A DNA stretch of 36,595 bases from Clostridia bacterium (GTDB lineage Bacteria > Bacillota > Clostridia > UBA1212 > UBA1255): assembly GCA_017560765.1 (NCBI GenBank), contig JAFZEI010000059.1, positions 1-36,595 of the forward strand, given 5' to 3'. The notes beneath the pieces were generated by a model. It was not told the origin of the DNA, ran no database searches, and worked only from the letters and a program-made list of their open reading frames with translations. The position numbers and the translations under genes are program-made. Within the stretch, counting starts at the first letter, position 1. Every line of letters starts with the position of its first letter. This document shows positions 1-36,595 of the stretch, piece by piece.

Positions 1-55
1 GACAAAACTTAGCGTCGTCACTTAGCTTAGCTCCGCAAACAGTACAAAATTTCAT
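1..55 (-). CDS. Zinc-ribbon protein, 5' fragment
   Basis: Reading the minus strand from an ATG at 53-55 gives 18 residues, MKFCTVCGAKLSDDAKFC, before the window ends. The pattern CxxCG...FC is the typical start of a small zinc-ribbon domain (zf-ribbon_3 / DUF7577-like), in which four cysteines bind one zinc ion. A ribosome binding site (GGAGG, complement of 64-68) lies 8 bases upstream and a good promoter lies at 96-124, so the start is well supported. Only the N-terminus is visible; in many Firmicutes such a ribbon sits before a membrane segment or other domain, so the function of the full protein cannot be given. Confidence 0.8.
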   Translation of the reverse strand, partial: MKFCTVCGAKLSDDAKFC

Positions 56-95
56 AAAAAAAACCTCCCTAAAGAATATAATTTAATTTAAAACA

Positions 96-124
96 ATTAT
101 ATCCTATTATAGGTGTCTTTGCAA
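96..124 (-). promoter_or_regulatory. Sigma-A promoter for the zinc-ribbon gene
   Basis: On the minus strand a TTGCAA -35 box (119-124) and a TATAAT -10 box (96-101) are separated by 17 bases. The start point would fall near 89, leaving a leader of about 34 bases that contains the GGAGG site. Confidence 0.7.
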
Positions 125-154
125 AGAAGAAAATTTTTGGGTTTTAAAAAACAG

Positions 155-183
155 ATGAAATTATTTTGCAAATATGATATACT
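155..183 (+). promoter_or_regulatory. Probable promoter of scpA
   Basis: ATGAAA (155-160, four of six matches to the -35 consensus) and TATACT (178-183) are 17 bases apart, about 30 bases ahead of the scpA start. It lies back to back with the promoter of the zinc-ribbon gene. Confidence 0.5.
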
Positions 184-215
184 GAGTCGATTTATGTTAT
201 TGGGAGGATAAGGGT

Positions 216-1013
216 TTGTCTGAAGAATACAAAACAGAAATAAATATCAGACTTGACGTGTTCGAAGGCCCTTTTGACCTTCTTTTAGCACTGTTAGAGA
301 AAAATAAGCTTGAAATCACCGATATTAAAATCAGTTTGATTGCTGACCAGTATCTTGATGTTTTAAGTCAAAATTTTGATATGGAGATTGCCTCTGAATT
401 CCTCGTTACCGCCAGTTGGCTTTTACATATGAAATCTAAAAAGCTTCTGCCTAAACCTGAGAAAGAGGAAGAAGAAATTACCGAGGAAGAACTCATCAGA
501 AGACTTACGCAGTACAAGAAGTATAAAGACGTTACACCGGAGATTACAGAGAAATATCTTTATTGGTCAAAATCTTATTATAAAATGCCTGAGCCATTAG
601 AATATCCGAAGAAATATGAACCGCCCGTAATCGATAAAAATGAATTTGCAGCTTGCTTTGCTGATGTGCGGACAAGATATCTTTTAAGGCAAAATGATAA
701 CAGAGAAAAAATGGAGAGGATTCTCAAGGTTGAAAAGGTAAGCCTTAAAGATAAAATGAAGCAAGTTGTTTCTAATGTAATACGCAAGGCAAAAACTAAA
801 TTTTCAGAGCTGTTCTCGCCTAAAAAAAGCAGCAGAGCAGAGATAGTAACCGGTTTTCTTGCGCTTTTAGAGCTTACAAGAAGAAAACGCGTAAAAGCAG
901 ATCAAAAAGAAAATTTCGGTGAAATAATTATTACACCGGGAGAAGAAATAAACGACAGTAATTTTGATTTCGCAGGGGACGGAGAAATCGGTTCGGATTT
1001 TGAAATCAGCTGA
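216..1013 (+). CDS. scpA: Segregation and condensation protein ScpA
   Basis: This is the kleisin subunit of the bacterial SMC-ScpAB condensin, which bridges the SMC heads and helps compact and segregate the nucleoid. The 265-residue length is normal for ScpA. The N-terminal FEGPFDLLLALLEKN stretch is the family signature that contacts the SMC neck; a central acidic and lysine-rich region follows, and a C-terminal winged-helix-like part (about residues 195-235, VTGFLALLELTRRKRV) binds the SMC cap. The start is TTG at 216, chosen because GGAGG (203-207) lies 8 bases upstream and the family motif begins soon after. scpB follows 30 bases downstream, the usual partner order in Firmicutes. Identification is secure. 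Confidence 0.95.
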   Translation: MSEEYKTEINIRLDVFEGPFDLLLALLEKNKLEITDIKISLIADQYLDVLSQNFDMEIASEFLVTASWLLHMKSKKLLPKPEKEEEEITEEELIRRLTQYKKYKDVTPEITEKYLYWSKSYYKMPEPLEYPKKYEPPVIDKNEFAACFADVRTRYLLRQNDNREKMERILKVEKVSLKDKMKQVVSNVIRKAKTKFSELFSPKKSSRAEIVTGFLALLELTRRKRVKADQKENFGEIIITPGEEINDSNFDFAGDGEIGSDFEIS

Positions 1014-1043
1014 CACTTCAAAGAAAGGCAGGTTATTCTAATT

Positions 1044-1607
1044 ATGGGAGAAAATACATATAGTAAAAATGAAGCTAAAGCGGAAGCCTTGCTTTTTTCT
1101 TCGGGCGGTGTTGTATTGCTCGAAGATGTGTGCCTTGTTTTAAAGATTAAAAAAAATGAAGCCGAGGATGTAATGAAACGCTTGGCCGCCAGATACGAGC
1201 AAAGAAAAGGCGGCATAATTATTCGTCAAGTAAATGAGGGCTGGCAACTTTCATCAAGTCCTGATTATTATGATGATTTATGCGTATATTTTCAGGAGAC
1301 AGCTACAGGCAATTTAAGCAGAGCAGCTATGGAGACTTTGACAATAATTGCATACAATCAACCTGTGACACGTGCCGGTATAGAAATGGTAAGGGGAGTA
1401 AACAGCGACGGTGTTTTGGCAAAGCTTGTAGAAAGAGGTCTTGTGGCAGAAAGAGGAAAGGCGGATAGTCCGGGAAGACCTACTCTTTACGGTACTACGG
1501 AGTTGTTCTTAAAGAGCATCGGCATCGGGAATTTAAGCGAGCTGCCTGACATTACGGAAAGTCTACCTGCTGCTTCTGATGAAACAACAGAAATAATAGA
1601 AGAATAA
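1044..1607 (+). CDS. scpB: Segregation and condensation protein ScpB
   Basis: ScpB dimers bind the middle of ScpA in the SMC condensin complex. The 187-residue protein shows the two winged-helix modules of the family: an N-terminal one (AEALLFSSGGVVLLEDV, about residues 12-28) and a second with the diagnostic AAMETLTIIAYNQPVTR and RGVNSDGVLAKLVERGL (about residues 94-135), ending in GRPTLYGTTELFLKSIGI. The acidic tail (ETTEIIEE) is typical. The start ATG at 1044 follows an AAAGGCAGG sequence. It is co-transcribed with scpA; the next gene starts 27 bases downstream, so it may belong to the same transcript. Confidence 0.95.
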   Translation: MGENTYSKNEAKAEALLFSSGGVVLLEDVCLVLKIKKNEAEDVMKRLAARYEQRKGGIIIRQVNEGWQLSSSPDYYDDLCVYFQETATGNLSRAAMETLTIIAYNQPVTRAGIEMVRGVNSDGVLAKLVERGLVAERGKADSPGRPTLYGTTELFLKSIGIGNLSELPDITESLPAASDETTEIIEE

Positions 1608-1634
1608 GTAATATTTTTAGAAAGGATTATTTTT

Positions 1635-2480
1635 ATGGTTGAAGTTGGTTATTATAACGGTAAATACGGACCGTTGGCTGAAATGGAAATTCCTATGCTG
1701 GACAGAGCTTGTTATTTTGGAGACGGTGTTTACGATTTTTCATTGGCTCATAAGGATAAGATTTTTGTAATTGATGAACATATAGATAGAATTTATAAAA
1801 GTGCAGCCATGATAGAGATAGATATTCCGTACAGCAAAGAAGAAATGAAAGCGATTCTTTATGAGGCAATATCAAAATCTGAGTGTGAAGATGTAAGTGT
1901 TTATTGGCAAGTTTCAAGAGGAACGGATATACGCAATCACATATATCCCGGTGCCGATAAAAAAGCAAATCTTATGATTATGGTTAAACCGGGTAAAGTT
2001 GCCGGCATTGATAAAAGATTTAAACTTATTACTCTCGAAGATACAAGATATCTTCACTGCAATATTAAAACAATAAACTTGTTGCCAAGCGTTATAGCTA
2101 GTGAAAAGGCACGCAAGGCAGGTTGTGACGAAGCTGTTTTACATAGAGGAGACAGGGTTACGGAATGTTCTCATTGCAATGTAAGTATTTTGCAAAATGG
2201 CACATTCAGAACAGCACCTACAGATAATCTTATTCTTCCCGGAATCGCACGAGCACACCTTATAAAGGCTTGTCACGAATTGGGAATACCTGTAGACGAG
2301 ACTCCGTTTACTTTGAAGGAGCTTATGGAGGCAGACGAAGTAATAGTTTCCAGTTCTTCAACTTTATGTATACAGGCTACGGAAATTGACGGTAAGCCTG
2401 TAGGCGGTAAGGATCCTTTAAATATGGATAAGATCCGCAACGCAGTATATAAAGAATTTTATGACTATATGGGAATTTAA
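1635..2480 (+). CDS. dat: D-amino-acid transaminase (PLP class IV)
   Basis: A class IV pyridoxal-phosphate aminotransferase of 281 residues, about the usual size for D-amino-acid transaminase, which interconverts D-alanine and 2-oxoglutarate with D-glutamate and pyruvate and so supplies D-amino acids for peptidoglycan. The block HCNIKTINLLPSVIA contains the PLP lysine at residue 145, the same number as in the Bacillus enzyme; the next block (GCDEAVLHRGDRVTECSHCN) and LPGIAR are also family features. Branched-chain aminotransferases and aminodeoxychorismate lyase share this fold; the IK-NLL context favours D-AAT. A ribosome binding site (AGAAAGGA) precedes the ATG. Its end overlaps the convergent gerW by 4 bases. 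Confidence 0.85.
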   Translation: MVEVGYYNGKYGPLAEMEIPMLDRACYFGDGVYDFSLAHKDKIFVIDEHIDRIYKSAAMIEIDIPYSKEEMKAILYEAISKSECEDVSVYWQVSRGTDIRNHIYPGADKKANLMIMVKPGKVAGIDKRFKLITLEDTRYLHCNIKTINLLPSVIASEKARKAGCDEAVLHRGDRVTECSHCNVSILQNGTFRTAPTDNLILPGIARAHLIKACHELGIPVDETPFTLKELMEADEVIVSSSSTLCIQATEIDGKPVGGKDPLNMDKIRNAVYKEFYDYMGI

Positions 2481-2953
2481 TCACAGTCACAAGCGTCGCT
2501 CTCATTTTCTTGAGAGCGGCTGTTTTTTTCGCTCATTTTATTTTCAAGTACAGTTAAAATCTTATTAAGCAAATCAGGGATAAGATTTATTAATTTTTCA
2601 ACAGTGTTATTGTTGTCAATGGGAATAAGCTGTACATTACCGCCACCTGATTTTATGAAGGCTACGGGTGTAATTGAAATGCCGGTTGCACAACCGCCTG
2701 CAAATGGATATTTTACGGGAACAATAAATTTATCGTCCAAGGGTTTTGTGGGGCCTGTAACAGGATTCGTAAAATCGATACTTCCGCTGTATTCCGCACC
2801 ACCTGTGGCAATTCCGAAACATACCTTGCAAACAGGAATTATTACAGAACCATCGGGTGTCTGAACAGCATCTCCTATAACAGTGTTAACGTCTACCATA
2901 TCTTTAATGCCATTCATGGATGTTGTCATTATATCATTTATTGGATTTGACAT
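2477..2953 (-). CDS. gerW: Sporulation/germination protein GerW (YtfJ family)
   Basis: A 158-residue protein of the GerW/YtfJ family, made in the forespore in Bacillus and needed for normal germination. The conserved part runs from about residue 8 to 115: DVNTVIGDAVQTPDGSVIIPV, then KVCFGIATGGAEY and a glycine-rich core GGGNVQLIPI. The C-terminal tail is acidic and cysteine-containing (ESDACDCD) and is encoded across a transcription terminator used by the opposite strand. The start lies inside the end of the DUF2953 gene (20-base overlap). The ytfI-ytfJ pair (DUF2953 + GerW) is conserved in spore formers, which supports both calls and shows that this organism, or its ancestor, sporulates. Confidence 0.92.
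   Translation of the reverse strand: MSNPINDIMTTSMNGIKDMVDVNTVIGDAVQTPDGSVIIPVCKVCFGIATGGAEYSGSIDFTNPVTGPTKPLDDKFIVPVKYPFAGGCATGISITPVAFIKSGGGNVQLIPIDNNNTVEKLINLIPDLLNKILTVLENKMSEKNSRSQENESDACDCD
2497..2529 (+). terminator. Terminator of the scpAB-dat transcript, inside the gerW 3' end
   Basis: An 8-bp stem (CGCTCTCA at 2497-2504 with TGAGAGCG at 2511-2518, loop of 6) is followed by TGTTTTTTT to 2529. It lies within the last codons of the convergent gerW gene, so the same bases encode protein on the minus strand. Confidence 0.65.
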
Positions 2954-3506
2954 TTTTTTGCTTCCTTTCTTTATTTTTTTGCCTTTTTGTATTAAAAAAA
3001 TGCTTTATACTTTCTGTTATAATGTTTCCTGTATTCGTTTTAACTATACATTCAAAAAAAATATCACCTTGAATTTTTTCGTTGTAAATAGGAAAAATTT
3101 CTACTTTTGATAAAGATATTTTGCTACAACACGTTGATAAAAATGCAATGAAAATGCCTGCAAAGCTATTTATAATGCCTGTGAAAATTGCTGTGGTAAA
3201 GGCATCATAAGATGAAATATTTCCATGAATTGTTATGTTTGATATTTCTATCCATTTCTTGAATTTTTTTATATTTTTAAATAATACATTTTTGCTTTTT
3301 TTTCTTTTTCTTTTTTTCTTGTTGTTTCTGCGCAGAATACGATTTACAGATATGGAATATTTATACATATCTTCTATATCTTGCATCTTAAAAAAATTAT
3401 CAACAGAGGCATAAAAAGAAATTACGATATTCAGATTGACGGAGAATATCGCCACAGTAAGCAATATAAATATTAAAATTATAAAAAGTATTATTGTTGC
3501 CGTCAT
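2934..3506 (-). CDS. DUF2953 membrane protein (YtfI-like)
   Basis: A 190-residue protein with one N-terminal membrane segment (about residues 4-26), a very basic stretch (KKKRKRKKSKN, about residues 62-72) and a C-terminal region containing PIYNEKIQGDIFFECIVKTN, matching the DUF2953 family (Bacillus YtfI). Its role is unknown, but it is regularly encoded just before gerW and is probably sporulation-associated. The ATG at 3506 has AAAGGA only about three bases upstream, closer than usual. It sits 51 bases after prmC, with no clear promoter in that gap, so read-through from prmC is likely, possibly with a sporulation promoter that I cannot recognise. Confidence 0.8.
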   Translation of the reverse strand: MTATIILFIILIFILLTVAIFSVNLNIVISFYASVDNFFKMQDIEDMYKYSISVNRILRRNNKKKRKRKKSKNVLFKNIKKFKKWIEISNITIHGNISSYDAFTTAIFTGIINSFAGIFIAFLSTCCSKISLSKVEIFPIYNEKIQGDIFFECIVKTNTGNIITESIKHFFNTKRQKNKERKQKNVKSNK

Positions 3507-3557
3507 AAATCCTTTAAAGTAAAAACATTTTATAAAAGGATTATTGGCAATTTTAGA

Positions 3558-4379
3558 TTAATTAAACACATGGACCACACGACAGTGTCCGCTTATGTCT
3601 TTGATAATTTCTGTTTTTGAGATTTCTCTAAATAAATCAGCTACAGCTTCTGCTTGTTTAAAGCCTACTTCCAAAAGCAAATGACCGCCGGTATTAAGAA
3701 AATTTTTGTAATTGTCAGCAATTCTTATATAAAATTCCAATCCGTCATTTGCACCGTAAAGAGCAATTTCCGGTTCGAATTTTAATGTATCCTCAGACAT
3801 AAAGCATTTTTCGGACAAAGATATATATGGGGGATTAGAAATAATAACATCAAAGCTTCTGTCAATTTTATCAAATAAATCTGAATAAATAAAATCTATA
3901 TCTGTGTTAAGAGTACTTGCATTTTCTTTTGCTACTTTAAGAGCTTTTTCGGAAATGTCACTTGCATAAAAATTAACTGCAGGAAAATTCCTGAATCTGT
4001 TAGCTAAAGAAATTGCGATACATCCGCTGCCGGTACATAAATCAAGAACATTTACCTCACGATGTGCAAGGGGAGCGATACATTCCGTAGCTTTTTGAAC
4101 AATAAGCTCTGTATCTTGCCTTGGAATAAGCACATCCGGAGTTACTTTAAATTTTAAATCGTCAAAAAAGGCATAACCGAAAATATATTGCAAAGGATAT
4201 TTACGCTCATAACGTTCAAAGTATATCCTGTTTAATTCCCTTGTTTGACAGTCTGAAAGTTCATATTTTGACGAATCAAGCACAATGTGCAGCTTATTTA
4301 AGCCGCACACATACTCGATTATCATATCAGTTTCATGTTTTGGTAATTTTGAGGCTAAACGCCACTCACTCAGCTTCAT
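3558..4379 (-). CDS. prmC: Peptide chain release factor N5-glutamine methyltransferase PrmC
   Basis: PrmC (HemK) methylates the glutamine of the GGQ motif of release factors RF1 and RF2, using S-adenosylmethionine. The 273-residue product has the N-terminal helical domain, an SAM-binding motif (VLDLCTGSGCIAISLA) and the catalytic NPPY at residues 182-185 (VIISNPPYISL). An earlier in-frame ATG at 4424 exists, but the ATG at 4379 is preferred: GAGGAA lies about 10 bases upstream and the protein then begins at the usual point. The gene overlaps the end of yqhQ by 14 bases, so translation is probably coupled. prfA, often next to prmC, is not in the window. Confidence 0.93.
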   Translation of the reverse strand: MKLSEWRLASKLPKHETDMIIEYVCGLNKLHIVLDSSKYELSDCQTRELNRIYFERYERKYPLQYIFGYAFFDDLKFKVTPDVLIPRQDTELIVQKATECIAPLAHREVNVLDLCTGSGCIAISLANRFRNFPAVNFYASDISEKALKVAKENASTLNTDIDFIYSDLFDKIDRSFDVIISNPPYISLSEKCFMSEDTLKFEPEIALYGANDGLEFYIRIADNYKNFLNTGGHLLLEVGFKQAEAVADLFREISKTEIIKDISGHCRVVHVFN

Positions 4380-5415
4380 TACAAGATGGTTCCTCACAGC
4401 AAGCATGCTCGTTGTCAAGTGCACTGTATGTTTTTTCTGTTTGAGAATTTTTCTCGTATTCTAAAGCCTTGTTTAATGCTACAATTGCAACTTCAATCAT
4501 ATCATCCTCAGGCTCAATCGTGGTGAAACGTTGCATAGCCATACCGGGAGCGCGAAGAATTTTCGTAAACCAATTTACGTGTTTGCCGGCAAAACGATTA
4601 AATTCATAACTGACACCTGCAATAACAGGCAAAAGTAAAATTCTGCAGCCTACGCGAATCCATATACTGTCAAATCTTGGAAGAACAGAGTAAATCAGAA
4701 TACTGATTATCATTACAACGAACATGAAAGCGGTACCGCATCTTGGATGATGTTTTGAGTATTTGCGAACATTTTCTACGGTAAGCTCGTCTTCGTGCTC
4801 AAAACAGTGAATCGTTTTGTGCTCTGCTCCGTGATACATATACACGCGGCGTATTTCTTTCATTTTTGCTATAATAATCATATATCCCATAAAAATTGTC
4901 AATCTGACTAAACCTTCGCACAGATTGAATAAAATCCTCGGAACAGAAGCCGGGATGAATGAAGATATAAAAGTTGGTAACACGAAGAAAAGACCAACAG
5001 AAAAGACAACTGCAATAATCATCGAAATTGTCATAAGTACACCCATTGCTTTGTCGCCAAGCTTGTCTTCCACCCATTTATCGAATTTAGAAGGCTGATA
5101 ATCGGGATCGTCTTCTGATACGGAAATTTCGGCAGAATCAAAAAGTGCCTTCATTCCGCGACGCATGGAGTCAACTAAAGTTACGCAGCCACGAACTAAA
5201 GGTAAACCGAAGAATTTATTTTTTCTTACAAGGGGAGTAATTTTTTCTGTCTTAATATTAAGCTCGCCACTAGGCTCACGAACAACTTGTGCCATACCGT
5301 GAGGTCCCAACATCATAATTCCTTCCATGAGAGCTTGACCGCCTACAGAGCAAATTTTCTTTCCCTCTGTCATTTTGATTTTTTGTTTTTTTTCTTTATT
5401 TTCTTTATTTGACAT
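4366..5415 (-). CDS. DUF1385 membrane protein (YqhQ)
   Basis: A 349-residue protein of the DUF1385 (YqhQ) family, conserved in Firmicutes next to prmC, with no firmly assigned function. Family signatures seen are GGQALMEGIMMLGPHG near residue 25, the HGAEHKTIHCFEHEDELTVE block in the middle and FNRFAGKHVNWFTKILRAPGM near residue 275. At least three hydrophobic segments (around residues 115-150, 160-180 and 230-265) make it an integral membrane protein. It starts within the last 11 bases of the upstream ligase gene and overlaps prmC by 14 bases, so it is part of one translation-coupled operon. Confidence 0.9.
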   Translation of the reverse strand: MSNKENKEKKQKIKMTEGKKICSVGGQALMEGIMMLGPHGMAQVVREPSGELNIKTEKITPLVRKNKFFGLPLVRGCVTLVDSMRRGMKALFDSAEISVSEDDPDYQPSKFDKWVEDKLGDKAMGVLMTISMIIAVVFSVGLFFVLPTFISSFIPASVPRILFNLCEGLVRLTIFMGYMIIIAKMKEIRRVYMYHGAEHKTIHCFEHEDELTVENVRKYSKHHPRCGTAFMFVVMIISILIYSVLPRFDSIWIRVGCRILLLPVIAGVSYEFNRFAGKHVNWFTKILRAPGMAMQRFTTIEPEDDMIEVAIVALNKALEYEKNSQTEKTYSALDNEHACCEEPSCNEAE

Positions 5416-7165
5416 TTTTTGACATCTCCTCTTTCTCTAAGACAGTATACGCTACTTTACCTACTTTGGTCAATGGTAAAGACGCTTTGTACTCGTATTC
5501 TTTAGGTAAAGAATATCGTGCAATGTTATTTTTGCAATGTTCTTCTATTGATGCTCTTAGTTGCGCAGTAGGCTCTAAACCATCCTTTAAAACAATAAAA
5601 GCCTTAATTTTATTCATTTTATAGTCATCATGTACGCCTATTATGCAAGAAACAGAAACTGCCTCGTGTGCATTTATAATTTCTTCTATCTGTGATGGGT
5701 AAACGGAATATCCGGAGCATTTTATCATCCTTTTTATTCTTGATTTAAAATAAATAAATCCGTCTTCGTCCATTGTTCCCAAATCTCCTGTATGAAGCCA
5801 AACTAAGCCGTCTTCGTGCCGCTTTAGAACCTTATCTGTTTCTTCTTTGTTGTCTAAATAACCATTCATAACAGAAGGGCCGCTGATACAGATTTCACCA
5901 TCAATATTTGCGGGTAGCTCTTTTGCAGTGCCGGGCTCAACTATTTTGTAGAAGGTGTCGGAATATGGTATTCCAACGCTGCCTTTTCTGTATTCTTTTG
6001 CCGGTGTAAGTGCGCTGGCAGTAACACATTCAGTAAGGCCAAAGCCTTCTCGCAGTGCGACTTTTGCGCCCCTTTGTCTTAAAGCTTCGTCAAATCTGAT
6101 TTTTACATCGTGAGGTAAAGTATCACCGCCTGCAAAAACGCCTTTTATATTAGAAAAATCTACGCCGTCAAGACGGTTATTTCTTAAAAGTGCCTCGTAA
6201 AGAGTCGGTACACCGGCAACAAAAGTAGGTGTTTTTTTGCGAAGAAGTTGCGCAAATGAATCTGCATTAAATTGCGGAACAAGAATAATAGTACATCCCT
6301 TCATTATTGCAGTGTGAATACATACGCCTAATCCAAAACCGTGAAAAAGAGGGAGTACGGCAAGCATTGTGTGTCCCGGATGAATACTGTCGGTGCCGTT
6401 TGCCGCTGTTTGGGTTGCAAGTGCATTGAAATTTAAGTGAGAAAGCATTATTCCTTTCTGGGTTCCTGTTGTGCCGCCGCTGTACAATATAACAGCAGTA
6501 TGGGTAGCCTTTATGTCTTTTGCTCCGAAATCATCGGCAATTTGTTTTTTCTTATATTTACTGATAAAATCTGTCCAAGATTCTACTGAAAATGCATTTT
6601 CGTTGCAAGCTTGCGGCTTTTGAATTTTTCTGCCTTTGGTAAGATTAAAGCCTAAACGCAAGGGGAAAGGTAAGTATTCCGCAGCGCCTGCATAAATTAT
6701 TTTTTTTAGAGTGGGACAGTTAATGGCGCTTGCTTTTTTATAGAATGCATCGAAAATAAATAAAAGCTTGCTTTTGCTTGTATTTACGTAAAATTCTATT
6801 TCACTACCTGCAGAAAGGGGGTGAATCATATTTGCATGAGCGCCTAAATATATAATGGCGTAAAAAACAATGACTGCTTGCGGAATGTTAGGCAAGCAAA
6901 CTGTTATCCTGTCACCGGGGAGTATACCGTTTTCGGAAAGTGCTTTTGCGCAGCGTAAAACTTCTGAATGTAATTTTTTATATGAAGTTTTTGTGTTCAT
7001 ATAGTCTAAAGCAATAGCCTCAGGATAATTTTTGACTGTTTCACTAAAAACATCATACATTGTACCGTCAGGATAATATAAATCTGCAAGACTAGGGTCA
7101 GAATAGTATTTAATCCACGGTCTGTTGATTTTTTTGTTTTCTCCAATGAAATTAATATAATTCAT
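5405..7165 (-). CDS. AMP-forming acyl-CoA synthetase/ligase
   Basis: A 586-residue member of the ANL (adenylate-forming) superfamily, most like long- or medium-chain fatty acyl-CoA ligases: it would activate a carboxylic acid with ATP and load it on CoA. Seen are the phosphate loop YSGGTTGTQKG at residues 228-238, the GFGLTE motif, the hinge region HTGDLGTMDEDGF and the C-terminal catalytic lysine in LTKVGKVAY (K570). No transmembrane segment is evident. I place the start at the ATG at 7165, where AAAGGAG lies upstream (spacing somewhat long); a GTG at 7210 is possible but has no ribosome binding site. The true substrate cannot be told from sequence. It heads the operon with yqhQ and prmC. 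Confidence 0.85.
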   Translation of the reverse strand: MNYINFIGENKKINRPWIKYYSDPSLADLYYPDGTMYDVFSETVKNYPEAIALDYMNTKTSYKKLHSEVLRCAKALSENGILPGDRITVCLPNIPQAVIVFYAIIYLGAHANMIHPLSAGSEIEFYVNTSKSKLLFIFDAFYKKASAINCPTLKKIIYAGAAEYLPFPLRLGFNLTKGRKIQKPQACNENAFSVESWTDFISKYKKKQIADDFGAKDIKATHTAVILYSGGTTGTQKGIMLSHLNFNALATQTAANGTDSIHPGHTMLAVLPLFHGFGLGVCIHTAIMKGCTIILVPQFNADSFAQLLRKKTPTFVAGVPTLYEALLRNNRLDGVDFSNIKGVFAGGDTLPHDVKIRFDEALRQRGAKVALREGFGLTECVTASALTPAKEYRKGSVGIPYSDTFYKIVEPGTAKELPANIDGEICISGPSVMNGYLDNKEETDKVLKRHEDGLVWLHTGDLGTMDEDGFIYFKSRIKRMIKCSGYSVYPSQIEEIINAHEAVSVSCIIGVHDDYKMNKIKAFIVLKDGLEPTAQLRASIEEHCKNNIARYSLPKEYEYKASLPLTKVGKVAYTVLEKEEMSKNVK

Positions 7166-7359
7166 CTTGTTGAAGTTACTCCTTTGCAAAATCGTATGTA
7201 AGTATACCACAAGTTGTGCTTTTTAGATACTTTTATTTCTCATTATGAGCAAGGATGAAAATTGTGCTAAAATATTTTGCAAAAATTTATACAAATTTTA
7301 TAATTAAAGTAGTATACTGTAACATCATACTATATAGCGGTGGAATGGAGTTTATTAGA

Positions 7360-10002
7360 ATGCTTAAATTAAATGATATAGTAAAGGTTTATGATGCGGG
7401 TAGCATGCAAGTAAATGCACTAAAAGGTGTAAGCATGGAATTTCGTCAAAGTGAGTTTGTCTCAATACTCGGACAATCGGGTTGCGGTAAGACAACACTT
7501 CTTAATATAATCGGAGGTCTTGACCAATACACATCGGGAGATCTTATTATAAATGGTAAGTCTACAAAGCAATATAAGGATTCTGATTGGGACTCTTACA
7601 GGAATCACAGAATAGGCTTTGTTTTTCAAAGTTATAATTTGATTTCACATCAAACAGTACTTTCAAATGTAGAGCTTGCCTTGACACTTTCCGGTGTAGG
7701 CAAGGCAGAAAGAAAGCGCAGAGCTATGGAGGCACTTGAAAAAGTAGGTCTTAAAGACCAAGCTAACAAAAAGCCAAACCAGATGTCAGGTGGACAAATG
7801 CAACGTGTTGCCATTGCAAGAGCTTTGGTTAATAATCCTGATATTTTACTGGCGGACGAGCCTACGGGAGCGCTCGATTCAGAAACAAGTATACAGATTA
7901 TGGAGATTTTAAAAGAAATTGCCAAGGATAAGTTGGTTATTATGGTTACACATAATCCTGAGCTTGCAGATGAGTATTCAAACAGAATAATAAAACTTCT
8001 TGACGGAGAAGTAATAAGCGATTCAAATCCGTATACATCAGAAGAGAAAGATGATATTCCGTCGGATAAACATGCCAATAAGAAAAAAGAAAAAACGTCC
8101 ATGTCGTTTTTGACAGCACTTTCACTGAGCTTTAATAATTTACTTACGAAAAAGGGCAGAACATTTATGACTTCTTTTGCAGGAAGTATCGGTATTATAG
8201 GAATTGCTTTAATTCTTGCACTTTCCAGTGGTGTTAATCTTTATATTAAGAGAGTAGAGGCAGAGACACTTTCAAGTTATCCTCTTGTAATTGAGTCTGC
8301 TTCTATGGATATGTCGTCATTAATGATTTCCATGATGTCTATGGCTGAGGACGATCATACTCATACAGAGGAGAATACTGCCTTTTCAAATGATGTAATG
8401 ATGAAAATGTTAGAAGCAATGTCACAACAAGTTGTTGTAAACGACCTCAAAGCTTTTAAAGCCTTCCTGGAAAATGATGATAACGGATTTAAAGAATTAA
8501 CCACGGATATTAAATATACGTATAAAACACCTATGCATATTTACAAAACAGATACGACAAGCGGTGTGTTAAAGGTAAACCCCAGCCAGGTATTTGATAT
8601 TATCGGCTTTAATGACATGATGGGAATGTCTTCATCAGGAAACAGTTCGGGTGTAAGTTCTGCAATGTCTTCCAATATTAATGTTTGGACGGAGCTTATG
8701 AATAATAAGGAGCTGCTTGAAACGCAATATGATATTTACGGTAAAATACCGACAGAATACAATCAGGCTGTTATCATTGTAGATAAAAACGGAGAAATAA
8801 GCGATTATGCTCTTTACACTTTGGGTATAAAGGACCCTGCAGAGCTTTCTGGATTAATGAAGGAGCTTGCTACAGGCGGTAAGATTGAGGCAACTGAGCA
8901 AGAAAAATATACGTATGATTATCTCATGTCTTTAAAATATAAGGTTTTGCCTACAACTGATTACTATGAGTACAGTGCAGCAGAAGGCAGATGGATCGAT
9001 AAATCGTCTGATAATATTTTTGTAAAGAATTTAGTTAATAACGAATCTAAAGGTATTGATATTGAGATAGTTGGTATATTTAAGCCTAAAGAGGATTCGA
9101 CTGCTTCAGCAAGTTCAGGTTCTGTTGGTTATCATGTGGATTTAATGCCTGAGTTAATTGATATGGTTAATAACAGTGATGTTGTTAAGGCACAGAAAGA
9201 AAAAACAGACACCGATATTTTTACAGGTCAGAAATTTTCAAACGGTGATTTGATTGATATATCAAAACTCTCAAAAGAAGAATTGAACGCTCTTATGTCA
9301 ATGATGCCGGAGGATGTTCAGCAGCAATTTGCAGCTTTACCTCTTGAACAACAAATGTCTTTGCTGCAGTCGTACGTTGGTAAATCTATGGCAACATATG
9401 ACGGAAATCTTGAGCTTTTGGGTGTTGCTGATGTTGATACTCCTTTTACGGTAAGTATATATCCTGAGAATTTTGAAGCTAAAGAAGCGATTGTTGATAA
9501 GATTCAAAAATATAACGAAAGTAAATCTGATGCAGATAAAATACAGTATACAGATTATATTAGTGTTATGATGTCGTCTGTAACTACTATTATTGATTCA
9601 ATAAGCTATATTTTAATTGCTTTTGTGGCTATTTCTTTAATAGTGTCGTCTATTATGATCGGAATTATTACGTATATTTCTGTTCTTGAAAGAACAAAGG
9701 AGATAGGTATCCTGCGAAGCATAGGTGCATCTAAAAAGGATATTTCAAGAGTATTCAACGCAGAAACTCTTATTGTAGGTTTTGTTGCCGGTTTGATTGG
9801 AATCGGAGTTACGCTTGTGCTTATTATTCCTATTAATATGATAATTGAGATAATAACAGGTATAAGCGGAATAGCAGCTTTGCCTTGGTTAGGTGCAATA
9901 ATATTAATTGCTATAAGTATGGTATTGACTTTGATTGCAGGATTGATTCCGTCAAAAGTTGCAGCTAAAAAGGATCCCGTAGTTGCATTGAGAACAGAAT
10001 AA
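7360..10002 (+). CDS. MacB-like ABC exporter, ATPase fused to FtsX-type permease
   Basis: An 880-residue fused ABC transporter of the MacB/type VII class. The N-terminal ATPase shows Walker A GQSGCGKT (residues 38-45), signature SGGQ (about 143-146) and Walker B ILLADEP (D166, E167). Membrane segment 1 is at about 274-296, a large extracytoplasmic domain of about 440 residues follows, and three segments lie near 746-772, 800-830 and 840-868. Such proteins do not pump through the membrane but use mechanical motion to act on peptides, lipoproteins or cell-wall hydrolases. The outer domain carries Met/His-rich loops. The start ATG at 7360 is chosen for a GGAG 9 bases upstream; in-frame ATGs at 7255 and 7345 lack good sites. 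The substrate is unknown; no two-component system is adjacent. Confidence 0.88.
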   Translation: MLKLNDIVKVYDAGSMQVNALKGVSMEFRQSEFVSILGQSGCGKTTLLNIIGGLDQYTSGDLIINGKSTKQYKDSDWDSYRNHRIGFVFQSYNLISHQTVLSNVELALTLSGVGKAERKRRAMEALEKVGLKDQANKKPNQMSGGQMQRVAIARALVNNPDILLADEPTGALDSETSIQIMEILKEIAKDKLVIMVTHNPELADEYSNRIIKLLDGEVISDSNPYTSEEKDDIPSDKHANKKKEKTSMSFLTALSLSFNNLLTKKGRTFMTSFAGSIGIIGIALILALSSGVNLYIKRVEAETLSSYPLVIESASMDMSSLMISMMSMAEDDHTHTEENTAFSNDVMMKMLEAMSQQVVVNDLKAFKAFLENDDNGFKELTTDIKYTYKTPMHIYKTDTTSGVLKVNPSQVFDIIGFNDMMGMSSSGNSSGVSSAMSSNINVWTELMNNKELLETQYDIYGKIPTEYNQAVIIVDKNGEISDYALYTLGIKDPAELSGLMKELATGGKIEATEQEKYTYDYLMSLKYKVLPTTDYYEYSAAEGRWIDKSSDNIFVKNLVNNESKGIDIEIVGIFKPKEDSTASASSGSVGYHVDLMPELIDMVNNSDVVKAQKEKTDTDIFTGQKFSNGDLIDISKLSKEELNALMSMMPEDVQQQFAALPLEQQMSLLQSYVGKSMATYDGNLELLGVADVDTPFTVSIYPENFEAKEAIVDKIQKYNESKSDADKIQYTDYISVMMSSVTTIIDSISYILIAFVAISLIVSSIMIGIITYISVLERTKEIGILRSIGASKKDISRVFNAETLIVGFVAGLIGIGVTLVLIIPINMIIEIITGISGIAALPWLGAIILIAISMVLTLIAGLIPSKVAAKKDPVVALRTE

Positions 10003-10025
10003 AATTTTAAAAGAGGGAATTAATT

Positions 10026-12689
10026 ATGGAAATCAATAAAATTATGTGTCAACACATGCTTTGTGATGAGGCATCTTGCAAAGAAGTACCTTTTTGCATT
10101 GATTGTGAAAACCCTGTTTTTTCATTCAATGTAGAAGGAGAAGGATATAATGAGTATGTTAAGCAGTGGCGAGTGATAGTTTCCGCATCACGCGAGAAAA
10201 TTGAAGCGGGAGAGGGTGATATGTGGGATAGCGGCTTCGTAACGGGAGACGACATTCTTGATATCAAATATAATGGTAAAGCTTTCACTTCTAAAACAAC
10301 ATATTATGTGAAATTTTTTGCAATAGTTGATGAGAATCTTATCGAAAGTGAAATCGGTTTATTTACAACCGGTTTGTTTTACAGCTCTGATTGGCACACA
10401 GGATTTATTGGTATACCATTAGAAGCAACTCCTCAAATGGATTGTCCTGAAAAAGAAAAAATCGGATATGCTGCGCCTTATTTACGCAAAAGTTTTACAG
10501 TATCTAAACCAGTTGTTTCTGCTAAAGCATTTGCAACAGCGTACGGTGTATACGAGCTTTATATTAACGGCAAAAAAGATGAACATTATTCTATGGCGCC
10601 TGAATGGACAGATTATTCAAAGAGTGTTCAATATCAATATTATGATTTGACAGACAGTATTGTACAGGGCGAAAATGTTATCGGTGCAATCATTGGTGAT
10701 GGTTGGTATGCCGGAAATATTGCGGCTGTAGGCAGAAAGCAATACGGAGACGCACCCTTAGGCTTTATGTTGCACCTTTCTCTTACTTATGCAGATGGTA
10801 GCGAAGAACTTATTCTTACAAATGATACTTGGAGAGGTTCGTCAGGTCCGATTGTTTATACAGATAACCAAACGGGTGAGTATTATGATGCAAGACTTGA
10901 AAAAGAAGGCTGGTGCAGCGCTGGTTTTGATGACTCCGATTGGGTTAAAATTATAGGCGTTTATCCCCCTAAAACAATCGGTACTCGTCTCAAAGCTTCA
11001 ATAGGCCCCCAGGTTAAAGTTATGAAAACAATTAAACCTGAAAGTATTTGTGAAGATATTAACGGTAAATATATCGTTAATATGGGACAGAATATGGTTG
11101 GTGTGGCAGCAGTAAAATTAAAAGGAAAAGCCGGACAGAAAGTGACTTTCCGTTTTGGTGAAATGCTTAATCTTGACGGGACAATTTATTTGGAAAATCT
11201 TAGAAGCGCACTTCAAACTGACACATATATTATGAAAGGTGCAGATGAAGGAGAAGAATTCAGACCTCATTTTACTTTCCACGGTTTCCAATATATAGAA
11301 ATCAGTGGACTCGATTATATGCCTTCATTGGATGATATAACGGGTTTGGTAAAGTATTCGGCTTGCAGACAGACAGGTAGTGTTGAGACTTCAAATGCTA
11401 TGGTAAATAAGCTGTTTTCTAATGCTATGTGGGGACAAATCGGTAACTTTGTAGGTGTGCCGACAGACTGTCCTCAACGTGACGAGAGAATGGGCTGGAC
11501 AGGGGATGCACAAGTATTTTGTAAAACTGCTTGCTATAACCTTGATTGTTATGGTTTTTATGATAAATATGTTGAAGATATTCTTGAGTCTCAAAAGCCC
11601 AACGGCGGCGTAACAGATGTTGTGCCGAATGTTAAATGGCCTAATGGCTCTGACCTTGTAGGATATGGTCATGCAGCTTGGTCGGATGCTATGTTTATTG
11701 TACCTTGGACAGTTTATAACATGTACGGAGATACTGACATTTTAGCTAAAAATTACCAAGCAATGGAGAAGTTTTTCAAGTATCTTCTTGGTACTACTGA
11801 GGGCTTTTTAAGAGCTGATATCGGATACGGAGATTGGCTCAATATTGACGATTATACGCCTAAGAATGTTATAGCAACAGCATATTTTGCATATGCGGCA
11901 AGCATTATGGCAAATGTTTCTAATGTACTTGGTAAGCCTGAGCGCAAGGCATACTACGACGGAATGTTCGAGAATATTTCCGCTGCTTGGCGCAATGCTT
12001 TTATGAATGAAGAAGGCATAGTTAACGGTGATACTCAATGTTGTTATTTGTTGGCACTCAAGATGAATTTGTTAAAGCCGGAGCAGATTGAAACTGCTGT
12101 AGCTCATTTAATAAGAACAATTGAGCGAAAGAATTATCATCTCTCAACAGGTTTTGTCGGAGTTTCCTATTTGTTGCCGATATTGTGTGATTATGGTTAT
12201 TCTGATATTGCTTACAGGATTCTTCTTAATGAGACGTATCCTTCATGGGGATACTCTATTAAGAACGGTGCTACCACAATTTGGGAAAGATGGAATTCTT
12301 ACACCAAAGAAAACGGCTTCGGTAATGTTGCAATGAACTCATTTAATCACTATTCATTAGGCTCTGTTTCTGAATGGATGTACGCTTATATGGGTGGTAT
12401 TCGTCCTACCGCGCCGGGATTCAAGCGCTTTACGATTAAGCCTCACTTTACTAAACGTCTTGACAATGTAAATGTTAAATATGACAGTGCAAGCGGCTTG
12501 ATTTGTTCTGAATGGCACAGTACTCCTGACGGATATGAGCTTAATGTTAAAATACCTGCAAATACTACTGCTTGTATTGAAATCGATACAACAAAAGCAG
12601 CGGTGTTATGCGGCGGTAAGATAACGCAACACTATGATGGATATATTGTAAGTTCGGGAACTTACAGGTTCATATACAGAGGAGAATAA
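10026..12689 (+). CDS. Alpha-L-rhamnosidase, GH78
   Basis: An 887-residue glycoside hydrolase family 78 enzyme that releases terminal alpha-L-rhamnose from plant glycosides or pectic rhamnogalacturonan oligomers. The order of parts is typical: N-terminal beta domain, the Bac_rhamnosid_N region (about residues 155-320), concanavalin-like domain, (alpha/alpha)6 barrel and C-terminal beta domain. The acidic catalytic region DCPQRDERMGWTGD begins at D481, and the conserved TIWERW has its glutamate at E754. There is no signal peptide, so it acts in the cytoplasm on imported oligosaccharides. It has its own ribosome binding site (AGAGGGA) and follows the exporter by 23 bases; no rhamnose catabolic gene or sugar importer is nearby. 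Confidence 0.93.
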   Translation: MEINKIMCQHMLCDEASCKEVPFCIDCENPVFSFNVEGEGYNEYVKQWRVIVSASREKIEAGEGDMWDSGFVTGDDILDIKYNGKAFTSKTTYYVKFFAIVDENLIESEIGLFTTGLFYSSDWHTGFIGIPLEATPQMDCPEKEKIGYAAPYLRKSFTVSKPVVSAKAFATAYGVYELYINGKKDEHYSMAPEWTDYSKSVQYQYYDLTDSIVQGENVIGAIIGDGWYAGNIAAVGRKQYGDAPLGFMLHLSLTYADGSEELILTNDTWRGSSGPIVYTDNQTGEYYDARLEKEGWCSAGFDDSDWVKIIGVYPPKTIGTRLKASIGPQVKVMKTIKPESICEDINGKYIVNMGQNMVGVAAVKLKGKAGQKVTFRFGEMLNLDGTIYLENLRSALQTDTYIMKGADEGEEFRPHFTFHGFQYIEISGLDYMPSLDDITGLVKYSACRQTGSVETSNAMVNKLFSNAMWGQIGNFVGVPTDCPQRDERMGWTGDAQVFCKTACYNLDCYGFYDKYVEDILESQKPNGGVTDVVPNVKWPNGSDLVGYGHAAWSDAMFIVPWTVYNMYGDTDILAKNYQAMEKFFKYLLGTTEGFLRADIGYGDWLNIDDYTPKNVIATAYFAYAASIMANVSNVLGKPERKAYYDGMFENISAAWRNAFMNEEGIVNGDTQCCYLLALKMNLLKPEQIETAVAHLIRTIERKNYHLSTGFVGVSYLLPILCDYGYSDIAYRILLNETYPSWGYSIKNGATTIWERWNSYTKENGFGNVAMNSFNHYSLGSVSEWMYAYMGGIRPTAPGFKRFTIKPHFTKRLDNVNVKYDSASGLICSEWHSTPDGYELNVKIPANTTACIEIDTTKAAVLCGGKITQHYDGYIVSSGTYRFIYRGE

Positions 12690-12701
12690 GTCGATAAAAA
12701 T

Positions 12702-12731
12702 TTGATTTTGTGTTGCAAATTGCTATACAAT
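12702..12731 (+). promoter_or_regulatory. Possible promoter after the rhamnosidase
   Basis: TTGATT (12702-12707) and TACAAT (12726-12731) are 18 bases apart; a TATACA alternative gives 16. It would drive the short reading frame at 12747, but that frame has no ribosome binding site, so it may be a relic. Confidence 0.35.
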
Positions 12732-12746
12732 AAGCAGTTTGATTCT

Positions 12747-12866
12747 ATGATGTTAAAGGGACTTAATGAGGCTAAATCCGGATACGGCCTGAGTGTTGAA
12801 GAAGCTTTTGCTGAGCTTAACGGCGATACCATAAGTGTTACTGATGTTTTCAATAAAGCAAATTAA
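12747..12866 (+). pseudogene. Short antitoxin-like remnant
   Basis: A 39-residue frame (MMLKGLNEAKSGYGLSVEEA..., ending DVFNKAN) lies between the rhamnosidase and its terminator. The pattern of a helix, then a Gly-containing turn, then SVEEAFAEL resembles the C-terminal tail of small RelB/DinJ- or Phd-type antitoxins, which is normally preceded by a DNA-binding half that is missing here. No ribosome binding site is seen before either ATG. The frame continues open upstream to the rhamnosidase stop codon without further recognisable sequence. It is most likely a decayed gene end; a genuine small protein is possible. No toxin gene is next to it. Confidence 0.35.
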
Positions 12867-12884
12867 AAAGCTTTTTGTATGTAC

Positions 12885-12913
12885 TGCGGCACAATAATTG
12901 TGCCGCACTTTTT
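12885..12913 (+). terminator. Rho-independent terminator after the rhamnosidase region
   Basis: A 10-bp perfect stem (TGCGGCACAA with TTGTGCCGCA, loop TAA, 12885-12907) is followed by CTTTTT. Its 3' edge touches the stop codon of the convergent coat-protein gene. Confidence 0.85.
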
Positions 12914-13181
12914 ACAGATTGCTCATTACCTGACGGAATTTTGCAACGGCCTGTTGTACATCAGCCTGTTCTGTGTTTTTTACTTGATACCAACCTCGTG
13001 CCTTGAGGGCATTAAAAACTTCAAATTGAAGCTGTTGCGTTTCTGTAAACATCTTTGTGATTTCATTTCTGAGTATCTGACAAGATGCTTCGGAAACAGC
13101 TGTGGCATACAACTCAGTGAGTTGTTTTTCGGTGCTTAATGCATCGGTAATCATATCCTGCTCGGTTAAAATCTGTTCCAT
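12912..13181 (-). CDS. Spore coat protein, CotF family
   Basis: An 89-residue helical protein of the coat F (CotF/ferritin-like) family. The pattern is typical: TEQDMITDALSTEKQLTELY at the start, an alternating second helix (LRNEITKMFTETQQLQFEVF) and the family hallmark ARGWYQVKN near residue 68. It would be a structural component of the spore coat. The start at 13181 is preferred because AGGAGG lies just upstream; a longer frame from 13223 has no such signal and would overlap the preceding gene. The second coat gene is 26 bases upstream on the same strand, so the two form an operon. Confidence 0.88.
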   Translation of the reverse strand: MEQILTEQDMITDALSTEKQLTELYATAVSEASCQILRNEITKMFTETQQLQFEVFNALKARGWYQVKNTEQADVQQAVAKFRQVMSNL

Positions 13182-13207
13182 TTTTATTCCTCCTGGGATT
13201 TTTATAC

Positions 13208-13420
13208 TCACCAGCTTTGACACGCATGTGAATTTAAATATTGGAACATGGTGTCAAAGTGTTTTCGGTGCATTTGTTCTGCTTTTTCACAGACGGTCTT
13301 TAAATTGGGATCGGTGCAGTTTGCTGCATAAAAATGGTACTTTTTGACTGCCATGGATTCTGCGCCAAGCATGTCTTCAAGCATTGCCAGTGATTTTTCG
13401 GGCATTGTAGTATTTGCCAT
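13208..13420 (-). CDS. Small spore coat-like (CotF-related) protein
   Basis: A 70-residue helical protein (begins MANTTMPEKSLAMLEDMLGA) of the short CotF-like type often paired with a longer CotF gene in Clostridia. Two predicted amphipathic helices contain HFYAANC and EQMHRKHFDTMF; the His, Cys and Glu content recalls ferritin-like folds, but the metal ligands of true ferritins cannot be established. The ATG at 13420 is chosen because AAGGATG lies upstream; a much longer open frame to 13810 is antisense to the DUF421 gene and is not coding. It is co-transcribed with the CotF gene and divergent from the DUF421 operon. Confidence 0.8.
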   Translation of the reverse strand: MANTTMPEKSLAMLEDMLGAESMAVKKYHFYAANCTDPNLKTVCEKAEQMHRKHFDTMFQYLNSHACQSW

Positions 13421-13451
13421 TTTACAGTTCATCCTTTCGTGTTTTGTTGAT

Positions 13452-13500
13452 ACGCAGAATATTTTGCGTAAAAAAGTGAAAAATATGCGTGGAATATTCC
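13452..13500. promoter_or_regulatory. Pair of AATATT-centred palindromes, possible operator
   Basis: The 115-base gap between the divergent coat and DUF421 genes holds two dyads: an 18-base one at 13452-13469 (ACGCAGAATATTTTGCGT, one mismatched pair) and a perfect 10-base one at 13491-13500 (GGAATATTCC). Both are centred on AATATT, 35 bases apart. They could bind a regulator of both operons. No convincing sigma-A or sporulation-sigma boxes were found in the gap. Confidence 0.3.
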
Positions 13501-13535
13501 GTAGAATAAGAAAAATCGGTAAGGAGCATACAAAA

Positions 13536-14231
13536 GTGGTAAGTTTTGTCAGAACAATAATTATGTATTCGATAGTAATTCTTGTAATGAGAATTATGGG
13601 GAAAAGGCAAATTGGGCAATTGCAGCCGTATGAATTTGTAATTGCTATAATGATTTCGGATTTGGCAACATTGCCCATGCAAGACAGTGCTATACCACTG
13701 TGGACAGGAATTGTACCGATTCTTTCGTTGCTTTTGTTGCAATTGTGTATATCTTTTAGTGTATTAAAATCTAAAAAAATACGAAGCTTTTTTTGCGGAA
13801 AACCGTGCATAATGGTAAAAAACGGTTTGATAATAGAAGAAAATTTACGAAATCAAATGTACACACTTGACGATTTGCTGGAAGCTTTACGGTTAAAAGG
13901 ATTTCCGGATGTTAAGAGTGTTCAGTTGGCAATTTTAGAAAATAATGGAGAATTAAGCGTTTTGCCAACGAGCGAGGCACAAGAAATTACAAGGGGAGAT
14001 ATGAATATAAAGGCGCCTTCGGATGTTGTGACAGATTTAATAATTGGGGGATGCCTTTTAGAAGATAATATGGAATTATTAAATATAAAAATGGAGTTAC
14101 TCATGAGTGAGCTGCATAGGTCAGGTTTAAATAAAATTGAAGATGTTTTTTATTGTTATGTAAACGGAGCAGGAAAAATTGTTGTACAAAAAAAGGGTAG
14201 ACAGGCTGTGGATATTAAGGAGAGGATATAA
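13536..14231 (+). CDS. DUF421 membrane protein (YetF/YrbG family)
   Basis: A 231-residue protein of the DUF421 family. Three N-terminal membrane segments include the signature RIMGKRQIGQLQPYEFVIAI (about residues 20-39), followed by the cytoplasmic alpha/beta domain with LDDLLEALRLKGFPDVKSVQ and LAILENNGELSVLP. In Bacillus several members are spore or envelope proteins; the molecular role is not settled. The start is taken as GTG at 13536, with AAGGAG 10 bases upstream; the longer frame from 13344 would run through the divergent coat gene. The DUF4363 gene begins one base after its stop codon, the usual genetic partner in Clostridia. Confidence 0.87.
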   Translation: MVSFVRTIIMYSIVILVMRIMGKRQIGQLQPYEFVIAIMISDLATLPMQDSAIPLWTGIVPILSLLLLQLCISFSVLKSKKIRSFFCGKPCIMVKNGLIIEENLRNQMYTLDDLLEALRLKGFPDVKSVQLAILENNGELSVLPTSEAQEITRGDMNIKAPSDVVTDLIIGGCLLEDNMELLNIKMELLMSELHRSGLNKIEDVFYCYVNGAGKIVVQKKGRQAVDIKERI

Positions 14232-14232
14232 A

Positions 14233-14619
14233 ATGTATAAAAACTCATGGTTGTTTTTGTTGGCAGTATTGTTGATTCTTATTACAGTTTTTGTGCCCAC
14301 AATATCTTTTGACAGAATGTTGGGAAAAGATGTAGAAAAGTTTGTAATAAAAATTAACGAAATAAGCACATTAGAAGAAAAAAATAATGTGGAAGAAAAA
14401 TGTTGTGAACTTGAAAATATTTGGTCAGAACATATGGATCATTGGAGCTTTGTTGTGCATCACTCCGCTATAGAAAAAATCGATTTAAGCATTGTAGCTT
14501 TTATTGAATATTCCAGAAAAGGAGAAAAAGAGAGTGCTGATATAGAGGCTGAAAGGTTGATAAAATTACTGGAAATTACGTCAAAACAAGACAAGTTAAA
14601 TCTAATAAATATACTCTGA
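14233..14619 (+). CDS. DUF4363 family protein
   Basis: A 128-residue protein with one N-terminal membrane segment (about residues 5-25) and an extracytoplasmic helical part carrying WSEHMDHWSFVVHHSAIEKIDLS, the signature of the DUF4363 family. These proteins are usually encoded directly after a DUF421 gene, as here, and probably work with it in the envelope; no biochemical function is known. AAGGAGAGG precedes the ATG at 14233. A 91-base gap with a possible weak promoter separates it from the pseudopilin-like genes. Confidence 0.82.
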   Translation: MYKNSWLFLLAVLLILITVFVPTISFDRMLGKDVEKFVIKINEISTLEEKNNVEEKCCELENIWSEHMDHWSFVVHHSAIEKIDLSIVAFIEYSRKGEKESADIEAERLIKLLEITSKQDKLNLINIL

Positions 14620-14658
14620 TTTTGACGAAGAATGATGAAAAACGACGAACGATAATGC

Positions 14659-14687
14659 TTTACTTTGTGCTGAAAGAGGTGTATAAA
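14659..14687 (+). promoter_or_regulatory. Possible promoter of the pseudopilin-like operon
   Basis: TTTACT (14659-14664) and TATAAA (14682-14687) are separated by 17 bases, just ahead of the GGGGGTGAT ribosome binding site of the first small gene. Agreement with the consensus is moderate. Confidence 0.4.
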
Positions 14688-14710
14688 AGCATGTGTCAGG
14701 GGGTGATAAA

Positions 14711-14917
14711 ATGCACACACTGGAAACATCGATTATATTACCGGCAGTGCTGTTTTTTATTACAGTAATTGTTTGCGTAAGTTTAAAATATTCAGATATG
14801 GTATCGCAGCATGCAGATGAAATTGCAGCATCTGTTCCCGAAGAAAAAATTAGCCATACCGACGTTGTCAGAGGAGGCGTTGTGTTAAATGAGTTGTACG
14901 AGAAGTATTTGGGATAA
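14711..14917 (+). CDS. Small TadE-like membrane protein
   Basis: A 68-residue protein beginning MHTLETSIILPAVLFFITVIV. The spacing of the glutamate at residue 5 and the proline at residue 11 matches the E-(x5)-P register of TadE-like pseudopilins, but there is no leader peptide or cleavage glycine: translation starts where a mature pilin would. The rest is a short polar tail. The ATG at 14711 has a strong GGGGGTGAT site. The gene overlaps the next (DUF5702) by 29 bases. It probably acts in the membrane with the two following proteins; the function is unknown. Confidence 0.7.
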   Translation: MHTLETSIILPAVLFFITVIVCVSLKYSDMVSQHADEIAASVPEEKISHTDVVRGGVVLNELYEKYLG

Positions 14918-16790
14918 CAGAGGAAGTATAACAGTTGCAGCTGCAATTTTTTTGTCCTCAATAATTGTACTTAATACTGTTTTAATAGATTATGTCAGAA
15001 TGAAAACAAAAATCAGTAGCATACCTACAGAATTACAACTGGCTTGCAATTCTGTATTAGCATCATATGATGCTTTACTGGCAGATAAATATGGTTTGTA
15101 TGGCTATAATACAAGTGCTGATACGTCTGCTCACAGAAATTTTATGCGGTACTATCATGCGGCAGAAAGCTCAGTTGATTTTAAAGAGGCTTTTGTAGAA
15201 CCGAATGTTTTAAAGGAACAAATATGCGGAATAATGCACATTAAAACACCTACAAATATTATAGAGGCTGTGCTTCAAGCTTTTGATATAATTTCCGAGG
15301 CAGATAAATCTTGTGATGAGCACAGTGTTTGCGGCAATGCAGCGCAAAAACTTTCTGATATGCAAGAATTGAGGGATAAATTAAAACTTAAAGTGGAGGG
15401 ATATTATTCCGGTGACCCTGCTTGTGTTAATGGTTTTTCTCAGGGTGTTGTTTTGCAACTTGTAGAGAATATTACGAAAACAGAAAATCATTCAGATAAA
15501 GATACAGAAATAAAAATGCTTTTAAACCAAACAATTGCAGTTCACAAGCAATATCAGCAATACAACAATGAGGCTACAGCAATTTGCAAAGAATTGCAAA
15601 TAGGGCTGGCAGACATAGAAAGTATGCTCTCTGATGTGCTGATTGATGATTCTTCTCCGGAAACGCTTAACAATGCAAATTCAATAAAGAAACAAGCAAC
15701 TACTCTGTTAAATAATTCTGCTTTGACATCTTTACAACACAATGCCGAAGTGTTTAAAGAGAGAATTGATTTACTTGAAAGAATTCATGACAAACAGCAG
15801 ATAAACATAAATCAAATTAAAAACATACTTCAAAAAGGATTTGTTCACACAAATATTAGAATAAACACGTTATATTCCGGAGATGGCGGCGGATTTTCAG
15901 ATCAAAGAGAAGCGCTGTCCGGAGAAATAAAAAACAAGGTGGCAAATTCTGTTTTTTATAATGACAAATATGAGATTCCCCCTATGGAATACGCTATGCT
16001 TCCATCTGTAAAGGCTGCTGCCGTTTCAGAAATGGCTTCGGAATTAATTGATTCCGGGGCAAAGGATTTTATGGACAAATTTTCCTCTTTTAACAGTATG
16101 TTTTCTTATTGGGATAATGTAAGCTTTAATGAAGTAATAAAAGATACTGCAAGTACAATTCTTACGGATGACTATATTTTATCGTATATGACAACAAGAT
16201 TGTCAGGTGTGTCTGATGATAAATTGAATAATGAAATAGAATATATTCTTTGCGGTAATGCTTCTTGTGATGCAAATAATGACAAGGTTGAGCAAAAAAT
16301 TGTGGCATTGAGATTTATATTAAATTTCACTAACATAATGAGGAACAAAGAGAAGGTTACTATAGCGGAAGCTATGGCAGCAGCTATCGCTGCAGTTGTG
16401 AGCCGAGGGGCCGGTGTTACATTATACAAATATATTATTATTTCTGCTTGGGCTTTGATAGATTCTTATGTTGATGCAGAAAAGTTAATTCAAGGGGAAA
16501 GTGTACCGCTTTTAGAAATAGAAGGAGGGGACAAAGTTAACGAGATACAAGACTATGATTTTTATTTACGGATTTTATTGTTGTTTACCGATACAGAAAC
16601 AAAGCTCCTTAGAATATGCGATATAATAGAAATTAATATGAAGGAAATTACCGGTGAAAATTATAAGCTTTCTTCTGTATACAATTCTGTCTGTGTAAAA
16701 GCAGTAACCGAGATTTCGTATATTTCTCCTGTATTATTAGGAATAGAAGAGAAATACAGAAGGGAGGATTATTGTGAGGTTTCATACTAA
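14889..16790 (+). CDS. DUF5702-like, Tad-associated surface protein
   Basis: A 633-residue protein with a short N-terminal leader, NRGSITVAAAIFLSSIIVL (membrane segment about residues 13-33), then LIDYVRMK...LQLACNSVLASYDALLADKYGLYG, which matches the DUF5702 family of clostridial Tad-linked proteins. The large remainder is helical with probable coiled coils (about residues 210-330) and a second hydrophobic region near 495-530. The leader has the G-S cleavage-like site but Ala rather than Glu at +5. GGAGG lies 11 bases before the ATG. It overlaps both neighbours (29 and 17 bases), so the three genes are translated as a unit. The exact role is unknown. Confidence 0.78.
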   Translation: MSCTRSIWDNRGSITVAAAIFLSSIIVLNTVLIDYVRMKTKISSIPTELQLACNSVLASYDALLADKYGLYGYNTSADTSAHRNFMRYYHAAESSVDFKEAFVEPNVLKEQICGIMHIKTPTNIIEAVLQAFDIISEADKSCDEHSVCGNAAQKLSDMQELRDKLKLKVEGYYSGDPACVNGFSQGVVLQLVENITKTENHSDKDTEIKMLLNQTIAVHKQYQQYNNEATAICKELQIGLADIESMLSDVLIDDSSPETLNNANSIKKQATTLLNNSALTSLQHNAEVFKERIDLLERIHDKQQININQIKNILQKGFVHTNIRINTLYSGDGGGFSDQREALSGEIKNKVANSVFYNDKYEIPPMEYAMLPSVKAAAVSEMASELIDSGAKDFMDKFSSFNSMFSYWDNVSFNEVIKDTASTILTDDYILSYMTTRLSGVSDDKLNNEIEYILCGNASCDANNDKVEQKIVALRFILNFTNIMRNKEKVTIAEAMAAAIAAVVSRGAGVTLYKYIIISAWALIDSYVDAEKLIQGESVPLLEIEGGDKVNEIQDYDFYLRILLLFTDTETKLLRICDIIEINMKEITGENYKLSSVYNSVCVKAVTEISYISPVLLGIEEKYRREDYCEVSY

Positions 16791-17766
16791 TAACTCAGAA
16801 AGAGGCTCTGTGTCTATAGAAGCAGCTGTAATTATGCCTGCGTTTTTAGGAGTACTCTTAGTGTTTGTATCTGTTATACAAATTATTTCGGCAGAAAATA
16901 TACTTCGCATGTCGGCTTTGAAAACAGCAGATAAAATGTGTAAATGGGCTCCAATATATAAAAACCTTGCAGCTGACAATTTGCAAAATGAAATAGTAAA
17001 AAAAATAGGAGGAGAGTTAAGTGAAGCATTAAGCGGAGAAGAGGGTGAGCTTATATCAGAAATATTGCAATTGAGAAAAGTGACTGAGTATTCATTCAAT
17101 TATATTTATGGTTTTACATCGCAGAAAATATGTGAAAGCTATATCAATAATGACAAATTGGTAAGGAATAAAGTTGTTGATATAAGTAATTTGAATTTAT
17201 ATAAAAGTACCTTTTTTAGCAACGATACAAATAATATATCATTAAAGGCTGTTTGTGATGTTAAAACATATCTGCCATTTAAAGCAAAAATTGCTGTTGA
17301 TATAGATTGCGCATCGTGGGGAAAAGGTATTATGCCACATGTTTCGGTGGATATACCGGATGAAAAAGTTTCTGACAGTATTTGGCAAAAAGATAATCTT
17401 ACAAGAGGCCGGATAATACGACAAATGTACGGTAGTAATTTGCCTGAAAACTTTCCTGTAATAGCATCTTTTGAATATGGCACAGCAACAATGATTAAAA
17501 GCTTAAATCATACTGCAAAAACATATCAGGATTCGTTTACTTTTGAAAAATCAATTAAAGAGATGATAGATGCTGTTGCAAATTTTGAAGGAAGTAGTAT
17601 GGGTGGTATTACAGTAAATAAAAAAGATATATTAATTAAAAAAATTATATTGGTTTTACCTGAAAATGATTTTTCTTTTTTGCAACAAAATACACTGGAG
17701 TATTTAATGAGATATTCTGCAACAAAATTGGTTGTGTTGGACTTGCAGAGATATCAAAAAGTATGA
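16774..17766 (+). CDS. TadE-like pseudopilin protein
   Basis: A 330-residue protein with a prepilin-like N-terminus: RGSVSIEAAVIMPAFLGVL, with Gly at residue 11 before the presumed cut and Glu at +5 (E16), followed by a hydrophobic helix and a long extracytoplasmic domain. This is the TadE/TadF organisation. The start is GTG at 16774, preceded by GGGAGG. It overlaps the DUF5702 gene by 17 bases. No Tad ATPase (TadA/CpaF), TadB/C platform or prepilin peptidase is in the window, so processing and assembly must rely on distant genes or not occur. Confidence 0.78.
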   Translation: MRFHTNNSERGSVSIEAAVIMPAFLGVLLVFVSVIQIISAENILRMSALKTADKMCKWAPIYKNLAADNLQNEIVKKIGGELSEALSGEEGELISEILQLRKVTEYSFNYIYGFTSQKICESYINNDKLVRNKVVDISNLNLYKSTFFSNDTNNISLKAVCDVKTYLPFKAKIAVDIDCASWGKGIMPHVSVDIPDEKVSDSIWQKDNLTRGRIIRQMYGSNLPENFPVIASFEYGTATMIKSLNHTAKTYQDSFTFEKSIKEMIDAVANFEGSSMGGITVNKKDILIKKIILVLPENDFSFLQQNTLEYLMRYSATKLVVLDLQRYQKV

Positions 17767-17799
17767 TATTATTCATCAGAAAGGTTATAGGTGAGCGTT

Positions 17800-19071
17800 A
17801 TGACAATATTAATTAAAAATGTTAATATTTACACTGATGATGGTGTGAAGTTTTATAAATTTATGTGTATAGACGATGGTATAATCAAACACATAACCGA
17901 TGATGTGTCGGTTGTTGATAGTTTTAAAAAGCATCATAATAAAATAGCAGAAATTGACGCGTGCAAAAAACTTATCATGCCCGGTTTAGTAAATACACAC
18001 ACACATAGTCCTATGACCGCATTGCGAAATATAGGCAGTGATTTGCCTTTGCACAGATGGTTGTTTGAGGAAATATTCCCAAGAGAAGCTAAATTTAAAC
18101 CCGAAAGTATATATTATGGCTCTTTGTTAGGACAAATAGAAATGATACGTTCAGGAACGATTGAATTTACAGACATGTATCCTTCGTTTGATTCTTTGGC
18201 ACAAGCAGTAGAAGAATCCGGATTGAGAGCATCAATCAGTGTTGAATTATTACACAATGATTGGAGTACGGGTAGGAGAATAACCGGTAGCTCCTTTAAA
18301 GAAGGAGAGAAAACTATTGAAAAATGGAAAGGTCGGGCAAATGGTAGGATAACTTTTTTAAGTGAGATACATTCGGTATATTTGTACGATCATAGTTTCT
18401 TGAAAGATGTAGTAGATTTTTCAAAAGGCAATAACATAGGAATAAATATGCATTTGCAAGAAACACAAAAGGAAGTAGAAGATTCAATAAAAGAACTTAA
18501 TGTAAGACCTGTAGAGTTTTTTGATTCAATAGGGGCTTTTGATGTTCCTGTTACTGCAGCACACTGTGTTCATATGAATAGCGAAGAAATGCAACTTCTT
18601 AAGAAAAAAGGTGTAATTGCAGCAATTAATCTTACAAGTAACTTAAAATTGGCAAGTGGAATTCCTAACCTTCCCGAAATGCTGAAAGTTGGAGTAAAAG
18701 TAGGTTTCGGAACAGATGGTTGTGCAAGCAATAATAATTTGAATATGTTTGAAGAAATGCACTTGGCCGGCATACTTTACAAGGGTCTGCATTTGGATTC
18801 TACTATGGTTTCTCCTAAACAAGTAATTAAAGCTGCTACATTAGGACGAAAAATTGCAGAGGGAGAAAAGGCTGATTTAATAATGATTGATATGAGGGCA
18901 CCTCATTTACACCCTGTAAATGATGTTGATGCATTGATAGTTTATGCGATGCAAGGTTCCGACGTTGATACGGTGATTGTTAATGGAGAAATATTAATGG
19001 AAAATAAAGTTATTACAAGACTTGATGAAGAAAAAATAATATATGAAGTCGATAATATAAAGTTTGTTTAA
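17800..19071 (+). CDS. Amidohydrolase, SAH/MTA deaminase-like
   Basis: A 423-residue member of the amidohydrolase superfamily, closest in motifs to 5'-methylthioadenosine/S-adenosylhomocysteine deaminase (MtaD). Metal and catalytic motifs present are NTHTHSPMTALR (HxH), NMHLQET, AAHCVHM and GFGTDGCASNNNLNMFEE. The usual segment between the last barrel helix and the C-terminal strand (family form AT-x-G-A-x-A-G...) is shortened to AATLGRKIAEGEKADL, about 10 residues less than in relatives. The ATG at 17800 has AGGTG upstream; GTG at 17791 is equally possible. It sits 33 bases after the TadE gene. Deaminase identity is likely, but activity with the deletion is uncertain. Confidence 0.8.
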   Translation: MTILIKNVNIYTDDGVKFYKFMCIDDGIIKHITDDVSVVDSFKKHHNKIAEIDACKKLIMPGLVNTHTHSPMTALRNIGSDLPLHRWLFEEIFPREAKFKPESIYYGSLLGQIEMIRSGTIEFTDMYPSFDSLAQAVEESGLRASISVELLHNDWSTGRRITGSSFKEGEKTIEKWKGRANGRITFLSEIHSVYLYDHSFLKDVVDFSKGNNIGINMHLQETQKEVEDSIKELNVRPVEFFDSIGAFDVPVTAAHCVHMNSEEMQLLKKKGVIAAINLTSNLKLASGIPNLPEMLKVGVKVGFGTDGCASNNNLNMFEEMHLAGILYKGLHLDSTMVSPKQVIKAATLGRKIAEGEKADLIMIDMRAPHLHPVNDVDALIVYAMQGSDVDTVIVNGEILMENKVITRLDEEKIIYEVDNIKFV

Positions 19072-19100
19072 TTGCAAAAATAGGCGAGATGACGTATAAT
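19072..19100 (+). promoter_or_regulatory. Promoter of the 6PGDH-like gene
   Basis: TTGCAA (19072-19077) and TATAAT (19095-19100) with a 17-base spacer directly follow the amidohydrolase stop codon. The start point would be near 19107, giving a leader of about 55 bases. So the downstream gene has its own transcription. Confidence 0.8.
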
Positions 19101-19161
19101 TTTTTTCATGAAGGCATCCGGCGTAAATCTTTTTATAAGCTGTTTTGGAGAGTGAATTGTT

Positions 19162-20631
19162 TTGAATAAATATGAGGTAGGAGTTATTACAGACGGGAAA
19201 CTGGGGTGCAATTTTGCTCGTCGATTAAAAGAAAACGGGTATTCTTGTGTCTTATACAACACAGGTCTTGAAAAATTATCAAGAACTGATATAAATTGTT
19301 ATGTTTCAGAAATGCATGAACAAGAAATACTTACGTCAACTTCTGCTGAAGTGATGATTCAATTGTTAGAGAAACCGAGAAGAATATTTATAGTCAGCAG
19401 AAGTAGCTCGTATGCAAAACAAATTCTTGATGAATTATATGACATTGTTGAGCCACAAGATATTATTGTTGATACTTGTGATGCAGATTATAAAGTGACT
19501 AAAGACCGATGCAGAGAGTTTCAACAAAAGAAAAAAGTATCTTATTTAGGAGTTGGATTTTCAGGTGAGGCGGCAGAACTCCTTAATGGTACATCGTTGA
19601 TGGTCGGAGGCTCCAGAGATGCATATATAGAAATATACGATATTTTAAGAGATATTTCTTCTAAGTTTGGCGGATATGAATGCTGCGCATATATGGGACC
19701 TGATGGGGCAGGCCAATATACTAAGATGATACATAATGGTATCGAATATGGTATGCTGCAATCAATATGTGAGAGTATATCTGTTCTGGAACGTATTGCT
19801 GATTTAGATAGCAGTATTGTTTTTGAAACATTAGGTGAATGGCTGATAGGTGAGAATGAAAGCTTTTTAATTCAAGCTGTATATGAAATATTAAGCAAAA
19901 AGGATTCGGAAACAGATAATTTATTTAAAAATATAGTTTCCGATAAAGTTGGTTACAGCCAGTCTGTTTTGTGGCTATGCAACAGTGCGGCTGAACTTGC
20001 AGAACCTGTTCCGTCTATATATGCGGCGCTTAATAACAGATTTATGACAGGATTAAAAAAGGAAAGAACGTCATATTCTGATTTGCTTAAACGTGAAAAA
20101 AACAATATTTTACTAAAACAAAGAGAAGTAAAAAGTTTTGTCGCAGATGTTCGAAATGCATTATATCTCACTCTGATATGTGTTCATGCACAGGCATTTA
20201 ATTTGTTGAAGCATAGGTCGCTTGCCGAAATTTGGGGAACATCTTCACTTGATGTTGCTATTACTTTTCAAGGCGGAGCATTTATTCGTTCAAGGCTTCT
20301 TACAAGGATTATAGATGCATATAAAAATAAACCGGATTTAAAAAATTTATTGGAAGACTCATATTTTGTATCGGCGGTCAGAAGATATCTGCCTTCATTA
20401 CAGAATGTTGTTTGTAAAGCGGCAGAGGGTGGAGTTTCAATACCTATTATGTCTGCTTCGCTTTCGTATCTTTATGATTTCTCAGAGGAAACAATGAACA
20501 CAAGTATTATTGAACTTGCAAGAGATTATATACAAGGAACAGGTTTTGAACTAAAAAGCTCACCAAATACTAAATGTTATGCAAATTGGAAAAAAACTGA
20601 TAATTTGGTTTTTTATAAGGAAAGAAAATAA
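19162..20631 (+). CDS. Divergent 6-phosphogluconate dehydrogenase homologue
   Basis: A 489-residue protein with the full 6PGDH fold (true enzymes oxidise 6-phosphogluconate to ribulose 5-phosphate with NADP). The central block KMIHNGIEYG (K188, H191, N192, E195, Y196) and S134-G135 are kept, as is R454. By alignment to the sheep enzyme (from memory), several key positions differ: the NADP-phosphate arginine (YNRT) is YNTG (T34), DGGNS is DTCDA (D107), the GTGKWT lysine and threonine are L270 and L272, the WRGG arginine is Q370, and the C-terminal RDYFGAH histidine is T460. The start is TTG at 19162 with GGAG upstream. It may be a pseudoenzyme or act on another substrate. Confidence 0.85.
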   Translation: MNKYEVGVITDGKLGCNFARRLKENGYSCVLYNTGLEKLSRTDINCYVSEMHEQEILTSTSAEVMIQLLEKPRRIFIVSRSSSYAKQILDELYDIVEPQDIIVDTCDADYKVTKDRCREFQQKKKVSYLGVGFSGEAAELLNGTSLMVGGSRDAYIEIYDILRDISSKFGGYECCAYMGPDGAGQYTKMIHNGIEYGMLQSICESISVLERIADLDSSIVFETLGEWLIGENESFLIQAVYEILSKKDSETDNLFKNIVSDKVGYSQSVLWLCNSAAELAEPVPSIYAALNNRFMTGLKKERTSYSDLLKREKNNILLKQREVKSFVADVRNALYLTLICVHAQAFNLLKHRSLAEIWGTSSLDVAITFQGGAFIRSRLLTRIIDAYKNKPDLKNLLEDSYFVSAVRRYLPSLQNVVCKAAEGGVSIPIMSASLSYLYDFSEETMNTSIIELARDYIQGTGFELKSSPNTKCYANWKKTDNLVFYKERK

Positions 20632-20638
20632 AAAATTA

Positions 20639-21148
20639 TTAGTTATGCATATTATGTTCTTCTTTATATTGCTTTTCGTATGCGATATTTTTTCTGATTG
20701 CAATTATAGTTTTGCCTGTTATAAATGTAAGTGTAAGATAAATGAGAGCTACAATATATTTTGCTTGTATTCCGCTGTATCTTCCAAGGAAAACAGCTAA
20801 AGGCTCTAAAGGAATAGTCCAAGCGTGAAAGATCATATAGAAAAAATTCTTCACATCCATGTTAAATATGAAGGTAAAGAAATATAAGGCATAAGATAAA
20901 AAACCTATCATTTGATAGAAAAAAAGACCTTTTGAGAGTATTGAATACCGTTTGAACTGCATAAAAATACAAAAGACGATATATAACAAGCAAGCGAAAA
21001 CGGAAATCATAACTTCTGTAAAAGTGAGCTTGAGCATTTCAAAAGTAAATGTATGTAAACCAAAAGGAAAAATAACGAGTATATTCAGAAAGGATAATAT
21101 TGTTGCTATAATCAATGCAGATTTATTTTTTTGAATAAATTTGTTCAT
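20639..21148 (-). CDS. Hypothetical four-helix membrane protein
   Basis: A 169-residue protein I do not recognise. It has four or five hydrophobic segments (about residues 11-31, 40-65, 72-95, 105-120 and 130-152) and a basic C-terminus (AIRKNIAYEKQYKEEHNMHN), consistent with an integral membrane protein. The ATG at 21148 has AGGAG 8 bases upstream. It is convergent with the 6PGDH-like gene (7-base gap) and divergent from the DUF368 gene. It is real by start signal and hydrophobic pattern, but no function can be given. Confidence 0.65.
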   Translation of the reverse strand: MNKFIQKNKSALIIATILSFLNILVIFPFGLHTFTFEMLKLTFTEVMISVFACLLYIVFCIFMQFKRYSILSKGLFFYQMIGFLSYALYFFTFIFNMDVKNFFYMIFHAWTIPLEPLAVFLGRYSGIQAKYIVALIYLTLTFITGKTIIAIRKNIAYEKQYKEEHNMHN

Positions 21149-21191
21149 TTGAAACGCTCCTGTATCAATTGATTATTATAAATGCAAAAAG

Positions 21192-21220
21192 TTGCAATTA
21201 AAGGCACTTTCAATTATACT
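21192..21220 (+). promoter_or_regulatory. Promoter of the DUF368-glycosidase operon
   Basis: TTGCAA (21192-21197) and TATACT (21215-21220) are 17 bases apart. The start would be near 21227, so the AAAGGAGGT site begins almost at the 5' end of the transcript and the leader is only about 14 bases. Confidence 0.8.
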
Positions 21221-21240
21221 ATAAAAAAAGGAGGTAGACA

Positions 21241-22224
21241 ATGTCTCATATTGTAAATTTTATAAAAGGAATTATTGTCGGCATTGCCGTTGTTATACCC
21301 GGATTGTCGGGAAGTATGTTTGCAGTAATCGTTGGTTTGTACGAGAAAATGATTAATGCTGTAAGTACTTTGAGAAAAGGGTTCAAGAAAAACGTATTGT
21401 TTTTATTGCCGATTGTTCTCGGAGGTGTAATAGGTATTCTCTTATCGGCAAAATTAATTGTCGATTTGTGTGAGGAATTTCCGCAACAAGCATATTTCTT
21501 CTTTATAGGGTTAGTTTTAGGCAGTATTCCGTTGGTGTTAAGGAAGGTAAAGCAAATTAATTTTAAACCTGTGTATTTATTGATTACACTGTTTAGTTTT
21601 ATTTTTATTATGATTATGGGTTACTTATCTTCAGGAGAAACATCTGAATCTATTTCAGAAACGACCCACTATCTTACAAGTTTCTCTGATGTTATTGCTG
21701 TTTTTATTGCGGGATTTTTTTCTTGTGCACTTATGTCTGTGCCGGGAGTAAGCGGTTCGGTTACATTAATGGTATTGGGACAGTACAACAAGGTTTATGG
21801 TGCAGTAGGCGATTGTTCCGATATGGTAAAATACATCCTAAAAGGTGATATTGATTCAGCTCTCTTTTACGGTAAGTCTTTGGGGACAGCAATAGTATTT
21901 GCAATAGGTGGCGTTTTAGGTTTCCTTATTATTGCAAAGCTCATATCAAGACTGCTTTTAAAATTTGAAGCACAAGTGTACTATGGTGTCTCCGGAATGG
22001 TATTGGGTGCGGCTGTTATTCTCTTTACTCAAGGTGTTTTGTTGGATGACAGTTTTAAATCGATTTTTACCGGTGCCGGTTTATCAGGCGGAATAGCAGG
22101 TATACTTGTTATTGATATTTTGCTTATTGCTATCGGCGCAATATGCACGCTCTTCTTAGATGATGATAGCGAATTGGTACAAAAAATGAAGAAAAAAGGG
22201 AGAACTGAGAATGAAAAAAAATAA
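21241..22224 (+). CDS. DUF368 polyprenyl-phosphate transporter (PopT-type)
   Basis: A 327-residue membrane protein of the DUF368 family. Members (PopT) have recently been shown to return undecaprenyl phosphate across the membrane for peptidoglycan and wall polymer synthesis. An internal repeat is visible: IPGLSGSMFAVIVGLYEKM near residue 20 and VPGVSGSVTLMVLGQYNKV near residue 166, the two family motifs of an inverted-repeat transporter. About eight hydrophobic segments can be picked out. AAAGGAGGT precedes the ATG by a few bases. It overlaps the glycosidase gene by 14 bases, so the two are coupled. The substrate is inferred from the family, not from this sequence. Confidence 0.88.
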   Translation: MSHIVNFIKGIIVGIAVVIPGLSGSMFAVIVGLYEKMINAVSTLRKGFKKNVLFLLPIVLGGVIGILLSAKLIVDLCEEFPQQAYFFFIGLVLGSIPLVLRKVKQINFKPVYLLITLFSFIFIMIMGYLSSGETSESISETTHYLTSFSDVIAVFIAGFFSCALMSVPGVSGSVTLMVLGQYNKVYGAVGDCSDMVKYILKGDIDSALFYGKSLGTAIVFAIGGVLGFLIIAKLISRLLLKFEAQVYYGVSGMVLGAAVILFTQGVLLDDSFKSIFTGAGLSGGIAGILVIDILLIAIGAICTLFLDDDSELVQKMKKKGRTENEKK

Positions 22225-23794
22225 AACAGAGAAGAAAGCAAATAACCATAAAAAACTCTTATCTGCTTTTACAATTTTAATGGCAGTAATAACAGTTTTG
22301 TCTTGTAATGCTATTTATGCTGACGAGACAAAACCAATACCAGAAGCAGAAAATGTCAAAGTTTCAGAACTTTACAACGGAGTTACGCTTACAAGTTTTG
22401 AAGTGTCGCAGAATTCCTCTTATACGTTGAATAAATTTAATATTGTTGAATTTGATCCCGATCAAAGCGATTTGTATATTGACGTTACAAATATGGCAGA
22501 TTATTCCAATACTCTAAAAACTGTAATGAAGACTGTAGAGGACTTTAATAAAAATAACGGCGAGGGGAAAAAGGCAATTGCTGCAGTAAACGGAGATTTA
22601 TGGATGGTATCATATGCTCATGCAAGAGTTGAAGGCTCAGGTACTACATACGGTGGTTGCAGTGATGCGGTTGTGACAGAATCTCTTACGGTTCCAAGAG
22701 GTTTTAATATGTACAATGGCGAGATTATTACTTCTCCGCATATGAAGCAAGAAACACCATACGAAGGCGATTTTCAGTCGTTTGGTTTTACAGCAGATAA
22801 TAAACCGTACCTTGGACAGCCTTTTGTTGCTGTAAAAACAAACAATATAACTCAAGATACCAGCAAGGCGATAAATGGTATTAATAGACTTCCTGCCGAT
22901 AATGCACTTGTTATGTATACAGATAAAGGTGTGTTGTCAAACTATTCGATAAATGATGCTTATGAGGTTGTTATTGATTGTGATTATGATTATGTTGTAA
23001 AGCATGGTGCGCTCATAAAAGGAAAAGTTACTGCTATTTGCAAAGAAGGTGACGAGAATCCTCAAATGAAAGAAAACAGAATAATACTTACAGCAAGAGG
23101 AAATGCCGAGAAAAAAATTAATGATTATAAAATAGGTGATGAAATCGAAATTAGTGTTACTGTAAAGGATTCTTTTGGCAACCATGAGGTATGGCAGAAT
23201 GAAATTAAAAATGCTGTGGGAGGACATATGGTATTTGCACGTGATGGCAAGTATATAGATCTCGGTTCTGCATCGTATTATCCGTCAACAATTATTGCCG
23301 AGACTAATTCAGGCAATGTTATGCTTATCGAAAATGATGGCAGACAGAACGGATATAGTTTGGGACTCAGACATAATGACTGTGACCAACTTGCAAAAGA
23401 GCTTGATTTAAAGAATGCTTTTATCGTTGATGGCGGTGGATCTGCCACAATGATTGCATTGGCAGAAAACGGTTATAAACTGGTAAACAGACCGTGTGAT
23501 AAAGATTCTAACGGAAATTACGGTGCTACTCGTACTGTTGTTAATTCAGTAATTCTCTCATACGGTAAAGATAGGAACGCTCCTGCGGAGGAAGCAACCT
23601 CTGCACCTACGGAAAATAACGGCGGAGCGGAGCCAACTAATGGACCTACTAAGGCACCTGCAAAAAATGATAAAACAAACAATAAACCCGGCAAGGGCTG
23701 GAATATTGCATTGATAGTGGGTAGTATTGTTTGCTTTGGTATTGCTGTTGTTTTAGCTGTAAGAGCCGCAAATAAAAAGTTCGGCAAAGATTAA
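22211..23794 (+). CDS. Secreted phosphodiester glycosidase (NAGPA domain)
   Basis: A 527-residue exported protein. A signal sequence (residues 1-37, cut after IYA) is followed by a phosphodiester glycosidase domain (NAGPA family, about 115-455) with NGDLW near residue 127 and FIVDGGGSATMIAL near 408. A Pro/Thr/Ala-rich linker (about 460-495) and a C-terminal membrane helix (about 497-518) anchor it. NAGPA enzymes cleave GlcNAc-1-phosphodiesters; bacterial members are poorly studied and may act on wall or capsule phosphodiesters. The sequence VLSC at 29-32 is a weak alternative lipobox. Translation is coupled to the DUF368 transporter gene, suggesting a lipid-phosphate or envelope role. Confidence 0.85.
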   Translation: MKKNKTEKKANNHKKLLSAFTILMAVITVLSCNAIYADETKPIPEAENVKVSELYNGVTLTSFEVSQNSSYTLNKFNIVEFDPDQSDLYIDVTNMADYSNTLKTVMKTVEDFNKNNGEGKKAIAAVNGDLWMVSYAHARVEGSGTTYGGCSDAVVTESLTVPRGFNMYNGEIITSPHMKQETPYEGDFQSFGFTADNKPYLGQPFVAVKTNNITQDTSKAINGINRLPADNALVMYTDKGVLSNYSINDAYEVVIDCDYDYVVKHGALIKGKVTAICKEGDENPQMKENRIILTARGNAEKKINDYKIGDEIEISVTVKDSFGNHEVWQNEIKNAVGGHMVFARDGKYIDLGSASYYPSTIIAETNSGNVMLIENDGRQNGYSLGLRHNDCDQLAKELDLKNAFIVDGGGSATMIALAENGYKLVNRPCDKDSNGNYGATRTVVNSVILSYGKDRNAPAEEATSAPTENNGGAEPTNGPTKAPAKNDKTNNKPGKGWNIALIVGSIVCFGIAVVLAVRAANKKFGKD

Positions 23795-23820
23795 GACTCA
23801 TAATCATAAATTTACTGTTA

Positions 23821-23860
23821 AAAACGCCATTTGTGCTTAATGCACGTGTGGCGTTTTTTT
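23821..23860 (+). terminator. Terminator of the DUF368-glycosidase operon
   Basis: AAAACGCCA (23821-23829) pairs with TGGCGTTTT (23849-23857); with wobble pairs the stem continues to an inner GTGC/GCAC. A T tract runs to 23860. Confidence 0.85.
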
Positions 23861-23870
23861 GTCTATATAC

Positions 23871-23924
23871 AAAAAAATAAATCCGAACTTACTATCTGTT
23901 ATGATAATGAAGCTCGGATTTATT
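23871..23924 (-). terminator. Terminator of tRNA-Trp
   Basis: On the minus strand AATAAATCCGA pairs perfectly with TCGGATTTATT (23914-23924 with 23876-23886), extended by CTT/AAG after one mismatch, and is followed by a run of seven T. It lies just downstream of the tRNA gene. Confidence 0.8.
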
Positions 23925-23929
23925 GCTTA

Positions 23930-24004
23930 TGGCAGGGGAGACGCGACTCGAACACGCAACAGACGGTTTTGGAGACCGTTGCTCTACCATTGAACTACTC
24001 CCCT
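23930..24004 (-). tRNA. tRNA-Trp (CCA anticodon), CCA end encoded
   Basis: On the minus strand the cloverleaf is complete: acceptor stem AGGGGAG with CTCCCCT and discriminator G, D-arm with TAGTTCAATGGTAGAGC, anticodon stem ACGGT/ACCGT with loop CTCCAAA (anticodon CCA, reading UGG) and T-arm with GTTCGAGTC. The 3' CCA is encoded (23930-23932); the mature body without it is 23933-24004, 72 bases. A near-consensus promoter (24017-24045) and its own terminator make it a single-gene unit. Confidence 0.96.
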
Positions 24005-24016
24005 TAGAGCTTTGTA

Positions 24017-24045
24017 AGTATACACAAATAAAACGTATGTGTCAA
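24017..24045 (-). promoter_or_regulatory. Near-consensus promoter of tRNA-Trp
   Basis: TTGACA (24040-24045) and TATACT (24017-24022) on the minus strand are exactly 17 bases apart. The start point would be near 24010, six bases ahead of the tRNA. Confidence 0.9.
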
Positions 24046-24080
24046 TGCTTTTTTCTGAAAAAAACAAAAAAATTACTGTA

Positions 24081-24110
24081 TTGCAACGCTTAAAGAATAT
24101 ATGATATAAT
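24081..24110 (+). promoter_or_regulatory. Promoter of the amino-acid-binding lipoprotein gene
   Basis: TTGCAA (24081-24086) and TATAAT (24105-24110) are separated by 18 bases; the leader is about 34 bases to the ATG at 24151. Confidence 0.75.
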
Positions 24111-24150
24111 TATTCCGTTAAAATTTTAAAGATAGGAGTGTTTGATTACT

Positions 24151-24975
24151 ATGAATAGTAAAAAAATCATTTCAGTATTGTTGGTAGTAGCACTTGTGAT
24201 GTCAATATTTGCTTTGACTTCATGCAAAAAAGAAGAAGATGTACTTACTGTATATACAAACGCAGAGTTTCCTCCTTTTGAATATCTTGCTGATAATAAG
24301 CCTGTTGGTGTTGATATGCAAATTGCGCAAGCTATTGCAGACGAGTTGGGTGTTAAATTAGTAATTAAGAATGTTAAATTTGATACAATACTCACATCAA
24401 TAAGCTCAGGTAAAGGTGATTTGGGTATAGCAGGAATTACTGTTACACCTGAAAGAGCAGAGTCAGTAAACTTCTCTGAAAACTATATAACAAGCACACA
24501 GTATATGGTTATTAAAAATGATTCCGAAATTAAAACCATTGAGGATCTTGCAGGACTTAAAATCGGTGTACAGTTGGGAACAACAGGTGACTTCATTATT
24601 TCTGATGAGATTTCAGGTACAGAGGATGAGGAAACAGGTGAGCATGTTAAAGGTGTACTTGAAGGTACAGGAGCTACTGTTACACAGTATAATTCAGCAG
24701 CAGACGCAGCAGTAAACATGAATTCAGGTAAAGTTGATGTTGTTGTAATCGATAAACTTCCTGCTGAAATTGTTGCAGGTCAGTATGATAATTTTAAAGC
24801 AATTGAGCTTGTATACGAAGATGGCAGCAAAACAGATGAATCATACGCCGTTGCAGTTGCAAAAGGAAACGATGAACTCCTTGCAACAGTAAATAAAGTA
24901 ATTAAACGTTTGGTAGCAGACGGTACTATTGATAAATGGGTTGTAGAACATACAACTAAATCATCAAACGGCTGA
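24151..24975 (+). CDS. Amino-acid ABC transporter substrate-binding lipoprotein
   Basis: A 274-residue family 3 solute-binding protein. A lipobox (LTSC, Cys at residue 25) makes it a surface lipoprotein. Typical blocks are TNAEFPPFEYLADNKPVGVD, GKGDLGIAGITVTPERAE and LAGLKIGVQLGTTGD, followed by VDVVVIDKLPAE; these bind polar amino acids. AGGAG (24134-24138) lies 12 bases before the ATG at 24151; a TTG at 24142 is too close to it. No permease or ATPase gene follows; a terminator ends the unit, so the partner proteins must be encoded elsewhere. Confidence 0.92.
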   Translation: MNSKKIISVLLVVALVMSIFALTSCKKEEDVLTVYTNAEFPPFEYLADNKPVGVDMQIAQAIADELGVKLVIKNVKFDTILTSISSGKGDLGIAGITVTPERAESVNFSENYITSTQYMVIKNDSEIKTIEDLAGLKIGVQLGTTGDFIISDEISGTEDEETGEHVKGVLEGTGATVTQYNSAADAAVNMNSGKVDVVVIDKLPAEIVAGQYDNFKAIELVYEDGSKTDESYAVAVAKGNDELLATVNKVIKRLVADGTIDKWVVEHTTKSSNG

Positions 24976-25006
24976 TTTCGTTTTTTAATACGATATATGT
25001 CATGGT

Positions 25007-25037
25007 AAAGAGGTCTTTTTTGAGACCTCTTTTTTTG
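25007..25037 (+). terminator. Terminator of the binding-protein gene
   Basis: AAAGAGGTCT (25007-25016) pairs perfectly with AGACCTCTTT (25023-25032), with a T-rich loop and a T tract to 25037. Confidence 0.92.
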
Positions 25038-25047
25038 CTTTAACTAC

Positions 25048-25076
25048 TTGTTTTTCTTATATAAAATTTGTATAAT
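25048..25076 (+). promoter_or_regulatory. Promoter of the proS operon
   Basis: TTGTTT (25048-25053) and TATAAT (25071-25076) are 17 bases apart. The leader to the proS ATG is about 87 bases; I see no T-box element or terminator stem in it. Confidence 0.75.
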
Positions 25077-25169
25077 CAAGGTTGATGTATTTTCAATAGA
25101 AATGCAAAAAGACAAAAATCAGAATAACATTGGCAATAATAAAAAATGCTATCAGAAGGAGATAGAGTT

Positions 25170-26903
25170 ATGAAATTAGAAAAGCTTGTAGGCGACAGAT
25201 TTAAAGAAAAACCGGCTGACTGTGTGATAGAAAGCCATTCATTGATGCTTCGCGGCGGATATATGAAATTCGTTTCCAGCGGTATTTTCTCACAATATAT
25301 GCCGCTTAAACGTATTTGCAGAAAAATCGAACAGATAATAAGAGAAGAAATGGATGCAATCGACGGACAGGAAGTACTGTTCCCGGTAGCACTTCCTGCA
25401 AGCCTTTGGGAAGAGTCGGGACGTTTTGAAAGTGTCGGCAGCGAGCTTTTAAGATTTAAAGACAGAAACAATGCTTCTATGGTGCTTGGTATGACACACG
25501 AAGAGGCTGCAGTACAATTGGTTCGTGAGTATGGCATCAGTTATACAAGATATCCTTTTATGATATATCAGATTCAAACAAAATTCCGTGACGAAGCAAG
25601 ACCGAGAGCCGGCCTTATTCGTGTGCGTGAATTTACAATGAAGGATGCGTATTCATTCCATACATCTCAAGAAGACTTAGAAAAATATTATCAGGAGTGT
25701 TATGACGCATATAACAGAATCTTTGCAAGAGCAGGTATTCCGGAGGTAGTAACAGTGCAATCCGATTCAGGTATGATGGGCGGAAATGTTTCTCACGAAT
25801 ACATGCTTCTTACACCTGTAGGAGAAGATACTATTGCAGTATGTTCCGAATGTGATTACAGAGCAAATATGGAGGCGGCAGACAGTATTATCGTTAATGA
25901 TTCATCAGAAGAGCTTGCAGAATTAACAAAAGTAGAAACACCTCATACAACAACTATTGAGGCAGTATGCCAATTACTTAATACAACTGTAGAAAAATCA
26001 TGCAAGGCAGTTGTCTACCAGAAAAATATGACTGATGAATACATTATTGTATTTTTAAGAGGAGATATTGAGGTAAACGAAACAAAACTTCGCAATTATA
26101 TAGGTGAAGATATTCATCCCGGTGTGATTACTGAGGAATCACAGATTGTTGCAGGATTTATAGGACCCAAAGGTATCGACAGCAAAAAACACACAATAGT
26201 ATTTGATAAATCTCTTGAGGGTATAAAAAATGTATGTTGCGGCGCAAATGAGTTTGATTATCACTATATTAACTTTAATATAGAGCGCGATTATGGCAAG
26301 GTAGAATACGTTGACGTAGCAAAGATAAAAGAAGGCGGCATTTGTCCTAAGTGCGGTAAACACTCAATAACAGTATCAAGAGGCATTGAGGTTGGTAATA
26401 TATTCCAGTTGGGCACAAAATATACAAAAACAATGGGAATGCAGTATCTGGATAAAGAAGGTAATTTGCAATATCCTATTATGGGCTGCTACGGAATCGG
26501 TGTGGGACGCCTTGCTGCTTCTGTATGTGAATCACACAGAGACGATTACGGACCGATTTGGCCTATTTCAATTGCACCATGGCAAGTTCATATTTGTTGC
26601 TTGCGTGCAGATGATCCGGTAATTAAAGCAGCAGCAGATGAAATATATAATTTACTTCAGAAAAAAGGTATTGAGGTAATTTATGACGACCGTGATGTAC
26701 GCGCAGGCGTTATGTTTTCTGACGCTGATTTGTTGGGCGTGCCTGTAAGAGTTGTAGTAAGCCCAAGATCCTTAGGAGAGAATATGATTGAACTTTCAAC
26801 ACGTGATAAACGTATAAGTAAAAAAGTTCCTAAAGAACAGATTATTGATGAAGTTTGCGCTCTTATAGCAGAACTTCAGCAGGAAATTGAGGAGAAAGTA
26901 TAA
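25170..26903 (+). CDS. proS: Prolyl-tRNA synthetase (bacterial type)
   Basis: A 577-residue class II synthetase that charges tRNA-Pro. The order is bacterial: catalytic core with motif 2 in YQIQTKFRDEARPRAGLIRV and REFTMKDAYSFH, an insertion editing domain (about residues 225-395) that clears Ala-tRNA-Pro, motif 3 with GCYGIGVGRL (about residue 438) and the C-terminal anticodon-binding domain (APWQVHICCLRADD to the end). The ATG at 25170 is chosen over the upstream ATG at 25146 because AGAAGGAGA lies in front. Its stop codon overlaps the next start by one base (TAATG), so the GH5-like gene is translation-coupled to it, an unusual partner. Confidence 0.96.
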   Translation: MKLEKLVGDRFKEKPADCVIESHSLMLRGGYMKFVSSGIFSQYMPLKRICRKIEQIIREEMDAIDGQEVLFPVALPASLWEESGRFESVGSELLRFKDRNNASMVLGMTHEEAAVQLVREYGISYTRYPFMIYQIQTKFRDEARPRAGLIRVREFTMKDAYSFHTSQEDLEKYYQECYDAYNRIFARAGIPEVVTVQSDSGMMGGNVSHEYMLLTPVGEDTIAVCSECDYRANMEAADSIIVNDSSEELAELTKVETPHTTTIEAVCQLLNTTVEKSCKAVVYQKNMTDEYIIVFLRGDIEVNETKLRNYIGEDIHPGVITEESQIVAGFIGPKGIDSKKHTIVFDKSLEGIKNVCCGANEFDYHYINFNIERDYGKVEYVDVAKIKEGGICPKCGKHSITVSRGIEVGNIFQLGTKYTKTMGMQYLDKEGNLQYPIMGCYGIGVGRLAASVCESHRDDYGPIWPISIAPWQVHICCLRADDPVIKAAADEIYNLLQKKGIEVIYDDRDVRAGVMFSDADLLGVPVRVVVSPRSLGENMIELSTRDKRISKKVPKEQIIDEVCALIAELQQEIEEKV

Positions 26904-29377
26904 TGAAAAAAAGGTGGGTATCATTACTGCTTGCATGTATAATGATTGTGGCAGCTATACCTGCCTTTAATGTTTATGCTGACGAAGAGGTATATTATTT
27001 TGTTAACCAAAATTATGAAAGTCTTGAAGTTACAGAGGATTTCAACTCAAATTACGACGGTCCGGGAGCTCCTTTCATTTCTGAAGACAGTAAAATAAAA
27101 GTTGTTGGCCCTGATTTGTCTCTTTTAGGTAAGCGCTCTTTGGCTGTAAATAAATGTGATATGAGATGGTTGTCATTGTCTATGACAGATGAAAAGATGT
27201 TTGCCGAAGTGACTGTAAGGGCAGACAGCGCTTTTGATAACGAATTAAATCTTTTTTTTACAACAAAACAGCCTTCGGAGAATTTGTCTGAAAAAGCCAC
27301 AGTCAATGTTTTTTCAATAAAAAAAGATAAAACAAATGTTGTTTTAAAAGATTGTAACGGGAATTTGATCACTGTAATAGAAGAAGACATTCGCTACAGC
27401 GTCCGTTGCGAGTTTACAAGAGGAAGCGATTTGTATAATATTTATGTTAACAATGAGTTGTTGTCAAAAGATTGCAAAAGCGGAGTGAAAGTGTATTCCG
27501 TAGAGGACTTTCATGTAAAAGTTGATTCTTTAGCAGCAGAAGAAGGCGGAGCGGAAGGTTCTTCATTAAAAGAACCATATATTCTTATTGATAACATTGC
27601 AGTTTCTGCAAAGGGTAAGTTATATCCCCAAAGTTTTTCGGCACAGGAAAAGGGAGAACTTCCGCAGGTACTCATACCTGAAACCCCAAAAAGTGACGAC
27701 ATAAGAGTTTTTGTAAATACAACAGAGCTTGCTATGGCAAGTGCGCCTGTTGTAAAAAAAGATACAGTATACATTGATCTCGAACAGATGGCTCGATGCC
27801 TTAATATGACATTAAAGGATGATGCAGCCAATAAGAGCTTTGTTTTGTCTAATGAAAATGTCACTGTAGAGGCTTCTTTGGGAAGTAAAAAAATAAAAAT
27901 CAACGGTCAAGAATACAATATTTCTTATGCGCCTGAGAAAATTAACCGTTTGATAATGGTTACTCCAAACTTTTTAAGTGAAGCGTTGAATGCTAAAGTT
28001 TGGTGGGATGATAAAGCTGATATGATTGTGATAACGACAGGTCAATACAAGAAAGACGGTATACTCAGACAGGTCGGCGGTAAATTATATATGAACGGTG
28101 AACCGTATTATGAGATTAGCTTCAATAAATCTGATTTGTTTGATCAAATACTTGCAAGTTATGAGAAAAATGCGGAGTATCCCGGAGAAGAACTTAAACA
28201 ACTGAATATGCTTGGCTTTAAAACCATAAGAGTTTTTGCTTATTCAAATGTATATACGGATTTGATGCATAACGATAAACATCAAGATACTTATTTTAAA
28301 GCAATGGATCATTTTTTTGATTTATGCGATGAATATGATATTAAGGTTGTCGTTTCTATGGGACTTATTGAGCCTTATTTGTTAGAGAACATATATGTAG
28401 AGGGAGATGGGTGGATAACAGGAACAGAAAATCTGACAGATTTGGTAAAAAACAGGGATAGTAAGTCAAGAAATAATCTTTATAAATATATTGAAAAATT
28501 TATCACTCGATATAAAGACAGAGCTTCTGTATTAATGTGGGAGCTTAGCAGTGAGGGAAATTTACATGCGGATGACGGTGCTGTAAGCGGCAGACCTTCA
28601 TATTCTTTATTACAGTTGGCACAATTTTACAGTGATTGTGCAGATAGAATACGTGAGTTTGATAAAGAACACCTTATTACCGGCGGTGATGGTGTTTTAA
28701 GAAGCAGTCAATGGAATTTGTTTAAAGATGTAATGAACGGTTCAGAGTTTAAAAAGAAAACAGATACTAAGGAAGAACGACTTAAAGCTTTAGCACTTCT
28801 TAACGAGAGGTTAGATGTTATAAGCGTTCATACGTATGGTCTTGGTTTTTCGAATGAGTCTTCTTATTTGGGAAGTAACGGTAAAATATATAATTGTGAT
28901 TTTTTACTGTATATGCAAGAGGCGAATTTATTTGGAAAAGCATTATATAATGGCGAAACTAACAGCGGTTTTTCCGCTGAAAGTGAAGACTTTTATACTG
29001 ATACAAAGATATATCTTAATTCTATAATAGAAGCGGGTGTACAGCTTTCTCATTGGTGGACATTCCCCTTAGGAGGTCAGGGAGACAGCGAACTCATTGA
29101 TTTGGTTGTTAATGCTAATAAATTATTAAAAGAAAACTATTGCAATAACAAGGCAGAGAATGAAAACACAACTGATGCGTGGGAAGATCCCTCTTTCCAA
29201 GTGCTTGATATCACAAAAATAACGGATGGCAAAGAGTTTGCAGTAAGAGCAGGACTCAAAAGTAAATTGATCAGACTTTCTGTTATTAGCGGAGTTATGT
29301 TATTTGCAACTATTGTTTGTGTTATTGCTTTAACGAGAGAAAATTTAAAAAGGAAAAGGACAGAAGAAATTGTTTGA
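26903..29377 (+). CDS. Secreted, membrane-anchored GH5-like glycoside hydrolase
   Basis: An 824-residue exported protein. Parts in order: signal peptide (residues 1-26), an N-terminal beta-rich region (about 40-235), a copper-amine-oxidase N-like domain (about 266-380, IRVFVNTTEL... VWWDDKADMIVITTG), a GH5/cellulase-type (beta/alpha)8 domain (about 400-760) and a C-terminal membrane helix (about 790-812) with a basic tail. Probable acid/base E551 (MWELSSEGN) and nucleophile E685 (YNGETNSG) lie on the expected strands. The target could be a mannan, glucan or wall polymer; the substrate cannot be told. The acid/base context lacks the usual N-E pair (here S-E), so the subfamily is unusual. The gene starts one base inside the proS stop codon. 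Confidence 0.78.
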   Translation: MKKRWVSLLLACIMIVAAIPAFNVYADEEVYYFVNQNYESLEVTEDFNSNYDGPGAPFISEDSKIKVVGPDLSLLGKRSLAVNKCDMRWLSLSMTDEKMFAEVTVRADSAFDNELNLFFTTKQPSENLSEKATVNVFSIKKDKTNVVLKDCNGNLITVIEEDIRYSVRCEFTRGSDLYNIYVNNELLSKDCKSGVKVYSVEDFHVKVDSLAAEEGGAEGSSLKEPYILIDNIAVSAKGKLYPQSFSAQEKGELPQVLIPETPKSDDIRVFVNTTELAMASAPVVKKDTVYIDLEQMARCLNMTLKDDAANKSFVLSNENVTVEASLGSKKIKINGQEYNISYAPEKINRLIMVTPNFLSEALNAKVWWDDKADMIVITTGQYKKDGILRQVGGKLYMNGEPYYEISFNKSDLFDQILASYEKNAEYPGEELKQLNMLGFKTIRVFAYSNVYTDLMHNDKHQDTYFKAMDHFFDLCDEYDIKVVVSMGLIEPYLLENIYVEGDGWITGTENLTDLVKNRDSKSRNNLYKYIEKFITRYKDRASVLMWELSSEGNLHADDGAVSGRPSYSLLQLAQFYSDCADRIREFDKEHLITGGDGVLRSSQWNLFKDVMNGSEFKKKTDTKEERLKALALLNERLDVISVHTYGLGFSNESSYLGSNGKIYNCDFLLYMQEANLFGKALYNGETNSGFSAESEDFYTDTKIYLNSIIEAGVQLSHWWTFPLGGQGDSELIDLVVNANKLLKENYCNNKAENENTTDAWEDPSFQVLDITKITDGKEFAVRAGLKSKLIRLSVISGVMLFATIVCVIALTRENLKRKRTEEIV

Positions 29378-29801
29378 ACAATTAGACGGTAAGATTTATA
29401 CAAAAGCAGAGCTTTTAAATATGAAGCCTTTGGCGTTGGCTTTTGTGGGGGATTGCGTATACGAGCTTTACATACGCAATTTCCTTATCACGGAAAAATA
29501 CAGAGATGTTAATGAACTGCACAGAAAGTCTGTTTTTTATGTTAAAGCAAAAGCGCAAGCGTATATATTACATACGCTTGAAGAAGAGCTTACAGAGGAT
29601 GAACAGAATTTTGTACGCAGAGGACGGAATGCACATCCTCATACAGTGCCTAAGAACGCAAATGTTATAGATTACAGATATGCTACAGCTTATGAGGCGC
29701 TTATCGGATATTTGTATCTTTCCGGTAACAGTGAGAGATTACGTTATATCTTGGAAAAATCAGTTGAAATAGGGAGAATGAGAAATGAATCGGGAAAATA
29801 A
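29370..29801 (+). CDS. mrnC: Mini-ribonuclease III
   Basis: A 143-residue RNase III catalytic domain without the RNA-binding domain, the form (MrnC) that matures the ends of 23S rRNA precursor in Firmicutes. Catalytic-type motifs are LALAFVGDCVYELYIRNFL (about residues 22-40) and ATAYEALIGYLYLSG (about 106-120). The start is TTG at 29370 with AAGGA 9 bases upstream. It overlaps the end of the GH5-like gene by 8 bases and rlmB by 17. The mrnC-rlmB pairing is conserved in Firmicutes. Confidence 0.93.
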   Translation: MFEQLDGKIYTKAELLNMKPLALAFVGDCVYELYIRNFLITEKYRDVNELHRKSVFYVKAKAQAYILHTLEEELTEDEQNFVRRGRNAHPHTVPKNANVIDYRYATAYEALIGYLYLSGNSERLRYILEKSVEIGRMRNESGK

Positions 29802-30540
29802 TTCAGAAGAAATAATATATGGCAGAAATGCCGTTACAGAGGCTATAAAATCAGGAATGCCTATAAATAAAGTGCTCATTTCGTCAGGAGAAATTTCCGG
29901 TTCTCTAAAGTCGATAATGGCACTTATTAAAGAAAAGCATATCGTCTATCAGTTTGTGGATAAAAACAAATTAAACGATATTACCCGCACAAAAAATCAT
30001 CAGGGTGTTGCTTTGTATACAGCGCCTGCGGAATATTGTGATATTGATGATATTCTGCAAAAGGCAAAAGAAGCAAATGAGCCGCCTTTTGTTATTATTC
30101 TGGATGAAATACAAGATCCTCATAATTTTGGAGCCATTATCAGAACGGCAGATGCCGTGGGCGCTCACGGTATAATAATTCCCAAAAGAAGAAGCGTGCA
30201 GCTTACAGGAACTGTCGCCAAAACATCTGCCGGTGCATCGGCGCACGTTCCAATAGCCAGAGTGCCAAATATTCCGTCGGCCATTGATGCATTAAAAGAA
30301 GCAGGTCTTTGGATTGCAGGCACCGATTTGACTGGTGCAGTACCTTTTTATAAGGCTGATTTTAAAGGACCTATCGGCATCGTAATAGGAAGTGAAGGTA
30401 ACGGAATGGGAAATCTTGTTACAAAAAAGTGTGATTTTATAGTAACAATTCCCATGAAAGGTGAAGTTTCCTCTCTGAATGCTTCTGTCGCAGCAGGTGT
30501 GGTGTTGTACGAAGTGTTTAAGGGACGTCTTAGCGATTAA
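29785..30540 (+). CDS. rlmB: 23S rRNA 2'-O-ribose methyltransferase RlmB
   Basis: A 251-residue SpoU/TrmH family methyltransferase; RlmB modifies G2251 of 23S rRNA with SAM. The N-terminal L30e-like RNA-binding part (IYGRNAVTEAIKSG) is followed by the knotted catalytic domain with motif 1 LDEIQDPHNFGAIIRTAD, motif 2 IGIVIGSEGNGM and motif 3 IPMKGEVSSLNASVAAGV (about residues 215-232). It overlaps mrnC by 17 bases and is followed 25 bases later by pcrA. Assignment to RlmB rather than another SpoU member rests on length and the mrnC context. Confidence 0.9.
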   Translation: MNRENNSEEIIYGRNAVTEAIKSGMPINKVLISSGEISGSLKSIMALIKEKHIVYQFVDKNKLNDITRTKNHQGVALYTAPAEYCDIDDILQKAKEANEPPFVIILDEIQDPHNFGAIIRTADAVGAHGIIIPKRRSVQLTGTVAKTSAGASAHVPIARVPNIPSAIDALKEAGLWIAGTDLTGAVPFYKADFKGPIGIVIGSEGNGMGNLVTKKCDFIVTIPMKGEVSSLNASVAAGVVLYEVFKGRLSD

Positions 30541-30565
30541 GACAAATCAGAAAGGTTAGGGAAAA

Positions 30566-32848
30566 ATGGATTATAAAAATGAATTAAACGACAGACAATA
30601 TGAAGCTGTTGTTTCTACAGAAGGCCCTGTACTGGTGCTTGCCGGCGCAGGAAGCGGTAAAACGCGTGTGCTTACGTATCGTATAGCATATCTTGTAGGT
30701 GAGTGTGGTGTTGCACCTCATAATATCATGGCAATCACTTTTACGAATAAAGCGGCGCGAGAAATGCGCGAAAGAACAGAAAGATTATTAAACGGAAATG
30801 TAAGCGGAATGTGGCTGAATACTTTCCACTCTGCTTGCGGTAAAATTTTAAGGGCAAATGCAGAAAGAATAGGTTTCACATCAAATTTTGTAATATATGA
30901 TGATTCTGAGGCAACGGCTGTAATTAAAGATTGCCAAAGAAGGCTGAATATTGATGATAAAAGACTTTCTCACGGTACTATAAAGGCTGTTATTTCCAAA
31001 CAAAAGGACGAAATGATTACACCGGAGCAATTTACTGATATGTCGGATCAGAAAAATTATGACAGCAGAATGCTTGCGATGTGTTATCAAATGTACAGAG
31101 ATACTTTAAGAAAGAATAATGCAATGGATTTTGATGATATGCTTATTAATACTTTGGAGCTGTTTGATAAGTGTCCGGATGTTCTTGAAAATTATCAAAA
31201 CAGATTTAAGTATATAATGGTTGATGAGTACCAGGATACCAACCAAGCTCAATACTTGTTTGTCTCAAAGCTTGCAGCAAAATACCATAATTTATGCGTT
31301 GTAGGCGACGACGATCAAAGTATCTACAGCTTTAGAGGTGCCGATATACGCAATATTCTTAATTTCGAAAAAGAAAACAGAAATTGTAAGGTTATTAAAT
31401 TGGAACAGAATTATCGCTCGACACAACATATTCTTGATGCGGCCAATAAGGTTATTGCTCATAACTCAGGCAGAAAGTCAAAATCGTTGTGGACGGCAAA
31501 GGGTTCCGGAGACAAGATTGTACATTATACTGCATATAATCAGAATGAAGAGGCAGACTATGTTGTGCGTGAAATAAGAAAAGGTGTGCATTCCGGTGAT
31601 ATGAATTACAGCGATTATGCTGTATTGTATCGGGCAAACGCATTATCAAAGAACATAGAAAATTCATTGGTAAAATATAATATACCCTATAAAATTTATG
31701 GCGGATTGCGATTTTATGACAGAATGGAAATTAAAGACCTTATATCTTATTTGAGAGTATTTAATAATCCTGCTGACGATGTGGCGCTTAAAAGGATTAT
31801 TAATGTTCCAAAACGCGGGATTGGTCAAACGAGCATAAACAAAGCAATTGAAATCGCTGAACGAGAGAATACATCACTCTTTAATATTCTACTTTCTGCT
31901 ACGGAATATCCGGAACTTTCCAGGTCTGCGCAAAAAATGTTTGAGACAGCACTTAAATTCTCTGAGATTATGCTGCAAGCAGATGAAATGAGCATTCCTG
32001 ACTTTATACAGAGAGTTTTCGATGAAACGGGAATGTTGGCTGCTTACGAAAAAGAAGATTCTCAAATAGAAGACCAAGCAAGGGCGGATAACTTGCGAGA
32101 GTTTCTTTCTGTTGCAAAAGAATATGAACAAGAGCAGCGTAATATGGGCAATGAGGATATTACGTATGCAGGTTTTCTTGAGTATGTGTCGTTAAGCTCA
32201 GATGCAGATACAAAATCTTCTACAGATGATGACAATAACAAGGTGACATTGATGACCATACACAGCTCAAAAGGCTTGGAATTTCCGGTGGTGTTTATTA
32301 TAGGTACAGAAGACGGAATATTTCCTTCGTACAGATCTATTGATGAGTCTCCTGATGCCATCAGTGAAGAAAGAAGGCTTTGTTACGTAGCAATTACACG
32401 TGCAATGAGAAAATTGTATATAATAAATACAGAAGAAAGAATGCTCTACGGTAAAACAAGTCGCAATCAGCCCTCCCGGTTTTTATGCGAACTGCCGGCT
32501 TCAAGCGTTGAAGGAATAAACCAAAAGCAAAGAAACACAAGAGGAACACCGGGCTTTGGCAGCAATTTTGAAAGCAGACAATACGAAACGGCTAACAGCT
32601 TTTTAGAAAAACAGTTTAATGCTGAGAAAAAAGCACAAAAAACAAGTGTATCATTGCAAACACCGGCAGACAACGAAGAGTATTTGAAAGACTTTGAAAT
32701 TGGTCAAAGGGTAAAGCATAAGAAATTCGGAATAGGCACGGTATCAAAGATTTTAGGGGATGGAATGAATAAAACTCTTGAGATTGTTTTTGATGATTTC
32801 GGTATGAAAAGGCTGATAATTGCCTACGCAAAATTGCAAAATCCGTAA
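30566..32848 (+). CDS. pcrA: ATP-dependent DNA helicase PcrA/UvrD
   Basis: A 760-residue superfamily 1A helicase that unwinds DNA 3' to 5' in repair, and removes RecA and stalled polymerases. Seen are the Q motif (LNDRQYEAV), Walker A AGAGSGKTR (about residues 26-34), motif II DEYQDTN, motif III GDDDQSIYSFRGAD, motif IV-like EQNYRST, motif V TIHSSKGLEFPVVFI and motif VI RRLCYVAITRA. The C-terminal KHKKFGIGTVSKI segment is the Tudor-like domain that contacts RNA polymerase. AGAAAGGTTAGG precedes the ATG at 30566. Position after rlmB suggests read-through; a strong promoter region for groES follows. Confidence 0.96.
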   Translation: MDYKNELNDRQYEAVVSTEGPVLVLAGAGSGKTRVLTYRIAYLVGECGVAPHNIMAITFTNKAAREMRERTERLLNGNVSGMWLNTFHSACGKILRANAERIGFTSNFVIYDDSEATAVIKDCQRRLNIDDKRLSHGTIKAVISKQKDEMITPEQFTDMSDQKNYDSRMLAMCYQMYRDTLRKNNAMDFDDMLINTLELFDKCPDVLENYQNRFKYIMVDEYQDTNQAQYLFVSKLAAKYHNLCVVGDDDQSIYSFRGADIRNILNFEKENRNCKVIKLEQNYRSTQHILDAANKVIAHNSGRKSKSLWTAKGSGDKIVHYTAYNQNEEADYVVREIRKGVHSGDMNYSDYAVLYRANALSKNIENSLVKYNIPYKIYGGLRFYDRMEIKDLISYLRVFNNPADDVALKRIINVPKRGIGQTSINKAIEIAERENTSLFNILLSATEYPELSRSAQKMFETALKFSEIMLQADEMSIPDFIQRVFDETGMLAAYEKEDSQIEDQARADNLREFLSVAKEYEQEQRNMGNEDITYAGFLEYVSLSSDADTKSSTDDDNNKVTLMTIHSSKGLEFPVVFIIGTEDGIFPSYRSIDESPDAISEERRLCYVAITRAMRKLYIINTEERMLYGKTSRNQPSRFLCELPASSVEGINQKQRNTRGTPGFGSNFESRQYETANSFLEKQFNAEKKAQKTSVSLQTPADNEEYLKDFEIGQRVKHKKFGIGTVSKILGDGMNKTLEIVFDDFGMKRLIIAYAKLQNP

Positions 32849-32897
32849 ATAATAAATTGACGGTAATTACTTTAGGAAAATTTTATAAAAATATCAC

Positions 32898-32926
32898 TTG
32901 CATTATTTAAACAAACGGAGTATATT
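32898..32926 (+). promoter_or_regulatory. Promoter of groES-groEL
   Basis: TTGCAT (32898-32903) and TATATT (32921-32926) are 17 bases apart. The transcript would start near 32933, just ahead of the CIRCE operator. Confidence 0.8.
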
Positions 32927-32938
32927 ATAGGACAGTTG

Positions 32939-32965
32939 TTAGCACTCTGACAAAATGAGTGCTAA
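32939..32965. promoter_or_regulatory. CIRCE operator (HrcA binding site)
   Basis: A perfect TTAGCACTC-N9-GAGTGCTAA inverted repeat, the classic binding site of the HrcA repressor. It sits in the 5' leader, shortly after the predicted start, so binding would block groESL transcription until heat or misfolding stress titrates the GroE-dependent repressor. Confidence 0.98.
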
Positions 32966-33014
32966 CGATTAAAATAGAAAGTTAATTTTAATTCATAAAG
33001 GAGGATTTTTTGTT

Positions 33015-33299
33015 ATGGGAATCAGACCGTTAAGCGACAAGCTTGTTGTTAAAATGCTTGATAGTGAGGAGACTACAAAGAGCGGCATTGTTTTGCCGGG
33101 TTCCGCACAAGAAAAACCACAGGAGGCAGAAGTAGTAGCAGTAGGCCCCGGTGCAGTAGTAGACGGCAAACTCGTTCCGATGGAGGTAAAAATCGGTGAT
33201 AAAGTGCTTATGAGTAAATATGCAGGCACAGAGGTAAAATATAAAGGTGCAGAGTATACAATTCTTAAGCAAAGTGACATTCTTGCTATTGTTGATTAA
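33015..33299 (+). CDS. groS: Co-chaperonin GroES
   Basis: The 94-residue heptameric lid of the GroEL chamber. Family blocks are IRPLSDKLVVKMLDSEE, the mobile loop TTKSGIVLPGSAQEKPQEAEV with KSGIVLP near residues 22-28, and GDKVLMSKYAGTEVKYKGAEY near the end. AAAGGAGG precedes the ATG. groEL follows 21 bases downstream. Expression is controlled by the CIRCE element upstream. Confidence 0.98.
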   Translation: MGIRPLSDKLVVKMLDSEETTKSGIVLPGSAQEKPQEAEVVAVGPGAVVDGKLVPMEVKIGDKVLMSKYAGTEVKYKGAEYTILKQSDILAIVD

Positions 33300-33317
33300 T
33301 TAGTTAGGAGGATATGA

Positions 33318-34943
<1,626 letters not shown>

Positions 34944-34979
34944 AATACCCTTAGATTGATATAGTAATATTTTATGCAG

Positions 34980-35025
34980 ACAGCGAAGAAGTAGATTAAA
35001 AGCATTATTTCTTCGCTGTTTTTGT
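34980..35025 (+). terminator. Terminator of groES-groEL
   Basis: CAGCGAAGAA (34981-34990) pairs perfectly with TTCTTCGCTG (35009-35018), and a T tract follows. The promoter of the next operon begins at the edge of this tract. Confidence 0.9.
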
Positions 35026-35053
35026 TGTTAAGATAAATGATAAATGGTATAAT
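35025..35053 (+). promoter_or_regulatory. Promoter of the MBL lipoprotein operon
   Basis: TTGTTA (35025-35030) and TATAAT (35048-35053) are 17 bases apart, with the start near 35060 and the ATG at 35077. Confidence 0.75.
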
Positions 35054-35076
35054 CAATAAAAAAGAAGGAAAATAAA

Positions 35077-36054
35077 ATGAAGCATAATTTAGCATATTTG
35101 AAGAAAATTTTATTAGTATTGTTTGCCCTTGTTTTGTGTCTGAATTGTTTTACCGGTTGCAAGAAAATATTTGGTAAAGCAGAACCTACGGGAGCAGAGG
35201 GCGGTAATAACGACAGGGCACCGTCAACTGCGATTGTTTCCGATACTCCCACAGAGTCGCCGACAGAGCTGCCTGTGCAGAAAGAAAAAATAAAAATACA
35301 TTTTCTTGATGTGGGGCAGGGTGATTCTGCTTTTGTTGAATTACCTGAAGGAAAAACAATGCTGATTGATGCAAGTGTTTCAAAAGCTTCTGATAAAATC
35401 ATATCTTTTATTTCACAAAAAGGATATGACAAAATTGATTATTTAGTTGCCACACATCCTCATGCAGATCATATAGGAGGTATGAAGGATGTTGTAGAAG
35501 CTTTTGATATAGGAGAAATATACATGCCAAAAGCTACTACAAATACAAAAACTTATGAGAACCTTTTATTGGCAATAGCAGATAAAGGAATGAAAATCAA
35601 GGCGGCTCGTGCAGGCATGACTATATGTGACGGTGTGGAGATTATCGCCCCTAATTCAGAAAAATACGATGAAATGAATGACTATTCTGTAGTAATTAAA
35701 ATAACACATCACAATCGTAAATTCCTGTTTATGGGTGATGCTGAGGTTTTAAGTGAGAGAGAAATTATGACGGCAGGTTTTGATGTCTCTGCTGATGTTG
35801 TTAAGGTGGGACACCATGGCAGCGGAACATCTTCCGGGGAAGATTTTGTAAAAGCGACAGGCGCAAAATATGCAATATTTTCTGTAGGTGAGGGCAACAG
35901 CTACAATCATCCTCACCATTTTATAGTTGAAAGATGGGGAAAGTCAGGTGCGGCTGTTTACAGAACTGATTTATCAGGCGATATTGAGGTTATTTCGGAT
36001 GGGGTAAGCTTAGATGTGAAAGTTTTAGGAGGAAGTTATGCAAATAATAATTGA
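35077..36054 (+). CDS. ComEC-like metallo-beta-lactamase lipoprotein
   Basis: A 325-residue surface lipoprotein (lipobox FTGC, Cys at residue 28) with a low-complexity Thr/Pro/Glu linker (about 35-70) and a metallo-beta-lactamase domain like the C-terminal part of ComEC/Rec2. The start is IHFLDVGQGDSAFVEL; metal ligands THPHADHIGG give H127, H129, D131 and H132; further ligands are FLFMGDAE and VGHHGSGTS. Without the ComEC channel domain such proteins are thought to be extracellular nucleases or phosphodiesterases. AGAAGGAAA precedes the ATG. It overlaps the DUF3006 gene by 17 bases, the usual partner for this group. Confidence 0.9.
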   Translation: MKHNLAYLKKILLVLFALVLCLNCFTGCKKIFGKAEPTGAEGGNNDRAPSTAIVSDTPTESPTELPVQKEKIKIHFLDVGQGDSAFVELPEGKTMLIDASVSKASDKIISFISQKGYDKIDYLVATHPHADHIGGMKDVVEAFDIGEIYMPKATTNTKTYENLLLAIADKGMKIKAARAGMTICDGVEIIAPNSEKYDEMNDYSVVIKITHHNRKFLFMGDAEVLSEREIMTAGFDVSADVVKVGHHGSGTSSGEDFVKATGAKYAIFSVGEGNSYNHPHHFIVERWGKSGAAVYRTDLSGDIEVISDGVSLDVKVLGGSYANNN

Positions 36055-36244
36055 TAGATTTGAAGGGGAATTTGCTGTAGTTGAGTACGAGAACAAAGAC
36101 AAAAAGTTGTGTTTTGTTAATATTCCGAAGGTTATCATTCCCGGCGCTGCAGAGGGCGATGTAATCGATATTACAATAAACAAGGACGAGACAAAGAAAC
36201 GAGAGAAAAATATCAAGAATCTTATGGATAGTCTTTTTGAATAA
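36038..36244 (+). CDS. DUF3006 domain protein
   Basis: A 68-residue protein of the DUF3006 family: IIDRFEGEFAVVEYEN at the start, a small beta-barrel-like core with IIPGAAEGDVIDI, and a basic C-terminus. Members are found directly after ComEC-like lactamase genes, as here (17-base overlap), and are presumed to work with them. No enzymatic motif is present and there is no signal peptide, so it is cytoplasmic. The ribosome binding site TTAGGAGG lies in the upstream gene. Confidence 0.88.
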   Translation: MQIIIDRFEGEFAVVEYENKDKKLCFVNIPKVIIPGAAEGDVIDITINKDETKKREKNIKNLMDSLFE

Positions 36245-36259
36245 TTGAAGGAGAGATTA

Positions 36260-36595
36260 ATGTATAAACGTATAAGAAATATTGCTGTTTTATGTTTATT
36301 TATTTGTGCTGTAACAATTTTAAGCAGTTGTTTGAATTTTAATATGAGTATAAATTCTGACAAGAACAATGGAAATACAGTAATAACATCCAAAACCGGC
36401 AGCGAATTGTATGCAAATGATAAAACATCATTTATGCGTAATTACTTGTTGAGCGAAGAAGAAAAGCTCGTATATGATGTAGTGTATTCAGGTATGAAAA
36501 ATAAGCAAACAACCATAAAATTTTCTTCCTTGGATGGGTATTTTGGCTCTGAAAGTGAAATGAAGAATATTTTATCAAATTCTGTTTTTTCTGTA
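36260..36595 (+). CDS. Lipoprotein, 5' part, truncated by the window
   Basis: An open frame from ATG at 36260 runs off the window after 112 codons. A signal sequence with lipobox LSSC (Cys at residue 24) makes it a lipoprotein. The visible mature part (LLSEEEKLVYDVVYSGMKN near residue 65) is helical and of a type often seen before a transglutaminase-like domain in clostridial lipoproteins, but that domain is not in the window, so this is only a guess. AAGGAGAG precedes the start; it is 15 bases after DUF3006, so probably in the same operon. Confidence 0.75.
   Translation, partial: MYKRIRNIAVLCLFICAVTILSSCLNFNMSINSDKNNGNTVITSKTGSELYANDKTSFMRNYLLSEEEKLVYDVVYSGMKNKQTTIKFSSLDGYFGSESEMKNILSNSVFSV

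Follow-up and report, generated by a model that had tools for sequence, protein, structure and literature searches.

A divergent 6-phosphogluconate dehydrogenase homologue conserved across an order of Clostridia is probably a repurposed pseudoenzyme

An order-specific clade of probable 6PGDH pseudoenzymes

The window, by which we mean the whole 36,595-nucleotide stretch of Clostridia bacterium DNA that was analysed, carries a gene for a divergent homologue of 6-phosphogluconate dehydrogenase (6PGDH, or Gnd) that is probably a neofunctionalised pseudoenzyme. Judged from the sequences of the protein and its relatives, it belongs to a vertically inherited clade, specific to one order of gut-type Clostridia, that would have descended from long-chain 6PGDH, lost 6PGDH chemistry and likely taken on the role of a scaffold or sensor. 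The dimeric helical scaffold of 6PGDH would have been kept, and NADP-dependent oxidative decarboxylation would have been lost. An earlier note on this DNA had suggested that the protein is a pseudoenzyme, acts as a regulator or turns over a different substrate, and this range of possibilities is supported both by the conservation of the clade and by the lack of a second gnd gene in the window genome.

Homology calls that label such genes as 6PGDH would wrongly credit bacteria that lack zwf with part of the oxidative pentose phosphate pathway. Furthermore, the clade may serve as a natural experiment, in which a dimer from central metabolism is stripped first of its cofactor turn and afterwards, separately in each lineage, of its catalytic residues, all under selection for something else.

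Gene, reading frame and family match

19162..20631, + strand: pseudo-6PGDH (divergent Gnd-like protein, 489 aa), TTG start

The open reading frame of this gene, referred to below as pseudo-Gnd, is intact, and its TTG-AAT-AAA start is common to two relatives. Both domains of the family are matched end to end, NAD_binding_2 (PF03446, 2.6e-18) as well as the C-terminal 6PGD domain (PF00393, 2e-66), and a search of the PDB matched solved 6PGDHs over residues 3-477 of the protein. The intact frame and full-length fold described in the earlier note are thus upheld. The protein nevertheless falls short of the curated equivalog cut-offs for gnd, reaching 347.9 bits against the 426.7 required for TIGR00873 and 352.7 bits against the 413 required for PRK09287. 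All 10 relatives tested also lie below both cut-offs (296-375 bits and 303-387 bits, respectively); a canonical Gnd from the same genus, the fused copy described below, scores 724 bits to TIGR00873.

The strong promoter that the gene had been credited with is unsupported, because promoter-like matches are as common in shuffled sequences (18.2) as in the real one (18). A single 10/12 match, TTGCAA-17-TATAAT, is located upstream of pseudo-Gnd at 19072-19100. In several relatives the gene lies close behind its upstream neighbour or overlaps it, with a gap of 29 bp in G002, for example, and an overlap of 4 bp in G004, where the stop of an aminotransferase gene runs over the pseudo-Gnd start. The promoter argument fails, yet it is not needed, since synteny and dN/dS take its place.

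Ligand-binding and catalytic residues of the window protein

Residue roles were taken from a review of crystal structures (PMC8900737) and mapped through an alignment with the sheep 6PGDH sequence. In 6PGDH, formation of the pyrophosphate turn requires only the first glycine, and the NADP site includes Asn32-Arg33-Thr34, of which Arg33 binds the 2'-phosphate (PMC8900737). K260 is the phosphate-site lysine, and the active site is made up jointly by the subunits, with His452 as the tail residue that completes the active site of the neighbouring subunit (PMC8900737). The corresponding features of the window are as follows.

19189..19206, + strand: degenerate dinucleotide-binding turn T10-D-G-K-L-G15, compared with G-x-A-x-M-G (alignment)
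19261..19263, + strand: T34 in place of the NADP 2'-phosphate-binding Arg33 (alignment, PMC8900737)
19477..19482, + strand: C106-D107 in place of G101-N102 of the DGGN motif (alignment)
19723..19746, + strand: K188 to E195 (KMIHNGIE), catalytic segment retained in the window species (alignment)
19957..19959, + strand: S266 in place of the phosphate-site Lys260 (alignment, PMC8900737)
20539..20541, + strand: T460 in place of His452 (alignment, PMC8900737)

On the coenzyme side, the protein shows G9 changed to T10, M13 to L14, R33 to T34, T34 to G35, N102 to D107 and E131 to A137, such that the NADP determinants now read T10 at the turn and N33-T34-G35 at the 2'-phosphate site. On the substrate side, G130 is replaced by E136, K260 by S266 and H452 by T460, and the 6-phosphogluconate residues S134, G135, R293 (R287) and R454 (R446) are kept. 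The general base Lys183 and the general acid Glu190 persist as K188 and E195, along with H191, N192 and Y196.

Some of these substitutions had already been recognized. The alignment agrees that T34, D107 and T460 replace R33, N102 and H452, and the KMIHNGIEYG core is indeed intact, with K183, H186, N187 and E190 kept as K188, H191, N192 and E195. The changes at L270, L272 and Q370 do affect conserved residues, but none of those positions is a documented ligand contact. Moreover, the phosphate-site lysine had been placed at L270, whereas K260 is the first lysine of KGTGKWT and aligns with S266. Several changes had not been listed before, namely T10 (at the first glycine of GxAxxG), L14 for M13, E136 for G130, A137 for E131 and the clade-specific C106. 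Misalignment can be set aside as the source of these substitutions, since the motifs align over 84 sequences in several independent alignments. A structure prediction made from two sequences only reached a pLDDT of 40 and a pTM of 0.33.

An order-wide clade under purifying selection

Searches covered 31 genomes of the order and a class sample of 391 genomes. Among the 31, we found 20 divergent homologues (DIV) in 20 genomes from four families of a single GTDB order. In a maximum-likelihood tree, all 20 fall on one side of a branch with support 100/100, and the canonical Gnd copies from the window's family are placed apart from them, among other Clostridia. The class sample yielded the divergent clade in this order only, and the canonical motifs are kept in every one of the 58 sequences retrieved from genomes of the class that lie outside this order. 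A contig scan added just one further copy, apparently from the same genome as G002. The substitutions are a property of a monophyletic, order-wide group, as the earlier note had proposed to check.

The first glycine of GxAxxG (Gly9) is present in 0/20 DIV sequences and in 64/64 canonical ones, a contrast beyond chance, and Lys260 and, among the residues listed, Met13 are likewise absent from all 20. His452 is gone in at least 19 of the 20. As read from the alignment, no member retains an unaltered Rossmann pyrophosphate turn or NADP 2'-phosphate site. At the GN of DGGN, cysteine (19/20) and aspartate (17/20) have taken over, and neither residue occurs there in any of the 64 canonical sequences; by this measure the Cys-Asp pair is a new, clade-specific constraint. 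The T-D-x-x-x-G turn, a five-residue insertion after beta-2 and the Cys-Asp pair would together form a remodelled nucleotide pocket that might act as a ligand or partner site.

Among the catalytic residues, Lys183 is kept in 18/20 sequences, the two changes to glutamine both being in members of family f5, and Glu190 is kept in 15/20, with alanine in genus g2 and tyrosine in family f4. His186 survives in 11/20 (replaced by Val, Ile, Phe, Cys or Thr), Asn187 in 10/20, Ser128 in 9/20 and R287 in 16/20. On this sequence evidence, the 6-phosphogluconate and catalytic residues have been eroded lineage by lineage. Columns that are invariant in canonical enzymes were lost at 9 of 18 active-site positions compared with 48 of 107 others (Fisher p = 0.80). 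A preferential loss of active-site residues is unsupported by these rates, and because loss is as frequent in the active site as at the other conserved positions, the active site has no special protection.

Pairwise dN/dS values lie at about 0.06-0.13, and several of the pairs have a dS close to saturation. These values, the 20 intact frames and the conserved locus bear out the earlier judgment that the gene is not simply decaying.

Genome content and the source of 6-phosphogluconate

The window genome (2.19 Mb in 132 contigs, 95.8% complete) holds no second gnd, canonical or otherwise, and pseudo-Gnd is its sole gnd homologue. More broadly, no canonical gnd was detected in 16 of the 20 variant-bearing genomes. 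No zwf gene was found in 16 genomes of the family by a model that was positive in 9 control genomes, and no gluconokinase scored over the cut-off in any of the 31 order genomes. IlvD/Edd is absent from the window genome, judged by a model that was positive in all 14 control genomes, and no hexonate epimerase there scores over the cut-off. Since no known route to 6-phosphogluconate, whether zwf, gluconokinase or an equivalent, was found in the window genome, it is not obvious what a housekeeping 6PGDH would act on, although an unknown kinase is conceivable. As a separate matter, the missing IlvD/Edd in a genome that is 95.8% complete suggests either that the bacterium is auxotrophic for branched-chain amino acids or that a contig is missing.

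Canonical or canonical-like copies do occur in the window's family, as five sequences (L015-L019) and a fragment in G013. Three genomes (G001, G009 and G012) carry both the variant and a canonical gnd, and G013 carries the variant together with the canonical fragment at a contig end. The canonical locus is unrelated to that of pseudo-Gnd and holds genes for an SDR, a PfkB kinase and a putative hexonate epimerase that is nickel-dependent, in various combinations. The canonical Gnd of one species (L017, at L044:9143-11845, contig G001:C3) is fused to the putative hexonate epimerase (NF052594) in a single 900-aa open reading frame. In G010 and G011 the putative epimerase is an unfused neighbour, accompanied in both by an SDR and in G011 by a PfkB kinase as well. 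This fusion and these neighbours suggest a route from hexonates to 6-phosphogluconate in bacteria that lack zwf. Because strong epimerase matches, some of them split over contigs, are confined to the six genomes with canonical gnd sequence, the canonical copies can be explained as part of a hexonate pathway that is separate from the DIV gene.

The pseudo-Gnd locus

The order of the DIV locus is a DUF5702 protein gene, a TadE-like protein gene, variable salvage genes, pseudo-Gnd and a convergent gene for a small membrane protein. In the window, the neighbours are:

14889..16790, + strand: DUF5702 (TadG-like) protein, overlapping the TadE-like gene
16774..17766, + strand: TadE-like protein with a single N-terminal TM segment and a conserved C-terminal domain matching PF21111
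17791..19071, + strand: amidohydrolase of the 5'-deoxyadenosine/MTA/SAH deaminase type, directly upstream of pseudo-Gnd
20639..21148, - strand: convergent membrane protein, 169 aa, with at least 3 predicted TM segments and no Pfam or NCBIfam family

The membrane protein gene adjoins pseudo-Gnd in all 20 clade genomes. The TadE-like gene is also present in all 20, beside the pseudo-Gnd locus in 19, with the contig ending in the other; 18 loci have the DUF5702 gene alongside, and the remaining two contigs stop short of it. The PF21111 family matched by the TadE-like C-terminal domain is named 'CDI toxin restriction endonuclease-like', and the domain may have a nuclease fold. Neither pseudo-Gnd nor the membrane protein nor the TadE-like gene occurs in G010 or G011, two genomes of the window's family in which the three are thus missing together. 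The association is not exclusive, as the TadE-like gene occurs without pseudo-Gnd in G016 and four genomes of genus g11, and the membrane protein does so in six g11 genomes, directly behind an epimerase-like gene. Because of these cases, the synteny may reflect conservation of the locus rather than physical partnership.

The salvage genes are far less constant. They are drawn from a purine nucleoside phosphorylase, a 5'-deoxyadenosine/SAH-type deaminase, a class IV aminotransferase, a TIM-barrel epimerase-like protein and an AMP-binding protein. The deaminase-type amidohydrolase is found in 8/20 clade loci, and the loci of family f5 and of G019 have none of the set. An obligate partnership with the TIM-barrel epimerase is ruled out, as six genomes with pseudo-Gnd (G000, the window genome, and G002, G004, G005, G006 and G019) lack its gene. 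Homologues of the epimerase-like protein also lie inside reading frames of 845-875 aa, apparent fusions, in G016:C39, G020:C7, G022:C5 and G023:C11. Family f5 has a fusion of phosphoglycerate kinase and triosephosphate isomerase beside the pseudo-Gnd locus (L074:4998-6935 and L075:10863-12824). Elsewhere in the window, at 10026-12689, there is an alpha-L-rhamnosidase gene (GH78-type), hinting at a lifestyle of plant-polysaccharide degradation.

Weighing the possible functions

The losses seen throughout the clade, coupled with the lack of a second gnd, zwf, gluconokinase and Edd in the window genome, make canonical 6PGDH function very unlikely for the window protein. A 6PGDH that is unusual yet still works, perhaps with NAD or at a low rate, would fit the full-length homology, the intact KxxHNxxE segment and the retention of R287 and R446, but it would have to operate without the first glycine of the turn, Met13, Glu131, Gly130, Asn102, Lys260 and His452, with scores below the curated gnd cut-offs and with no source of 6-phosphogluconate in the genome (zwf, gluconokinase or a hexonate epimerase over the cut-off); we consider it highly improbable. 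Even less credence can be given to a regulatory subunit that forms heterodimers or competes with canonical 6PGDH in the same cell. An active site shared between subunits (PMC8900737) could let an inactive partner modulate an active one, and three genomes do have both proteins, with a fourth carrying the canonical fragment. However, the 16 genomes in which only the variant was detected, the window's own included, refute this as a general answer, so that it could hold only where both occur, and the canonical copies reside in an unrelated locus with the putative hexonate epimerase, SDR and PfkB kinase genes. That the gene is in early decay and its substitutions are meaningless is scarcely tenable: the clade is fast-evolving and has long internal branches in the tree, but purifying selection and retention of intact frames across four families of the order, in a conserved locus and with newly conserved residues, refute a pseudogene.

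A more serious contender, though still an unlikely one, is an active enzyme whose substrate and cofactor have changed and in which Lys188 and Glu195 would act on a product of nucleoside or methionine salvage. Consistent with this are the deaminase, aminotransferase IV, epimerase-like TIM-barrel and AMP-binding genes upstream in G001 and G018, the purine nucleoside phosphorylase genes in the operons of G018 and G020, and the 4-bp overlap with the aminotransferase gene in G004. Retention of Lys183 and Glu190 in most members and the strong conservation of the new Cys-Asp pair point the same way. Against it, no salvage gene is constant, no common set of catalytic residues runs through the clade, and no member retains the first glycine of the dinucleotide turn. 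An enzyme for another substrate is possible above all in the window's genus, in which the catalytic quartet is largely intact. Likewise, the window protein itself could retain some catalysis or have another catalytic role, because its quartet is intact and because K183, E190 and R287 each persist in at least 15 of the 20 clade members.

We favor the non-catalytic option because the catalytic residues have been lost differently in different lineages, and loss of all catalysis is likely. Pseudo-Gnd would most likely serve, without catalysis, as a dimeric scaffold or as a sensor of a ligand and might act with the convergent membrane protein and the DUF5702 and TadE-like surface proteins, although a role alongside these neighbours is a guess guided by synteny. 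It is tempting to speculate further, with more doubt than confidence, that the 6PGDH fold was repurposed before the four families diverged to become a non-metabolic ligand sensor or scaffold of a surface-protein locus comprising DUF5702, TadE-like and membrane proteins, which would make the clade a previously undescribed family of 6PGDH pseudoenzymes working outside central metabolism.

Comparison with known systems

The open literature that was searched yielded no account of a 6PGDH pseudoenzyme. The closest known relative is long-chain Gnd (TIGR00873; PDB 2w8z, 1pgp and 2iyo), with which the window protein shares homology over both domains and the Lys/His/Asn/Glu motif. It differs from long-chain Gnd in lacking the dinucleotide-turn glycine and the NRT 2'-phosphate motif, in the changes at N102, K260 and H452, in scoring below the curated cut-offs and in residing in a genome with no oxidative pentose phosphate pathway. 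The canonical Gnd proteins of the same family (L015-L019) share its fold family and host lineage, but their motifs are intact, their locus is different and the tree places them apart from the variant clade. Other members of the beta-hydroxyacid dehydrogenase superfamily, such as HIBADH, tartronate semialdehyde reductase and the NAD-dependent short 6PGDH, share the Rossmann domain and give weak matches. These enzymes generally keep the glycine-rich turn and the catalytic lysine, whereas in the DIV clade the first glycine is gone everywhere and the lysine is gone in two members.
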